Shown: positions 1 to 64,000 of the stretch, one piece after another
Position numbering within the stretch: the first letter of the stretch is position 1
Layout: each line of letters begins with the position of its first letter
Assembly (NCBI GenBank): GCA_903901875.1
Contig: CAIUSO010000151.1
Coordinates: forward strand, 1-64,000
From: an uncultured Geobacteraceae bacterium
GTDB taxonomy: Bacteria > Desulfobacterota > Desulfuromonadia > Geobacterales > Pseudopelobacteraceae
Length of the DNA stretch: 64,000 nucleotides
Direction of reading: 5' to 3'
Translations under genes and position numbers: made by a program
The notes under the pieces: generated by a model
Told to the model about the DNA's origin: nothing
The model's input: only the letters and a program-made list of their open reading frames with translations
Databases searched by the model: none

Positions 1-271
1 AATCTATTGATTGCCCTTCCTGGAGCGTAATATACGCTTTTTTCCAGTTGGAACGTTTGCCATAAGTTTTACCGGCCCGCTTTACTTTTCCTGCCACAGT
101 TACCGTACGTACAGTAGCTACCTTGACCTTGAAAAGTGTTTCAATGGCCTGTTTGATCTCAATTTTATTAGCTGCTTTATCAACAATAACTGCAACCGTG
201 TTATTTGCGTCCGAACTGAGTGACGTTTTCTCAGTAACATGCGGTTTTTTAATTACGGAGTAAATATTCAT
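1..271 (-). CDS. rplW: 50S ribosomal protein L23 (partial, 3' end outside window)
   Basis: Reading the minus strand from the ATG at 271 gives a protein starting [17 protein letters not shown], the typical L23 N-terminus, followed by an [11 protein letters not shown] segment and a basic [19 protein letters not shown] stretch, all characteristic of L23. L23 binds 23S rRNA at the exit of the peptide tunnel and is the docking site for trigger factor and SRP. The start codon overlaps the rplD stop (ATGA), so translation is probably coupled. About 90 of the roughly 95 residues are visible; the C-terminus is cut by the window edge. Confidence 0.93.
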
Positions 272-891
272 TTTTGCAATACTCCTTCAGTTGATTGAAC
301 TGAGTCCTGGGTAAAAATGATATGCTTGTATTTAAGCATGTCATGTACATTCAGGGCATCATGCTTCAACATTTTTATATGCGGCACATTACGAGCTGAA
401 AGAAAAAGATTGTTATTCAGTTCGTCAGTTACAATCAGGGACTTACTGAGATCGAACGTATTCAGGAAGCTCACGAAATCTTTTGTGGAAGCTTTTTCAA
501 AACTGATTTTATCAAGCACAGTAATATTGTTATTCTGTAATTTATAGGTCAGAACAGAGCAAAGTGCAGCTGCGCGTGCTTTTTTGTTCATACTGAGATT
601 ATAAATTTTAGCTTGTGGGCCAAAAGCTACACCACCACCGGGGTACTGGGGAGCACGACTACAACCTTGTCGTGCATTACCGGTGCCCTTCTGCTTAAAT
701 GGCTTTTTGCCACCACCGCGGACGGCAGAACGATTCTTTACGCCGACAGTTCCTGCTCTCCGATTGGCCAACTGAATTTTCAGGGCCTGATGAATGAGAC
801 TTTCTCTTACCTCAACATCAAAAACGTCATCGGATAACTGAACTTCACCGACCTGTTGTTTGCTCATATTATAAACTGCTATTGAAGGCAT
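268..891 (-). CDS. rplD: 50S ribosomal protein L4
   Basis: This 207-residue protein has the usual L4 length. The conserved loop near residues 45-90 ([34 protein letters not shown]) is the extended L4 arm that reaches into the exit tunnel. In other bacteria L4 also represses its own S10 operon; whether that holds here is not visible. It lies between rplC (16 bases upstream) and rplW (4-base overlap) in the usual S10 order. Near its end [19 protein letters not shown] is a normal L4 C-terminal fold segment. Confidence 0.97.
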
Positions 892-907
892 ACGTACTCC
901 TGAATAA

Positions 908-1537
908 CTAAGCTTTTACACTTTTTTTGATCGTTACAATTGAATTCTTATGTCCCGGTACGGCACCTTTTATGAGAAGCAGATTTTCAGCAGCATCTAC
1001 TCGAACAATTTTAAGGCGTTGCACAGTTACTTTGACATTACCCATTTGACCAGGCATTTTCTTGTTTTTAAATACGTGTGACGGAGTTGCCGAAGCACCG
1101 ATGGAACCAGGAGCCCGGTGAAAGCGCGAACCGTGGGAAGCACGACCGCCCTTGAAGTTCCAGCGTTTAATTACACCCTGGAATCCCTTACCGATACTGG
1201 TTCCGGTTACATCGATTACGTCATCAGCTGCAAAAACATCAGCCGTAATCTCATCCCCAACATTCAGTGTTTCAGCTTGTTCATTCCTGAATTCACGAAG
1301 ATGTCTGAAAACACCATGGCCGGACTTTGTGCAATGTCCAAGATACGGCTTGTTGACTCCAGCAGCTGCCACCGATTCAAAACCAACTTGCACTGCCGAA
1401 TAGCCATCGGTTTGTGCTGTTTTTTTCTGAACGACAACGCAGGGGCCTGCCTGAATTACCGTGACGGGAACTCGTGTTCCGTCTTCAAGAAATATCTGGG
1501 TCATACCCAGTTTTTTTCCGATGATACCTTTCATCAT
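908..1537 (-). CDS. rplC: 50S ribosomal protein L3
   Basis: A 209-residue protein starting [16 protein letters not shown], the L3 signature start. The central [16 protein letters not shown] and the [24 protein letters not shown] segment (about residues 113-138) form the W-finger that approaches the peptidyl transferase centre. L3 is an early 23S-binding assembly protein. Two in-frame ATGs lie side by side (1537 and 1534); the AGGA at about 6 bases favours the first. It sits 28 bases after rpsJ. Confidence 0.97.
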
Positions 1538-1565
1538 AATCAGTCCTATTCAGTCGTAGTAGCAG

Positions 1566-1874
1566 TTACAGTTTGATTTCTACATCAACACCGGCAGATA
1601 AATCCAGCTTCATGAGGGCATCAACAGTCTGCTGTGTAGGGTCAAGAATATCGATCAAGCGTTTATGGGTCCGTATCTCAAACTGATCACGAGACTTTTT
1701 ATCTACGTGAGGTCCGCGAAGAACACAGTATTTATTAATTACCGTGGGGAGTGGAATTGGACCGGCTACGCGTGCACCGGTTCTTTTCGCGGTATCAACA
1801 ATTTCGCCCACCGATACATCCAGTAATTTATGGTCATATGCCTTAAGGCGAATTCTGATCTTTTGGCTCTGCAT
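1566..1874 (-). CDS. rpsJ: 30S ribosomal protein S10 (NusE)
   Basis: A 102-residue protein starting [19 protein letters not shown], with [29 protein letters not shown] in the middle, the standard S10 sequence. S10 is part of the 30S head and, as NusE, joins NusB in transcription antitermination. Here it directly follows tuf (26-base gap), so the str and S10 operons are fused into one gene row. Length matches the family. Confidence 0.97.
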
Positions 1875-1900
1875 TAGTTTGACCTCGTTACGTTTCTAAA

Positions 1901-3091
1901 TTATTCAATTATTGAAGCGACAACGCCGGCACCGACGGTACGGCCACCTTCGCGGATTGCGAAACGAAGACCATCATCCATTGCGATCGGGGTGATCAGC
2001 TTAATTGTCATTGCGACGTTATCACCTGGCATTACCATCTCAATACCAGCAGGAAGTTCTGCAACACCGGTTACGTCAGTAGTTCTGAAGTAGAACTGTG
2101 GACGATAGCCATTGAAGAATGGGGTATGACGACCACCCTCTTCTTTAGTAAGAATGTAAGCTTCAGCTTTGAACTTGGTATGTGGAGTGATTGAACCTGG
2201 CTTCGCAAGAACCTGACCACGTTCGATATCTTCACGTTTTACACCACGGAGCAGAGCACCGATGTTATCGCCGGCACGCCCTTCGTCAAGCAGTTTACGG
2301 AACATCTCAACGCCTGTGACGGTCGTCTTGATGGTGTCTTTGATACCAACAACTGAAACTTCTTCACCAACCTTAACAATTCCTCGCTCAACACGACCAG
2401 TCGCAACCGTACCACGACCAGAGATTGAGAAAACATCTTCGACCGGCATAAGGAACGGACGATCGATAGCACGTTCTGGATCAGGGATGTAGGAGTCAAC
2501 AGCATCCATAAGCCGGTTTACTGAATCTTCACCGAGTTCACTCTTCTCGCCTTCGAGGGCTTTCAGAGCGGAACCTTTGATGATTGGAATATCATCGCCA
2601 GGGAAGTCGTAGCTGGAAAGGAGTTCACGAACTTCCAGTTCAACCAGTTCGAGAAGTTCTTCGTCATCAACCATGTCTGCTTTGTTGAGAAATACTACCA
2701 TGTAAGGCACGCCAACCTGACGGGCAAGAAGGATGTGCTCACGTGTCTGCGGCATAGGGCCATCTGCTGCAGATACAACAAGAATTGCACCGTCCATCTG
2801 AGCTGCACCGGTAATCATGTTCTTTACATAGTCAGCATGGCCTGGGCAGTCAACATGTGCATAGTGACGCTTGTCAGTTTCATACTCAACATGTGCTGTT
2901 GCGATTGTGATACCACGCTCACGCTCTTCGGGTGCATTGTCGATCTGATCGAATGCTTTGTATTCAGCCTGGCCTTTTCCGGCCAGAACGCGAGTAATGG
3001 CTGCGGTCAACGTAGTCTTACCGTGGTCGACGTGACCAATGGTGCCGATGTTTACATGAGTTTTATTACGTTCGAATTTTGCTTTTGCCAT
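1901..3091 (-). CDS. tuf: Translation elongation factor Tu
   Basis: A 396-residue GTPase that carries aminoacyl-tRNA to the ribosome. Visible G motifs are GHVDHGKTT (residues 19-27), DCPGHADYV (about 81-89) and NKADM (about 136-140). The switch I element includes RERGITI. Domains 2 and 3 follow, ending [10 protein letters not shown]. An AGGAGG-type ribosome binding site precedes the ATG. Many relatives carry a second tuf copy; none lies in this window. Confidence 0.98.
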
Positions 3092-3126
3092 GGAAAGGCC
3101 CTCCTGAATTACGGATTTGAGTTTAA

Positions 3127-5205
3127 TTAACCCTTAACTTTTGCAACTATTTCTTCAGATACCGATTTCGGTACCGGTTCATAATGGTCAAACGTCATGG
3201 CGTAGGTTGCACGCCCCTGCGTTGCAGAGCGGAGATCGGTCGAATAACCAAACATTGATGCAAGCGGTACCATTGAACTGATAATCTGTGCTCCGGCGCG
3301 GGAATCCATTCCCATTATACGGCCACGCTTTGAGTTAAGATCACCGATAACATCACCCATGTACTCTTCAGGAACCACAACTTCAACGGACATGATCGGC
3401 TCGAGGATTATAGGACTTGCTTTTGAGCACCCTTCCTTAAAGCCCATGGATCCGGCGATTTTAAATGCCATTTCCGAAGAGTCAACCTCATGGTAAGAAC
3501 CATCAATGAGGGTAACTTTTATGTCTACAACCGGGAAGCCAGCAAGTACACCATTATCAAGTGCTTCTTTAATGCCTTTATCAACAGCAGGAATGTATTC
3601 ACGTGGAACAACCCCGCCTTTAATTGCATCAACAAATTCGTAGCCTTTTCCAGCTTCCTGCGGTTCAACTTCAAGCCATACGTGACCGTATTGACCACGA
3701 CCACCGGACTGGCGGACAAATTTGCCTTCAACTTTGACTTTTTTGGTTACTGTTTCACGGTAGGCAACTTGTGGCTTACCAACATTTGCCTCAACCTTGA
3801 ACTCGCGCATCAAGCGGTCAACGATGATTTCCAGGTGTAGTTCACCCATGCCGGAAATAATTGTCTGGCCGGTTTCCTCGTCAGTTTTAACCCGGAAAGA
3901 GGGATCTTCACTGGCAAGTTTCTGGAGACCGAAACCAAGTTTTTCCTGTTCTGCCTTGGTTTTAGGCTCGATAGCGATCGAGATAACCGGCTCAGGGAAT
4001 TCTATGGATTCAAGGATTACTTGTTTATCCTCATCACAGAGTGTGTCACCTGTTGTGGTATATTTCAGGCCGACTGCGGCCGCAATATCACCAGCGTACA
4101 CTTCTTTAACTTCTTCACGTTTGTTTGCGTGCATTTTGAGAATACGACCAATGCGCTCGCGTTTACCTTTTGTTGAATTGTATATGTAAGACCCGGACTG
4201 AACAACACCGGAATATACCCGGAAGAATGTTAACTGTCCAACAAATGGATCAGTCATTATTTTGAATCCAAGTGCTGCAAAGGGCTCCGTATCGGCGGCA
4301 ATACGTTCAATCTCTGCACCGGTATCTGAATCAATACCTTTAATTGCCGGGATATCCATTGGTGACGGCATGTAATCAACAACCGCATCAAGGAGATTTT
4401 GAACGCCTTTGTTTTTAAAGGATGAACCACAGATGACCGGGCATATGTGAATTGCGATGGTACAGGCGCGAATGGCAGCTTTGATTTCATCTTCAGAAAG
4501 TTCTTCACCAGTCAGATACTTTTCCATGAGTGCGTCGTCATGACTGGAAATTTCTTCGATCATTTTTTCGCGGTACTCAACTGCTTCGTCAAGTAGATCT
4601 GCGGGGATTTCTTCCGTTCGGAATGTCGCTCCCAACGTTTCGTCATCCCACAATATTGCTTTCATTGTCACAAGGTCAATAATACCCTTGAAATTTTCTT
4701 CTTTGCCAACCGGCAGCTGAATCGGAAGCGGATTAGCTTTCAGACGATCTTTAATCATCTGCACTCCACGGGCAAAATCAGCACCGACGCGGTCCATCTT
4801 ATTAATAAAGGCGATACGTGGAACACCGTATTTGTCTGCCTGACGCCATACTGTCTCAGACTGAGGCTCTACGCCACCTACTGAGCAAAACACTGCAACT
4901 GCTCCGTCAAGAACACGGAGTGAGCGCTCAACTTCAATGGTGAAGTCAACATGGCCAGGTGTGTCTATGATGTTAATACGATGGTCATTCCAGGTACAGG
5001 TTGTTGCTGCAGACGTAATAGTAATACCACGCTCCTGCTCCTGCTCCATCCAGTCCATTGTTGCAGTACCTTCATGTACTTCGCCAATTTTGTGCGATAC
5101 GCCGGTATAGTAGAGAATGCGCTCAGTCGTTGTCGTTTTACCGGCATCGATGTGAGCCATAATTCCGATATTTCTGTAATTATTTAAAGGTGCGAGACGA
5201 GCCAC
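3127..5205 (-). CDS. fusA: Translation elongation factor G
   Basis: A 692-residue translocation GTPase, normal length for EF-G. G motifs: [15 protein letters not shown] (about residues 17-31), DTPGHVDF (about 81-88) and NKMDR (about 135-139). [13 protein letters not shown] is switch I. The later domains include the domain IV loop region [15 protein letters not shown] and [21 protein letters not shown] of domain V. It lies 29 bases downstream of rpsG and 35 bases upstream of tuf in the str order. Its antisense frames contain only shadow ORFs. Confidence 0.98.
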
Positions 5206-5234
5206 TTAATCCTCCAAAAGCTAATTGAAACTGA

Positions 5235-5705
5235 CTACCAGCGATAATGGGCAAAAGCACGATTTGCTTCAGCCATCTTATGAACATCTTCACGCTTCTT
5301 AACGGCTGAACCTCGATTGTTGAAAGCATCAAGAATTTCACCGGCAAGCTTGTCTTTCATGGTTTTTTCATTGCGTGCGGTTGAGTACTTAATCAACCAG
5401 CGCATTGCCAAGGACATACGACGTTCGGGACGAACCTCAATTGGTACCTGATAGGTTGAACCACCAACGCGACGCGATTTAACTTCCAAAGTCGGCTTGA
5501 TATTATCAAGGCTCTTTTTGAGCACTTTGACCGCTTCGTCGTTGCTGCGCTGTGCAACCAACTCAAGCGCACCATACATGATTGACTCAGCTACACTTTT
5601 TTTACCAGCCAGCATCAATGAGTTAATGAGTTTTGCAACTACTTTATCATTGAATTTCGGATCCGGCAGAATAACTCTTTTAGGTACTTCTCTTCTTCTC
5701 GGCAT
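5235..5705 (-). CDS. rpsG: 30S ribosomal protein S7
   Basis: A 156-residue protein starting [18 protein letters not shown], with [29 protein letters not shown] in the middle and [13 protein letters not shown] at the end, all standard for S7. S7 nucleates assembly of the 30S head and is the translational repressor of the str operon in E. coli; no regulatory site was identified here. It follows rpsL by 30 bases. Confidence 0.97.
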
Positions 5706-5735
5706 ATATATCCCCTCAGCTAAACAGGTTCAGTA

Positions 5736-6107
5736 TTATTTTGGACGCTTGGCGCCATACTTGGAACGACTCTGCAACCGGCCTTTGACGCCAACGGAGT
5801 CAAGAGTACCACGAACAATATGGTAACGCACACCAGGAAGGTCTTTTACCCTGCCGCCGCGAATCAGTACGACCGAGTGCTCTTGCAGGTTGTGACCTAC
5901 ACCAGGAATATACGAAGTCACTTCGAGGCCATTTGTAAGACGGACCCTTGCTACTTTACGAAGAGCGGAGTTCGGTTTTTTTGGCGTTGTTGTGTAAACC
6001 CTCGTACAGACACCGCGTTTCTGCGGGCACGATTTAAGTGCCGGTGCCGTCGATTTATCTTTTTTGCTTTCCCTACCTGATCTGATCAGCTGGTTGATTG
6101 TTGGCAT
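5736..6107 (-). CDS. rpsL: 30S ribosomal protein S12
   Basis: A 123-residue protein starting [19 protein letters not shown]. The conserved decoding-centre loops [18 protein letters not shown] and [21 protein letters not shown] are present; residues in these loops are where streptomycin resistance arises in other species. An upstream in-frame ATG at 6140 would add 11 non-conserved residues and is rejected; the ATG at 6107 gives the family N-terminus. It is the first gene of the translation block and faces away from livK across a 449-base spacer. Confidence 0.97.
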
Positions 6108-6143
6108 AGTCTTCAAATTCTCCAGACACAAAAATATCATACT

Positions 6144-6197
6144 GCTCCCACACAGGAGCGAATCCGCAAACTAACAAAGAAACTGCCTCTTTGTCAA
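6144..6197 (-). promoter_or_regulatory. Promoter of rpsL with a hairpin in the 5' untranslated region
   Basis: On the minus strand TTGACA (6197-6192), 17 bases, then TTAGTT (6174-6169) make a good sigma70-type promoter facing rpsL. The predicted leader of about 60 nt contains GCTCC-TGTGTG-GGAGC (6159-6144), a compact hairpin before the ribosome binding site. The promoter is a direct sequence match; its use is inferred. Confidence 0.6.
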
Positions 6198-6283
6198 TCT
6201 TTTTTTATCACTAATATAGATATAGGCTTTATGCTTTTTATACTGCTCGTAATCTTTTTTGTACATCGATAAATTCATCAGGA

Positions 6284-6393
6284 GTGCACTGATTAAAGTA
6301 AGTGGATGGGAATGGAATAGTGTGATAGGGTCGGAATTTCACCGACAGCTCCATTCGAATCAGTGCACATGCAACATCCTCTCGCAAGAGGAA
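6284..6393 (-). ncRNA. Candidate structured RNA of unknown class upstream of rpsL
   Basis: The proposed transcript begins near 6393, just after a consensus promoter. It opens with a 5' hairpin TCCTCT-TGCG-AGAGGA (6392-6377). A long arm follows: an 11-bp perfect stem GTGCACTGATT / AATCAGTGCAC (6368-6358 with 6294-6284), a 7-bp stem GAATGGA / TCCATTC (6356-6350 with 6316-6310) and a 5-bp stem GTCGG / CCGAC (6346-6342 with 6334-6330) closed by the loop TGAAATT. The apical GGTGAAATTCC resembles the T-loop hairpins of FMN and cobalamin riboswitches, but their other conserved boxes are missing. The 3' sides carry G-free loops of 13 and 15 nt. It may be a riboswitch-like leader of the rpsL operon or a separate small RNA. 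No clear terminator follows. Confidence 0.45.
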
Positions 6394-6399
6394 TATCTC

Positions 6400-6427
6400 T
6401 ATATACTTTTTATTCATCCATTGTCAA
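6400..6427 (-). promoter_or_regulatory. Sigma70-type promoter of the structured RNA
   Basis: Minus strand TTGACA (6427-6422), 16-base spacer, TATATA (6405-6400). The match is near consensus and places a transcription start at about 6393, one base before the 5' hairpin of the structured RNA. This promoter is the main reason to assign the folded element to the minus strand. Confidence 0.6.
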
Positions 6428-6556
6428 CATAAAAATATTACACATGGTATATTATCTTCTTTTTCCTGATTATGCCCTCACTTTATTAATTATGTTTGAC
6501 TCAACTCCGTTTCATGGGTAAAAGCTTCTATCAATCTACCAGCAGGAGGTCTCTTC

Positions 6557-7729
6557 ATGCTTCTTCACCCATTCCGAACGGTGGCTTTTCTCAGCGTGCT
6601 GTTTCTTTTGTCCCTCACCGCATGTTCACAGCAGGAACACTCCGGTACAGCCACTGCCAATACCATTAAAATCGGTTTCCTTGGTGCTCTTACTGGAGAT
6701 GTGGCAATGTTTGGTAAACCGTCCCTCGACGGGATGATGCTTGCTGCTGATGAGATTAATGCCCGTGGCGGAATACTCGGAAAAAAAATTCAAATCATTG
6801 AGGCTGATAATCGTGGTGATAAACAGGAAGGGGCTTCAGTCACTCAGAAACTTATCAGCCGTGACCATGTCATAGCTATCGTTGGCGACCCCACAACCGG
6901 CATTACTAAAGTGGCGGCCCCCATTGCCCAGAAGAACCATGTCGTGCTTCTTTCCGCAGGTTCGACCGGTCCCGGGGTTGTCGAGAGCGGTGACTATATA
7001 TTTCGTAACACCCTGCTTGACAGCGTCGCAATCCCTGCATGTATCGACTATTTTGCCAATGAACTTAAATTCAGGAAAGTAGCCGTCGTGACTTCGGACA
7101 ATAATGATTATAGTGTCGGCCTTTCTCACACTTTTCGCTCCGCTGCAAAAAGTATGGGGATAGAGATTATTGCCGACGAAAATATCAAGGATGGAGATAA
7201 GGATTTTAGCGGCCAGATTACCAACATCAAGAGTAAGAATCCGGATGTCATCTTTTTTTCAGGATATTATACAGAAGGGGCTCTTCTCATGCGTGAGGCG
7301 AGAAAGCAAGGCGTTAAAGCCATTATGTTTGGTGGTGACGGACTCTTTGCTCCCGAATTTACCACCCTGGGTGGGGCAGCGACAGAAGGCTCCATGGTGG
7401 CACTCGGCTTTTCTCCTGAGCAGGCTGCCCCTGAAACAGCTGCTTTTGTCGACGCTTTCAAAAAGAGGTACGCCGGGCAGCTACCCGGTCTCTATGCGGC
7501 ACAGGCCTATGATGGTGTTAAGATGCTCGCAGACGCCATGACACGTGCCAACAGCAGCAATCCTGCCGTTTTCAAGTCCACACTTGCTCAGACTAAAAAT
7601 TTTCACGGTGTTTCAGGTACCGTTACCATCAGGGCAAACAGAGAGCCAATCAAGTCGCCACTTAGTCTGCTGGTAATCAAAAATGGCGCATTTATGTTAA
7701 AAAACAAGGTGCCGGTAAAATTGGACTAA
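6557..7729 (+). CDS. livK: Branched-chain amino-acid ABC transporter, substrate-binding lipoprotein
   Basis: A 390-residue periplasmic binding protein of the LivJ/LivK type (peripla_BP_6 fold). A signal peptide ends in the lipobox LTAC with Cys23, so the mature protein should be lipid-anchored. IKIGFLGALTGDVAMFG (about 34-50) is the family start, DEINARGGILGKKIQIIEADN is the first-lobe motif and YAAQAYDGVKMLADAM is near the end. An AGGAGG-like site precedes the ATG. It heads the liv row with 48 bases to livH. The true ligand may be another amino acid or small amide; family membership alone cannot say. Confidence 0.92.
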   Translation: MLLHPFRTVAFLSVLFLLSLTACSQQEHSGTATANTIKIGFLGALTGDVAMFGKPSLDGMMLAADEINARGGILGKKIQIIEADNRGDKQEGASVTQKLISRDHVIAIVGDPTTGITKVAAPIAQKNHVVLLSAGSTGPGVVESGDYIFRNTLLDSVAIPACIDYFANELKFRKVAVVTSDNNDYSVGLSHTFRSAAKSMGIEIIADENIKDGDKDFSGQITNIKSKNPDVIFFSGYYTEGALLMREARKQGVKAIMFGGDGLFAPEFTTLGGAATEGSMVALGFSPEQAAPETAAFVDAFKKRYAGQLPGLYAAQAYDGVKMLADAMTRANSSNPAVFKSTLAQTKNFHGVSGTVTIRANREPIKSPLSLLVIKNGAFMLKNKVPVKLD

Positions 7730-7777
7730 ATCGATGCGTATCATGCCTACTCAACGCCCTCTCCTAAAGGAGCTTAC

Positions 7778-8653
7778 ATGCTTCTCCAGCAGCTGATCAA
7801 CGGGATCGCACTCGGTAGTGTCTATGCCCTGATCGCGCTCGGTTATACCATGGTGTATGGAATCGTCACCCTTATCAACTTTGCCCATGGTGAAATATTC
7901 ATGGTTGGGGCTTTTGCCGGTCTCTACGCGACCTCTGTGCTACACCTCAATATTTTTATTGCTCTGGTGATAGCCATGATTGTCTGCATTCTTCTGGGTG
8001 TGGCCATTGAACAGATTGCTTACCGCCCCCTCAGGAAGTCAACTCGGCTGTCTGCCCTGATATCCGCAATTGGTGTATCCATATTTCTCTCGACACTTGC
8101 CCAGATGCTTTTTGGTTCCAATGCCAAGGGTTATCCGGAGGACTGTTTTCCGGTTAGCCAAATTCATCTGGGCAGTGCCGACATCTCAACACTGCAAGTA
8201 CTTATTATTGCGATCTCCGCATTACTGATGGTCTCGCTTCATTTTATTGTCCATAGGACCCGCATGGGTAGGGCAATGCGTGCTACCTCGGAGGATTATC
8301 ATACTGCTGCGCTGATGGGAGTCGACGTCAACAGGATCATCTCTGTTACCTTTGCTCTCGGCTCTGCACTTGCGGCTGCCGGTGGAGTTCTGGTCGGCGT
8401 ACTGTTCAACGCAGTGTCCTTTAATATGGGACTGATGGCCGGACTCAAGGCTTTTGCTGCTGCGGTACTGGGTGGCATCGGCTCCCTTCCGGGTGCTATG
8501 CTTGGAGGGTTACTACTGGGCGTAACCGAAGTAGCCGGTGTTGCCGCTGGCTTCTCATCGTACCGCGATGCCATAGCATTCGCGATCCTGGTGCTGGTGC
8601 TGCTCGTCAAGCCTACTGGCCTTCTTGGGCGCAAGATTCAAAAGAAAGTCTAG
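7778..8653 (+). CDS. livH: Branched-chain amino-acid ABC transporter permease LivH
   Basis: A 291-residue membrane protein with about eight hydrophobic segments. LLQQLINGIALGSVYALIALGYTMVYGI at the N-terminus and FAHGEIFMVGAF are the typical LivH start. The cytoplasmic loop RTRMGRAMRATSEDYHTAALMGVDVNRI is the EAA-like site that contacts the ATPases. It pairs with LivM to form the membrane channel. Start ATG preceded by AAAGGAG. Confidence 0.93.
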   Translation: MLLQQLINGIALGSVYALIALGYTMVYGIVTLINFAHGEIFMVGAFAGLYATSVLHLNIFIALVIAMIVCILLGVAIEQIAYRPLRKSTRLSALISAIGVSIFLSTLAQMLFGSNAKGYPEDCFPVSQIHLGSADISTLQVLIIAISALLMVSLHFIVHRTRMGRAMRATSEDYHTAALMGVDVNRIISVTFALGSALAAAGGVLVGVLFNAVSFNMGLMAGLKAFAAAVLGGIGSLPGAMLGGLLLGVTEVAGVAAGFSSYRDAIAFAILVLVLLVKPTGLLGRKIQKKV

Positions 8654-8655
8654 GA

Positions 8656-8716
8656 GTCATGGGACCTAGTAGACATACTCCTACGTATATACCACGTTCA
8701 ACGGAAAGCCCATGAC
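8656..8716 (+). other. Inverted repeat covering the livM start codon
   Basis: GTCATGGG (8656-8663), just after the livH stop, is perfectly complementary to CCCATGAC (8709-8716), which contains the livM ATG (8712). In mRNA the pair could form an 8-bp stem over a 45-nt loop that hides the livM start codon. This is a direct sequence observation; any effect on translation is inferred. Confidence 0.4.
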
Positions 8717-9644
8717 TGAGCTGCTACAACATTTGATCGACCATATTGATCCCTATTATCTGCAGATTTTAGTCAATAGTGGCATTGGAATTATTCTGGC
8801 CCTCGGCCTGAATATTGTTACCGGACTGACTGGGCAGCTGTCACTGGGACATGGTGCATTCATGAGCATCGGTGCGTTCTCAAGTGCTCTTATTACCAGT
8901 AAGCTTGGCCTTCCCATCACTCTCAACCTCGTTGTTTCGGGTTGCATCACCGCCATAGCTGCTGCAGTTATCGGCATGCCCATTCTTCGTCTCAGCGGGG
9001 ACTATCTGGCCATCTGCACCCTTGGCTTTGCCGAGATCATTAAGGTTATTTTTCTCAATCTCGACATCACCAACAGGGCCCTCGGCCTCACGGTTGCCCC
9101 ACCCGAGTCATTTGTTCCGCTGCCTATTCTGGTGTGGTTTGTGGTCGTTTTCGCGGTTGTCTGCACCACATTGATCCATAATTCACGATTTGGACGTGCT
9201 CTTTCAGCCATCAGATGCGACGAAATTGCTGCTGAAGCCATGGGCATACAGGTGACCCGCTATAAGGTTCAATCATTTGCCCTTGGTGCTTTTTATGCCG
9301 GTGTTGGTGGTGGCTTGTACGCGCACTTCATGGGATACATTAATCCGTCGGATTTTGGATTCCTCAAATCGATTGATATCCTCAGCATGGTGGTGCTTGG
9401 TGGTATGGGGAGTATTTCCGGCAGCATCGTCGGTGCCACCGTACTTTCAGTGGCCCCCGAGTTTCTCCGTTTCATGGCATCTTACCGAATGCTGGTTTAT
9501 GGCGGATTGCTTGTCGTTATCATGATATTTCGCCCCAACGGACTCATGGGAAACGTACGGGTCACCGAATTATTTCTTCGGGCTATCGGGCGCAAACCCC
9601 ATCTGAACACCATCGACCGGGAGGCAGACCGTGGCGATTCTTGA
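8712..9644 (+). CDS. livM: Branched-chain amino-acid ABC transporter permease LivM
   Basis: A 310-residue membrane protein with the LivM pattern: NSGIGIILALGLNIVTGLTGQLSLGHGAFMSIGAF at about residues 22-56 and the ATPase-contact loop NSRFGRALSAIRCDEIAAEAMGIQVTRYKVQSFALGA near 158-194. It forms the permease heterodimer with LivH. Its 3' end overlaps livG by 14 bases, which suggests coupled translation. About eight to nine hydrophobic segments are visible. Confidence 0.93.
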   Translation: MTELLQHLIDHIDPYYLQILVNSGIGIILALGLNIVTGLTGQLSLGHGAFMSIGAFSSALITSKLGLPITLNLVVSGCITAIAAAVIGMPILRLSGDYLAICTLGFAEIIKVIFLNLDITNRALGLTVAPPESFVPLPILVWFVVVFAVVCTTLIHNSRFGRALSAIRCDEIAAEAMGIQVTRYKVQSFALGAFYAGVGGGLYAHFMGYINPSDFGFLKSIDILSMVVLGGMGSISGSIVGATVLSVAPEFLRFMASYRMLVYGGLLVVIMIFRPNGLMGNVRVTELFLRAIGRKPHLNTIDREADRGDS

Positions 9645-10401
9645 GCTGAATAATGTTTCCATCAGATTCGGTGGTCTCATTGCGCTTAATAACGTCTCCT
9701 TGACTGTGACCCAAGGGAGTATCCATGCTTTGATTGGTCCAAACGGTGCCGGTAAAAGCACACTTTTTAATCTGATAACCGGAATATACCGTCCATCAGC
9801 CGGCACTATAAGTTTCAAAGACATGCCCATCGGTGGTGCTCCCCCCTTTCGGATTGCGACGGCCGGTATCGGAAGAACTTTTCAGAACATACGATTATTT
9901 GGGGACTTAACCGTATTAGATAACGTATTGATCGGTGCCCATAGCCGGGGCAAACAAAACCTTACCGGGGCCCTGCTGGGCTTTACTACCCGTGTGCGTG
10001 CTGAGGAAGGATTACTGCTTGACCTGGCAAGGCAGAGCCTGGCCACGGTTGGACTTTCTTACCGTTCCTTCGAACTGGCCGGTAACCTTCCCTATGGGGA
10101 GCAGAGACGCCTCGAAATCGCCCGTGCCTTGTCACTGCAGCCTGATCTGCTTCTCCTTGATGAACCAGCGGCCGGAATGAATCCCCAGGAGAAAGCCGAA
10201 TTACTGACGATGGTAAAGCGAATCCGCAGCAGCGGAATTACTGTTTTTCTCGTTGAGCATGATATGAAGTTTGTGATGAACATTTCAGATCTGATTACCG
10301 TTCTCGATTACGGCGAGAAAATAGCCGAGGGGGTACCTGAGCAGATCAGAAATAACCCGAGTGTCATCAAGGCGTATCTTGGTGGAGGCAGCCAATGCTG
10401 A
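9631..10401 (+). CDS. livG: Branched-chain amino-acid ABC transporter ATP-binding protein LivG
   Basis: A 256-residue ABC ATPase starting at a GTG inside the end of livM with GGGAGG upstream. Walker A is GPNGAGKST, the Q-loop region is GIGRTFQNIRLF (a LivG hallmark), the signature is LPYGEQRRLEIARAL, and Walker B is LLLLDEPAAGMNP. The LivG-specific insertion (HSRGKQNLTGALLGF) lies after the Q-loop. It energises import together with LivF. It overlaps livF by 7 bases. Confidence 0.94.
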   Translation: MAILELNNVSIRFGGLIALNNVSLTVTQGSIHALIGPNGAGKSTLFNLITGIYRPSAGTISFKDMPIGGAPPFRIATAGIGRTFQNIRLFGDLTVLDNVLIGAHSRGKQNLTGALLGFTTRVRAEEGLLLDLARQSLATVGLSYRSFELAGNLPYGEQRRLEIARALSLQPDLLLLDEPAAGMNPQEKAELLTMVKRIRSSGITVFLVEHDMKFVMNISDLITVLDYGEKIAEGVPEQIRNNPSVIKAYLGGGSQC

Positions 10402-11099
10402 CACTTGATAACCTGTACGTAAACTATGGGGCCATACGCGCGTTAAAAGGTTTTTCCTGTACGGTTAATCAGGGCGAGATCGTCGCTCTGATTGGTGCTA
10501 ATGGAGCGGGTAAGAGTACCATACTCAATTCCATATCCGGTCTTGTGCCACTTGCAGCCGGTAAAATCACTTTTTTGGGCGATACGATCAGTGGTATTGC
10601 CCCCCATAGGATTGTCAGAAAAGGTATTTCCCAGGTTCCTGAAGGGAGGCGGGTATTCGCCACCATGACAGTCCAGGAAAATCTGGAGATGGGTGGATAT
10701 ATACGTACCGACAGCAAGGGGTTGCGTGATGATATTGAACGGATATTTATCCGTTTTCCCCGTCTGGCGGAGAGAAAGCAACAGCTGTCTTCAACTCTTT
10801 CCGGGGGGGAGCAGCAGATGTTAGCCATCGGGCGTGCGTTGATGTCCCGCCCCACCCTGCTCCTGCTTGATGAGCCTTCAATGGGCTTGGCACCAATGCT
10901 GGTTGAACAGATTTTTACCATTATCCGCGAGATAAACGCCGGGGGTATGACTATACTGCTTGTCGAACAGAATGCCAGCATGGCTCTTTCTATCGCCTCA
11001 CGGGCATACGTGCTTGAATCTGGCAACTCTGTTCTTCATGGGCGGTCGGCAGATCTGGCTATTGACCCGAATGTTCGGAGCGCATACCTCGGCACATAA
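10395..11099 (+). CDS. livF: Branched-chain amino-acid ABC transporter ATP-binding protein LivF
   Basis: A 234-residue ABC ATPase. Walker A GANGAGKST, KGISQVPEGRRVFATMTVQENLEMG (LivF-type Q-loop region), signature LSGGEQQMLAIGRALM and Walker B LLLLDEPSMGLAP are all present. It is the last gene of the liv row and overlaps livG. No obvious terminator follows; only a short GGCTG-TTAC-CAGCC hairpin without a T-run lies in the 77 bases before the next gene. Confidence 0.94.
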   Translation: MLTLDNLYVNYGAIRALKGFSCTVNQGEIVALIGANGAGKSTILNSISGLVPLAAGKITFLGDTISGIAPHRIVRKGISQVPEGRRVFATMTVQENLEMGGYIRTDSKGLRDDIERIFIRFPRLAERKQQLSSTLSGGEQQMLAIGRALMSRPTLLLLDEPSMGLAPMLVEQIFTIIREINAGGMTILLVEQNASMALSIASRAYVLESGNSVLHGRSADLAIDPNVRSAYLGT

Positions 11100-11176
11100 T
11101 CACACACACTCGCAGCGTGGTGATGGCTGTTACCAGCCTTCCCATGGACTAATTACACATTAACAAGGAATTCAAC

Positions 11177-12073
11177 ATGCCACAGTGGAAAGTTCTCGTA
11201 GTTGACGATGATCAGATGTTTCTCATGATTATCAGCGAAATCCTCGGCAATGAAGACTGTGCCATTGAGACTGCAACCGACGGCACCTCTGCATGGGAAA
11301 TGCTCAGTTCGCCGGAGAGCAATTACGATTTTGTCATTCTTGACCGGATTATGCCAGGAATAGATGGTTTGCAAGTACTGCACAGGATTAAAGCGGACGA
11401 GCGCTTACGACATACTCCGGTCATCATGCAAACCGGCGCAACATCACCGGCTCAAGTTGCCGAAGGGATCGAGGCGGGTGCTTACTACTACCTGCACAAA
11501 CCGTACGGGACACGGACTCTGCTCAGCATCACCCGGTCCGTGATATCTGACATTGAACTTCGTGCAACCATGAAGACACGGGCATTGAAGCACTCCGAAT
11601 CACTTAAATACATTAATTCAGTTGAACTTGGTTTTTCAACCATAGAGGATGTACAGTGTGTTGCAAGTTTCCTCACCGCACTCTGCCCAGTTCCTGAAAA
11701 AGTGTCGCCCGGGCTCCTGGAATTGCTCATTAATGCGGTTGAGCATGGTAATCTGGGCATTACCTATTATGAAAAGAAGCGCCTCCTTGAAGATGACTGT
11801 TGGAAAGAGGAATTGCAACGGCGCTCCCGGCTCCCCGAATTCTCACATCGTGTGGCAACGGTTACATTTACCCGGAGAGCTGACCAACTTGAATTCCGCA
11901 TTACCGACCAGGGAACCGGCTTCGACTGGATACCATATCTGGAACCAGACCCCAACAGATCACTTGACCCCAATGGCCGAGGCATTGCGATGGCGTGCAT
12001 CTATTCATTTAGCGGTATCGAATATATGGGGAATGGTAATACAGTCGTAGCAACCGTCTCTCTTTCACCATAA
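11177..12073 (+). CDS. Response regulator with C-terminal anti-sigma-like (RsbW-type) ATPase domain
   Basis: A 298-residue two-domain protein. Residues 1-125 are a CheY-like receiver with the acidic pair D10-D11, the phosphoacceptor Asp56 (VILDRIMPG), Thr in QTGA and Lys in LHKPYG. Residues 170-298 form a GHKL ATPase of the RsbW/SpoIIAB kind: LLELLINAVEHGNLGI is the N-box and RITDQGTGFDW the G1-like box, ending RGIAMACIYSF. Such fusions usually phosphorylate or bind anti-sigma-factor antagonists rather than acting on DNA. No partner STAS or phosphatase gene is adjacent, so its target is unknown. Confidence 0.8.
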   Translation: MPQWKVLVVDDDQMFLMIISEILGNEDCAIETATDGTSAWEMLSSPESNYDFVILDRIMPGIDGLQVLHRIKADERLRHTPVIMQTGATSPAQVAEGIEAGAYYYLHKPYGTRTLLSITRSVISDIELRATMKTRALKHSESLKYINSVELGFSTIEDVQCVASFLTALCPVPEKVSPGLLELLINAVEHGNLGITYYEKKRLLEDDCWKEELQRRSRLPEFSHRVATVTFTRRADQLEFRITDQGTGFDWIPYLEPDPNRSLDPNGRGIAMACIYSFSGIEYMGNGNTVVATVSLSP

Positions 12074-12112
12074 TTAACAACGTGTTCATTGTATGATATC
12101 ATATAAAATCTA

Positions 12113-12141
12113 TTGTTTGCTTCATCGCATCCGGCTATACT
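12113..12141 (+). promoter_or_regulatory. Promoter of the zinc-ribbon membrane protein gene
   Basis: TTGTTT (12113-12118), 17-base spacer, TATACT (12136-12141) fits a sigma70-type promoter. It lies about 40 bases before the ATG at 12181 and could also serve the downstream hemerythrin gene. Confidence 0.5.
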
Positions 12142-12180
12142 ATCCAAATATTCGCACGTACTCTGTCAAAGGAAGTCTTA

Positions 12181-12492
12181 ATGGAAATTGTAATTGGACT
12201 GTTTGTACTCTTTGGTGTCTCTCTCTCCCTATCTGCTTGGCTTAAAAACAGGGGTACAAGCCAATCTCTTAGCAGTTCTTCTGTCGGAGAACCAGCAGGA
12301 GTTTCACGACGAACCTGCGGCTCGTGTGGTTTTGAAGGTGAAATGAAAACATGGATTTCCCATTACTCCTCACCAAAAGGGTTACTTATACTAGGCTTTA
12401 TTTTGGGGTATGTACCCGGCCTGATATTTCTTGTGTATTATTGGGGTAAGTTTAAATGCCCTGCGTGTGGTACCGTTGGAAAAAACCACTAA
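12181..12492 (+). CDS. Small membrane protein with a split zinc-ribbon, function unknown
   Basis: A 103-residue protein not assigned to a named family. Residues 1-20 are hydrophobic (probable membrane anchor). A CGSCGFEGE pair lies near 46-54, then a second hydrophobic segment (GLLILGFILGYVPGLIFLVYYW, about 66-88), then CPACGTVGKNH at the end. The two CxxC pairs sit on either side of the second membrane segment and could form one rubredoxin-knuckle zinc site if both termini face the same side. It precedes a bacteriohemerythrin gene by 95 bases. Confidence 0.6.
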   Translation: MEIVIGLFVLFGVSLSLSAWLKNRGTSQSLSSSSVGEPAGVSRRTCGSCGFEGEMKTWISHYSSPKGLLILGFILGYVPGLIFLVYYWGKFKCPACGTVGKNH

Positions 12493-12587
12493 CACTACTT
12501 ACACTTCAAGCGTTTCTACATTATACAGCTAATGGAGAACGCACGTTTGCCGGTTTGTAACTATTTGAGAGGATAAAGGATTCAGGT

Positions 12588-13004
12588 ATGACTTTAATGT
12601 TTTGGAATGACAGCCTGGTCATTGGCATAGAAGAGTTGGACGAGCATCACAAACAGCTGGTGTCGCTTTTAAATAGTGTTTACAGCAACTTCACTCTCGG
12701 TGCTGACAAGAGTGGACTATCAAGCATCATTACTGAGTTAATACGCTACACTAAATACCATTTTTCCGCTGAAGAAAAGTGGATGAAAGATCACCAGTAC
12801 CCAGGTATTGAAAAGCATATTGAAGAACATAGCCGATTTTATGAGAGGGTATCTCGGTTCCAGAACGATTTTGCAGCGGGTAATGCGCTCCTTACCCTTG
12901 ATCTGTTTCAGTTTCTGCAGAACTGGTTAACGGTACACATTCTCAACACTGATGCCGCCATGGGACGCTTTGCCAGAGAAGAGAGACTCTCGGCCCACCA
13001 GTAA
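12588..13004 (+). CDS. Bacteriohemerythrin
   Basis: A 138-residue four-helix di-iron protein that binds O2. It starts with the family signature WNDSLVIGIEELDEHHKQLVSLLN (His at 20-21). Further ligands are visible in YHFSAEEKWM (His and Glu), KHIEEHSRF (two His) and HILNTDAAM (His and Asp). The full ligand set is therefore present. Probable roles are O2 storage, delivery or scavenging in an organism that meets oxygen only occasionally. Preceded by GAGAGGATAAAGG. Confidence 0.9.
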   Translation: MTLMFWNDSLVIGIEELDEHHKQLVSLLNSVYSNFTLGADKSGLSSIITELIRYTKYHFSAEEKWMKDHQYPGIEKHIEEHSRFYERVSRFQNDFAAGNALLTLDLFQFLQNWLTVHILNTDAAMGRFAREERLSAHQ

Positions 13005-13047
13005 GAATACACACTCCTCAGGCACCGTACACAGGAGGATGGCACCA

Positions 13048-13938
13048 TTATCCCAGACGAATCATAACGACCCCTGACAGAATCAGCAGTGCGGAAATAA
13101 TGCGTATTCGTCCGTAGGACTCTTTCAAAAACATGACCCCTATAAGCACACCAATGACCGTGCTGACCTGACGAACCGGCACGGCATAACTCACGGGCGA
13201 CAGATTGAGCCCGTAGCGAAATGTCAGAAAAGAAATCATCATGACGGGCCCACTCAGGAGAATTAATCGCCAGTTTTCCTTGAATTCGGCAGTGATGAGC
13301 GGTTTATACTTGGGTCTCAGCATATTTGCTGACATAAACAGCAACATCATCATAACTAGTATATAGGTGAAATAGAGGGGAGAATAATTCTTAACACCAC
13401 TTTTTTCGGCTATTGAACCGATTGAATAGATAAAACCGGCGGCAAGTGCATCGCGGACCGAGGGGCTTTTGAGATTGAGAAACGGTCGTAAAGCATCACG
13501 GCATGAAAGACTCTGTAGTTGGATGGCGTAGGTCCCTGAAAGCACCAGCAGGATACCAGCCATGCCTGCCAGAGATATGTGTTCATTGAGCAGCAGGAAG
13601 CCCCAGAATGGCACATACACCATTGCAGTCTGAGAGAGCGGATAGACAACGGAGAGATCCCCGCCGCGATAGGCACGGCCATTAAACAGGTGATACAAGA
13701 CAAAACAGATCGCTCCTATCAAAGCCATAAGTACGGTATACCTGTCAGGAAAACTGATCGGTTCGGGTAACATCGTGATAATGGCCGTATAGAGCCCTCC
13801 TGAAGCAATAAACATCCACCAGATAAAGACAGTCTTATGATGACTTCGCTTAACTAACAGATTCCATATCGCATGCATACACGCAGAAACAAGTATGAGG
13901 GTAAACGCGAGATTACTCATCGCGGTACCGGTGACCAT
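13048..13938 (-). CDS. EamA/DMT-family permease
   Basis: A 296-residue protein with about ten hydrophobic segments in two similar halves, the drug/metabolite transporter pattern. FNGRAYRGGDLSVVYPLSQTAMVYVP in the first half and GLNLSPVSYAVPVRQVSTVIGVLIGVMFLKE in the second are EamA hallmarks. The substrate cannot be predicted. The first ATG (13938) lacks a clear ribosome binding site, and an ATG 18 bases downstream (MSNLAF) is an equally likely start. It converges with the hemerythrin gene. Confidence 0.75.
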   Translation of the reverse strand: MVTGTAMSNLAFTLILVSACMHAIWNLLVKRSHHKTVFIWWMFIASGGLYTAIITMLPEPISFPDRYTVLMALIGAICFVLYHLFNGRAYRGGDLSVVYPLSQTAMVYVPFWGFLLLNEHISLAGMAGILLVLSGTYAIQLQSLSCRDALRPFLNLKSPSVRDALAAGFIYSIGSIAEKSGVKNYSPLYFTYILVMMMLLFMSANMLRPKYKPLITAEFKENWRLILLSGPVMMISFLTFRYGLNLSPVSYAVPVRQVSTVIGVLIGVMFLKESYGRIRIISALLILSGVVMIRLG

Positions 13939-13956
13939 ACTTGATATTCACTACCA

Positions 13957-14508
13957 CTACTGCCCCTTGATCGCATAAATACCGGGAGCATTACGCCAGT
14001 AACCGTGATAATCAAGCCCGTAACCGAACAGAAAGCGATCACCGATTTCCAGACCTGAGAAGTCTGCACGCATACCGGGCGTTACTTTTCGCAGGTGTAG
14101 TTTTTCTATCAAAACCGCCATTAGTACCCGCTCTGCTCCCATTAATCGACAGTACTCTGCAATAGACGCGAGTGTTACACCTACGTCGAGTATGTCATCA
14201 ATAAGAACGACAGTTTTTCCTGAAAGTTGAGTTGACGGTTTCATCTTCCAGTCGAGAGCTTCTCCGTGAATACCATGCCCGTAACGGGTAGCATGAACAT
14301 AATCAACCTGTAATGGAAAGTTGAGTCTGGTGAGAAGCTGACCGGCAAAAACGATACCACCTGTCATGCAACAGAGAAGTACCGGGTCGCATTCATGGAG
14401 CTCCAACGTCATCTCGGCCGCAATACGACCAATAGCAGTGAGAACTTCTTCCTCTGTAGCCAGCAGGTCACTTTCTTCGTACACTCTGGCAGCCCCATAG
14501 CCATCCAT
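13957..14508 (-). CDS. hpt: Hypoxanthine phosphoribosyltransferase
   Basis: This protein of about 183 residues is a type I phosphoribosyltransferase. The PRPP loop is VVLIDDILDVGVTLA and the first loop is CCMTGGIVFAGQL. VDYVHATRYG and FLFGYGLDYHGYWRN match hypoxanthine(-guanine) PRTases, which salvage hypoxanthine/guanine to IMP/GMP. A TTG at 14514 would overlap the prmC stop; the ATG at 14508 is preferred because AAAGGA lies 6 bases before it. It is transcribed just behind prmC. Confidence 0.88.
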   Translation of the reverse strand: MDGYGAARVYEESDLLATEEEVLTAIGRIAAEMTLELHECDPVLLCCMTGGIVFAGQLLTRLNFPLQVDYVHATRYGHGIHGEALDWKMKPSTQLSGKTVVLIDDILDVGVTLASIAEYCRLMGAERVLMAVLIEKLHLRKVTPGMRADFSGLEIGDRFLFGYGLDYHGYWRNAPGIYAIKGQ

Positions 14509-14510
14509 AA

Positions 14511-15374
14511 TCAATCCTTTCGGTGTGCAGCAACCACCCGTGGAATGGAAGATGCGTCGTTAACAATAATCGGCTCATGAAAACAACCGGTAGTGAATAG
14601 TAAAGAAGATACGTCACATGACTGTCCAACTCCAATTTCGCATAACAACCAGCCACCGGGGTTGAGAAATTGAGGGGCCCCCTGTATCAGACTACGATAT
14701 ACAGCGAGCCCATCCACTCCACCATCAAGGGCAATCCGGGGATCATAGCTTTTAACTTCCGGTTCAAGAGTGGCTATATCTGCCGTTGGGATGTACGGTG
14801 GGTTTGAAACGATCAGATCAAATGATCTCCCCGCAACCGGCTCATAGAGATTCCCGTGAAGGAATTCAATCGGTATACCAAGGTTTTCTCCATTTCGTCG
14901 GGCAATAGTGAGGGCTGCTATGGATATATCGGTGGCCGTTACGGTACTATTCGGCAACAGTCTTTGCAACGTAATGGCGATACAACCTGAACCGGTACCC
15001 ACATCAAGTATGGTCTGCGCATCGGGGTGCTTATCAATGGCTTCGGCAACTAATACTTCACTGTCGTATCGAGGCACGAGAACATCCGCCGTCACAATAA
15101 AATCATAACCATAAAATTCCTGATTGCCAAGGATATGCTGAAGGGGCTCCCGCCGACCTCTCCGTGAAACCATTTCACGATACAACGCGAGCTCATGATC
15201 GTTCAGTGGTTTATCATAATTGAGGTACAAACCGACTCTATCCAGACCCGTAGCACGACAAAGAAGCCACTCCGCTTCCAGACGAGCATTGGACACACCT
15301 TTAGAATGAAGATATTCCCTCGTCCACTGTAATATTGCCAATGTTGTCCATGTAATAGTTTCAGTCAATTGCAC
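14511..15374 (-). CDS. prmC: Peptide chain release factor N5-glutamine methyltransferase
   Basis: A 287-residue SAM-dependent methyltransferase that methylates the Gln of the GGQ motif in release factors. The SAM motif is ILDVGTGSGCIAITL and the catalytic motif is NPPYIP (VSNPPYIPTADI). An N-terminal helical domain precedes it. The start is a GTG giving MQLTETITW; only a weak binding site is seen. The usual partner prfA is absent here; instead it stands between hpt and the end of the nuo operon, separated from the latter by a terminator. Confidence 0.92.
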   Translation of the reverse strand: MQLTETITWTTLAILQWTREYLHSKGVSNARLEAEWLLCRATGLDRVGLYLNYDKPLNDHELALYREMVSRRGRREPLQHILGNQEFYGYDFIVTADVLVPRYDSEVLVAEAIDKHPDAQTILDVGTGSGCIAITLQRLLPNSTVTATDISIAALTIARRNGENLGIPIEFLHGNLYEPVAGRSFDLIVSNPPYIPTADIATLEPEVKSYDPRIALDGGVDGLAVYRSLIQGAPQFLNPGGWLLCEIGVGQSCDVSSLLFTTGCFHEPIIVNDASSIPRVVAAHRKD

Positions 15375-15394
15375 ACCATCTTTCAGTTTTTCTT

Positions 15395-15431
15395 AAAAAA
15401 AAGGGTGGTCTCCGCAGAGGCCACCCTTTTT
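15395..15431 (-). terminator. Rho-independent terminator of the nuo operon
   Basis: On the minus strand GGGTGGCCTC-TGCG-GAGACCACCC (stem within 15426-15403) is followed by eight T residues. It lies 20 bases after the nuoN stop and before prmC. The A-run on the other side makes it potentially bidirectional. Confidence 0.88.
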
Positions 15432-15451
15432 CAAAGTATAATCGCGTTTAA

Positions 15452-16909
15452 CTACAGGAGTTTAACCGCCATTTGCGCATACTGGAGTATAAACGACGGC
15501 ACTATGCCCGGAATAAGTGAACCTGCTACAGAAATCGCCAGAGCGAGTCCGACAGGAGCAGTTACCTGGATCCAGGAGAAATCTTCCGTAGCTTCTTTCA
15601 TATACATATAAACAGTTATGCGAAGATAGTAGTACACAGACGCAGCACTATTCAGAACACCGATAACAGCAAGCCAAATGTAGCCTTTCTGAATGGCACC
15701 GGAGAAGAGATAGAATTTACCGATAAAACCTGCAGTTGGTGGCATTCCTGCCAAGGAGAACAGGAATATGGTCATAACAACAGCTAATACGGGACGTTTA
15801 AAACCAAGTCCGGCAAAATCAGATACATTTCCGTTCGTTTCACCCTTCTTGGAAACAAGTATGATGATTGCAAACGCGCCAATATTCATAAAAGCGTAAG
15901 AAAGCATGTAAAAGAGAATACCTGCGGTACCCGTTGCATTACCGGCTGCAAAACCAACAAGAGCATACCCCGCATGGGCAATAGACGAGTAGGCAAGAAC
16001 GCGCTTAATGTTGTCCTGACGCAGAGCAGTAATATTACCAACCGTCATGGTCAATACGGCAAGCACCCACAGTACTTGACTCCATTCAGCCTGAAGGGTA
16101 GGAAGAGCAAGCAGGAATATACGAAGCAGTGCGGCAAAACCAGCGGCCTTGGGACCTGCTGACATAAACGCAGTCATCGGTGTCGGAGCACCTTCATAGA
16201 CATCCGGGGTCCACATATGAAACGGTGCAGCGGCAATTTTGAATGCAAAACCGGTCATCATCAGCAACATACCGGCTACCAGCAAAAGATTCGCAGACGG
16301 CAGTGTCATCTGCCCGACAATAGTTGCAATCTTGTACAATCTGGTAGTACCGGTGGCACCATAGATAAGGGCCATACCGTAGAGAAGAAAACCGGTTGAA
16401 AAGGAACCAAGGAGGAAGTATTTGAGACCAGCCTCATTGGATTTTTTGCTGGATCGATTGAACCCGGCAAGGACATAGAGAGAAATCGACATAACCTCAA
16501 GACCGAGGAATATTGTCATCAAATCAGTGCCTGAAGCCATCAGCATCATGCCAACCACGGTGAAGAGAATCAACGGATACAGTTCACCGTGATTACAACC
16601 TTCCCGGTCCATGTACTGATCGGAGATGAGAACGGCAAGGCCCGCTGCCACAAGGAACGTAATCTTAAAGAACGTCGCAAAATTATCGAGTACGACCGAA
16701 CCGCCGAAACTCTCAACGTGGCTTCCCCATCCATTAACAACAAGTACTGCACTTGCAATAATGCCGAAGAAGCTGAGATAAGCCAGGTAACTCTTCTTTT
16801 CACTGGGAACAAAAACATTAATCAGCAGAAGAGCCATAGCCAGCACGGAAAGAAATATTTCCGGTATAATCGGCGTCATATTGACAGCTGGAATCGAAAT
16901 CATGTCCAT
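15452..16909 (-). CDS. nuoN: NADH-quinone oxidoreductase subunit N
   Basis: A 485-residue antiporter-like membrane subunit of complex I with about 14 hydrophobic segments. FKIAAAPFHMWTPDVYEGAPTPMTAFMSAGPKAAGFAALLR is the diagnostic NuoN channel region with its essential Lys and Glu residues. AYSSIAHAGYALVG follows as in the family. It is the last gene of the nuo operon; the terminator is 20 bases beyond its stop. It contributes one of the proton channels of the membrane arm. Confidence 0.95.
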   Translation of the reverse strand: MDMISIPAVNMTPIIPEIFLSVLAMALLLINVFVPSEKKSYLAYLSFFGIIASAVLVVNGWGSHVESFGGSVVLDNFATFFKITFLVAAGLAVLISDQYMDREGCNHGELYPLILFTVVGMMLMASGTDLMTIFLGLEVMSISLYVLAGFNRSSKKSNEAGLKYFLLGSFSTGFLLYGMALIYGATGTTRLYKIATIVGQMTLPSANLLLVAGMLLMMTGFAFKIAAAPFHMWTPDVYEGAPTPMTAFMSAGPKAAGFAALLRIFLLALPTLQAEWSQVLWVLAVLTMTVGNITALRQDNIKRVLAYSSIAHAGYALVGFAAGNATGTAGILFYMLSYAFMNIGAFAIIILVSKKGETNGNVSDFAGLGFKRPVLAVVMTIFLFSLAGMPPTAGFIGKFYLFSGAIQKGYIWLAVIGVLNSAASVYYYLRITVYMYMKEATEDFSWIQVTAPVGLALAISVAGSLIPGIVPSFILQYAQMAVKLL

Positions 16910-16946
16910 CTAAAATATCCTCCGGTCGGATTGACTCGTGTAGTTA

Positions 16947-18596
16947 CTATTTCGCATCATGTGGGTTGACAGCAGGTGCGGTTGTTGTCCCCTGCGGCGT
17001 TGAAGCAGCAGGGGCTGATGTTTCGTGTGTGCCACCCGCTTCTGGTGCAGGAGCCTGCCCCTCGGCAGGGAGAGCAACCACAGGTTGAATTGACTGTGCC
17101 TGTGCTACAGGAGTAGAGACCCGTACTTGTGAAACAAGCTTCTTGATTGCCGGCTCCATTTTATCAATGATCGGTTTAGGGTAGAGACCCATGAAGAAAA
17201 TCATAACGATAAGCGGAACCATAATCGCAATTTCTCTGCCATTCAAATCAGCCAGTTTCTGGTTTTTTGGATTATCAAGCTCTCCAAACATAACTCTCTG
17301 GAAAACCCACAACATATAGACTGCAGAGAGAATAACGCCGCTGGTTGCCACAATGGTCCACCACCGAAGGGTACTTTCAAAGGCACCAAGGAGGATGAGA
17401 AATTCACCAACGAAACCGTTAGTACCCGGCAAACCAACTGAAGAAAAGGTCACAATCATAAAGATTGTTGCAAATACCGGCATCTGCTTTGAGAGACCAC
17501 CAAAGTCGGTAATAAGACGGGTGTGACGACGCTCATAAATAAATCCAACGATAAGGAACAATGCGCCGGTTGAGATACCGTGGTTAAGCATCTGTAGCAT
17601 ACCACCTGAGATACCCTCCACATTGAAGGCAAAGATACCGAGCATAACAAAACCGAGGTGGGCAACAGACGAATAGGCTACAAGTTTCTTGACGTCCTCC
17701 TGAACCATGGCAACAAGTGCGGCATAGATAATACCAATTACGGCCAGCGTAGCAATCAGAGGTGCAAATTTATTCGCAGCGTCAGGAAAGAGCGGAATCG
17801 CAAACCGTACATACCCGTAAGTACCCATTTTAAGGAGAACAGCTGCCAAGATAACTGATCCAGCGGTTGGTGCCTCAGTGTGAGCATCCGGTAACCAGGT
17901 GTGGAGCGGAAACATCGGAACCTTGATGGCAAACGCAAAGGCAAATGCGAGAAATAGCCAGATCTGGGTGGCAAGGTCCAATTTGAGTGTAAAGAAGTGA
18001 AGCAGACCAAAATCAGTGATTCCAGCTTCCATCCCTTTGAAGTAGAGGAACACCAAAGCTACCAGCATCAACAGGGAGCCAACCATTGTGTAGATAAAGA
18101 ACTTAACCGCCGCATAAATCTTGTTCTTGCCACCCCAAATACCGATCATGAAGTACATCGGAATGAGCATAACTTCCCAGAATATGTAGAAGAGGAAAAG
18201 ATCGAGTGAAATAAAAGCTCCAAGCATACCTGTCTCAAGGAGAAGAAGACAGATCATATACTCTTTTACTCGCTCCTCAACTGCCGTATAGGTTGAAAGA
18301 ACCGCAATCGGCATAATAAACGTGGTTAGAATAACAAGCCAGAGACTGATACCGTCTATGCCAATATTATAGCGCATCATGAATGGCCCGGCGGCAATCC
18401 AGGGTACGTTCTCCACAAACTGAAACTCTGCGTTTGTTTGAAAACCGTTCAGAATAAGAAGTGACACTGCGAAAGTCAACGCGGTCACCGCAAGGGTAAC
18501 ATTGCGCAGAACGCCCTTGCTGTCTTTCGGTATAAACAGCAGCAGCAGGACACCCAGTAGTGGCAGGAATGTCGTCAGGCTCAGTACGTTACTCAT
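16947..18596 (-). CDS. nuoM: NADH-quinone oxidoreductase subunit M with a Pro/Ala-rich tail
   Basis: A 549-residue antiporter-like subunit. The channel motif FPLHTWLPDAHTEAPTAGSVILAAVLLKMGTYG and YSSVAHLGFVMLGIF are conserved. After the normal last helix (PLIVMIFFMGLYPKPIIDKMEPA, ending near residue 485) a hydrophilic tail of about 60 residues rich in Ala, Pro, Thr and Gln follows. The tail is in frame and reaches the stop just before nuoN, so it is not a frameshift artefact of the gene end. Its role is unknown. Confidence 0.95.
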   Translation of the reverse strand: MSNVLSLTTFLPLLGVLLLLFIPKDSKGVLRNVTLAVTALTFAVSLLILNGFQTNAEFQFVENVPWIAAGPFMMRYNIGIDGISLWLVILTTFIMPIAVLSTYTAVEERVKEYMICLLLLETGMLGAFISLDLFLFYIFWEVMLIPMYFMIGIWGGKNKIYAAVKFFIYTMVGSLLMLVALVFLYFKGMEAGITDFGLLHFFTLKLDLATQIWLFLAFAFAFAIKVPMFPLHTWLPDAHTEAPTAGSVILAAVLLKMGTYGYVRFAIPLFPDAANKFAPLIATLAVIGIIYAALVAMVQEDVKKLVAYSSVAHLGFVMLGIFAFNVEGISGGMLQMLNHGISTGALFLIVGFIYERRHTRLITDFGGLSKQMPVFATIFMIVTFSSVGLPGTNGFVGEFLILLGAFESTLRWWTIVATSGVILSAVYMLWVFQRVMFGELDNPKNQKLADLNGREIAIMVPLIVMIFFMGLYPKPIIDKMEPAIKKLVSQVRVSTPVAQAQSIQPVVALPAEGQAPAPEAGGTHETSAPAASTPQGTTTAPAVNPHDAK

Positions 18597-18634
18597 GAAT
18601 TCGTGCTCCTTTATACAAAGTGCTTAGGTAGTGG

Positions 18635-20629
18635 TTATTTGAAAATGTAGTAGCCAAGCATCACTACAACGCCAAGTGCCATCGAAAACGCATAGTTGTA
18701 AATGTAGCCCGACTGCAGGTAGCGGAACACACCACTAAATGCCATGACAACATTGGCAACACCGTTAACTACACCGTCAATAACGAGAACATCAAAGCCC
18801 TTCCAGAGGAATTGCCCCAGTGCCTTGCATGGGTTAACAAAAATGAAATCATACAGTTCATCCACATACCATTTGTTGTAAACAGCTCTGTGCAGGCCTG
18901 GGAACGTCGCAACAAATTTTGCAGGGAGTTCGGTATTCTTTACATACATGGTGAACGCAATCCCGATGCCAATAACAGCGATCACAACGGACAGACCCAT
19001 GAGCCCCCATTCAAGTGCGTGACTTGGATGGGCACCGTGGTGAGCATATTTTCCGCCATATTCGTTAGCCATTTCAAACACAGGCTCCAGCCAATGCTCA
19101 AAATAGTTAGGAAGCATACCCAGTATTTTCGGCATTCCAAGATACCCGCCAAGTACGGCAAGTGTGCCCAATACCATCAGGGGAATAGTAATTACAAAAG
19201 GTGATTCGTGAAGATACTCTTTTGCCTTACTATTTATTCTGCATTGGCCGTAAAAAGTCATGAAGACAAGACGGAACATGTAAAAAGCGGTAAAACAGGC
19301 AGCAACAGCACCGATTCCCCAAAGAACCACATTAAGGTTACCGTGGTATGGGTTTGAGAAAGCCTGCCAGAGAATTTCATCCTTTGAGAAGAAACCGGAG
19401 AAACCAGGTATACCGGCAATTGCGATTGTTGAAACCAGGAATGTGATAAATGTTATGGGCATTGCAGATTTTAAGCCACCCATGTTACGCATATCCTGGG
19501 CGTCATCATGGGAATGGATCTTGTGGAGTGCGTAATGCATTGAGTGAATAACTGATCCTGATCCAAGGAACAGGCAGGCTTTAAAGAATGCATGGGTCAT
19601 GAGGTGGAATATACCGGCACTAAAGGCACCAACTCCCATTGCCAGAAACATGAAACCAAGTTGTGATACGGTCGAGTAGGCAAGAACACGCTTGATATCA
19701 TTCTGGGCGGTACCGATTGTTGCAGCAAAAATAGCCGTTGCAGCACCGACAACTGCAATTACCATCATTGTCTCGGGGGATTTCACGAAAACAAAACTCA
19801 TACGTCCGATCATGTACACGCCAGCAGTAACCATGGTAGCTGCGTGAATAAGTGCAGATACCGGCGTGGGGCCTTCCATGGCATCGGGCAACCAGGTGAA
19901 CAGAGGTATCTGAGCTGATTTACCGGTTGCACCAACAAAGAAGCAGAGAGTTGCAACAGTAACAACACCGCCATAGGGCAACAGATGTGATGCTGCTTTA
20001 ATTTCTGTAAAATTGATGGTCCAGATATTGTGATTACTACCAAACCACCAGTAAAGAGTGAAGAGGCCAATCAGAAAGCCGAAGTCACCGACCCTGTTCA
20101 TGACAAACGCTTTCTTGGCTGCGTCACCTGCCGATTTTTTATGGAAATAATAGCCGATCAGAAGATACGAACAGAGACCAACGCCTTCCCAACCAATGAA
20201 CATAACAAGCATGTTACTGCCAAGTACCAGAAGGAGCATTGACATACAGAACAGATTAAGATAGGCAAAAAACCGGTAAAAGCCTTCTTCACCATGCATA
20301 TATCCGACTGAATACAGATGAATCAGCGTACCAACACCGGTTACCACCATGATCATTATGCAGGAAAGCGGATCAAGCAGGAATGCCATATCAGCTTTGA
20401 AATTCCCACAATGAATCCAAGGGAAAAGCACCTTCTCGAATACTCTTTGTTCAGCGGGAAGGCCAATCATCTGCATGAGAATAAGGCATGAAACGACGAA
20501 CGATCCAAAAATCGCCAAGGTACCGATGGCACCGATAATCGCTTCATTCTTGATCTTTTTCCCGAAGAGCCCATTGATTAGAAACCCGATGAGCGGGAAG
20601 AGCGGGATTAGCCAGACGTTCTCAAACAT
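18635..20629 (-). CDS. nuoL: NADH-quinone oxidoreductase subunit L
   Basis: A 664-residue subunit, the largest membrane protein of complex I. SAQIPLFTWLPDAMEGPTPVSALIHAATMVTAGVYMIGR is the diagnostic motif and AYSTVSQLGFMFLAMGVGAF follows. The C-terminus (from about residue 570, KNTELPAKFVATFPGLHRAVYNKWYVDELYDFIFVNP) matches the region that leads into the long lateral helix. It sits in the expected K-L-M-N order, 54 bases after nuoK. Confidence 0.96.
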   Translation of the reverse strand: MFENVWLIPLFPLIGFLINGLFGKKIKNEAIIGAIGTLAIFGSFVVSCLILMQMIGLPAEQRVFEKVLFPWIHCGNFKADMAFLLDPLSCIMIMVVTGVGTLIHLYSVGYMHGEEGFYRFFAYLNLFCMSMLLLVLGSNMLVMFIGWEGVGLCSYLLIGYYFHKKSAGDAAKKAFVMNRVGDFGFLIGLFTLYWWFGSNHNIWTINFTEIKAASHLLPYGGVVTVATLCFFVGATGKSAQIPLFTWLPDAMEGPTPVSALIHAATMVTAGVYMIGRMSFVFVKSPETMMVIAVVGAATAIFAATIGTAQNDIKRVLAYSTVSQLGFMFLAMGVGAFSAGIFHLMTHAFFKACLFLGSGSVIHSMHYALHKIHSHDDAQDMRNMGGLKSAMPITFITFLVSTIAIAGIPGFSGFFSKDEILWQAFSNPYHGNLNVVLWGIGAVAACFTAFYMFRLVFMTFYGQCRINSKAKEYLHESPFVITIPLMVLGTLAVLGGYLGMPKILGMLPNYFEHWLEPVFEMANEYGGKYAHHGAHPSHALEWGLMGLSVVIAVIGIGIAFTMYVKNTELPAKFVATFPGLHRAVYNKWYVDELYDFIFVNPCKALGQFLWKGFDVLVIDGVVNGVANVVMAFSGVFRYLQSGYIYNYAFSMALGVVVMLGYYIFK

Positions 20630-20683
20630 GTAAGACTCCTTTTATGCAATCTTTAAACGTTATCGCCACAGTGTGAAAACAGA

Positions 20684-20986
20684 CTACCACTTCATTATAT
20701 TTACATCGTCAACATCAATTGATTGCTTGTTATTAAAGAAAGCAATAATGAGTGCAAGTCCGACGGCTGCCTCAGCGGCAGCAACAGTCATGATGAAGAA
20801 TACAAAGATTTGACCGTCAAGATTTCCGAGATGACGAGAAAAAGCAACAAAAGTCAGGTTGACTGCGTTCAGCATCATTTCAACGCACATAAAAATGACT
20901 ATGACATTTTTTCTGGTCAGTACACCAATGGTGCCAATTGAAAAGAGAATGGCGCTTACGATGAGATAGCTGTTCAGGTTTTCCAT
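20684..20986 (-). CDS. nuoK: NADH-quinone oxidoreductase subunit K
   Basis: A 100-residue protein with three hydrophobic helices, standard for NuoK (MrpC-like). Conserved acidic residues of the proton path are visible in [19 protein letters not shown] and [14 protein letters not shown]. It lies 14 bases downstream of nuoJ. Confidence 0.95.
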
Positions 20987-21000
20987 GAAATATATCCCTC

Positions 21001-21504
21001 TTATATTTTTTTCTTAGCAAGTATGACTGCGCCGATAATTGCAACAAGAAGCAGTATTGAGGTCACCTCAAAGGGGAGCAGGAAATTAGTAAAGATTTCC
21101 CGACCAACCAGTTCAGTATGCCCAACGCTTTTGATCATTTCCCCACTGTATGGTCCAGTAGGAAGAGCTGCGCGGCTTCGATAAATAACGAAGAACGCAT
21201 TAAGGAAGGTAAAGAATCCAATAATTGATCCCAGAATCAGTTTATGGGAATGCTTTTTACTTGCATCAACCCGAATATTCAGGAGCATTATGGTGAACAC
21301 CATCAGAACCATGATGGCACCGGCATACACCATTACTTGTACTGCTGCCATAAAAGGAGCGTCAAGCATTACATAGTACGTAGCCAGACAGAAAAAAGTC
21401 ATGATAAGCGACAACGCGCTGTTGATTGGATTCTTCAAGGTAACGACGAGAATCGCCGATACAATTGCAACCAGTGATATAATCAGAAAGAAAAGGGTTT
21501 CCAT
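21001..21504 (-). CDS. nuoJ: NADH-quinone oxidoreductase subunit J
   Basis: A 167-residue membrane protein with five hydrophobic segments. [53 protein letters not shown] is the family core, including the helix 3 region that contains a pi-bulge in known structures. It is followed by nuoK with a 14-base gap. Confidence 0.95.
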
Positions 21505-21518
21505 GCACTGCTCCTTTA

Positions 21519-21920
21519 TTACTTTTCTAAGAGACGCTCTTTGGAGTAGATGAAGTCCTGACGCGTATAGTTGGCGAGCTCAAACTCACCAGTCATCTTC
21601 AAGGCATCGACAGGACATGCCTCAACACAGTAACCACAGAAGATGCATCGAAGCATATCTATCTCGTAGACCGATGCATACTTATCGTGATTGGCATCTT
21701 CACCTGCTTCAACAGTGATACACTTAGCCGGACAAACGGTGGGGCAGAGGTAACATGCAACACATTTCGCCTTACTGTGAGCTACTTTCAGACCATGGAG
21801 ACCACGAAAACGCTCTGATACTTTTGGCCGCTCTGTCGGATACTGCAGCGTGACCGGCTTCATAAACATATGCTTCAATGTTATTTTCATGCCGTTAATA
21901 ATCGGTGTAATCGGATTCAT
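21519..21920 (-). CDS. nuoI: NADH-quinone oxidoreductase subunit I (two [4Fe-4S] ferredoxin-type)
   Basis: A 133-residue peripheral subunit with two ferredoxin motifs, CVACYLCPTVCP and CIFCGYCVEACP, which hold the clusters usually called N6a and N6b. YPTERPKVSERFRGLHGL before the first motif is the NuoI signature. It relays electrons from NuoG toward NuoB. It has the short prokaryotic form. Confidence 0.96.
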   Translation of the reverse strand: MNPITPIINGMKITLKHMFMKPVTLQYPTERPKVSERFRGLHGLKVAHSKAKCVACYLCPTVCPAKCITVEAGEDANHDKYASVYEIDMLRCIFCGYCVEACPVDALKMTGEFELANYTRQDFIYSKERLLEK

Positions 21921-21963
21921 ATATCCATCCTCTTTTCAGAATTAGCGAGTTTCATATCGGAAA

Positions 21964-23028
21964 TCAGATAAAGTAGCCAATAATTCCTGTTACTACAATG
22001 TTCACGAGAGCAACGGGAATAAATACTTTCCAACCGAGATGCATTAACTGGTCATAGCGATAACGGGGAAGTGTTGCACGAATCCACATGCAGACAAACA
22101 TCAGGAAATACACCTTAGCAATAAAGTACACAGGTCCGAGCAGTGGAATAGCAGACGTCAGGGGACCATTCCAACCGCCAAGGAAGATGGTAGTCGTCAA
22201 GGCGCACACTGTCACCATGTTGGCGTACTCGGCCATGAAGAACATTGCATATTTCATGGAAGAATATTCGGTACAAAAGCCGGATACCAGCTCGGTCTCA
22301 GCTTCCGGTAAGTCGAACGGTGTACGGTTAATTTCGGCAAGCGAACAGATAAAAAACATAAATGCAGCAAGAGGTTGTTTAAAGAGATACCACTCAAAAC
22401 CGCCAAGGCCCGATTGAAATTCAACAATTTTACTGAGAGAAAGGGTGCCTGAGAGCATGAACACTGCAACCAGTGACAGACCGGCTGAGAGTTCGTAGGA
22501 AATCATCTGTGCTGAAGCACGGAGACCACCCATCAATGAGTACTTACTGTTGGATGCCCAACCGGCGAGGACAATTCCGTACACACCCAGGGACGACATG
22601 GCAAGAATGTAAAGTACACCGACGTTTACATCGTATACCTGACCTGCAGCCGTATCGTAATACGCAGCTATCTGTAGTGGTATTTTGTAACCGGCGATCT
22701 CTATGGTTCCACCGAACGGAATAACGGCAAACGTGATAAATGCCGGTACCAGAGCGATCAATGGAGCAACCAGAAACGCAAACGTGCTTGCCTGAGACGG
22801 TATGATCTCTTCCTTGAAGAAAAGCTTAACACCATCTGCTATCGGCTGCAATAAACCATGCCAACCGGTTCGCATTGGTCCCAGTCGAACCTGCATGTGG
22901 CCGATAATCTTGCGTTCGGCGTAGGTTGCATAGGCTACGGTCAGCAGCACAAAGACAAACGCCACCAGGACCTTGGCAACCATGGCGATGTAATACATCA
23001 TCGGCAGTCCTAATATCTCGATTCCCAT
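21964..23028 (-). CDS. nuoH: NADH-quinone oxidoreductase subunit H
   Basis: A 354-residue membrane subunit that forms the quinone-entry region. YAERKIIGHMQVRLGPMRTGWHGLLQPIADGVKLFFKEE near the start and INRTPFDLPEAETELVSGFCTEYSSMKYAMFF in the middle are the diagnostic loops. About eight helices are visible. It lies between nuoG and nuoI as in the canonical order. Confidence 0.96.
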   Translation of the reverse strand: MGIEILGLPMMYYIAMVAKVLVAFVFVLLTVAYATYAERKIIGHMQVRLGPMRTGWHGLLQPIADGVKLFFKEEIIPSQASTFAFLVAPLIALVPAFITFAVIPFGGTIEIAGYKIPLQIAAYYDTAAGQVYDVNVGVLYILAMSSLGVYGIVLAGWASNSKYSLMGGLRASAQMISYELSAGLSLVAVFMLSGTLSLSKIVEFQSGLGGFEWYLFKQPLAAFMFFICSLAEINRTPFDLPEAETELVSGFCTEYSSMKYAMFFMAEYANMVTVCALTTTIFLGGWNGPLTSAIPLLGPVYFIAKVYFLMFVCMWIRATLPRYRYDQLMHLGWKVFIPVALVNIVVTGIIGYFI

Positions 23029-23086
23029 CTGTCCCTCTTTCCTTGCGAGTTAATATTTAACGTACTTCAGTTAAAATCGTTTGCAG

Positions 23087-25561
23087 TTACTTTGTAACGC
23101 TCACCTTTGTTACCGGTGCACCGTTCCATATTGTATTTATTGACGATGCTGCAAAATGATAGGGTGCAAAGACAACACCAACAGGTATCCGAAGCGATAC
23201 TTTCACCTTGAGTTGAAGCGAGCCTGACTCGGATGTGACCGTGACAAGATCATTTTCAACTATTTTCAGAGAGGCAGCGTCCGTCCGCGAAAATTCAATA
23301 TAACCCTCTGGGCAGACATGCATCGGACCTTCGCCGTACTGTGACAATGTTCCACTGTGATAAAGTGCGCTCCCCGTGACCAACAACAGATTCCCCGGTT
23401 CAGCTGCTATCGGCTTTTCTGCTTTAGTAACAACCAGCACCGGTTTAATTGAAACCGGCGCATACGCACCATCTTTTCTGAGGACGGCAAAGCTTAACTT
23501 CTCATAACCTGGAGTTTTTGATGCCAATACATCAAATTGGGCCGCAGCTGTTACAGGTGCCGTACCGCCCAGCTTAGACAGCAGCAGTGAAAAAACTTCA
23601 TAGTCTGTTTTACACTGTCCAATCTTTCGGATAGCCGGCTTAATATACTGAACTCTTCGATCACTACTGGTAAAAGTGCCTTCCTTCTCAGCAAAGGAAC
23701 ATACGGGCAGCACGACGTCAGCCATGGCAGCGGTGTCAGTCATAAACAGTTCGGAAACGACGAGAAATTCGACTGCGTCGAGTGCTGCCTTTACTTTAGT
23801 GCGATTTGGATAGGAAACAAGCGGATTTTCACCGGCGATAAAAAGTGTTTTAATGGATCCTGACGTACAGCCATCAAGAATCTGTAGTGCATCCAGACCA
23901 TTTCCTTGGGAATAAAAACCTGCGTCTACCGCTCCCTGGCTGTTATTCTTTTCTGACAGGCAGAGAACGCCCGCTCCTTCCTTGCCGTTTTTACCAGTAA
24001 GGATTGAGAGATTTGCCAGTGCCGAGGCTAACGCAGCGGTATGTCCGGTATAGGCCTGGCCTACCGGGAATATAATCAGTGCTTTGGAAGCTGTCGCATA
24101 CTCACTGGCTATTTTTTTGATCTCGGACGAAGAAACTCCCGTATATTCGGTCACTGCCTCCGCCGTTAATCCCGATAAAGCCGCTGTCAACTCAGCAAAA
24201 CCGGAAATCGTGCGTGCGGACTCATCGATAAGATTTTCATCTATAAGAGCCTTGGCAATGGCGTTGATCAGGTGCAGCTCACTTCCTGGACGATGAACCG
24301 TCGTTTTCGCATCGGGCAGTTTTGATAATTTCCCACGTTTGTCAGAAATAATAGTCAGTTTAACATCCTTGTTCTTGACAGCCATGTTAATTTCAAAACC
24401 AACAACCGGATGTGTTTCATAGGTATCACTCTTTAAAACCAGGAGAAAATCGCTTTTTTGGATATCCAGAATTGTAGCTGATGACGCTGCGGTCCCAAAA
24501 CTGCTTACAAGGCCTTTCGTCAGGGCTGCATGGGCATAGCCTGCAGAATGATCGAAGTTAGACGTTCCTACTTTTTCTACAAGTAACTGTTTAAAGAGCG
24601 AAAGTTCTTCATTTGTTAAACGAGGTGTCGCAAGTGCTCCTACGGCGGTACCCCCCTTTAACCTGACTGCAACAACTTCAAGTGCTTCATCCCATGTGGA
24701 CTCAGTCAGTACGCCATTCTTCCTGACAAGTGGTTTGGTAAGTCGTTTGGCACTGTTGATAAACTGATAACCAAAGCGACCCCTCACGCAGAGCTGTCCT
24801 TTATGGAACCCCTGATCCTCATCATAAATAGTCGTGAGTACTTTATTATCCTTGACGCCAAGTGTCAGATTACACCCGGTGGCACAGTAACCACACACGG
24901 ACTTATGTTTGGTCATTGCCCAGAATCGTGCTTTATGTTTGAAAGGTCGAGCGAGAAGTGAGCCGACCGGGCAGACCGAAATACAGGAACCGCAGAATTC
25001 ACAGTTCAAACCGTCTTCAAACTCACAGCCTATTTTAGTTTCAATACCACGGTCAATAAAGGTCAATGCGCCAAAGCTGACAATTTCGTCACAGATGCGG
25101 GCACACTTACCGCACAACACGCAACGATTCATGTCCCGTTCAATCAGAGGGTTATTGTAGTCTATTTCGTGGTTAAATTTCTCGTCGGTAAAACGGTTAC
25201 TGTTTACCTTATACTCATAGGTAAGATTCTGAAGATCACAATCTCCCGACTTGTCACAGACCGGGCAATCGAGCGGATGATTGAGCAATAAAAGTTCCAG
25301 AACCATTTTACGTGCTTTAATGATATCCGGTGTTGCGGTACGGATAATCATTCCCTCAGTAGCAGGAGTTGTGCATGCCGGAATTTGACGGCCCTTCATC
25401 TGTTCGACTTCAACAAGACACATGCGGCACGCACCGAAAGGTTTCAGCTTTTTATCATGGCACAGAATGGGGATACTAATTCCATTCATCTTCGCCGCAT
25501 CATAAATCGTTGCGTTTTTTGGTGCAGTTACCTGTTTGTCGTCTATCGTAAGATTTACCAT
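23087..25561 (-). CDS. nuoG: NADH-quinone oxidoreductase subunit G
   Basis: An 824-residue subunit with Fe-S clusters at the N-terminus and a molybdopterin-oxidoreductase-like body. Visible in order: [2Fe-2S] domain (CHDKKLKPFGACRMC and a later Cys in PACTTP), the His-Cys3 motif HPLDCPVCDKSGDC, two [4Fe-4S] motifs (CVLCGKCARIC and CEFCGSCISVCPVGS), and CGYCATGCNLTLGV, which corresponds to the extra N7-type cluster. The remainder (from about 260) is the large domain that has lost the molybdenum site in complex I. It ends 58 bases before the nuoH start. Confidence 0.95.
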   Translation of the reverse strand: MVNLTIDDKQVTAPKNATIYDAAKMNGISIPILCHDKKLKPFGACRMCLVEVEQMKGRQIPACTTPATEGMIIRTATPDIIKARKMVLELLLLNHPLDCPVCDKSGDCDLQNLTYEYKVNSNRFTDEKFNHEIDYNNPLIERDMNRCVLCGKCARICDEIVSFGALTFIDRGIETKIGCEFEDGLNCEFCGSCISVCPVGSLLARPFKHKARFWAMTKHKSVCGYCATGCNLTLGVKDNKVLTTIYDEDQGFHKGQLCVRGRFGYQFINSAKRLTKPLVRKNGVLTESTWDEALEVVAVRLKGGTAVGALATPRLTNEELSLFKQLLVEKVGTSNFDHSAGYAHAALTKGLVSSFGTAASSATILDIQKSDFLLVLKSDTYETHPVVGFEINMAVKNKDVKLTIISDKRGKLSKLPDAKTTVHRPGSELHLINAIAKALIDENLIDESARTISGFAELTAALSGLTAEAVTEYTGVSSSEIKKIASEYATASKALIIFPVGQAYTGHTAALASALANLSILTGKNGKEGAGVLCLSEKNNSQGAVDAGFYSQGNGLDALQILDGCTSGSIKTLFIAGENPLVSYPNRTKVKAALDAVEFLVVSELFMTDTAAMADVVLPVCSFAEKEGTFTSSDRRVQYIKPAIRKIGQCKTDYEVFSLLLSKLGGTAPVTAAAQFDVLASKTPGYEKLSFAVLRKDGAYAPVSIKPVLVVTKAEKPIAAEPGNLLLVTGSALYHSGTLSQYGEGPMHVCPEGYIEFSRTDAASLKIVENDLVTVTSESGSLQLKVKVSLRIPVGVVFAPYHFAASSINTIWNGAPVTKVSVTK

Positions 25562-25606
25562 CTCAACCTCTATAAAGTGAGTTTGACTCTGTTTGCACGT
25601 AATCGA

Positions 25607-27388
25607 CTATTCAAGTGCCATAAAGCGACACGCATCATAACAAGATTTACATTTAGTACATTTTTCCTTGTCTAGATACGCAATCTGTCCCTTTTCCCAT
25701 ACAATTGCTTCAACCGGGCAGGCTTTTTTGCACGCACCACATTTAACACACTTTTCATCTACAACCTGCCACAGGAGCAACTCTTTGCAGCAATTGGATG
25801 GACAGCGTTTATCGTTAATGTGGGCTTCATATTCGTCGCGGAAATAATTAATGGTCGAAAGAATCGGATTCGGAGCTGTTTGACCCAGACCGCAGAGCGA
25901 TGCTTTCTTGATTGCAATACCGAGGTCCTGAAGAGTTGCAATATCAGTTGATTTACCACGACCTTCGGTGATTCGCTCAAGAATATCGAGCATTACCTTG
26001 AGGCCGATACGACAGGGTACGCATTTTCCACATGATTCCATACGGGTGAAGTTAAGAAAGAAGCGTGAGACGTCTACCATACAGGTTGTCTCATCCATGA
26101 CGACAAGACCACCGGATCCCATCATGGCACCGGCTTTGATCAAGGAATCATAATCAACCGGTGTATCGAGGATTTCTGCCGGAATACAGCCACCGGAAGG
26201 ACCACCGGCCTGTACCGCTTTAAACTTGCGGTTGTTGGCAATTCCGCCGCATACATCGTAAATAACCTCACGGATCTTCATGCCAGCCGGGACTTCTACG
26301 AGGCCGGTGTGCTTAACTTTACCGGTGACAGCAAATATTTTTGTACCTTTGGTTGTATCGGTTCCCAGTGATGCATACCAGTCGCCACCCTTGTTGATGA
26401 TGTGACGAACGTTACCAAAGGTTTCAACGTTATTAATGTTGGTCGGCTTACCCCAAAGTCCACGGACCGCGGGAAAGGGAGGGCGTGGACGACTCATACC
26501 GCGATGCCCTTCAATTGATGCCATCAGAGCTGTTTCTTCTCCGCACACGAATGCACCAGCTCCCATTTTGATACGCATATCAAAATCAAAACCCCAGCCC
26601 TGAATATTTTTGCCCAGATATCCTTTTTCATAGCAGACATCAATGGCGTGCTGAAGACGCTGAACCGCAAGCGGATATTCAGCACGCACATACACGTAAC
26701 CAAAATCACAGCCAATGGCATAGGCAGCAACCATCATACCTTCTATAATACAGAAGGGGTCACCCTCGAGGAGCGAGCGGTCCATAAATGCACCAGGGTC
26801 ACCCTCGTCAGCATTACAGATCAGGTATTTATGATCACCGGGGGAAGCTTTACAAAATGACCATTTCATGCCTGTTGGGAAGCCACCGCCCCCACGGCCA
26901 CGGAGCCCGGATTTTTTGACTTCTTCAATTACTTCTTCCGGTTTCATCTGCTTGATACATTTTTCAATTGCCTTGAAGCCATCTTCTTCCATGTAGGCAT
27001 CAATGCTGTCAGGGTCAATCTGCCCGCATCCGGTCATAACCACACGCATCTGGGCATCAACAAACTGGTTATAGTAAGGCTTAGCCTTTCTTTTCTCCAT
27101 TATCGCATGATTAACGATATGTTCGTCAATGATCTTCTCGACCTCTTCCGGCTTGACGAAGTCGTACGTTACACGACCTTGGTCCGGTGTGATAATATCA
27201 ACCAGAACGTCATTGGCGCACAATCCCCGGCAGCCGGTTTTTATAACATCACATCGTTTGCCGACGACTGCACTCAAACCTTTTGCTGCAAGATGCTGTA
27301 CGAAGGCCGCCTCAACTTCTTTGGCACCCATCGAAACTCCACCGGTTCCCTGGCAGATCAGAATTTTTATACCCGTGTTTTCGCTCAT
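25607..27388 (-). CDS. nuoF: NADH-quinone oxidoreductase subunit F, long form with extra Fe-S domains
   Basis: A 593-residue flavoprotein, longer than the usual NuoF of about 430. Residues 1-110 are a thioredoxin-like [2Fe-2S] domain; it keeps Cys12, Cys53 and Cys57, but the position of the fourth ligand is Gly17. The central part has the FMN/NADH motif RGRGGGGFPTGMKW and the N3 cluster motif CGKCVPCRIGL. The C-terminal 55 residues are a ferredoxin domain with CVKCGACKKACP and CTKCKSCYDACRF. This architecture resembles the HndC/HoxF-type flavin subunits of hydrogenases and formate dehydrogenases, so additional electron donors or acceptors are possible. Confidence 0.94.
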   Translation of the reverse strand: MSENTGIKILICQGTGGVSMGAKEVEAAFVQHLAAKGLSAVVGKRCDVIKTGCRGLCANDVLVDIITPDQGRVTYDFVKPEEVEKIIDEHIVNHAIMEKRKAKPYYNQFVDAQMRVVMTGCGQIDPDSIDAYMEEDGFKAIEKCIKQMKPEEVIEEVKKSGLRGRGGGGFPTGMKWSFCKASPGDHKYLICNADEGDPGAFMDRSLLEGDPFCIIEGMMVAAYAIGCDFGYVYVRAEYPLAVQRLQHAIDVCYEKGYLGKNIQGWGFDFDMRIKMGAGAFVCGEETALMASIEGHRGMSRPRPPFPAVRGLWGKPTNINNVETFGNVRHIINKGGDWYASLGTDTTKGTKIFAVTGKVKHTGLVEVPAGMKIREVIYDVCGGIANNRKFKAVQAGGPSGGCIPAEILDTPVDYDSLIKAGAMMGSGGLVVMDETTCMVDVSRFFLNFTRMESCGKCVPCRIGLKVMLDILERITEGRGKSTDIATLQDLGIAIKKASLCGLGQTAPNPILSTINYFRDEYEAHINDKRCPSNCCKELLLWQVVDEKCVKCGACKKACPVEAIVWEKGQIAYLDKEKCTKCKSCYDACRFMALE

Positions 27389-27427
27389 GACTCAATTGTC
27401 CCCTGCTGGATAGTTTCGATCTACCGG

Positions 27428-27949
27428 CTATTTCATCGGCCGCTGACTGTAATCGGCGACGATTTCTTCAACCTTCTGTACCGTCATACCACCATAGGTG
27501 GAATCATTTACCATAGCCAGTGGTGCCATACCACAGGCACCCAGACAGGCAACCTTTTCAAAGGTGAAACGCAAGTCGGGAGTTGTTTCTGCATGACCAA
27601 TGTGCAACTTGTCAAAAAAGCTTTCTACTATTCTCGGAGCACCCTGAACGTGACAAGCTGTTCCCACGCAAACCCTGATGATGAACCTGCCGCGTGGTTT
27701 GAGGTGAAACTGGGCATAGAACGTAAGTACGCCGTAAATCTGACTGGGATAAACATTCAGTCGCTCAGCAACGTGGTCAGCCACCACTCGTGGTATATAC
27801 CCGTACTCATCCTGAACGCCCTGAAGAACCGGCATAAGGTTACCAGGAATGTCGATATATTTATCGATGACAGCATCGGCTATGGAAAGGTCAATTTCCG
27901 GCTCTTGCTCTGTATTATTCTGCGCTGCTACGTCACTCATGCGCCACAT
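27428..27949 (-). CDS. nuoE: NADH-quinone oxidoreductase subunit E
   Basis: A 173-residue [2Fe-2S] subunit of the NADH-oxidising module. The cluster ligands are in CVGTACHVQGA and CLGACGMAP. LMPVLQGVQDEYGYIPRVVADHVAERLNVYPSQIYGVLTFYAQF is the helical N-terminal domain. It stands directly before nuoF (39 bases), so the E-F pair is expressed together. Confidence 0.95.
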   Translation of the reverse strand: MWRMSDVAAQNNTEQEPEIDLSIADAVIDKYIDIPGNLMPVLQGVQDEYGYIPRVVADHVAERLNVYPSQIYGVLTFYAQFHLKPRGRFIIRVCVGTACHVQGAPRIVESFFDKLHIGHAETTPDLRFTFEKVACLGACGMAPLAMVNDSTYGGMTVQKVEEIVADYSQRPMK

Positions 27950-27970
27950 CTCCTTTGAATCGTGCGGGAG

Positions 27971-29143
27971 TTATCTGTCAATTTCACCAAGAACAATGTC
28001 AAGGGTTCCGATTACAGCAACAAGGTCGGCAATCATAGATCCAACGCTCATTTGTTCTATGGCTTGAAGATTGATAAATGACGGAGGTCTGATTCTCAGA
28101 CGTTCAGGCATGTTACCGCCATCACTGACAATGTAGAACCCAAGCTCACCTTTCGGTGCCTCAACTCCTTGATACACTTCGCCTTCTGGTGCATAAAAAC
28201 CTTCCGAAGCAATTTTGAAGTGGTGGATAAGCCCTTCGATACTGTTATACACGTTTTCTTTTGGAGGATAACATACCTGCGGGCAGTCAGCCAGAACCGG
28301 ACCCGGCTTCAGCTTATCAAGTGCCTGCCGAACAATCTTGCACGATTCGCGCATCTCGACAAGACGGACTTTATAGCGATCAAAGGTGTCACATTTCTCA
28401 CCAACAGGTACCTGGAACGTATACTTTTCATAACCAGCGTACGGGGTATCGCGTCGCAGATCCCAATCTACACCGGAGCCACGAAGTGCCGGACCGGTAA
28501 TACCAATATCAATGGCATCTTCCGCCGATATCACCCCGTTGCCGATTGTTCGCTTAAGCCAGATCGGATTTGTCGTCAGTAAACCTTCATACTGATCAAG
28601 ATATCCTGGCATGACGTCGATGAAATCGCTCACCTTCTTGACAAAACCGTCGGGAACATCCTGGGAAAGTCCGCCAACCCGGAAGAAGTTAGAGGTCATA
28701 CGGGCACCGGAAATCTGCTCGTATATTTCCATGATCGTCTCGCGCTCACGGAATGCATATATAAATACGGTCATGGCACCGATATCAAGGGCATGGCAGG
28801 CGATCCAGACGAGATGGGACTGGAGTCTCGTCAGTTCAGCCATTATGATCCTGATTGTTTCGGCACGCTCCGGCACCTCTACCGCCATCAGCTTTTCAAC
28901 GGCCAGAATGTATCCAAGATTGTTACTCATGGGAGCAAGATAATCCAGACGATCTGTCAGCGGCAAAATCTGATGGTAGGTGCGATGTTCGGACAGCTTC
29001 TCAACGCCGCGGTGGAGATAACCGATATGGGGAGTTACCTTGACGATTACCTCTCCATCGAGTTCGAGTACAAGCCGCAACACGCCGTGTGTACTCGGAT
29101 GCTGTGGACCCATGTTTAATGTCATTGTTTCAGTATTTGCCAT
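27971..29143 (-). CDS. nuoD: NADH-quinone oxidoreductase subunit D
   Basis: A 390-residue subunit related to the large subunit of NiFe hydrogenase. MTLNMGPQHPSTHGVLRLVLELDGE at the start holds the conserved quinone-site His, and PHIGYLHRGVEKL follows. It ends with LDIVLGEIDR. It is separate from nuoC, unlike the fused NuoCD of enterobacteria. The gap to nuoC is 44 bases. Confidence 0.96.
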   Translation of the reverse strand: MANTETMTLNMGPQHPSTHGVLRLVLELDGEVIVKVTPHIGYLHRGVEKLSEHRTYHQILPLTDRLDYLAPMSNNLGYILAVEKLMAVEVPERAETIRIIMAELTRLQSHLVWIACHALDIGAMTVFIYAFRERETIMEIYEQISGARMTSNFFRVGGLSQDVPDGFVKKVSDFIDVMPGYLDQYEGLLTTNPIWLKRTIGNGVISAEDAIDIGITGPALRGSGVDWDLRRDTPYAGYEKYTFQVPVGEKCDTFDRYKVRLVEMRESCKIVRQALDKLKPGPVLADCPQVCYPPKENVYNSIEGLIHHFKIASEGFYAPEGEVYQGVEAPKGELGFYIVSDGGNMPERLRIRPPSFINLQAIEQMSVGSMIADLVAVIGTLDIVLGEIDR

Positions 29144-29187
29144 GTATCGCCTCTTCTAATATCGAATTACAGTACGATGAATTAAAA

Positions 29188-29685
29188 CTATGACAAGCGC
29201 CCTTTGTAGGGTTCGCGATCAGGTCCCTGGAGTGGGTAGTCTTTTCTCAGCGGATGACCAACCCAGTCATCTGTCATCAGAATACGGCGCAGATCAGGGT
29301 GACCGGCGAAGTGTATGCCGAACAGGTCAAAAACTTCACGCTCTAGCCAGTTAGCCGTACCCCACACCACCGAAGCCGTCGGTATTGTACAATCTTCTTC
29401 GGATACCGGTGTCTTTATACGCAGCCGATCCTTGTTGGGAATTGAGCAGAGCAGGTAAACAACAAGAAAGCGCTCTTCTTTTTTCCCCAAGTAATCAACG
29501 GCGGTGAGGTCAGTAAGCAGGTTATACTGGAGTGACTGTTTGAGGAAAGTGAGAATGTCCGTAATCGCATCCTTCTTCACGGTCACCGTGACTTCACCCC
29601 TGAATTCTACGACATCAATAATTGAAGCGGCGAATTTTTCTCTCAGTTTCAGTACTGCACGATTATTTTCTGCCATGATATCCAA
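29188..29685 (-). CDS. nuoC: NADH-quinone oxidoreductase subunit C
   Basis: A 165-residue peripheral subunit. The diagnostic motif is WLEREVFDLFGIHFAGHPDLRRILMTDDWVGHPLRKDYPLQG near the C-terminus. It stands between nuoB and nuoD. Two methionines near the start (MDIM) leave the start uncertain by three codons. Confidence 0.95.
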   Translation of the reverse strand: MDIMAENNRAVLKLREKFAASIIDVVEFRGEVTVTVKKDAITDILTFLKQSLQYNLLTDLTAVDYLGKKEERFLVVYLLCSIPNKDRLRIKTPVSEEDCTIPTASVVWGTANWLEREVFDLFGIHFAGHPDLRRILMTDDWVGHPLRKDYPLQGPDREPYKGRLS

Positions 29686-29732
29686 CCCTTTTGTGGGATT
29701 TGTGAAGATTATTACCGCTGTTTACGTTTCTT

Positions 29733-30248
29733 TCAGGCTGCTTCCGGAATGTATCGCTGACCCAATCCAATGGCCGAACCGAAGGAGTTCCGCTCAGTCA
29801 TAATTTTGTCCTGAAGCTTCATCAAACCGTACAGCAATGCTTCCGGACGTGGTGGACAACCGGGGATATACACATCAACCGGCAGCGCCTCGTCAATTCC
29901 CTGAACCACGCTGTAGGTATCAAAAATGCCACCTGAACAGGCGCATGCACCCATGGCTATAACCCATTTCGGCTCTGGCATCTGCTCATAGACGGTCTTG
30001 ATTACCGGGAGCATTTTTTTGGTTACCGTACCTGCAATGATAATACAGTCGGACTGACGTGGTGATGCCCTGAAAATTATGCCGAAACGGTCAAGGTCAT
30101 TGTGCGAAGCGCCGGTTGCCATCATTTCAATGGCGCAACATGCCAAACCGAAGGTCATCGGCCAGATGGATGATTTCCGGGACCAGTTAACCAAAAGATC
30201 CAGTGACGTGGTGATAACGTTATCGCCAAGCGGATTGTCTACTCCCAT
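29733..30248 (-). CDS. nuoB: NADH-quinone oxidoreductase subunit B
   Basis: A 171-residue subunit carrying the terminal cluster N2. The ligands lie in [11 protein letters not shown] (tandem Cys), [21 protein letters not shown] and [13 protein letters not shown]. It hands electrons to quinone at the interface with NuoD and NuoH. Its start lies inside the end of nuoA (10-base overlap), suggesting translational coupling. Confidence 0.96.
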
Positions 30249-30595
30249 TCCAGCGCTCCTTTTTTCCAGACATAAATATAACCAACGAAGAGTATTACGA
30301 TAAACACTCCCATCTCTACCAGACCAAACACACCCAGTTTTTTGTAGAGTATTGCCCAGGGATAGAGAAAAACAGCCTCAATATCAAAGAGGATGAACAT
30401 CATCGCGATCAGATAAAACTTGATCGAGTAACGCTCCCGCGCTGTTCCCACCGGGTCACAACCACTCTCGTAGGGCTGGAGCTTGACAGCAGACGGCTTT
30501 TTAGGACCAATCAAAGATGACATGACCAGGGACACGAGACCAAATCCAATGGCCACAATCACCAGAAGTAGTATTGGCAAATAAGCACCAAGCAT
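30239..30595 (-). CDS. nuoA: NADH-quinone oxidoreductase subunit A
   Basis: A 118-residue membrane protein with three helices. [44 protein letters not shown] is the family core; the loop that is often YECG is YESG here. It is the first gene of the operon, with the ribosome binding site GAGGAGG just upstream and the promoter at 30643-30671. Confidence 0.95.
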
Positions 30596-30619
30596 TAGAG
30601 ATCCTCCTCACTGCGAACG

Positions 30620-30632
30620 GTATACTGTATAC
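30620..30632. promoter_or_regulatory. Palindrome at the start of the nuo transcript
   Basis: GTATACTGTATAC is a perfect odd palindrome of two GTATAC half-sites. It begins about four bases after the predicted nuo transcription start, where a bound repressor could block initiation. It is a sequence observation; no regulator is identified. Confidence 0.4.
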
Positions 30633-30642
30633 AAACGCTACC

Positions 30643-30671
30643 TAAATAGGTCATTTGAGTACCCTTGTCAA
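30643..30671 (-). promoter_or_regulatory. Promoter of the nuoA-N operon
   Basis: Minus strand TTGACA (30671-30666), 17-base spacer, TATTTA (30648-30643). This is a strong match and sits about 50 bases upstream of the nuoA ATG. A 240-base divergent spacer is shared with hemL. Confidence 0.65.
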
Positions 30672-30748
30672 CTGTTTTTTTACTCTGCCCATATTTGCAA
30701 TACCCGGGGGACCCATCGCAAATAACAAATAAAATTACTGCTTTACCA

Positions 30749-30776
30749 TTGACAATCCTTTTGTATTCATGATAAT
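30749..30776 (+). promoter_or_regulatory. Promoter of hemL
   Basis: TTGACA (30749-30754), 16-base spacer, GATAAT (30771-30776) on the plus strand, about 60 bases before the hemL ATG. It faces away from the nuo promoter. Confidence 0.6.
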
Positions 30777-30835
30777 TATTCACACATTAGAACCCTTGAT
30801 TTCACTATACTTCAATCGGTAAAGAGGGATTATCA

Positions 30836-32122
30836 ATGAACCATACACGCTCCAGTGCCCTTTTCGCACAGGCAAAAGTAGCCATCCCCGGGGGGGTCAA
30901 CAGTCCGGTCCGCGCCTTTAAATCCGTTGGTGCCGACCCGCTTTTCATTAAAAAAGCCTCCGGCTGCCATATTTATGATGAGGATGGCAACTCTTTTGTC
31001 GACTTTGTCGGATCATGGGGACCGATGATTGTCGGTCATTGTCACCCCGATGTTGTCCAGGCCGTTCATGATACCATGAATAGTGGTGCCAGTTTTGGGG
31101 CACCAACTGAACGGGAAACCATTCTTGCCAACATGGTTATTGACGCAGTCCCCTCTATTGAAATGGTCCGCATGGTCAGCTCGGGCACCGAGGCAACCAT
31201 GAGTGCCATACGTGTTGCCCGTGGTTTTACCGGCAGAGATAAGATTATAAAGTTTTCCGGGTGCTACCACGGTCACGCCGACTCTCTCCTGGTTAAGGCA
31301 GGCTCTGGTGCCGCAACATTCGGAGTTCCCGATTCCCCCGGCGTACCGGCCGATGTTGCCCGCCTCACCCTTACCGCTGAGTACAACTCCCTGGACTCGG
31401 TCAAGCGACTTGTCGCCGAGAACAGCAACTCAATTGCCTGCATTATTGTGGAGCCGGTAGCCGGCAATATGGGCACCGTGCCTCCCCGCGAAGGTTTTCT
31501 GGAAGGTCTCCGTGAAATATGTACCAATGAAGGTATTCTACTCATTTTTGATGAGGTAATGTCCGGTTTTCGGGTCGCCTACGGTGGTGCTCAGGAACTA
31601 TATGGTATCACTCCGGACATGACGACTCTGGGAAAAATCATCGGTGGTGGCCTCCCTGTTGGTGCTTTCGGTGGTAAACGGGAGATCATGGAAAAACTTT
31701 CCCCCTCAGGAGGCATCTACCAGGCAGGCACACTGTCTGGCAATCCCCTGGCCATGTCTGCCGGTATTGCCACGCTTAATTTACTCAAGCAGCCCGGCTT
31801 CTATGAGCGTCTTGAGGAGAAAAGCCGCTCTATTGCGGAAGGAATTGCCCAAGCGGCACAAAAAGCCGGCTATCCGATCTACTCTACCCGGGTCGGTAGT
31901 ATGTTTTGCTCGTTCTTCACGAAAGGTGAGGTGTTTGACTGGCCATCCGCATCAAAATGCGACACAGCTGCATTTGCCACATACTACCTTGCCATGCTTA
32001 ATGAAGGGGTTTATCTGGCTCCTTCCCAGTTTGAAACCGCTTTTGTTTCCGCAGCCCATGGAAATGCAGAAATAGAGAGTACCATCGCCGCTGCTGCAAA
32101 GTGCTTTAAGCTGATCGCCTGA
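30836..32122 (+). CDS. hemL: Glutamate-1-semialdehyde 2,1-aminomutase
   Basis: A 428-residue PLP enzyme that makes 5-aminolevulinate in the C5 tetrapyrrole pathway. The N-terminus [22 protein letters not shown] is diagnostic. Further motifs are [35 protein letters not shown] and [17 protein letters not shown] with the PLP-binding Lys. Length is standard. It is transcribed divergently from nuo and in the same direction as the following atp genes, 86 bases away. Haem supply fits with the cytochrome-rich physiology of this group. Confidence 0.96.
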
Positions 32123-32141
32123 GCGGTGTATACGTTTCTAT

Positions 32142-32171
32142 TTGACAATGCCGAACAACTTATGGTAATGA
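32142..32171 (+). promoter_or_regulatory. Possible promoter of the atpZ-atpI-atpB row
   Basis: TTGACA (32142-32147), 18-base spacer, TAATGA (32166-32171) lies between hemL and atpZ. The -35 is perfect and the -10 weak. Transcripts starting here would cover the F0 genes. Confidence 0.4.
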
Positions 32172-32208
32172 ATACCGGTTTTATGCAGCTTTTGTCTGTT
32201 AAAGCACC

Positions 32209-32445
32209 ATGAGTACCAGCAACCGACAGCTTTTTCAAAGCCTTGCCATGGTGTCCAGTATGGGCATCTCCGTTGTTCTTGCAATTGGCATCGGCGTATG
32301 GTTTGGCCTGACTCTGGATAAATGGTTTAGCTCAAAGCCCTGGTTCTTTTATATTTTTCTCTTTATAGGTATTGCCGCCGGCTTTAAAAATGTTTATGTC
32401 ATTGCCGGCAGGGAGATCCGCAAAAGTGATGACACCACTTCTTGA
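32209..32445 (+). CDS. atpZ: AtpZ-like F0F1 ATP synthase accessory membrane protein
   Basis: A 78-residue protein with two hydrophobic helices. SMGISVVLAIGIGVWFGLTLDKWFSSKPWFFYIFLFIGIAAGFKNVYV matches the AtpZ (ATPase gene 1) family of putative F0 assembly or Mg/Ca transport partners. It overlaps the start of the next gene by 17 bases and stands at the head of the F0 genes, which supports the call. The family function is only partly known. Confidence 0.78.
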   Translation: MSTSNRQLFQSLAMVSSMGISVVLAIGIGVWFGLTLDKWFSSKPWFFYIFLFIGIAAGFKNVYVIAGREIRKSDDTTS

Positions 32446-32809
32446 GGAGAATCTCTTTGCCACCGTATTGAAAGGGAGTTCAGCTCTTCTCCTTACTCTC
32501 TGCAGTGCAGCATTGATTTTCTTTTCTCTGCCGATCGCCCTCGGCGTATTGGCAGGCGGCTTGGTGGCAATTGTCAATTTTATCTGGATTCGCAGCGTCT
32601 TGCAGCGAATTCTCATTCAGTTGCCGGTCAAAGCTTCGAGTTATGCACAGATACGATATGTTGGACGCTTGGCTGTTACCGCTTTTTTTCTTTACTTTAT
32701 CATCACCTCCAGCTGGTTTTCGTTGGCGGGACTTTTTGTCGGTCTTTCGGTTATTGTGATTACTATTATCGCACTTTCACTATACGGCGCTCTGAGCGCA
32801 GGAGGTTAG
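32429..32809 (+). CDS. atpI: ATP synthase subunit I-like protein
   Basis: A 126-residue protein with four hydrophobic segments, typical of AtpI, which helps assemble the c-ring. The ATG at 32429 ([16 protein letters not shown]) is chosen; an in-frame ATG at 32372 would overlap atpZ by 74 bases and adds a non-hydrophobic stretch. Sequence conservation in this family is low, so the call rests on topology plus position between atpZ and atpB (4 bases upstream of atpB). Confidence 0.7.
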
Positions 32810-32813
32810 CTCC

Positions 32814-33503
32814 ATGGTACACCCCTTACTTTTTCTCTCATTTTTCCACAAGTTACTGGCTCCGCTACACATCACTGGTGCCAGTGCCGATGCAATTGCC
32901 TACACGTGGCTGATTATTGCTCTTCTGCTGGTTTTGTCTCTCATGGCAACTTCAGCTCTCAAGTCCATTCCGGGTGGCTTGCAAAACTTCATGGAATCCG
33001 TAGTTGGTGGTATCGAGACCATGATCGTGGATACCATGGGTGAGCATGGACGTCCGTTTTTTCCTCTCATCGCCACACTGGCAATCTTCGTTCTCGTCTC
33101 TAACCTGATCGGCCTGATTCCCGGTTTCTTTCCTCCGACCGCCAACATTAATACGACGGCAGCCTGTGCGGTTATCGTCTTTGTGTCTACCCATGTTGTT
33201 GGTATCAAACATCATGGACTCCACTACCTCAAGCATTTCTGCGGGCCAATTGCCTGGCTTGCTCCGATTATGTTCTTCATTGAAGTAATCGGCCACCTGA
33301 GCCGCCCTGTTTCCCTGACGCTTCGTCTCTTCGGAAATATGAACGGCCACGAACTGGTGCTGATGATTTTCTTCGGCCTGGCACCTTTCCTGGTACCACT
33401 GCCAATGATGCTGATGGGTGTTCTGGTATCGTTCATTCAGGCATTCGTGTTTATGCTTCTGGCTATGATTTACATCCAGGGTTCACTGGAAGAGGCACAC
33501 TAA
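32814..33503 (+). CDS. atpB: ATP synthase F0 subunit a
   Basis: A 229-residue membrane protein that forms the ion half-channels beside the c-ring. [38 protein letters not shown] carries the essential Arg (LTLRLFGN). [24 protein letters not shown] precedes it. The F1 genes and atpF are not in this window, in line with the separated atpB/atpE arrangement known from Geobacter. Confidence 0.95.
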
Positions 33504-33529
33504 GTCACATTTTTATTCAGTTTTAATTA

Positions 33530-33548
33530 CTCCTATACTATTTAGGAG
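33530..33548 (+). other. Hairpin between atpB and atpE
   Basis: CTCCTA-TACTATT-TAGGAG is a 6-bp inverted repeat with a 7-base loop in the 70-base spacer. It has no T-run, so it is more likely an RNA processing or stability element, which could help make c subunits in excess, than a terminator. Inference only. Confidence 0.35.
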
Positions 33549-33573
33549 ACATAACCATACGGAGGTAGTAAAA

Positions 33574-33849
33574 ATGAGTTTTTTCACGATGTGCGTTCTG
33601 GCAGCAGGTATTGGTATGGCACTGGGCACCGTAGGAACCGGCATTGGCCAGGGTCTTGCTGTTAAAAGTGCAGTTGAAGGCGTTTCCCGTAACCCCGGCG
33701 CTTCCGGTAAAATCCTGACCACCATGATGATCGGTCTGGCCATGATCGAGTCACTCGCAATTTATGCACTGGTTGTCTGTCTGATCATCCTTTTCGCCAA
33801 CCCCTACAAAGATATCGCTATCAAACTTGCTGAAACCGTTGCAAAGTAA
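33574..33849 (+). CDS. atpE: ATP synthase F0 subunit c
   Basis: A 91-residue two-helix c-ring protein. The first helix ends in GTVGTGIGQGLAVKSAVEGVSRNP with the polar loop RNPGASGK. The second has the ion-binding carboxylate in GLAMIESLAIYALVV (Glu59). Gln26, Glu59, Ser60 and Tyr64 have the same spacing as the Na+-binding residues Gln32, Glu65, Ser66 and Tyr70 of Ilyobacter subunit c, although the neighbouring Thr67 is Leu61 here and the Pro before Gln is Thr. The strong GGAGG site is upstream and a terminator follows 21 bases after the stop. Confidence 0.95.
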   Translation: MSFFTMCVLAAGIGMALGTVGTGIGQGLAVKSAVEGVSRNPGASGKILTTMMIGLAMIESLAIYALVVCLIILFANPYKDIAIKLAETVAK

Positions 33850-33870
33850 TAGTCGGTAACAATCTGACTC

Positions 33871-33910
33871 AATAAAGAAGGGCATCCGTTCGCGGATGCC
33901 CTTCTTTATT
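33871..33910. terminator. Bidirectional terminator between atpE and the convergent lipoprotein gene
   Basis: AATAAAGAAGGGCATCCG, loop TTCG, then its exact reverse complement: an 18-bp perfect inverted repeat. The GC core GGGCATCCG is flanked by A/T runs on both sides, so it can end transcription from both the atp genes (plus) and the exeA-gspB-lipoprotein row (minus). Confidence 0.92.
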
Positions 33911-33930
33911 ATTACAGTATGATTTGCACC

Positions 33931-34704
33931 TCAGTCATTGTCTTCCTTTAAAGTGCCCCTGACTTCCGGTGAGGGGAGTGATTCAACAAGATGCCCATCC
34001 TTACCCCGAAAAACCATCCTGACCACATACCGGTACGTCATCCCCCGCTCGACAGCAGTATCGTGGTATTCACCTCCGGTACAAGGTTCCTTGTTGAGGG
34101 GCAGAGAGGAGCGTGATTGATCAGCTGTTGATCGATACAGGTTAAATCCCACAACCGTTTCCGCCGATGACGGTAGAGTGGTGACGTGGAGACTGATTTC
34201 AGTCGGTGTCAACTCCAGGGTAACAACCGGTGCCGCACGGGAGGGAACAACAGGCATCTCACCAATCTCAGCAGCAGCACCTTCCACACCGTCCGCCATA
34301 AAGGGCACCAGATTATAGGAGTAGGTAAAACCGGAAGTAACCTCCTCATCAATGACGACCAGCTGTTTGCCGTTACGCTGAACTGAGGGGGGTAAGGCAT
34401 CTGAATAAATGCGCTGAAAAAGCTGGTATCCGGTGGTACATGATCGGCAGAAACTTTCATGGTCGGTGTTACGAGCCCGTTTGCTTATTCTGACACCTGA
34501 AATGGGCGGCATTACTCCACCAACACGGTTTTTCTCCGGCAACGCAAATTCGAGCCTTACCGCCGTACCGCTTTGTCGCGCATCAATAATAGTTGGTGCC
34601 TCAGGTACCAGCATATCGGGGTACATAAGAGCACCTTTCCTGCCACACCCGGTCATGAGAAGAGGCAGAGCGATAAAAAGTGCGAACCTCTCCATCGGCT
34701 TCAC
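33931..34704 (-). CDS. Lipoprotein with fibronectin type III-like repeats, function unknown
   Basis: A 257-residue exported protein. The signal peptide ends in LPLLMTGC, giving a lipidated Cys20 followed by GRKGALMYPD, which resembles the N-terminal segment of LptM-type lipoproteins. Two Fn3-like stretches follow (about 35-135 with PTIIDARQSGTAVRLEF, and about 150-255 with VVGFNLYRSTADQS and GMTYRYVVRMVFRGKDG). Its ATG overlaps the stop of the gspB-like gene (ATGA). Position after a secretion-type ATPase pair suggests a cell-surface role; the exact function is unknown. Confidence 0.7.
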   Translation of the reverse strand: MKPMERFALFIALPLLMTGCGRKGALMYPDMLVPEAPTIIDARQSGTAVRLEFALPEKNRVGGVMPPISGVRISKRARNTDHESFCRSCTTGYQLFQRIYSDALPPSVQRNGKQLVVIDEEVTSGFTYSYNLVPFMADGVEGAAAEIGEMPVVPSRAAPVVTLELTPTEISLHVTTLPSSAETVVGFNLYRSTADQSRSSLPLNKEPCTGGEYHDTAVERGMTYRYVVRMVFRGKDGHLVESLPSPEVRGTLKEDND

Positions 34705-35417
34705 TTCTTTACCTCGACAGGCACTATTGAATCGAGCCGTATTTCATATCGACCTTCGGGCGTGACAAATTTCACCCGGTCATACTGTATCTCGGCAATG
34801 GTGGCCCCCAGTATGGCCCCCCCCTCTTTGAGGAGAAAACCGTTGATAACAGCCCTCCGTGAGCTATGGTCATCCTGCCAGGCAATACCGGACAGTTTGA
34901 GCTCTGCCGGTGGCATAATGGTCGGGAGAGGCGTTTTTTTAACGATGGCTTTCGGTGCTGTTTGAATGGGCTCCTGCTTTATCGTTTTTGGGATCACCGA
35001 TCTCACGGGCTTTTGCTTGGCACTCACCGGACGAACAGGCGGTTGCTCAGCTCTCCGTGAAGGAGCGGCCGGAGCCAGTGTCGGAGGCACCATGACTGGC
35101 GGGGAAATCACCGGCGGAGGTGAGGGCATGGCAGGTCTGGCAACAGCAGTTTGTGATGGCACCGCTGCAGGCGGTACCGGCATCTGGGAAAAGGTTGTTT
35201 TCCCTTTTGACTTCCCTTTCACCAGGTACCAGGTTGCACCGGAGGCCAACAGGGCAACTGACGCAATTACGATGACGATTTTCAGGGTGGAGCGTTGAGC
35301 AGCAGGGCGTTTTCTCTCGTTGTAAAGCTCTCCAGAGATATTTAGCCTGCCATCGGCTCGGTTTCGCCGGTTTTTTTCCTGCTCAATCTTTTTCAGGGCG
35401 TCAAGGATATAACTCAT
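34701..35417 (-). CDS. GspB-like type II secretion accessory protein
   Basis: A 238-residue single-pass membrane protein. MSYILDALKKIEQEKNRR is the GspB-type N-terminus. A hydrophobic helix follows at about 45-62, then a Pro-rich linker (about 70-160), then a compact C-terminal domain LKLSGIAWQDDHSSRRAVINGFLLKEGG that matches the T2SSB domain. GspB works with GspA/ExeA to place the secretin through the peptidoglycan. The ExeA-like gene lies 9 bases upstream. It is translationally coupled to the lipoprotein gene by a 4-base overlap. Confidence 0.75.
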   Translation of the reverse strand: MSYILDALKKIEQEKNRRNRADGRLNISGELYNERKRPAAQRSTLKIVIVIASVALLASGATWYLVKGKSKGKTTFSQMPVPPAAVPSQTAVARPAMPSPPPVISPPVMVPPTLAPAAPSRRAEQPPVRPVSAKQKPVRSVIPKTIKQEPIQTAPKAIVKKTPLPTIMPPAELKLSGIAWQDDHSSRRAVINGFLLKEGGAILGATIAEIQYDRVKFVTPEGRYEIRLDSIVPVEVKK

Positions 35418-35426
35418 GGGGTACCG

Positions 35427-36296
35427 TCACTTTCCTGAAAATAAATAATGAAAAACTCGGGACCATAACCCGCTCCGGCAGTCATCACCATCAAGCTCCA
35501 TAATAACTTCTGAAGCGATTGCCGAGGTTACCTGCAGCTGCTCTCGGGTCCACGCCATTACCAGGGCCTGTTCACAGACCACATTGATTAAACGGGGAAT
35601 ACCGTGGGAAAACCGGTAAATCCGCCGCAGAGCCGCCCGGGAAAACATTTCGGGAATTCTGCTACCCGATATTCGCAGTCGATGGTGTACATACTGTTCC
35701 GTATCATCAAAGGACATGGCGGTCAGCCGACAACGCACGGTAATGCGCTGATTCAGCTGCCGCAGGTCGTGACGACGAAGAATACCGTTCAGCTCCGGCT
35801 GACCGGCCAGTATGATCTGTATCAGTTTATCTCGTTCCGTTTCCAGGTTTGAAATCATCCGCACCTGTTCCAGAACTTCCGGTTCAAGGTTCTGGGCTTC
35901 ATCAATTACCAGAACAACGGTCTGCCCCTCACGGTTTCGCTCTATGAGATAGCGGTTTAACTGCTGGATATACCCCGCACGGTTCTGTTCGGCAGAGGGT
36001 GTTTCAATACCATACTCACGGCAGATAGAAGCGAGAAGCTGCTCTCCTGACATACAGGGATTGAAGATCAGGGCACTGGAATACTTCTCCGGATCGAGCT
36101 GGCTCAGCAATGTCCGGAGCATGGTGGTTTTACCGGTACCAACTTCCCCCATGAGTGCGATAAAGCCGGCATGACTGTCCACACCATAGAGCAGCCGGGC
36201 AAAGGTTTCCCGATGGGTGGTACTGAGAAAAACAAAATACGGGTTCGGAGTAATGGTAAACGGCTTTTCAGAAAAACCAAAAAAATCGCAGTACAT
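35427..36296 (-). CDS. ExeA/GspA-like AAA ATPase
   Basis: A 289-residue AAA protein. MYCDFFGFSEKPFTITPNPYFVFLSTTHRETFARLLYGV is the ExeA N-terminal signature. Walker A is GEVGTGKTT and Walker B VVLVIDEAQNLEPEVLEQVRMISNLET. The sensor region LNQRITVRCRLTAM and a C-terminal winged helix follow. ExeA normally also has a peptidoglycan-binding domain at the C-terminus; here the protein ends soon after the ATPase, so it is a short form. It starts 6 bases after argH and probably shares its transcript. Confidence 0.8.
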   Translation of the reverse strand: MYCDFFGFSEKPFTITPNPYFVFLSTTHRETFARLLYGVDSHAGFIALMGEVGTGKTTMLRTLLSQLDPEKYSSALIFNPCMSGEQLLASICREYGIETPSAEQNRAGYIQQLNRYLIERNREGQTVVLVIDEAQNLEPEVLEQVRMISNLETERDKLIQIILAGQPELNGILRRHDLRQLNQRITVRCRLTAMSFDDTEQYVHHRLRISGSRIPEMFSRAALRRIYRFSHGIPRLINVVCEQALVMAWTREQLQVTSAIASEVIMELDGDDCRSGLWSRVFHYLFSGK

Positions 36297-36302
36297 CCCG
36301 GT

Positions 36303-37679
36303 TCAGTTTCCAGCCCTGACCGCGTTAATTTCGTTTACTACCCGCTCACGTGCCGTACCACCAGGCACATTCCTGGCGTTAACGCTTGCCTCAACCGTAC
36401 AGCATTCAAAGATATCACGATCTATTCTCCCGGAAAAAAGCTGCCACTCGGTCAGGGAGAGTTCTGACAGATCCATTTGATTTTCGACACAGTAGGCGAC
36501 CGCCTTACCAACAACTTCGTGGGCATCCCGGAACGGCAATCCTTTCCGAACCAGATAATCGGCAACATCGGTGGCCGTTGAAAATCCCTGTCCGGCTGCT
36601 CTCCCCATACTGTCCGTATTAACCCGCATTTCCCGGATCATGTCGGCAAATATTTTCAGACACCCCTTGACCGTATCTATGGTGTCAAAGAGTGGTTCCT
36701 TGTCCTCCTGCATATCCTTGTTGTAGGCGAGAGGAAGTGCCTTCATGGTTGTTAATAGTGCCATCAGATTGCCATAGACCCGCCCGGTTTTGCCACGAAC
36801 CAGCTCAGGAACATCGGGATTCTTCTTTTGGGGCATGATGGAAGAACCGGTGCAAAAGCCATCGGACAGTTCAATGAATTGGAAAGCACTCGTTGACCAG
36901 ATGATCAGCTCTTCCGAGAACCGTGACAAATGCATCATCACTATGGAGGCGTTGCTCAGAAATTCCAGTGCAAAATCCCGGTCCGATACCGCATCCAGGG
37001 AATTGCGGGTTATGGCGGGAAAGCCCAACTGTTCGGCAACATACTCACGATCAATGGGGAAGGTCGTTCCCGCCAGTGCTCCTGCCCCAAGGGGGAGTAC
37101 ATTAATCCGTTTGAGACTGTCGTCCAGGCGTCCTTTGTCCCGTTTGAACATTTCCACATAGGCCATCAAATGATGGGCGAACAGAATCGGCTGAGCCGTT
37201 TGCAGATGAGTGAAACCGGGCATATAGGTATCGAGGTTATCTTCCGCCTGTACCAGCAGGGCATCGATCAGCAGGTCAAGATAGGTGGTGATTGCCACGA
37301 CCTCATCCCGCAGGTAGAGTCGGATATCCAGAGCCACCTGATCATTACGGGAACGACCGGTATGAAGCCGCTTGCCCGCTTCGCCGATGGCCGTAGAAAG
37401 CCGGGACTCGATATTCATATGGATATCTTCAAGTGCTATGGAAAAATCAAAATGTCCCGCCTCGATCTGTCCCAGAATACTATGGAGGCCATGAACGATC
37501 TGCTCCACATCCTCAAGGGGTATGATTCCCTGTTTACCAAGCATACGGGCATGGGCAACGGAACCACGGATATCCTGGTGGTAGAGGCGTTTATCAAAAT
37601 CTATGGAAGCGGTGAATTCTTCGACGAATTTATCGGTGGGCTGGGTAAAACGACCACCCCACAGTTTATCTTTTGACAT
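36303..37679 (-). CDS. argH: Argininosuccinate lyase
   Basis: A 458-residue enzyme of the fumarase/aspartase superfamily that splits argininosuccinate into arginine and fumarate. The signature loop is [20 protein letters not shown], and [22 protein letters not shown] near residue 110 is family-specific. The start at 37679 ([11 protein letters not shown]) is chosen because AAGGA lies upstream; an ATG at 37697 has no binding site. Last gene of the arginine row. Confidence 0.96.
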
Positions 37680-37715
37680 AGTATGGATTTCCTTCATGGA
37701 GAATAATAGGTGATT

Positions 37716-37749
37716 GAAAAGAAAGGGAGCACGCTGGTATGGTGCTCCC
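37716..37749 (-). terminator. Probable terminator between argG and argH
   Basis: On the minus strand GGGAGCAC, a 9-base loop, GTGCTCCC (37749-37725), then TTTCTTTTC. It may reduce or end transcription coming from argG, leaving argH-exeA-gspB to a further promoter that was not identified. Confidence 0.6.
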
Positions 37750-37786
37750 CCGCTTCAACTAGTGCATCATTACGATTCAAGCTTGA

Positions 37787-37820
37787 CGTAGGTTGGGCAA
37801 AGCACAGCGTGCCCAACGCC
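37787..37820. repeat. REP-like dispersed repeat
   Basis: GTTGGGCA (37792-37799) and TGCCCAAC (37810-37817) form an 8-bp stem around AAGCACAGCG. The string GTAGGTTGGGCAAAGC-type sequence ending in GCCCAAC is a repeat kind known from many proteobacterial genomes, remembered rather than searched. Only one copy is in this window. Confidence 0.5.
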
Positions 37821-37836
37821 ATATGCCGAGACAACA

Positions 37837-39057
37837 CTATTTCCGGTTTGACTCCATCAATGAGCGGATCCGCAAACGGAGGGAGTTGATCTTGATAAAA
37901 CCTTCGGCATCGGCCTGATTGAACACCTGATCCTTCTCAAAGGTGGCAAAGTCCAGATTAAACAGCGAGTCGGTCTCTGATTTTCGGCCAACGGTGCGGC
38001 AATGCCCCTTGTACAGTTTGACGCGGGCCACCCCGTTTACGCACTTCTGCGAATCATCAATTAATGTTTGCAGCATCAGCCGTTCCGGGGAGAACCAGTA
38101 ACCGGCATAGATCTGCCAGGCGTACTGGGGTATCAGGCTGTCACGGATGCGCATCACTTCACGGTCCATGGTAATCTGCTCCACTGCGGAGTGGGCTTCC
38201 CGGAGAATAGTGCCGCCGGGAGTCTCGTACACACCCCGTGACTTCATGCCGACCGAACGGTTTTCAAGCAGATCGACCCGACCGACGCCGTGGAGTCCGC
38301 CGATTGTATTGAGGTGGGCCAGCAATTCAGCCGGTGTCATGGCCACTCCATCAACTGCCACCGCATTGCCGTTCCTGAATTCGATTTCCACATATTGCGG
38401 TTTGTTGGGTGCCTTTTCCGGTGGCCGGGTCAGGACGTACATCTCTTCGGGTGCTTCGGCCCACGTGTCTTCCAGAATCCCCCCTTCAAAGGAGATATGC
38501 AGCATATTGCGGTCCGACGACCAGGGGCGTTTTTTTGTCACCGGGATAGGAATATCGTTTTTCTTGGCATAGGCTATCAATGCCTGACGGCTGTTGAGGT
38601 TCCATTCACGCCAGGGTGCCACCACTTTGATGGCCGGATTGAAGTGATAGTAGGCAAGTTCAAAACGAACCTGATCATTCCCCTTACCGGTTGCCCCATG
38701 GGAAACGGCGTCGCACTGCTCAGCTGCGGCTATCTCCATCTGCCGTTTGGCAATGAGCGGGCGGGCAATTGAGGTACCGAGCAGGTAGTGTCCCTCATAG
38801 ATGGCATTGGCACGGAACATCGGGTAGACAAAATCACGAACAAATTCTTCCCGCAGATCGTCGATATACACTTTGTCTGCGCCGGTGGCCAGTGCTTTTT
38901 CACGCACCGGATCAAGTTCATCCCCCTGACCAAGATCGGCGGAGAAGGCAACAACCTTGCAGCCATACTCATTTTTAAGCCATTTCAGGATAATTGAGGT
39001 GTCCAATCCACCGGAGTAGGCGAGGACGATATTCTGGATTTCTGTTTTTTTTGCCAT
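37837..39057 (-). CDS. argG: Argininosuccinate synthase
   Basis: A 406-residue ATP-dependent ligase joining citrulline and aspartate. The P-loop-like motif is [17 protein letters not shown] and the substrate motif is [20 protein letters not shown]. The C-terminal helix ends with [12 protein letters not shown]. Good binding site AGGAG before the ATG. It stands 28 bases after argF. Confidence 0.97.
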
Positions 39058-39085
39058 CTGAGTGTTCTCCTTTTTGGGTAGAGCC

Positions 39086-39997
39086 CTATTGTAGTAACGT
39101 CGCCATTATAGCTTTTTGAATATGCAGCCGGTTCTCCGCCTCATCCCACACCACCGAATGCTTCCCCTCGATGACCGAGTCCGATATTTCCTCCCCCCGA
39201 TGGGCAGGAAGGCAATGGAGTACAATCGAGTCCGGCTTGGCAAGGGAGAGCAGTGTATCGTCAAGACAGAAGCCGGCGAAAGCCTTTTCCCGTTCCTTCT
39301 GTTCACTTTCCTGCCCCATGCTGGCCCAGACATCAGTATTGATGACATCGGCACCGGCAACCGCCTCACGGGGGTCGGTGGTCAGCACAATACGCCCGGG
39401 GGCCTTTGCCCGCGCCCATTCGAGAACCGCTGCATCCGGTTCGTACCCGACAGGACAGGCCAATCTCAACTCGAAGTCACAGATGGCTGCCGCCTCAATC
39501 CAGGTATTGGCCATGTTGTTGCCATCGCCGACCCAGGCAAAGGTACGGCCGGCGTAACTCCCCTTGTGCTCTATCACGGTTTGGAGATCGGCCATGATCT
39601 GACAGGGGTGGAACAGGTCGGTCAGGCCATTGATAACAGGCACCGATGAGTAGTGGGAAAACTCGTCAACGATCTCCTGGCCGAAGGTCCGGATCATTAC
39701 CCCATCGCAATAGCGGGACATCACGCGGGCACTGTCCTTGATCGGCTCTCCCCTTCCCATTTGTGAGGTCCCTGACGAAAGGAACAGCCCATGTCCCCCC
39801 AACTGAAACACCCCAACCTCAAAGGAAATTCTGGTACGGGTCGATGCTTTTTCAAATATCAGGGCCACCGTCTTACCTTCCAGCAACCGGTGGGAGATAC
39901 CCTGCTTCTGTTTTTCCTTCAGATCATGGGCCAGCGCAAGAAGTGCATCCAGCTCAACCTTGCTGTAATCGTGCAATGCCAGAAAATGTCGTGTCAT
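39086..39997 (-). CDS. argF: Ornithine carbamoyltransferase
   Basis: A 303-residue transferase making citrulline from ornithine and carbamoyl phosphate. The carbamoyl-phosphate motif is [25 protein letters not shown] contributes to the active site, and the ornithine loop is [13 protein letters not shown]. Its ATG follows the argD TAA directly, with no intergenic bases, so the two are surely cotranscribed. It lacks the features of aspartate carbamoyltransferase. Confidence 0.97.
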
Positions 39998-43220
<3,223 letters not shown>

Positions 43221-43256
43221 ACCTGACTCCGAACGGCATTTAAATTTTCCCACTCC

Positions 43257-45893
43257 CTACCGTGATGCAAGAATACCGGTAACCGCCGCCAAAGCAGCAG
43301 CCAGCTGGTCTGGCTTACTCCCCCCCGCCTGGGCCAGCTCCGGCTTTCCGCCGCCACTCCCCCCCACGAGGGGGGCAATCTGCTTGACAATGTCACCCGC
43401 CTTGATGGTACCAATCAGATCACGGGTTACCGCAACCAGCAGGTTGGCCTTCCCGCCGATCGAAGCACCAAGCACGACAACCCCGGAACCGATGCCATCT
43501 TTCAGCGTATCAGACAGATCCCGAAGAGATTTAATGTCTTCAACTGTCACCTCAACCGCCAGCAACCTGACCCCCTGCACCTCAACTGACCGGGAGAGAA
43601 GATCACCGGACGCAGCCACGTTCAGCTTTGCCTGCAGCATTTCTATTTCACGGTGAAGTTCCTTCTGCCGTAACAGCAGTTTTTCCAGCCGTTCACAGGA
43701 GTTGCCCGCATCCGTCTTAAGCAGGGAAGCAATGTCCTTCCGCTCATCTTCCATCTGCCGGACAAAATCCAGGGCCCCCAAACCGGTCAGCGCCTCAATT
43801 CTCCGCACTCCGGCAGCGATTCCCGCTTCGGAGACAATTTTGAACAGCCCGATGTCTCCCGCTGCCCTGACGTGGGTTCCACCACAGAGTTCCATGCTGA
43901 CGTCACCGACCCGCACCACACGCACCGAATCACCGTATTTTTCGTCAAACAGAGCGGTGGCTCCCGCTTCGATGGCTTCAGCAATATTCATATCACGGGT
44001 AGTAACCGGATCATTGGCCAGTATAAATTCATTAACAATTGTCTCAACCTGGCGCAGTTCCCCCTCGGTCACCGCAGAAAAATGGGTAAAGTCAAAACGA
44101 AGACGGTCAACAGACACCAGGGAACCGGCCTGCTTGACATGGTCTCCCAACACCTGGCGCAGAGCACTTTGCAACAGATGGGTTGCCGTATGGTTGCGGC
44201 AGGTGGCATCACGTTCCCCTCGCGCGACCTTTAAATCGGCGGCATCACCGACGTTAATGACCCCTTCCCTGACAACGGCATGGTGGACGGTCAGATCCGT
44301 GAAGGGGCGACTGGCCGTCATGACATCCAGATGGGCATGACCGGTTGAGATCGTGCCGCAATCCCCTTTTTGGCCACCGGAATCCCCATAGAAAGGGGTC
44401 CGTTCCGTGATAAGTGCAACCGTATCCCCCCCCTGGGCCGAGCCGACGGATACGCCATTTCGAAGAATGGCCAGAACCGGAGCAAGCACGCTCCGTTCAT
44501 CGTACCCCACAAAGCGGCTCCGTATACCACTGGTGTGCAGCTCTTTGTAGACCTGCTCAATGCCCGCTTCCCCCGAACCCTTCCAATGTTCCCGCGCCTG
44601 GGCCCGCTGCCGTTCCATGCAAAGCTCAAAACCGGCTTCGTCGATGGTAAACCCCTCCGATTCGACGATGTCAGCCGTAAGATCGGCCGGAAAACCGTAG
44701 GTATCATACAGTTTGAAGAGGATATCACCCGGAATGACACATTGGCCGGCACTCCGCAGCGCGGCCACTTCATCATTCAGAATAGCCAGACCACGGTCCA
44801 GGGTTTCTGCAAAGCGTTGTTCCTCGGCCAGAACGACTTTTTTGATATAGCCTTCCCGTTCATGGAGTTCCGGGTAGGCATCCCCCATGGCATCCCGCAC
44901 GGCGTCAACCATATTGTAGAGCATTGGTTCCCCGCAACCGAGCATTTTGGCGTGGCGTGCCGCACGCCGCATGATGCGGCGCAGCACGTATCCCCGCCCC
45001 TCGTTTGAAGGGAGGGCACCGTCACAGATGAGAAAGGTCACCGCCCGGGCATGGTCGGCAATGACCCGCATCGAGACGTTATCTTTGTCATCCTGTCCAT
45101 ACTTCTTGCCGGACAGCCGTTCAATGTGGCGAATGATCGTCTGGAGAATATCTATATCATAGTTGGTACTGACCCCCTGCATAACCGCCGAGATCCGCTC
45201 CAGCCCCATACCGGTATCGACGGCAGGCTTCGGAAGCGGCGTCAGCGTGCCGTCGCTGGAGCGGTCAAACTGCATGAAGACATTGTTCCAGATTTCCATA
45301 TAGCGGTCACAATCGCAGCCGACGGCACACTCCGGCTGACCACACCCGACGGCACTCCCCTGATCGTAGAAGATTTCACTACAGGGGCCGCATGGTCCCG
45401 TATCCCCCATGGACCAGAAGTTATCTTTCTCGCCAAAACGGAAAATCCGCTCACGGGGCACACCTTCCTGCAGATGCCAGATATCTGCCGCTTCATCATC
45501 ATCATTGTAGACCGTCACGTAGAGACGAGTTTTATCCAGCTTCAGCTCTTTGGTCAGAAATTCCCAGGCATAGGCTATGGCCTCTTTTTTGAAATAGTCG
45601 CCAAAGGAAAAATTGCCGAGCATTTCAAAAAACGTATGGTGGCGGGCGGTTCTGCCGACATTTTCAAGATCGTTATGTTTTCCGCCGGCGCGAACACATT
45701 TCTGGGAGCTTGCCGCCCGATAATAGCCGCGATCCTCAAGGCCGAGAAAACAGTCCTTGAACTGGTTCATCCCGGCATTGGCGAACATCAGGGTGGGGTC
45801 ATTCTTGGGGAGTATGCCGGAACTGGCAACCACCGTATGGCCACGGTCAGCAAAATAACCGAGAAAACGTGCGCGAATTTCAGTACCTGTCAT
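43257..45893 (-). CDS. alaS: Alanyl-tRNA synthetase
   Basis: An 878-residue class II synthetase. The catalytic core starts [47 protein letters not shown]. The editing domain has [26 protein letters not shown] and the zinc-binding CGGTHV. The C-Ala domain ends [21 protein letters not shown]. Length and all domains are complete. It lies 40 bases downstream of recX. Confidence 0.97.
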
Positions 45894-45933
45894 GATTTCC
45901 TCATTGATAATGTAATTATATAGCAGAAAAAGT

Positions 45934-46440
45934 TCACCATTGGTCTTCAGCCTTCAGTGCCCGTAGTATGGCTGCAAAACCAAAACCACGGCGTTGCAGA
46001 AAGCCAAAAACCCTTTGCCGATCCCGAGGAGAGGAGTGCGCATACACAAAATCCGGGTAGCGCCGTTCAACCGCAGCTTTCACTTCGGGTATTTCATCAT
46101 ATTCCTGAAGCAGTGGAGCCAGAGTTTCCTGGACCAGATCAGGCCCAAAACCACGCTTCTGCATTTCAATACGAAGTCGGGCCCCGCAAAAACGGCCCGT
46201 AGCAAGGGCTGATTCGGCAAACCGCACCGCATACCGCCCATCGTCAAGCCACCCCTCCCGCTGCAACCGGGAGATGACCTGTTCACCAACGTCCCCAACC
46301 ACACCCCACCCCACCAGTCTCTGTTGCAAACGGGCGACCGAATAATCACGTCCGGTCATCAGCCGCAGAGCATACCGGTACGCCTGATCAGCGGTTCTGG
46401 TCTCAGTATCTTTCGATCTCAAGCTTATCCGTTTCTCCAT
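45934..46440 (-). CDS. recX: Regulatory protein RecX
   Basis: A protein of about 168 residues built of three-helix repeats: [28 protein letters not shown], then [44 protein letters not shown], then [22 protein letters not shown]. RecX restrains RecA filaments. The ORF stays open to 46518, but the start at 46440 (MEKRISL) gives the usual length; it still overlaps pilT by 38 bases. The order recA-pilT-recX is unusual in that pilT intervenes. Confidence 0.85.
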
Positions 46441-47554
46441 CTTCGGGCTTGTTCTCAAACCCTTCCCACGAAGCATCCGATGTCGAGGATATTCCGGACA
46501 CCTTAAGGGCAAAATCATCCGGATTGGAACTTTGACGAATCGCCTCTTCGTAGGTGATCAGCTTGCCGGTATACAACTTCATGAGCGACTGGTCAAAGGT
46601 CTGCATACCATAGGTGACAAACCCCTGGGCAATGGCGTCGTTGATCATCCTGGTCTTCTCACTGTCATCAATGCACTCTCTGACACGGGCAGAGGCGAGA
46701 AGCACCTCAACCGCCGGTACCCGCCCCTTGCCATCGGATTTCGGCACCAGTCGCTGGGAGACAACCGCCTTGAGGATGCTGGCCAGTTGAATGCGTACCT
46801 GGCGCTGATGATAGGGAGGAAACACACCGATGATTCGATTGATGGTTTCCGCAGCATCCATGGTATGGAGGGTTGACAAGACCAGGTGGCCGGTTTCAGC
46901 TGCGGTCATGGCCGTTTCAATGGTTTCGTAATCCCGCATTTCCCCCACCAGAATAACGTCCGGATCCTGCCGCAGAGCCCCTTTGAGGGCAAGGGAAAAA
47001 TTAGGCGTATCGGTGCCGACTTCACGCTGACTGATGATACTCTTGTTATCCCGGTGCAGAAACTCCACCGGATCTTCAATCGTAATGATATTACAGGTGC
47101 GCTGGCTGTTGATGTAGTCAATCATGGCAGCAAGGGTACTTGATTTTCCCGAACCGGTGGTACCGGTCACCAGAACAAGCCCCCGTTCTTCACGGCAGAT
47201 TTTCTGCATGACCGCCGGCAGATTAAGCCCTTCAAGGGACGGAATAATAATGGCTATGGAGCGGAAGACCATGGCGACCGATCCCCGCTGCCGATAGACA
47301 CTGACCCTGAACCGTCCAAGGCCCGGCACCGCATAGGCAAGATCAACTTCGTAGTTTTCTTCAAACAGCCGCCGCTGACGTTCGTTCATCAGCCCGAGAG
47401 CAGTAGCTGAAACAAACTCCGGTGTCAGACGGGGTGCATTGGGAATCGGATGCAGACGGCCATCGATCCGGACAATGGGAGGAAGTCCGGTTTTAATATG
47501 AATATCAGAGCCTTTGGCTTTAAAGGCAATGGCTAATATTTCATTCAGTTCCAC
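46403..47554 (-). CDS. pilT: PilT-family twitching motility ATPase
   Basis: A 383-residue GspE/PilT-type ATPase. Walker A is GTTGSGKSSTLAAMIDYIN, the Asp box is IITIEDPVEF, Walker B VILVGEMRDYETIETAMTAAETGHLVLSTLHT with its His box. The N-terminal PAS-like domain begins MELNEILAIAFKAKGSDIHIK. PilT retracts type IV pili. The AIRAG motif of classical PilT is replaced by ECIDDSEKTRMI, which suggests a PilT paralogue with a divergent C-terminal part. It stands 16 bases downstream of recA. Confidence 0.88.
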   Translation of the reverse strand: MELNEILAIAFKAKGSDIHIKTGLPPIVRIDGRLHPIPNAPRLTPEFVSATALGLMNERQRRLFEENYEVDLAYAVPGLGRFRVSVYRQRGSVAMVFRSIAIIIPSLEGLNLPAVMQKICREERGLVLVTGTTGSGKSSTLAAMIDYINSQRTCNIITIEDPVEFLHRDNKSIISQREVGTDTPNFSLALKGALRQDPDVILVGEMRDYETIETAMTAAETGHLVLSTLHTMDAAETINRIIGVFPPYHQRQVRIQLASILKAVVSQRLVPKSDGKGRVPAVEVLLASARVRECIDDSEKTRMINDAIAQGFVTYGMQTFDQSLMKLYTGKLITYEEAIRQSSNPDDFALKVSGISSTSDASWEGFENKPEDGETDKLEIERY

Positions 47555-47570
47555 AATGCACCTCCGAATA

Positions 47571-48599
47571 TCAGGCGGTTATCTCGGCGGCCGGCACCGG
47601 TTTCAAAAGTGCCATCAGTTTGCCCTCGATTTCGGCAAGAACAGCCGGATGTTCCGTCAACCAGGTCCGGGAATTCTCACGTCCCTGACCGATACGCTCC
47701 TTGCCGTAGGAGTACCAGGCACCGCTTTTCTCAATGATGTTCTTGTCAACAGCCAGGTCAAGCACATCACCGGTCCGTGAAATTCCTTCGCCATAGAGAA
47801 TGTCGAATTCAACCTCTTTGAACGGCGGTGCCACCTTGTTCTTGACGACTTTAACCCTGGTCCGGGAACCGATAATCTGGTCCCCCTGTTTCAGCGTGGC
47901 AATTTTGCGGATATCCATGCGCACCGAAGCATAAAACTTGAGCGCATTACCACCGGTTGTGGTTTCCGGATTACCAAACATGACTCCAATTTTCATACGA
48001 ATCTGATTGATAAAGATAACACAGCAATTTGACTTACTGATGATGCCGGTCAGTTTCCGAAGCGCCTGGGACATGAGACGGGCCTGAAGCCCCATATGGG
48101 AATCCCCCATGTCACCTTCTATTTCCGCTTTAGGAACCAGGGCGGCAACCGAGTCAACAACCAGCACATCAATTGCTCCGCTCCGCACCAGAGTTTCGGC
48201 TATTTCCAGTGCCTGTTCACCGGTATCGGGCTGGGAGACCAGAAGATCGTCGGTTTTAACACCCAGTTTACGGGCATATCCGATATCAAGGGCATGCTCT
48301 GCATCAACAAACGCGGCGATTCCTCCGGTTTTTTGCGCTTCAGCAACGATATGAAGTGCCAGTGTCGTTTTTCCTGATGACTCCGGTCCATAGACTTCGA
48401 TAACCCTTCCCCGTGGCACCCCTCCGACCCCCAGAGCCATATCAAGGGAGATGGAACCGGTGGAAATGGCCTCAACACCGGGCAGCGCTTCATCGTTACC
48501 GAGACGCATAATGGCACCCTTGCCAAACTGTTTCTCGATTTGGCTCAGGGCCAGATCAATCGCTTTATTCTTTTCAATCATGTTGTTCTTCTCAGCCAT
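47571..48599 (-). CDS. recA: Recombinase RecA
   Basis: A 342-residue DNA-strand exchange protein. Walker A is [13 protein letters not shown], the Mg-binding VDAEHALD and the L2-loop region [26 protein letters not shown] are conserved. [10 protein letters not shown] is typical of RecA. A CTAGGAG site precedes the ATG. No copy of the known Geobacter LexA consensus was found upstream; an imperfect palindrome lies at 48633-48651. Confidence 0.98.
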
Positions 48600-48632
48600 T
48601 TGTATGGTTCTCCTAGAGGTAGGTTATCTGAA

Positions 48633-48651
48633 TGACGATGTAAATACGTCA
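48633..48651. promoter_or_regulatory. Inverted repeat upstream of recA
   Basis: TGACG-N9-CGTCA lies 34 bases upstream of the recA ATG and overlaps a possible promoter TTGACG-N17-AGATAA on the minus strand. It may be an operator; the protein that would bind it is unknown. Confidence 0.35.
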
Positions 48652-48816
48652 AAATAACATATTCAGCAGAAACATCGCAAGGTTTTATCCAAAATTACGG
48701 CAACCGATCCAGTCGAGGCTTTGCTTAAAAGAACTCTCCGGCCACAAAAACCAGGACCTAAGCGAAATACCGAATAGTTGAATATGCTGTCCCCGAAACT
48801 CCAGTTGCAAATAAAT

Positions 48817-48901
48817 TGTCATCCCCGAATGCCTTTATCGGGGATCCAGGTTTCGGACAGTTAGAAACTGGATTCCGGCCTAAATCCTGCCGGAATGACA
48901 T
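48817..48901. repeat. REP/MITE-like repeat element in the recA-mcp spacer
   Basis: The ends TTGTCATCCC and GGAATGACAT are imperfect inverted repeats. Two internal hairpins are CCCCGA...TCGGGG (48823-48843) and GGATTCCGGC...GCCGGAATG near 48870-48897. This TGTCATCCC...GGAATGACA pattern resembles widespread proteobacterial palindromic units. The rest of the 526-base gap from 48600 to 49125 holds no credible gene. Confidence 0.5.
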
Positions 48902-48958
48902 CGTTTTGGACTTTTGCAAGAACCTCCACACTTAATTCGAACTTGATACCCATGAGTG

Positions 48959-48998
48959 GTTCCGGGGACTTCCCTCTCTAAATAACGGGGATGTCCCC
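48959..48998. repeat. Second REP-like palindromic unit
   Basis: GTTCCGGGGACTTCCC is followed by ACGGGGATGTCCCCAATTAG; the GGGGA-TG-TCCCC hairpin is at 48987-48998. An inverted partner TGTCCCCGAA lies at 48788-48797. Such GGGGA/TCCCC units are often substrates of REP-associated tyrosine transposases; no such gene is in the window. Confidence 0.4.
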
Positions 48999-49125
48999 AA
49001 TTAGCCTATTTTATTTAACTGAGATATTGTATTTTACTATTTTAATTTTAAAACAATTCATGTTATATCTACAATTTCGCCTGATTTTTTAACTTTATAG
49101 CGTCATTACATCCGGAGGAGTTGCC

Positions 49126-50304
49126 ATGGATTTTTTCTTCGAGTACTACAGAGGTATGAGAATCCGTACCCGAATTCTCCTCCTGAGTGCCTGCTACAGC
49201 TTTTGTATCGTTTTTGCCGTCATAGCCGGCCGTATGTTCTCCCAGACCATCTCCATTCTATCGACCGCCCTGTTCGTTCTGCTCGGCGCATTCTTCAGTT
49301 TCCTCCTCTTCTGGACAGTGAACGATGCCCTTGACAGAATCATGGGTTATCTGGCGAATATGACGGAAGGGAACCTGACCCAGAGCATAAAAGCCCTGCG
49401 CAACAATGAAATCAGTGTTATCATCAGGTCCATTGGCACCCTTCAATCAACCATGCGGGAGATAATAGGCCAAATTTCCCAAACATCTCAGCAGATAACC
49501 GTAGCAACGAACACCCTCCATACCAATGCCAGTCAGATTGCAACCGGCACCGATGAAGTTGCCCACCAGACCAATTCGGTTGCCGCTGCCAGTGGCGAAA
49601 TGGCCGCAACTTCCAACGACATCGCCCACAACTGCCTCAGCGCCGCCGAGACTTCAAACCACGCCAGCGAGACGGCACGATCGGGGGCAGAAATAGTTAA
49701 TCGAGCAACCAACGGCATGGCACGAATCGCCTCACGGGTTAAGGAAACAGCAACGACAGTTGTAAGCCTCGGTGCCCGGTCTGACCAGATCGGCCAGATT
49801 ATCGGCACCATCGAAGATATTGCCGACCAGACTAACCTGCTGGCCCTCAACGCAGCCATCGAAGCGGCACGTGCCGGCGAACAGGGACGGGGCTTTGCCG
49901 TCGTTGCCGATGAAGTGCGGGCCTTGGCCGAGCGGACAACCCGGGCTACCCGTGAAATCGGTGAAATGATAAAGGCCATACAGAACGAAACGAGGGGAGC
50001 CGTTGCCGCAATTGAAGAAGGGGTTGCCGAAGTGGAGAAGGGAACAGAATATTCAATCCGCTCCGGTGAGGCTCTTGAACAAATACTTAACCAGATTAAC
50101 GACGTAACCATGCAGGTAAACCAGATCGCCACGGCAGCAGAAGAGCAGACCGCCACAACCGGAAACATAACCTCAAACATCCAGAAGATCACCCTGGTGG
50201 TACAGCAGACCGCCGATGGCGCAACGGAAACAGCCGCAGCCTCCTCCGATCTTTCACGGGTTGCTGTGGAGCTTCAGCGTTTAATAGGTCGATTCCGCCT
50301 CTAA
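49126..50304 (+). CDS. Methyl-accepting chemotaxis protein without a periplasmic domain
   Basis: A 392-residue receptor. Two hydrophobic helices (about 17-38 and 43-65) are joined by only a few residues, so there is no periplasmic sensor domain. A HAMP-like region ([13 protein letters not shown]-type sequence near 74-84) precedes the coiled-coil signalling domain, whose hairpin tip is [40 protein letters not shown]. No CheR-tethering pentapeptide is at the C-terminus (ends IGRFRL). The signal must be cytoplasmic or membrane-derived. No che genes are adjacent. Confidence 0.9.
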
Positions 50305-50337
50305 TCAACGCCATCTCGTCGGACCGCAACCTGGCTA

Positions 50338-50691
50338 TCATGACGCCTTACGTGTAAGACCTTCTGTAATATAAGTGATGGCCAGCGTGTTGATACTAAC
50401 GCCTTCGAGACGAGCGCGGGATTGCAAGCGGGCATGCAAGCTTTTTGGCAAGCGCTGAACGAATTTACCGGAAAAGGCACCATAACTACCGGGCTTGGGA
50501 ACGGGAAAACCTTTTTCTCCAAGTGCTGCAATCACCGCAGCAAGGGCTTGCTGACCTTCGGCGATCGCTTCTTCGACTGTATCACCATCGGCAATACATT
50601 CGTTAAAATCGGGAAAACTCACCATAAAACCACCACCTTCATCTTCAGTGAGAGTCCTTAATTCGAACGGGAATTTACACGAATTTTTCAT
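50338..50691 (-). CDS. hicB: HicB-family antitoxin, orphan
   Basis: A protein of about 117 residues. The N-terminal half is the RNase H-like HicB fold with GGGFMVSFPDFNECIADGDTVEEAIAEGQQAL. The C-terminal half is a ribbon-helix-helix DNA-binding segment (QRLPKSLHARLQSRARLEGVSINTLAITYITEGL). The start at 50691 is chosen because GGAGG lies 4 bases upstream; a longer frame to 50739 lacks one. HicA is about 60 residues and normally lies next to HicB; only 73 bases separate this gene from mutM, so no HicA is present. Confidence 0.82.
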   Translation of the reverse strand: MKNSCKFPFELRTLTEDEGGGFMVSFPDFNECIADGDTVEEAIAEGQQALAAVIAALGEKGFPVPKPGSYGAFSGKFVQRLPKSLHARLQSRARLEGVSINTLAITYITEGLTRKAS

Positions 50692-50764
50692 AAATCCTCC
50701 AACAGCAACAAAAACTTCTTGATATTCAGATAGTACCACATGTCAATAATACATCTGCCTTGAT

Positions 50765-51568
50765 CTAACACTGGCAGGAGCGACAGAATACCGTGCTCCT
50801 GTTGCCCAGCCTCGTTTCATGGAGTGTGCCGCCACAGCGGAGACACGGCTTTCCTCCCCGTCCATAGACTCTGTTGTCCAAGGGGAAATAGGCCGCCGTG
50901 TCCTCCATTACCCGATAACTGCTCCCCCTTTCAACAGAAAAACCCAACACGCTGCGAATAGCCTCAGCCAACAGTTCATACTCCGGAACCGTCAGCGTCG
51001 CAGAAACCCGCTCGGGACTGATACCGGCAACAAACAGTGCTTCGTTGGCATAGATATTCCCAACCCCTGCAACGACCTGGCTGTCCATTATCAGCTGCTT
51101 GATTGCTACCCTGCGGGCTCTTCCAACGGCGTGGAGAATGGTGCCGTTGAACCCATCCGAGAGCGGTTCGGGGCCAATGGAAGCAAGAAGAGGGTGACAA
51201 GAGGGATTACCGGTAAGCCAGAGTACCGTGCCGAATTTTCGCGGGTCGTGAAAACGGAGCAGCTGTCCATCATCAAAATGGAAGTCAAGATGATCATGCT
51301 TTCCGGGAGGGGCCATACGGGGAAGCAGCTGTAAAAAACCGGTCATTCCCAGGTGGATCAGCAGCCAACCGGATTCACAGTCAAAGAGCAGATATTTACC
51401 CCTTCGTTCAATGGCACGTAATTTCCGTCCTTCCACCAGTGAGCTCAGATCCGGTGCTACCGGCACGCGAAGCTTGGCGACCCGAATATCCACCTTTTCA
51501 AAACGCCTTCCCACCAGCTCCGGCACGAGCCGGAGGCGGGTGACCTCAACTTCCGGAAGTTCCGGCAT
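50765..51568 (-). CDS. mutM: Formamidopyrimidine-DNA glycosylase
   Basis: A 267-residue repair enzyme that removes 8-oxoguanine and ring-opened purines. The N-terminus MPELPEVEV holds the catalytic Pro2 and Glu3. VAGVGNIYANEALFVAGI is the H2TH domain, and the C-terminal zinc finger is CLRCGGTLHETRLGNRSTVFCRSCQ. It is adjacent to the cinA-like gene with no gap. Confidence 0.95.
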   Translation of the reverse strand: MPELPEVEVTRLRLVPELVGRRFEKVDIRVAKLRVPVAPDLSSLVEGRKLRAIERRGKYLLFDCESGWLLIHLGMTGFLQLLPRMAPPGKHDHLDFHFDDGQLLRFHDPRKFGTVLWLTGNPSCHPLLASIGPEPLSDGFNGTILHAVGRARRVAIKQLIMDSQVVAGVGNIYANEALFVAGISPERVSATLTVPEYELLAEAIRSVLGFSVERGSSYRVMEDTAAYFPLDNRVYGRGGKPCLRCGGTLHETRLGNRSTVFCRSCQC

Positions 51569-52294
51569 CTATCTCCTCCCCTTCAAATATCGTCTGAGCA
51601 CGTCCAATGCCGTCCATGCCGTTAACATCCGTATTTCATCCCGGTTGCCGCCAAACCAGCAGAGCCGGGTACGGCACCCTTCCGAAGTTGCCAGGGCAAC
51701 GTAAACGGTGCCGACCGGTTTTTCTTCACTCCCCCCATCGGGGCCGGCGATCCCGGTTACGGCAATGGCAATATCACTACCGGAGGCCCCTCGGCTACCG
51801 GTGGCCATGGCTGCCGCACACTCCGAGCTCACCGCTCCGCATCGTTCCAGAATTTCGGCCGGGACCGAGAGAAGTCGCATCTTGGCCCCATTTGAATAGG
51901 TCACCACCCCTTCCGAAAAGTAACCGGAACTCCCCGGCACGTCGGTAATACGCTTGGCGATCAGGCCGCCACTGCACGATTCTGCGAGGGAAAGGGTCAG
52001 ACGACTTTCCCTGAGCAGTTCAGCCACCGCATCGTCCATACTGACTACACCGGTGGAGAAGCAGAAATCCCCCAAACGTTCCTCCACCACTGCAGCCACC
52101 GGAGCAAGGCATTTCTGTGCAGCGGCATCGTTGTCCGCAGAAACCTGAAGCATCACCTTCAGCCAGGGAAATTCAGCACTGATACTGAGTGTAATGCCTG
52201 GCTCCTGAGTAGGGACACCTGACAACAAGTCGTCGACCTCCCCCACACGGAGGCCAAAAACGTTATAGCTTACGCTCCGGATTACCTTATTCAT
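51569..52294 (-). CDS. CinA-related protein lacking the N-terminal MoCF domain
   Basis: A protein of about 241 residues. The C-terminal 155 residues are the CinA/PncC nicotinamide-nucleotide amidase domain: LTLSLAESCSGGLIAKRITDVPGSSGYFSEGVVTYSN and AIAVTGIAGPDGGSEEKPVGTVYVAL. The first 80 residues (RSVSYNVFGLRVGEVDDLLSGV to EERLG) look like the middle KH-like domain of full-length CinA. The usual N-terminal MoaB-like domain of about 170 residues is missing, and the 59 bases to larB leave no room for it. A GTG at 52312 is an alternative start. Confidence 0.8.
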   Translation of the reverse strand: MNKVIRSVSYNVFGLRVGEVDDLLSGVPTQEPGITLSISAEFPWLKVMLQVSADNDAAAQKCLAPVAAVVEERLGDFCFSTGVVSMDDAVAELLRESRLTLSLAESCSGGLIAKRITDVPGSSGYFSEGVVTYSNGAKMRLLSVPAEILERCGAVSSECAAAMATGSRGASGSDIAIAVTGIAGPDGGSEEKPVGTVYVALATSEGCRTRLCWFGGNRDEIRMLTAWTALDVLRRYLKGRR

Positions 52295-52353
52295 GATTTT
52301 GGCACCTTTCACTGGTACAACGAAACCGGAAATTCCGTCCCTGACTCTGGCGG

Positions 52354-53103
52354 TCAGAGCCGGTTTATCAGGCTCGCCGCACAGGCTGCGCCGAACCCAT
52401 TATCAATATTTACTACAGTTACACCGGAAGCACAGGAGTTAAGCATGCCGAGCAGCGCAGCGATGCCGCCGAACGATGCGCCATAGCCGACTGAGGTCGG
52501 GACCGCAATAACCGGCTTGTCCACCAGCCCTCCGATAACCGAGGGGAGTGCTCCCTCCATACCGGCGACCACTATGATCACCGTGGCAGCGGCCAACTGT
52601 TCCCGCCGGGACAGCAGGCGGTGAATACCGGCCACGCCCACATCATAGACATGTTCCACGCGGTTTCCCATAAATTGTGCCGTAATTAGCGCCTCGGCGG
52701 CTACCGGGATATCCGACGTTCCCGCCGACACCACCAGAATGGTCCCCTTCCCCTTCATTTCTGGCGGTTTCAGTTCCCAGGTGAGGCACCGGGCATCGGC
52801 ATGGTAGCATGACTCCGGCAATGAAGCGAGTATCTGTCCGGCTTTCTCTCCGCTAAGGCGGGTTACCAGAACATTGCCCCCCCGTGAAGACAGGGCAGTG
52901 GCAATGGTGACGATCTGTTCAACATTTTTTCCTTCACCGAAAATGACCTCCGGCATACCCTGCCGAAGCTCCCGGTGATGGTCAACCTGGGCACATCCCA
53001 GATCCTCCGACGGAAAATGCCGCAGCTCTTCCAGCGCGTTATCTATGGACACCTCCCCCCGTTTCACGGAGTTCAACAACGTTCTCAGGTGATGGGTTGT
53101 CAT
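52354..53103 (-). CDS. larB: Nickel pincer cofactor biosynthesis protein LarB
   Basis: A 249-residue protein with a PurE-like C-terminal domain: TILVVSAGTSDIPVAAEALITAQFMG and VAGMEGALPSVIGGLVDKPVIAVPTSVGYGASFGGIAALLGMLNSCASGV are diagnostic of LarB, which carboxylates nicotinic acid adenine dinucleotide in pincer-cofactor synthesis. The N-terminal helical part begins LRTLLNSVKRGEVSIDNALEEL. The partners larC and larE are not in this window. Confidence 0.88.
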   Translation of the reverse strand: MTTHHLRTLLNSVKRGEVSIDNALEELRHFPSEDLGCAQVDHHRELRQGMPEVIFGEGKNVEQIVTIATALSSRGGNVLVTRLSGEKAGQILASLPESCYHADARCLTWELKPPEMKGKGTILVVSAGTSDIPVAAEALITAQFMGNRVEHVYDVGVAGIHRLLSRREQLAAATVIIVVAGMEGALPSVIGGLVDKPVIAVPTSVGYGASFGGIAALLGMLNSCASGVTVVNIDNGFGAACAASLINRL

Positions 53104-53329
53104 TGCGATACACCTCTCTTCCTAGGATGAAGAGTTTTTATACACCAGGGACGGACATGGTGCCACCTGTTTTACCTGAAACCCCGTGTCTTCGCATTTT
53201 TCCCCTGTCTCCCGGAGCTCTGAGCACACCTTTCACCAACAATGATACCAAGGCCGCCACTTACTGCTTTTATTGCCCGCAAGAATCATGTATAAGCGGA
53301 AGTAATACTGTACTGAAGCGAGGTCATAC

Positions 53330-54613
53330 ATGGGTAAAACAACAGCAGAAAAGATTTTCGATGCACATCTGGTCAACGAACCGTTTCCCGGCACCAAAGT
53401 ATTGCGTCTTGATGCAGTTCTCTGCCACGAAATCACCACGCCTATCGCCATCGATGACTTGATCCGGCGCGGCAAGGACCGGGTATTCGACCCGACCAAA
53501 ATCAAGGCGGTCATAGACCACGTCACTCCGAGCAAGGATACAAAAACGGCAACTCAGGCAAAGATTCTCCGTGACTGGGCCCGGCGCCACGACATTAAAG
53601 ACTTCTTTGATGTGGGGGCCAACGGTGTCTGTCATGCACTCTTTCCGGAGCGGGGCTTCATTCGCCCCGGATACACGGTTATCATGGGAGACTCCCATAC
53701 CTGTACCCATGGTGCCTTTGGTGCCTTTGCCGCCGGAATCGGTACAACCGACCTTGAAGTCGGTATCCTGAAAGGGGTCTGTGCTTTCCGCCAGCCGAAG
53801 ACCATCAAATTTAACGTCACCGGCACCCTCCCTGCGGGAGTCTATGCAAAAGACGTGATCCTGCATATAATCGGCAAAATCGGTGTCAATGGTGCCACCG
53901 ACAAGGTCATGGAATTCCACGGGCCGGTGGTTGACGCCATGTCAATGGAATCCCGTATGACCCTCTGTAATATGGCCATTGAAGCCGGCGGCACTTCCGG
54001 TATCTGCCAACCGGACATGACCACCGTTGACTACCTCTGGCCCTTTATTCAGGAGGAATTCACCGACACGTGTGCCGCCCTGGCCGACTATTCTCAGTGG
54101 CGTGCCGATGCCGATGCCGAGTACGATCAGGTCATCGAAATCGATGTGACGACCCTGGAACCGACCATCACCTTTGGCTACAAACCGGACCAGGTCAAAA
54201 CGATCTCCGAAATAGCCGGTGCCCGACTCGATCAGGTCTATATCGGCTCCTGCACCAACGGCCGACTGGAAGACATCCGCATAGCCGCACAGATCCTCAA
54301 GGGGCGCAAGCTTGCCCCCCACGTCCGTGGCATACTTTCACCGGCCACCCCCGCCATATTCAAGGATGCATCAAAAGAAGGGCTCATCGAGATATTCATG
54401 GAGGCCGGTTTCTGCGTCACCAACCCGACCTGTGGTGCCTGCCTGGGAATGAGTAACGGCGTGCTTGCCGATGGCGAAGTCTGCGCCTCCACAACCAACC
54501 GTAATTTCATGGGGCGAATGGGCAAAGGGGGCATGGTCCATCTGATGTCACCGGCGACTGCAGCCGCCAGTGCCATCGAAGGTGTCATCGCCGATCCAAG
54601 AAAGTATTTATAA
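53330..54613 (+). CDS. leuC: 3-isopropylmalate dehydratase large subunit
   Basis: A 427-residue aconitase-family protein of the short (archaeal-type) LeuC class. GDSHTCTHGAFGAFAAGIGTTD is the family motif. The [4Fe-4S] ligands are in IGSCTNGR and NPTCGACLG. Together with LeuD it isomerises 2- and 3-isopropylmalate; in Geobacter the same class may also serve the citramalate route to isoleucine. A possible -10 TATAAG lies about 40 bases upstream; no leader peptide was found. Confidence 0.93.
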   Translation: MGKTTAEKIFDAHLVNEPFPGTKVLRLDAVLCHEITTPIAIDDLIRRGKDRVFDPTKIKAVIDHVTPSKDTKTATQAKILRDWARRHDIKDFFDVGANGVCHALFPERGFIRPGYTVIMGDSHTCTHGAFGAFAAGIGTTDLEVGILKGVCAFRQPKTIKFNVTGTLPAGVYAKDVILHIIGKIGVNGATDKVMEFHGPVVDAMSMESRMTLCNMAIEAGGTSGICQPDMTTVDYLWPFIQEEFTDTCAALADYSQWRADADAEYDQVIEIDVTTLEPTITFGYKPDQVKTISEIAGARLDQVYIGSCTNGRLEDIRIAAQILKGRKLAPHVRGILSPATPAIFKDASKEGLIEIFMEAGFCVTNPTCGACLGMSNGVLADGEVCASTTNRNFMGRMGKGGMVHLMSPATAAASAIEGVIADPRKYL

Positions 54614-54629
54614 TAAAGGAGTTATCTAT

Positions 54630-55157
54630 ATGAAAACATTTGGAGGCCCGATCCTCTTTCTTGACCGAAGCGATATCAACACCGACGAGATTATCCCGGC
54701 CAAATACCTGACCGAGATAACCAAAGAGGATCTTAAACCGTATATTCTTGAAGACCTGAAACTCCCCGGCTTTGAGCCCAAGGGTGTTAAGACCGTCCAG
54801 GCCCGCGTTATCGTGTCCCGCGCCAACTTTGGCTGCGGTTCTTCACGGGAACACGCGCCGTGGGTATTTGAGGTAAACGGCATAACGGCGGTAATAGCAG
54901 CATCATTTGCCCGCATTTTCCGTCAGAACATGTTCAACTGCGGCATGGCTGCCATTGAACTCCCCCCGGCAGATCTGGAGCTGATTTTCAGCCACTCGGG
55001 AGACGATGATGCGGCCATGACCATCGACATTGAGGCACAAACGTTGACGGTGAGTGCGGCCGGGAAGCAGAAGACCATCTCCTTCGACATTTCACCCTTT
55101 GACAGGGCCCTGGTGATGGCAGGTGGGTGGGTCGACTACGCCGACCAGAAATACTGA
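54630..55157 (+). CDS. leuD: 3-isopropylmalate dehydratase small subunit
   Basis: A protein of about 175 residues, the swivelling domain of the dehydratase. SDINTDEIIPAKYLTE and ARVIVSRANFGCGSSREHAPWVFEVNGITAVIAASFARIFRQNMFNCGM are diagnostic. The ATG at 54630 follows AAAGGAG; the frame is open further upstream but would overlap leuC. It lies 16 bases after leuC and ends before a terminator. Confidence 0.95.
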   Translation: MKTFGGPILFLDRSDINTDEIIPAKYLTEITKEDLKPYILEDLKLPGFEPKGVKTVQARVIVSRANFGCGSSREHAPWVFEVNGITAVIAASFARIFRQNMFNCGMAAIELPPADLELIFSHSGDDDAAMTIDIEAQTLTVSAAGKQKTISFDISPFDRALVMAGGWVDYADQKY

Positions 55158-55180
55158 TTACCCGATTGCGAAGTAACTGA

Positions 55181-55212
55181 CGGGGCGAAAGGTTTCTCTT
55201 TCGCCCCGTTTC
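55181..55212 (+). terminator. Terminator of leuCD
   Basis: CGGGGCGAAAG, a short loop, CTTTCGCCCCG, then TTTCTG. It lies 24 bases after the leuD stop. Confidence 0.8.
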
Positions 55213-55225
55213 TGTGAACATCCCC

Positions 55226-56269
55226 TTAAAATCGTCTGCTCACTCCAAGATGGAAGCTGACATCCGGCGCAGTGGACACCGCCACATCCTCCACCACCCC
55301 GATATCCAGCAGATAATCATCCGGCAAACGGACCGTTCCCCCCGTGGTAAGAATCAGGGTAGGTGAGGAAATCTCCGCCAGGGCACTGTCCCGATAGAGA
55401 GGTGTCGTGCCGTTGAGCTGGAGTTTAAAGGAAATTGTGGAGACCGGGGCCCAGCCGACACCAAGGGATCCGGTTCCCGCCAGCGGATTATGCTGATCTC
55501 CAAGCACATCCCCCTTTGACATCACCAGAGCACCCACGGAACCGTATAGAGCAAAAGATCCCCACTGCCTGCTGCCGCACAACTGCACCAGGCCATCGGC
55601 ACCGCCGCTCCCCCCCAGTGAGGAACTATCCCCGGTCGGCAGCTTTATCTTTCCTTTGAGTGCCAAACGAGCAGGGGAGTCGGAATCCGATTCATCAACA
55701 AGTTGGTATCCACCGGTCAGCGCAAGGTCTCCAACACCGGTAGTACCATGGTCAACCGCGAGGAGCGTCGTTCCATCCTTACGATAACGGTAATCGAGGT
55801 GATTCCGGGGAGCGGTCGTCCGCCCCCCCTGGGGTAATCCAAACGTGTTGTGCCAGCCAAAAATAAACCCATCCAGGAATCCTCCCCCCTGGACGATGTA
55901 GGGCAGTTCAAGGCCGACTTCCCAGCGGGGTGAAAGGCCATAACGGGCAGCGACGGTAACCCGGTACATTTCTCCATCCAGAGTGATTTCTTCCCGGCCG
56001 GAGCTGCCAACCGCATAGTTACTTGACAGGTCCTGGAGCAGGGCAACCTGCACCCCTCCCGGTGCCACTATATCCGCACCGGTGTCATGGGGAAGCCCGT
56101 AGATCTGCACAAGAGGGCTTTGATTTCCTACCATAAAGGGAATTATTTCCCCGGTTGCCCCCCTGGCAGCGGGAGGATTCCCCAGCAGAAGAGCACAGAA
56201 GCAGAGCAGCCATTTAGTTTTCAACCAGCAGGCCATGGATTTGCGTCTATCTGTTGGAGCGTATTTCAT
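55226..56269 (-). CDS. Predicted outer-membrane beta-barrel protein (DUF3187-like)
   Basis: A protein of about 347 residues with an N-terminal signal peptide (ACWLKTKWLLCFCALLLGNPPAARGA). The body shows alternating polar/hydrophobic strands with many Gly and aromatic ends (VTVAARYGLSPRWEVGLELPYIVQGGGFLDGFIFGWHNTFGLPQGGR, and the last strand VSFHLGVSRRF ends in Phe), as expected for an outer-membrane barrel. The start at 56269 is preferred because GGAAG lies upstream; the frame is open to 56353. Function unknown. Confidence 0.65.
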   Translation of the reverse strand: MKYAPTDRRKSMACWLKTKWLLCFCALLLGNPPAARGATGEIIPFMVGNQSPLVQIYGLPHDTGADIVAPGGVQVALLQDLSSNYAVGSSGREEITLDGEMYRVTVAARYGLSPRWEVGLELPYIVQGGGFLDGFIFGWHNTFGLPQGGRTTAPRNHLDYRYRKDGTTLLAVDHGTTGVGDLALTGGYQLVDESDSDSPARLALKGKIKLPTGDSSSLGGSGGADGLVQLCGSRQWGSFALYGSVGALVMSKGDVLGDQHNPLAGTGSLGVGWAPVSTISFKLQLNGTTPLYRDSALAEISSPTLILTTGGTVRLPDDYLLDIGVVEDVAVSTAPDVSFHLGVSRRF

Positions 56270-56329
56270 TACTTTCTTCCGTATAGGCACCAGTGGACCC
56301 CTTTCTCCCGTCGCGGCACTTGATTTTTT

Positions 56330-56375
56330 TTTACTACGATGACATAGTATCAAGTCAGTTCACACTTGTAGTAAA
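56330..56375. promoter_or_regulatory. Inverted repeat in the spacer before tatA
   Basis: TTTACTAC (56330-56337) and GTAGTAAA (56368-56375) are exact inverted repeats around 30 bases. The right arm ends just before the ribosome binding site of tatA. It may be an operator pair or an RNA stem; a clear promoter was not recognised. Confidence 0.35.
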
Positions 56376-56384
56376 GGGGGCACA

Positions 56385-56573
56385 ATGTTTGGTTTTGGCA
56401 TGCCGGAGATGATAATTATCCTGGTCATAGTTCTGGTAGTTTTTGGAGCGGGGAGACTTCCGGAGATTGGTGGTGCTCTCGGAAAAAGCATCCGCAACTT
56501 CAAGAAAGCAGCTGATGGCAAGGACGAGATTGAGATCAAACCCAAAGGCGAGGATAGCGACAAAAAGTTGTGA
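56385..56573 (+). CDS. tatA: Sec-independent translocase protein TatA
   Basis: A 62-residue protein starting [42 protein letters not shown]: a short membrane helix, the FGAGRLPE hinge and an amphipathic helix, then an acidic tail. This is the TatA/E form that makes the pore for folded proteins. No tatB or tatC is adjacent. GGGGGC upstream is the probable ribosome binding site. Confidence 0.93.
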
Positions 56574-56600
56574 CTTCTCCCCTGTTATAGCACCCTGCAC

Positions 56601-56636
56601 GTAAAGGGGGAGCGGTTTGCAGCCGTTCCCCCTTTA
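56601..56636. terminator. Terminator between tatA and the aminotransferase gene
   Basis: GTAAAGGGGGA-GCGG, loop TTTGCA, then GCCG-TTCCCCCTTTAC. Long stem shared by the convergent genes; flanking A/T is short, so it may act in both directions. Confidence 0.75.
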
Positions 56637-56645
56637 CATACCGCG

Positions 56646-57950
56646 TTATGAATTCAGATACTCGCCAATTTTTTCAGCCAGGGTCCGGTAGACCCGTCGG
56701 CATTCATCCTCATCCTTCTCCAAGAGCGTCACCCTGAATCCTTGCAACGGGGTGGAAAACGACGAGAGCGGCACCACGCAGATTCCGGTTGATGCCAGGA
56801 TCTGGTAGACAAAGCGTTTGTCCGGTGAAACGCCCGGCTGGTTAATCAACCCGTCAACCAACTCCCTGACCTCATTATTTTCAATGCGGATTGATTGTCG
56901 ATTGTTCAGCAGTCCATCCCTGAAAGCGACCGCCATATAAAAAGCACCATTGGTCCGGTTTACCTGCAACGCCGGGACCTGACTGAGTGTGTCATAGGTA
57001 ATGTTGCTCATCCGCTCATAGCAGTTGATGCGCTGGGCCAGATAGGTAGCGTATTCAGGATGACGGACTATTTCGGGAATAACCGTCTGGGGCAGAGTGG
57101 TTGAGCAAACTTCGTTCATCTTTCCGGTCAGAATCAGATTGATATATTTCCGGAATCGCTCATCTTTTTGCCCGTTATAGACCTCTATCCAGCCACAGCG
57201 GGAACCGGGCCAGGGGAACTCTTTGGAGATACCTTTCAGTGAAATCGCGGGAACATCTCCGATAACATCACTGATCGGCACCGTACTCTCACCGTTATAC
57301 ACAATATTGATATACACTTCATCGGCAATGATAAACAGATCGTTTTCACGGGCTACGGCAACGATTTCTTCGAGAATTTCCCGGGTATAGACCATACCGG
57401 TCGGGTTATCAGGATTTATCAGCATTATGGCACAGATGTTCGGATTATACCGTACATGGTTCCGAAGATCCTCCATGTCCGGATACCAGTTCTGTTCCGG
57501 CCGAAGACAGAACAGAGAAGGTGCCGAATGGGCATGGCCAATCTCGCCAAGGGTATGGGTGGTATAGGACGGGGATGGCATCAGAACCCGTGTTTCGGGC
57601 CTGAGACAGCCATAAATCTTGGCTATGGCATCGCCCAGACCGTTAAAAAAGATGATGTCGTCAGCTGTTATCTGCGCTCCGCCCCGACCATTGGTTGTTT
57701 CACAGATGAATTCCCTCGTTTCGAGTACACCACGGGTATGACAATAGCCCCAGGTACGATTGTCCATGGCTGCCTTCGCCACAATTTCCTTCATCCACTC
57801 CGGAATTACCTCACCCTTGACAATGGGATCACCGATATTCTCCCAATTGATCTTGACGCCATGTTTCTGAAGTTTTTCCGCCACATTGACAATATTTCTG
57901 ATTTCATAGGTCAACTCGCCGGTGCCTGGTGGTACAAGTTCAATTCTCAT
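56646..57950 (-). CDS. Class I PLP-dependent aminotransferase, probably alanine-forming
   Basis: A 434-residue aminotransferase. IMLINPDNPTGMVYTREILEEIV, NDLFIIADEVYINIVYNG and SLKGISKEFPWPGSRCGWIEVYN (PLP Lys) are class I motifs. It belongs to the AlaA/AspC-like group, where members make alanine, aspartate or valine. The alanine-rich leader peptide and terminator just upstream (58060-58143 and 58001-58032) suggest that alanine is its end product; that is an inference. GAGGAGG precedes the ATG. Confidence 0.85.
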   Translation of the reverse strand: MRIELVPPGTGELTYEIRNIVNVAEKLQKHGVKINWENIGDPIVKGEVIPEWMKEIVAKAAMDNRTWGYCHTRGVLETREFICETTNGRGGAQITADDIIFFNGLGDAIAKIYGCLRPETRVLMPSPSYTTHTLGEIGHAHSAPSLFCLRPEQNWYPDMEDLRNHVRYNPNICAIMLINPDNPTGMVYTREILEEIVAVARENDLFIIADEVYINIVYNGESTVPISDVIGDVPAISLKGISKEFPWPGSRCGWIEVYNGQKDERFRKYINLILTGKMNEVCSTTLPQTVIPEIVRHPEYATYLAQRINCYERMSNITYDTLSQVPALQVNRTNGAFYMAVAFRDGLLNNRQSIRIENNEVRELVDGLINQPGVSPDKRFVYQILASTGICVVPLSSFSTPLQGFRVTLLEKDEDECRRVYRTLAEKIGEYLNS

Positions 57951-58000
57951 CTCTACTCCTCCTCACGATATACATACAATTCAATATCAGGGTCACAAAC

Positions 58001-58032
58001 GAAAAGGAGCCGTGGGCTTCTGCCCACGGCTC
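58001..58032 (-). terminator. Attenuator terminator before the aminotransferase gene
   Basis: Minus strand GAGCCGTGGGC-AGAA-GCCCACGGCTC (58032-58007), then CTTTTC (58006-58001). The 11-bp perfect stem lies 28 bases after the leader-peptide stop and 50 bases before the gene, so it would end transcription before the gene unless its formation is prevented. The leader segment GCCCGT (in the last codons) can pair with GTGGGC of the terminator, allowing two wobble pairs, as a weak antiterminator. Confidence 0.75.
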
Positions 58033-58059
58033 GCGATTATCTCCGGTACATAAGGACAA

Positions 58060-58143
58060 TCAGCAGGCAACGGGCATCGCTGCAGCACCAGGTGCCGCCG
58101 CAAGAAAAACTCGTGCTGCTATTGTCAGAGTAATCATATCCAT
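58060..58143 (-). CDS. Alanine-rich leader peptide (transcription attenuator)
   Basis: A short frame of 27 codons on the minus strand (ATG at 58143, or 58137). The later part reads AARVFLAAAPGAAAMPVAC before TGA; nine of the codons are Ala (GCA, GCG, GCT and GCC), in clusters of 2, 3 and 3, plus two Val. A terminator follows 28 bases after the stop. This is the layout of amino-acid biosynthetic attenuators such as the his, leu and ilv leaders. A possible promoter TTGACG-N17-TAGACA (58178-58150) would start the RNA next to the ATG, so the peptide may have almost no leader. Confidence 0.6.
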   Translation of the reverse strand: MDMITLTIAARVFLAAAPGAAAMPVAC

Positions 58144-58196
58144 AACGGCTGTCTATCACACCGAAGGAACAACGTCAACAGTTATTACACCACCAC

Positions 58197-58838
58197 TCAG
58201 CGTTGAAAACCAATAAGTAACCGACCATCCTCATCACGCCACCGAAGCCACCCCAACCGGGACGGCTCCACCATCACCATCACCCAGTCGTTTTCCCGTT
58301 TCAGCACCCTGAACTGCTGCCGTGGCTGCATGGTTCCGATGGAATCTCCATTCGGCATCGAGAGCAGCCGATAGTAGCGGGGTTGCAGTCCGGGCAACAG
58401 GCGACAGGGGTGTTGCTTCAAAAAAAGATCCCATGCCTGGTACTGACCCGCCTCCTCCGGCTTTACCCACCCTTCATGGCCGGCATCATCAAAGAGAATC
58501 CGAAACCACCCCCCCTTACGGGCAGTAACAATGAAGGGTGCCGACTTCTCCCCACTGCCGAAGAGCCACTCAACTCCGGAGACCGTGGCTCCGTTCAGCA
58601 CGCCAACCCGCAACAATCCCGGTTCCTCATATAACGGAAGCAACAAGGGTTCGTGCTCTGCCGGAATCAGGCCGACGAAGAAAAGCACCCCGATACCTGC
58701 ATAGGGACGCATGGGAGTGGCCGTCACGGCGGCACCCGCCGAAATGGCTACGCAGACGGTGAGAAGCAGTGACACCAGACAGAGACGAAAGGAGAGCACG
58801 TTAGTCAAAGAGTTTCCGAAGCCGCTCCAGATAGTCAT
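58197..58838 (-). CDS. Exported SH3-like domain protein, function unknown
   Basis: A protein of about 213 residues with an N-terminal hydrophobic segment (LSFRLCLVSLLLTVCVAISAGA) that looks like a signal peptide. Two SH3-like stretches follow: KGGWFRILFDDAGHEGWVKPEE and MQPRQQFRVLKRENDWVMVMVEPSRLGWLRW, of the kind found in cell-wall-associated proteins. The start at 58838 has AGG upstream and overlaps the cupin gene by 38 bases; the frame is open to 58922. No specific function can be given. Confidence 0.6.
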   Translation of the reverse strand: MTIWSGFGNSLTNVLSFRLCLVSLLLTVCVAISAGAAVTATPMRPYAGIGVLFFVGLIPAEHEPLLLPLYEEPGLLRVGVLNGATVSGVEWLFGSGEKSAPFIVTARKGGWFRILFDDAGHEGWVKPEEAGQYQAWDLFLKQHPCRLLPGLQPRYYRLLSMPNGDSIGTMQPRQQFRVLKRENDWVMVMVEPSRLGWLRWRDEDGRLLIGFQR

Positions 58839-59268
58839 GAACCTGCGGATCGCCCTCTTCGGGTGCCCAGGTCCCCTTTTCCTCCTCACGGAGCGGCAGG
58901 TAGGGGCCAGCCTTGGCTTCATAGAAGATGGTACCGGACTCCAGACTCAGGGCCGTATGGAATACACCGTGGGGAATATCGGCCGCCAGATTACCGCCGC
59001 CATGTGAAAGGAGCACCGTCTCGGCAACCTCACCGGCATCGGTAAAGATCACAATACCGAGCCGCCCCCCCATCAGGATAAATGCTTCGTCCTTCTCCGG
59101 GTCAAGGTGGCGGTGGGGTCTGATATATGAAGCCGGTTCTATGGCATTGAGCAGACGATGACATCGGGAGGAATCCGAGACATGGATATTAAAATTCTTC
59201 CGCTGCCTCGGATTCTGTTTCGCCTCCCCAACCACCTGCGCCAGCAGTTCTCGATTGACAATGTGCAT
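58801..59268 (-). CDS. WbuC-like cupin-fold metalloprotein
   Basis: A 155-residue cupin. The metal motif is SYIRPHRHLDPEKDEAFILMGGRLGIVIF with two His and a Glu, and the second motif is IPHGVFHTALSLESGTIFYEAKAGPY. The RHLDPEKDE string is typical of the WbuC family, often near polysaccharide or lipopolysaccharide genes. Its stop lies in the following exported-protein gene and its ATG directly follows the VOC gene stop. Confidence 0.8.
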   Translation of the reverse strand: MHIVNRELLAQVVGEAKQNPRQRKNFNIHVSDSSRCHRLLNAIEPASYIRPHRHLDPEKDEAFILMGGRLGIVIFTDAGEVAETVLLSHGGGNLAADIPHGVFHTALSLESGTIFYEAKAGPYLPLREEEKGTWAPEEGDPQVHDYLERLRKLFD

Positions 59269-59622
59269 CTAACGGTCCACCAGAGCCATCATATTGCCGT
59301 CAAAATCCTGCACAACCGCCATCTTACCCCAGGGACTGGACTCCAGCGGTTCCACAAAGTGAACGCCGCCGCCCGTGAGCTTTTCACACAGTGCAACAAT
59401 ATTTTCGACCGTGAGGGTCAGACCGGTATGCCTTCCGATCAGACTTCGAGCGTCCTCATGGAGTGCCAGTGACACACCAAGTGTGGTCACGGCACCGGGA
59501 AAAAACTCCATCAGCATCTCGCTCTGACCGGCTACCGGCAGACCGAGCAGATCCGCATAAAACGTTTTGGCACGGGTAAGGTCCGTAACAAATATCACGA
59601 TGTTTTTGAGTGTAATTGCCAT
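59269..59622 (-). CDS. VOC-family (glyoxalase/bleomycin resistance fold) protein
   Basis: A 117-residue single VOC protein. NIVIFVTDLTRAKTFYADLLGLPV at the start and VVQDFDGNMMALVDR at the end are the paired beta-alpha-beta-beta-beta ends of the fold. The substrate is unknown; metal ligands typical of glyoxalase I are only partly present. It lies 10 bases downstream of hemE. Confidence 0.8.
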   Translation of the reverse strand: MAITLKNIVIFVTDLTRAKTFYADLLGLPVAGQSEMLMEFFPGAVTTLGVSLALHEDARSLIGRHTGLTLTVENIVALCEKLTGGGVHFVEPLESSPWGKMAVVQDFDGNMMALVDR

Positions 59623-59632
59623 GGCCCCCCCG

Positions 59633-60655
59633 TTACTTCTGCGACAGGCGATGGACGCACTCTACCATGAAGATGGCATTTGCCGGTGGAACTGTGGGCA
59701 GGATACCATGTCCCAGGTTGAAAATGTGTCCGGGACGGCCGGCGTTTTCTTCAAGCACCCGTTTCACTTCCCGCTCGATGATTTCCGGTGTGGCATAGAG
59801 CACCGTTGGGTCCAGATTCCCCTGAACGGCCATCTCCGGGCCGATTAAATCCCGTGCCTCGCCAAGGTTCACATGCCAGTCAAGTCCCATGACATCCCCC
59901 CCTGCCTTTTTAACCGTGTTAAGCATGGATCCGGAACCCTTGACAAAATGAATGACCGGCGTTTCCAGGCGATTCAGGCCATTGATCAGGCGGGACGTAT
60001 AGGGCATCACATACCGCTCGTAATCGGCGGGAGAGAGAATGCCCCCCCAGGTATCAAAGATCTGGATACACTGGGCACCGGCCGTAATCTGGGCGTTCAG
60101 ATATTCGATACTCATGGAGGTGATCTTCTCCATGAGAGCGGCATAGACCTCGGGGGCGGCATACATCATCCGCTTGATCTGGGCAAAATCCTTGGATCCC
60201 TTACCTTCAACCATATAACAGGCCAGGGTAAAAGGTGCGCCACCGAAGCCGATCAACGGCACTTTTCCCGACAGCTCACGGCGAAGAATTTTGATGGTTT
60301 CCAGCACGTAGGGCACGTCCTGTTCCATCTGGGGAATACGAAGTTTCTCCACATCGGCCATGCTCCTGATCGGGCTCTCAAACACCGGACCTGGCACAAA
60401 ATCAAGCTTCATCCCCATGGGCTCCACCGGAGTCAGGATGTCGGAGAACATAATGGCCGCATCTACGCCGAGAATATCAACGGGCTGAATGGTAACTTCG
60501 GCTGCCAGTTCAGGGGTTTTGCACAATTCCAGGAAGGTGCATTTGGACCGGACCGCCATATATTCCGGCAGGTAACGACCAGCCTGACGCATCAACCATA
60601 CCGGAGTCCGATCAACCGGCTTTCCCCAACAGGCATCAAGAAAACGCATATTCAT
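59633..60655 (-). CDS. hemE: Uroporphyrinogen decarboxylase
   Basis: An enzyme of about 340 residues that converts uroporphyrinogen III to coproporphyrinogen III. PVDRTPVWLMRQAGRYLPEY near the start is the diagnostic motif; PLIGFGGAPFTLACYMVEG and GLDWHVNLGEARDLIG are further family segments. The start at 60655 (MNMRFLDACW) has AGGAG upstream; the frame is open to 60739 but the extra part is not conserved. Confidence 0.95.
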   Translation of the reverse strand: MNMRFLDACWGKPVDRTPVWLMRQAGRYLPEYMAVRSKCTFLELCKTPELAAEVTIQPVDILGVDAAIMFSDILTPVEPMGMKLDFVPGPVFESPIRSMADVEKLRIPQMEQDVPYVLETIKILRRELSGKVPLIGFGGAPFTLACYMVEGKGSKDFAQIKRMMYAAPEVYAALMEKITSMSIEYLNAQITAGAQCIQIFDTWGGILSPADYERYVMPYTSRLINGLNRLETPVIHFVKGSGSMLNTVKKAGGDVMGLDWHVNLGEARDLIGPEMAVQGNLDPTVLYATPEIIEREVKRVLEENAGRPGHIFNLGHGILPTVPPANAIFMVECVHRLSQK

Positions 60656-60759
60656 ATAATTCTCCTCAATAACGCACTCAGGCGTATAAATTGGCACATA
60701 AAACAGTGCATTATAATTGTATCCAGGGTGATACGTCAAACAAATTACGGAGAAGCGGA

Positions 60760-60963
60760 CTATTCCGTCTCAACCAGAAAGCGTCTTTTTCCGTAAACGA
60801 CCCGGTCACCGGGGTATAGCTTGCGCCCCCGGCGAAGTTCAACCTCCCCATTAACGGTGATATACCCTTCGGCAATCATCATTTTTGCTTCACCGCCGGA
60901 AGAGACCGCATTTTCTGCTTTTAAAAAGCTGTCTAACTTTATGAATGGAGTTGTTATCTGCAT
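60760..60963 (-). CDS. Small S4-domain RNA-binding protein
   Basis: A 67-residue protein made of a single S4 domain: IKLDSFLKAENAVSSGGEAKMMIAEGYITVNGEVELRRGRKLYPGDRVVY. It resembles the YaaA/RlbA group, thought to bind RNA of the ribosome or stable RNAs. Its start overlaps the arnD stop by 10 bases, so it is probably cotranscribed with the arn genes, although a functional link is not obvious. Confidence 0.85.
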   Translation of the reverse strand: MQITTPFIKLDSFLKAENAVSSGGEAKMMIAEGYITVNGEVELRRGRKLYPGDRVVYGKRRFLVETE

Positions 60964-61883
60964 GGCTGAACCGTTTCCCCTTCCGCTGAACTCTGAATCG
61001 CCACCGGCATGGCACGCCCTTCCACATATCCCATCCGGAGTTCACAATGGGGAGCCCCGACGCCAAACTCGGCGGCAGCCTCACCAAGGGGAATATATCG
61101 AACCGTACGCTGCGCCAGACGGGCCAGCAGGTCCACAAACTGTTCCTTGAGGGCATTCCCCTCAAGCTCTGCATGGATGGTATGGACGTTCAGTCCCGGC
61201 TTCAGAAGTTGCAGGTACTGAGCGTTGATGGTTTCCGTCGTAATTCCGTTTTCACCAAGAAGTTCATCCATGGTCGGCCAGGTTGACGGGATCTGCAGGG
61301 TACGAAAGCTACGTCCATCCATGATCGGAAAAAAAGGGCATCGACCACGGGAATCGCTGCTGTAGGTCAGCCCCATGGAATCCTGCACTTCAAGGGAGTC
61401 CGCCGTGACCGTCCACCCCGGCGCAGCGGTGGTTTGGGCCGGGGCTCCAAAAATCACCTTAAATGCGCCGTTAGCCAGGCCAAGCTCACGGGCAACATCT
61501 TTTTTGTCGTAGCGGGGCAGGTAATCGTGCCATTTGACATGGTCCCAGCAGTGAATCCCCACCTCGTGCCCCGCCGCTTTCACCGATGCAATGACCTCCG
61601 CCAAATCTTTGGCAATAGCCGGTGCCGGCAGCAGCGTACCGTACAGCATGGTTCGCACGCCGTACATCGATGGTGCCCTGGTACGCATCATTTTTTTCAG
61701 GAACCCCGGATGAAAAATTCGCCGCACCGCTTTACCGGAATTATCGGGGCCGAGGGAGAAATAAAATGTTGCCCGAACACCAAACTGTCGAAGTATTTTC
61801 AGCAGGTTCGGAATACCCTCACGGGTCCCCACATAGGTATCAACATCGACCTTGAAGGCCACAACTGAAGCTGTTTCACCCAT
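60954..61883 (-). CDS. arnD: ArnD-like polysaccharide deacetylase family deformylase
   Basis: A protein of about 309 residues of the polysaccharide deacetylase family. KVDVDTYVGTREGIPNLLKILRQFGVRATFYFSLGPDNSGKA is the ArnD N-terminus with the metal-binding Asp; GHEVGIHCWDHVKWHDYL carries the His ligands. ArnD removes the formyl group from undecaprenyl-phosphate-L-Ara4FN in the inner membrane. It lies behind arnA and arnC. The ATG at 61883 has GAGGGG upstream; a GTG six bases earlier is possible. Confidence 0.88.
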   Translation of the reverse strand: MGETASVVAFKVDVDTYVGTREGIPNLLKILRQFGVRATFYFSLGPDNSGKAVRRIFHPGFLKKMMRTRAPSMYGVRTMLYGTLLPAPAIAKDLAEVIASVKAAGHEVGIHCWDHVKWHDYLPRYDKKDVARELGLANGAFKVIFGAPAQTTAAPGWTVTADSLEVQDSMGLTYSSDSRGRCPFFPIMDGRSFRTLQIPSTWPTMDELLGENGITTETINAQYLQLLKPGLNVHTIHAELEGNALKEQFVDLLARLAQRTVRYIPLGEAAAEFGVGAPHCELRMGYVEGRAMPVAIQSSAEGETVQPCR

Positions 61884-61909
61884 TGGCACCCCTCTCGCTC
61901 GCTGTCATT

Positions 61910-62950
61910 TCAGAGCAGATGCTCAATCTTCTGCCGATCCTCAACCAGATAGAAATCAAGGGTTTTCCGCAGGGCATCATCTATCGTAGTCTTTGGTTCC
62001 CATCCGAGCCGTTCCTTGGCGTTTTTCACTGACGGTACCCGGTTAAGCATATCCTGATACCCTTTGCCATAGTAGCTGTCAGAAGTGACGTCAATAATCC
62101 GGCAGTTTTCAGCTTTTTCCCGATAGGCCGGGTATTCCTTGACCAGGGAGATCAGTTTTTCAGCCAGTTCACGCACTGACAGATCGTTGTGCGGGTTGCC
62201 AATATTGAAAATCCCCCCGCTAGCGGCACCATTTTCGTTGGCAATGATTTTCATCAGACAGTCGATGCCATCTTCGACAAAGGTAAAGGAACGACGCTGA
62301 CCGCCACCGTCAACCAGCTGGATCGGTTCACCGGCAACGATGTTGTAGAGGAACTGGGTCAACACCCGGGAACTCCCCTCTTTGGCGGTGCTGATACTGT
62401 CAAGCTTGGGTCCGATCCAGTTGAAGGGGCGGAACAGGGTGTACTGTAACCCTTCATGATTACCATAGGCATAAATAACCCGGTCCAGCATCTGCTTGGC
62501 ACAGGAGTAAATCCACCGTTCCTTGTTGATGGGGCCAAGCATGAGCGGTGAATTTTCCTCATCAAATTCCCGGTCCGGGCTCATGCCGTACACTTCAGAG
62601 GTTGACGGAAAGATTACCCTCTTCTTATATTTGGCACAGAGGCGAATAATTTTCAGGTTCTCTTCGAAATCGAGTTCAAATACCCGCAGTGGGTCCTTCA
62701 CATAAGTAACCGGCGTGGCAATGGCAACGAGCGGCAGCACCACATCACATTTTTTGATATTATACTCAATCCACTCTTTATTGATGGTTATATCCCCCTC
62801 AAGGAAATGGAAACGGGGATCACCGAGAGAATGTTCCAGTTTGTCACACGCCATGTCCAGCCCGAAGACCTCCCAATCGGTGGTCGCCAGGATCCGCCGG
62901 GTGAGGGTGTTGCCGATAAAACCGTTGACACCAAGTATAAGTACTTTCAC
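61910..62950 (-). CDS. ArnA C-terminal half: UDP-glucuronic acid oxidase/decarboxylase
   Basis: A 346-residue extended short-chain dehydrogenase. MKVLILGVNGFIGNTLTRRIL is the NAD-binding motif; VIFPSTSEVYGM and KERWIYSCAKQMLDRVIYAYG give the catalytic Ser/Tyr/Lys set; LFRPFNWIGPKLDSISTAKEGSSRVLTQF is specific to the ArnA dehydrogenase domain, which makes UDP-4-keto-arabinose from UDP-glucuronate. In enterobacteria this domain is fused to the formyltransferase; here it is a separate gene 39 bases after it. Confidence 0.9.
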   Translation of the reverse strand: MKVLILGVNGFIGNTLTRRILATTDWEVFGLDMACDKLEHSLGDPRFHFLEGDITINKEWIEYNIKKCDVVLPLVAIATPVTYVKDPLRVFELDFEENLKIIRLCAKYKKRVIFPSTSEVYGMSPDREFDEENSPLMLGPINKERWIYSCAKQMLDRVIYAYGNHEGLQYTLFRPFNWIGPKLDSISTAKEGSSRVLTQFLYNIVAGEPIQLVDGGGQRRSFTFVEDGIDCLMKIIANENGAASGGIFNIGNPHNDLSVRELAEKLISLVKEYPAYREKAENCRIIDVTSDSYYGKGYQDMLNRVPSVKNAKERLGWEPKTTIDDALRKTLDFYLVEDRQKIEHLL

Positions 62951-62989
62951 AGTTGCTCCTTATTGATTCGTGGAAATAACAAAGAAAAT

Positions 62990-63901
62990 TCAGGTAAATT
63001 GTAACAATACCGTGGGATACCGGGCCGCAAACTGCACAGCCGATTCTTCCGCCATCCCGCCGGTCTGCACCGTTTTCAGTTCCAGTAGACCGTCACCGGT
63101 ACCCACCAAAAAAGGTTCAGTTGACACGACCTGCCCCGGTTTCGCTGTTCCATGCACCGGCCACGCGCCCCACACCGTAACCGTGGTATCCTCCAGATGG
63201 GTAAACGCACCCGGGTAGGGATGGGTAACTCCCCGTACCAGATTATAAATCTGGACGGCACTTTTTGACCAGTCAATCAGTCCGTCTGCAGGTTTACGGC
63301 CACCATGGTAACTCCCCTGTGCCAAGTCCATCGGAATACGGGGGGCGGTTCCTGCAACCAACCGGGGCCATGAGCGCCTGATAACCGCTACCGCCGCCCC
63401 AGCCAGGGAGGTGAAGACATCAAAGGCTGTGTCGGTAAAGGATATTGTCACCTTTTCCTGGTCAACAATATCGCCGGCATCGGGCTTGGCCGCCATGTAA
63501 TGGAGCGTTGCCCCGCTTTCAGTTTCTCCGTTAATCACCGCCCAGTTGACCGGCACCCTCCCCCGGTATCTGGGCAGATAGGAACCATGAAGGTTCAGCG
63601 CTCCCCGCGTTGCCAGATCAAGGATTCCTGTGTTGATCATATTTCGGTAGTAAAAGGAAAGGATGAAATCGGGAGCGATCCGGGCAACCAGAGCACGGTT
63701 CTCCGGCTCATTGATACTGCTGGTTATGGTGGGGATGGAATGTTTTTCAGCCAGCTCGCGAACCGACTTGAACCAGATTTCCTCACCCGGAGAATCTTCA
63801 TGGGTAAAAACCAGTGCGACATCCGCCCCCTGAAGCAGCAATTCTTCCAGGCAGCCATACCCCACGTTGTGATACGCACAGACCACGATCCGGTTATTCA
63901 T
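62990..63901 (-). CDS. ArnA N-terminal half: UDP-L-Ara4N formyltransferase
   Basis: A protein of about 303 residues of the formyltransferase family. It starts MNNRIVVCAYHNVGYGCLEELL, as ArnA does. GALNLHGSYLPRYRGRVPVNWAVINGETESGATLHYM contains the conserved Asn and His, and KPDAGDIV the catalytic Asp. The C-terminal OB-like domain (WSKSAVQIYNLVRGVTHPYPGAFT) follows. It formylates UDP-L-Ara4N with 10-formyl-THF. The start at 63901 overlaps the arnC stop by 8 bases. Confidence 0.9.
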   Translation of the reverse strand: MNNRIVVCAYHNVGYGCLEELLLQGADVALVFTHEDSPGEEIWFKSVRELAEKHSIPTITSSINEPENRALVARIAPDFILSFYYRNMINTGILDLATRGALNLHGSYLPRYRGRVPVNWAVINGETESGATLHYMAAKPDAGDIVDQEKVTISFTDTAFDVFTSLAGAAVAVIRRSWPRLVAGTAPRIPMDLAQGSYHGGRKPADGLIDWSKSAVQIYNLVRGVTHPYPGAFTHLEDTTVTVWGAWPVHGTAKPGQVVSTEPFLVGTGDGLLELKTVQTGGMAEESAVQFAARYPTVLLQFT

Positions 63902-64000
63902 CGACTGCTGCCCCATGCACACGGCGCACCACGTAACGGGGACGCCGGCGCACTTCCTGATAGATCCGCCCCACGTACTCCCCGACAATACCGATGCCAA
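63894..64000 (-). CDS. arnC: Undecaprenyl-phosphate Ara4FN transferase ArnC (partial)
   Basis: The minus strand up to the window edge reads GIGIVGEYVGRIYQEVRRRP followed by RYVVRRVHGAAVDE and a TAA at 63894-63896. This is the C-terminal end of a GT2 membrane glycosyltransferase of the ArnC/DPM type. ArnC passes L-Ara4FN from UDP to undecaprenyl phosphate. Only 35 codons are visible; the assignment to ArnC over other GT2 enzymes rests on the downstream arnA and arnD genes. Confidence 0.8.
   Translation of the reverse strand, partial: GIGIVGEYVGRIYQEVRRRPRYVVRRVHGAAVDE

Follow-up and report, generated by a model that had tools for sequence, protein, structure and literature searches.

A candidate alanine-sensing transcription attenuator before an aminotransferase gene in the Desulfuromonadia

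Results

The locus

The window is the whole stretch of DNA analysed here, 64,000 nucleotides from an uncultured Geobacteraceae bacterium. The features under study are given below; A1 denotes an alignment of the window with 41 window-type leaders.

58150..58178, minus strand: predicted promoter, with -35 box TTGACG (58178-58173), 17-nt spacer and extended -10 element TG-A-TAGACA (58158-58150), from the sequence
58143-58060, minus strand: leader ORF MDMITLTIAARVFLAAAPGAAAMPVAC, 27 codons, nine of them Ala, from the ORF translation
58093..58119, minus strand: early Ala codons, GCA GCA (58119-58114) and GCG GCG GCA (58101-58093), from A1 and a ribosome-position model
58113-58111, minus strand: Arg codon CGA, flanked by the early Ala codons and invariant in A1
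58082..58098, minus strand: hairpin P1, formed of Ala codons (58098-58093 with 58087-58082), a possible pause hairpin
58021..58076, minus strand: predicted antiterminator, UGCCCGU (58076-58070) with the terminator 5' arm GUGGGCA (58027-58021), from folding energy and arm swapping
58061-58055 with 58041-58035, minus strand: spacer hairpin inside the antiterminator
58001..58032, minus strand: predicted intrinsic terminator, 11-bp stem (58032-58007) and tail CTTTTC (58006-58001)
57964-57956, minus strand: Shine-Dalgarno sequence GAGGAGGAG of the aminotransferase, from the sequence
56646-57950, minus strand: aminotransferase, class I/II PLP, PRK06855 family, AlaA-like, 434 aa, from profile matches

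A preliminary description had reported a minus-strand leader frame with nine Ala codons, a perfect 11-bp GC-rich terminator ending in CTTTTC and, 50 bases beyond it, a class I aminotransferase with a strong Shine-Dalgarno sequence. All of these are confirmed. Nine of the 11 stem pairs are G-C, the loop is of 4, and the aminotransferase ATG (57950) lies 56 nt from the stem and 50 nt from the tail, which as a T-tract is weak. The protein matches PF00155 and NCBIfam PRK06855 (739.6 bits; cut-off 443).

The exact terminator palindrome occurs once in the 4.3-Mb genome and is therefore not an exact dispersed repeat; with this one exact copy, a dispersed-repeat origin was ruled out. A known RNA family, amino acid leaders and the T-box included, was likewise rejected, as Rfam gave no gathering-level match in the window and, in 12 related loci searched at E <= 1, nothing that overlaps the leader. 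A generic sigma-70 scan of the window did not list the leader promoter. Upstream of the leader lies an SH3-domain gene (58197-58922), and near the aminotransferase, on the opposite strand (53330-55157, plus strand), are two frames resembling the large and small subunits of 3-isopropylmalate dehydratase, which we take to be leuC and leuD.

The best solved relatives of the aminotransferase by sequence are 1xi9, a 'putative transaminase' (E 1.3e-41), and AlaA, 4cvq (E 2.5e-39). No alanine dehydrogenase was found above the family cut-off in the window's genome, which is 99.8% complete. The same genome holds five other aminotransferase matches, all distant, three of which are PRK06836, PRK07550 and LL-diaminopimelate aminotransferase. 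Judged from these sequences, the PRK06855 enzyme probably makes alanine from pyruvate, and it may plausibly have the main part in alanine synthesis. In each of the genomes G035 and G002 the aminotransferase gene is present twice, in full-length copies; identity to the window's enzyme is 92-93% and 88-89%.

The leader among close orthologues

The window's order is presumably Geobacterales and its class Desulfuromonadia. The close set comprised the 80 best orthologue loci, from relatives that include Geobacter, Geomonas, Oryzomonas and Trichlorobacter. According to the preliminary description, a conserved Ala-rich short frame and a terminator should recur in the spacers before orthologous genes. 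They do so in 50 of the 80, and in other families of the class as well; the arrangement is absent from 29 loci, and one (L005) is unreadable. The 50 leaders are 41 of the window type, seven of a rebuilt Geomonas/Geomesophilobacter type, one cut by the end of its contig (L063) and one at L064; Oryzomonas, like Geomonas, is among the genera that carry the leader. When the 77 upstream regions from orthologues with 420 nt upstream were tested for an Ala-rich frame plus terminator, 44 passed, as compared to 0 of 385 shuffles; none of the 29 regions scored as lacking the leader passed (0/29). The frame in the close set typically reads ..AARAI(S/T)AAARNAAGLPAAR.

The seven rebuilt leaders (L070, L071, L075, L076, L078, L080 and L081, from Geomonas, Geomesophilobacter and kin) form a second alignment, A2. 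They have no CGA motif, and their Ala run, of four or five consecutive residues, stands close to the end of the frame (SAAAAKP*). Their hairpin is GCAGCAGCGGC/GCCGCCACTGCTG, and the position of the terminator is unchanged.

At L064 the leader lies 1.1 kb upstream, with a 316-aa frame (L064:1019-2258) between it and the aminotransferase; the attenuator would there control both. The loci without a leader (L002, L004 and 27 others) include many close relatives of the window, and in several of these relatives the aminotransferase directly follows an apparent SH3-domain gene.

Start and translation of the leader

Counted from the start of TTGAC, the distance to the leader ATG is 35-39 nt in every one of the 41 window-type promoters that are readable (37 nt in 23 of them). 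Given this nearly constant distance from the -35 box, the transcript should start at or near the ATG, and the window-type leader is probably leaderless. TTGAC is also found upstream of the seven A2 leaders. The distance from the ATG to the CGA codon, used as an anchor, takes the values 27, 30, 33, 36, 39 and 42 nt and is in frame in all rows, including L061, for which the anchor was set one base off. This conservation suggests that the leader frame is translated.

The composition of the leaders points to the same frame. The 41 window-type leaders average 10.2 Ala in frame versus 0.5 and 1.5 in the other two frames, and 4.2 in dinucleotide shuffles. Ala accounts for 37% and 32% of leader residues, 37% being the value for the 41 window-type leaders, and all four Ala codons are used. 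These composition counts, as well as the ribosome-position counts below, omit L047, whose contig starts inside the promoter, and L167, in which no ATG start was found; the seven Geomonas-type leaders were left out of the composition, arm-swap and ribosome-position counts. In the class beyond the window's order, an SD-like motif precedes 29 of 39 leaders, as against the apparently leaderless start within the order, with the caveat that this count uses the farthest in-frame ATG and may misjudge starts.

All 42 rows of A1 have CGA as the Arg codon within the Ala run, and so do 40 of 40 class leaders, where CGAGC itself served to place the frame; Arg codons at other positions vary. A search for a sequence with which CGAGC could pair gave no clear result (unpaired probability about 0.4). 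Is the invariant CGA a slow codon, or is it an RNA motif?

Terminator and antiterminator

The terminator covaries strongly, with 7 of 10 pairs changed on both sides, and the Ala-codon hairpin P1 is conserved and little varied. The covariation score of P1 and terminator together was reached by 0 of 500 shuffles, and their pair-type count by 38 of 500.

The weak antiterminator of the preliminary description, GCCCGT with GTGGGC, is present, only not as a stand-alone helix: it forms part of a longer one, in which UGCCCGU and the following bases near the leader stop are predicted to pair with the terminator arm around the spacer hairpin. The folding energy of this structure averages -19.1 over the 42 window-type leaders versus -13.5 in shuffles, the lowest of 60 shuffled set means being -14.4. 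The window has an energy of -22.4 kcal/mol, and 0 of 60 shuffles are as low. The mean z is -2.3 for the 42 and -3.3 for a set of seven; three of the 42 (L034, L037 and L046) show no gain over shuffles. Arm pairing alone gives a set mean of 0.70 versus 0.58 in shuffles, whose highest set mean is 0.63; this fraction-paired measure is too blunt for single sequences because a GC-rich arm pairs with almost anything.

Arm swapping bears on whether the two strands fit one another. With relatedness uncontrolled, own arms beat swapped arms over all 82 leaders (0/2000) and within the 40 class leaders (0/2000); within the 42 window-type leaders they are no better than swapped ones (674/2000). For the antiterminator, column covariation within A1 does not reach significance (54/500), which a register shift in some clades might explain. 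One leader, L165, carries a private double change in the antiterminator, GAAGCUC with GAGCUUC. Support for the predicted structure comes from folding energy and arm swapping, not from column covariation among the closest relatives.

Modelled ribosome positions

In the ribosome-position model, the leading edge was placed 13 nt past the start of the A-site codon, and early Ala codons were those at least 11 codons before the stop. Modelled capture of the terminator arm is 0.72 with the ribosome at early Ala codons versus 0.18 at the stop in 41 window-type leaders, and 0.80 versus 0.14 in 39 class leaders. Capture is higher at early Ala codons in 80 of 80 leaders (41/41 and 39/39), by at least 0.2 in 75. 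For the window, modelled capture is 0.74-0.75 with the ribosome at any of the first five Ala codons and drops to 0.13 when it stands at the stop.

Ribosome-free RNA modelled from the ATG shows a mean capture of 0.60 in the 41 leaders and 0.74 in the 39. In the model such untranslated RNA is thus mostly antiterminated, and for most leaders the model predicts that loss of translation should raise expression. The window is intermediate at 0.36, and the model yields no clear prediction for it.

The leader in the class and phylum

A covariance model, R1, which contains the Ala codons, was applied with a match threshold of E <= 1e-5. It matches 129 of 277 class genomes, and the aminotransferase gene is present in 251 of the 277 (E <= 1e-100). 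There are 47 matches outside the window's order, of which 40 were retrieved and examined. In 39 of these the aminotransferase, 52-65% identical, is the next gene downstream, and in the remaining one the contig ends first; the gene is likewise next downstream at 33 of 33 loci within the order (L117-L149). All 40 leaders from outside the order have a frame with at least seven Ala through the anchor (AAA in 36), and all have a terminator, mostly of the GGCCATGG type. L167 belongs to this group, with an Ala-rich frame lacking an ATG start.

Because R1 contains Ala codons, 30 model-negative class genomes with the gene were also checked; these were hand-picked, mostly from the more complete ones. 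An Ala-rich frame (at least six Ala, or AAA) was found in 24 of the 30, and a frame together with a terminator in 21, as compared to 1 of 150 shuffles of the same regions. The six orthologues without a leader all belong to one family (f10), a seventh genome of which has one.

In a sample of the phylum, R1 matched 12 of 297 genomes at the same threshold, eight of them within the class. The four matches outside it (E 4e-7 to 6e-6) do not adjoin the aminotransferase gene, nor do eight further weak matches (L196, L197 and L199-L204), and a phylum-wide spread was rejected. A protein search of the phylum gave 20 loci (L244-L263): 12 were scanned by script and by eye, two (L244 and L245) were read, and those lacking an identified gene start were left out (L246, L261, L262, L263, L252 and L255, the last two being class genomes G234 and G232, already counted). 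Among the 14 loci judged, only L257 shows a leader-like frame and terminator.

Discussion

A proposed mechanism

Comparison across genomes indicates that the leader frame, its Ala codons, the promoter position, the terminator, the antiterminator and the link to the gene are conserved, and the attenuator reading of the preliminary description appears well supported by it. The element is most likely a ribosome-mediated transcription attenuator that reads Ala-tRNA supply before an aminotransferase, and the cell probably switches the enzyme on only when alanine is short. Stalling, the Ala-tRNA signal and the product of the enzyme are what we infer.

The proposed sequence of events would be as follows. 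RNA polymerase would start at or beside the leader ATG, and a ribosome would load immediately. With ample Ala-tRNA, this ribosome would reach the stop codon and cover the antiterminator strand; with this strand covered, the terminator would form and transcription would end. With Ala-tRNA in short supply, it would stall at the early Ala codons, the terminator's 5' arm would be captured by UGCCCGU together with the following bases, and transcription would continue into the aminotransferase gene. A more elaborate proposal is advanced tentatively, as one that may well prove wrong in some part: a class-wide Ala-tRNA sensor governing alanine synthesis, in which the Ala run would serve as both sensor and pause hairpin, translation of the leader would, in the window's order, begin with the transcript's first nucleotides, and the invariant CGA would meter the ribosome as a second element.

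Alternative explanations

The leader may also be a ribosome-controlled attenuator that responds to a signal other than Ala-tRNA charging, such as nascent-peptide arrest, the CGA codon or the general speed of translation. The invariance of CGA among variable Arg codons speaks for such a signal, bearing in mind that CGAGC was required for placement of the class leaders. Arrest peptides usually keep specific residues, whereas the residues around the Ala run vary here. Further, of the CGA motif and the Ala run, only the latter is present in the Geomonas-type leaders, and leaders too diverged for R1 retain Ala-rich frames, in a set filtered for Ala and controlled by shuffles. A non-Ala signal is accordingly considered unlikely.

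That the conserved element is RNA only, acting either as the upstream gene's terminator or as a constitutive 5' element, with the frame a by-product of a GC-rich hairpin, is very improbable. P1 does itself consist of GCN repeats, and the RNA is kept at L055, where the frame is lost after the Ala run, and at L072, where there is an early stop. Against a by-product, each of the six leader lengths preserves the frame, which opens with an ATG at a set position relative to the promoter, Ala is retained in the rebuilt leaders, and start signals that differ between the order and the class (leaderless versus SD-like in 29/39) serve a similar frame. A peptide acting in trans as a small protein, with attenuation secondary, seems extremely improbable: the N-terminal part of the leader is poorly conserved and the leaders diverge strongly across families. 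There is precedent for such a role in the S. meliloti trp leader peptide, which is reported to act in trans (PMC7298713).

Relation to known attenuators

The E. coli trp, his, leu, thr, ilv and phe attenuators have a leader rich in the regulated amino acid and alternative antiterminator and terminator structures. The leader described here shares both traits, with Ala as the amino acid. In the E. coli trp scheme, a lack of leader translation lets a 1:2 helix form, which sets the terminator arm free; unlike this, most of the leaders modelled here show no arm-freeing helix in the untranslated state. The probable leaderless start in the window's order also sets the leader apart from the E. coli attenuators. 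Leaderless attenuator leaders do exist in Actinobacteria and in rhizobial trpL, and these share an ORF start at the 5' end of the transcript, in other lineages and for other amino acids. To our knowledge, alanine does not figure among the amino acids usually named as subject to leader-peptide attenuation.

The preliminary description had considered an Ala-sensing leader unusual. This holds for Ala leaders before biosynthetic genes, of which full-text literature searches showed none, and has to be qualified by one precedent from the same searches: AlaL, before alaS in S. lividans, with 22 aa and six Ala, is listed as an Ala-dependent attenuator and called new by its authors in PMC8079986, where a leaderless leuA-type leader is also mentioned. 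As described there, AlaL is likewise a short Ala-rich leader, but it precedes an alanyl-tRNA synthetase in an actinobacterium, whereas the leader here is spread over a class, precedes a probable biosynthetic aminotransferase of the PRK06855 family and has a predicted terminator and antiterminator. Another candidate for ribosome-mediated attenuation that came from sequence comparison is uORFC-8-2 of the Rhodobacterales (PMC8632094), in which codons of one amino acid are clustered; it differs in being a Cys leader before a tRNA synthetase gene, cysS. Word finds in the main texts of PMC8632094, PMC2965389 and PMC2864571 did not include 'Geobacter'. As far as these literature searches go, an Ala leader before a probable biosynthetic gene is new.

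An Ala sensor conserved over the class to which the electricity-making Geobacter group belongs would be a directly testable regulator of alanine synthesis, and the leader constitutes an RNA family without an Rfam match.

History of the leader

A quick protein tree with 140 rows requires 15 changes of leader state, 7 of them forced by starred branches; shuffled states on the same tree average 35 changes, and 0 of 500 are as low as 15. The tree leaves out L005, L158, L169, L183, L205 and L206, as well as ten class loci for which the gene start was missed (L159, L160, L164, L165, L168, L172, L177, L184, L189 and L191). The pattern is read as that of an ancient trait with repeated losses, notably near the genus to which the window belongs. 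It offers a natural series in which a similar leader seems to shift from a Shine-Dalgarno start to leaderless translation and to have been lost several times. Outside the class, the orthologue at L257 is preceded by an Ala-containing frame and a GGCCATGG terminator, for which a transfer of the gene together with its leader is possible.
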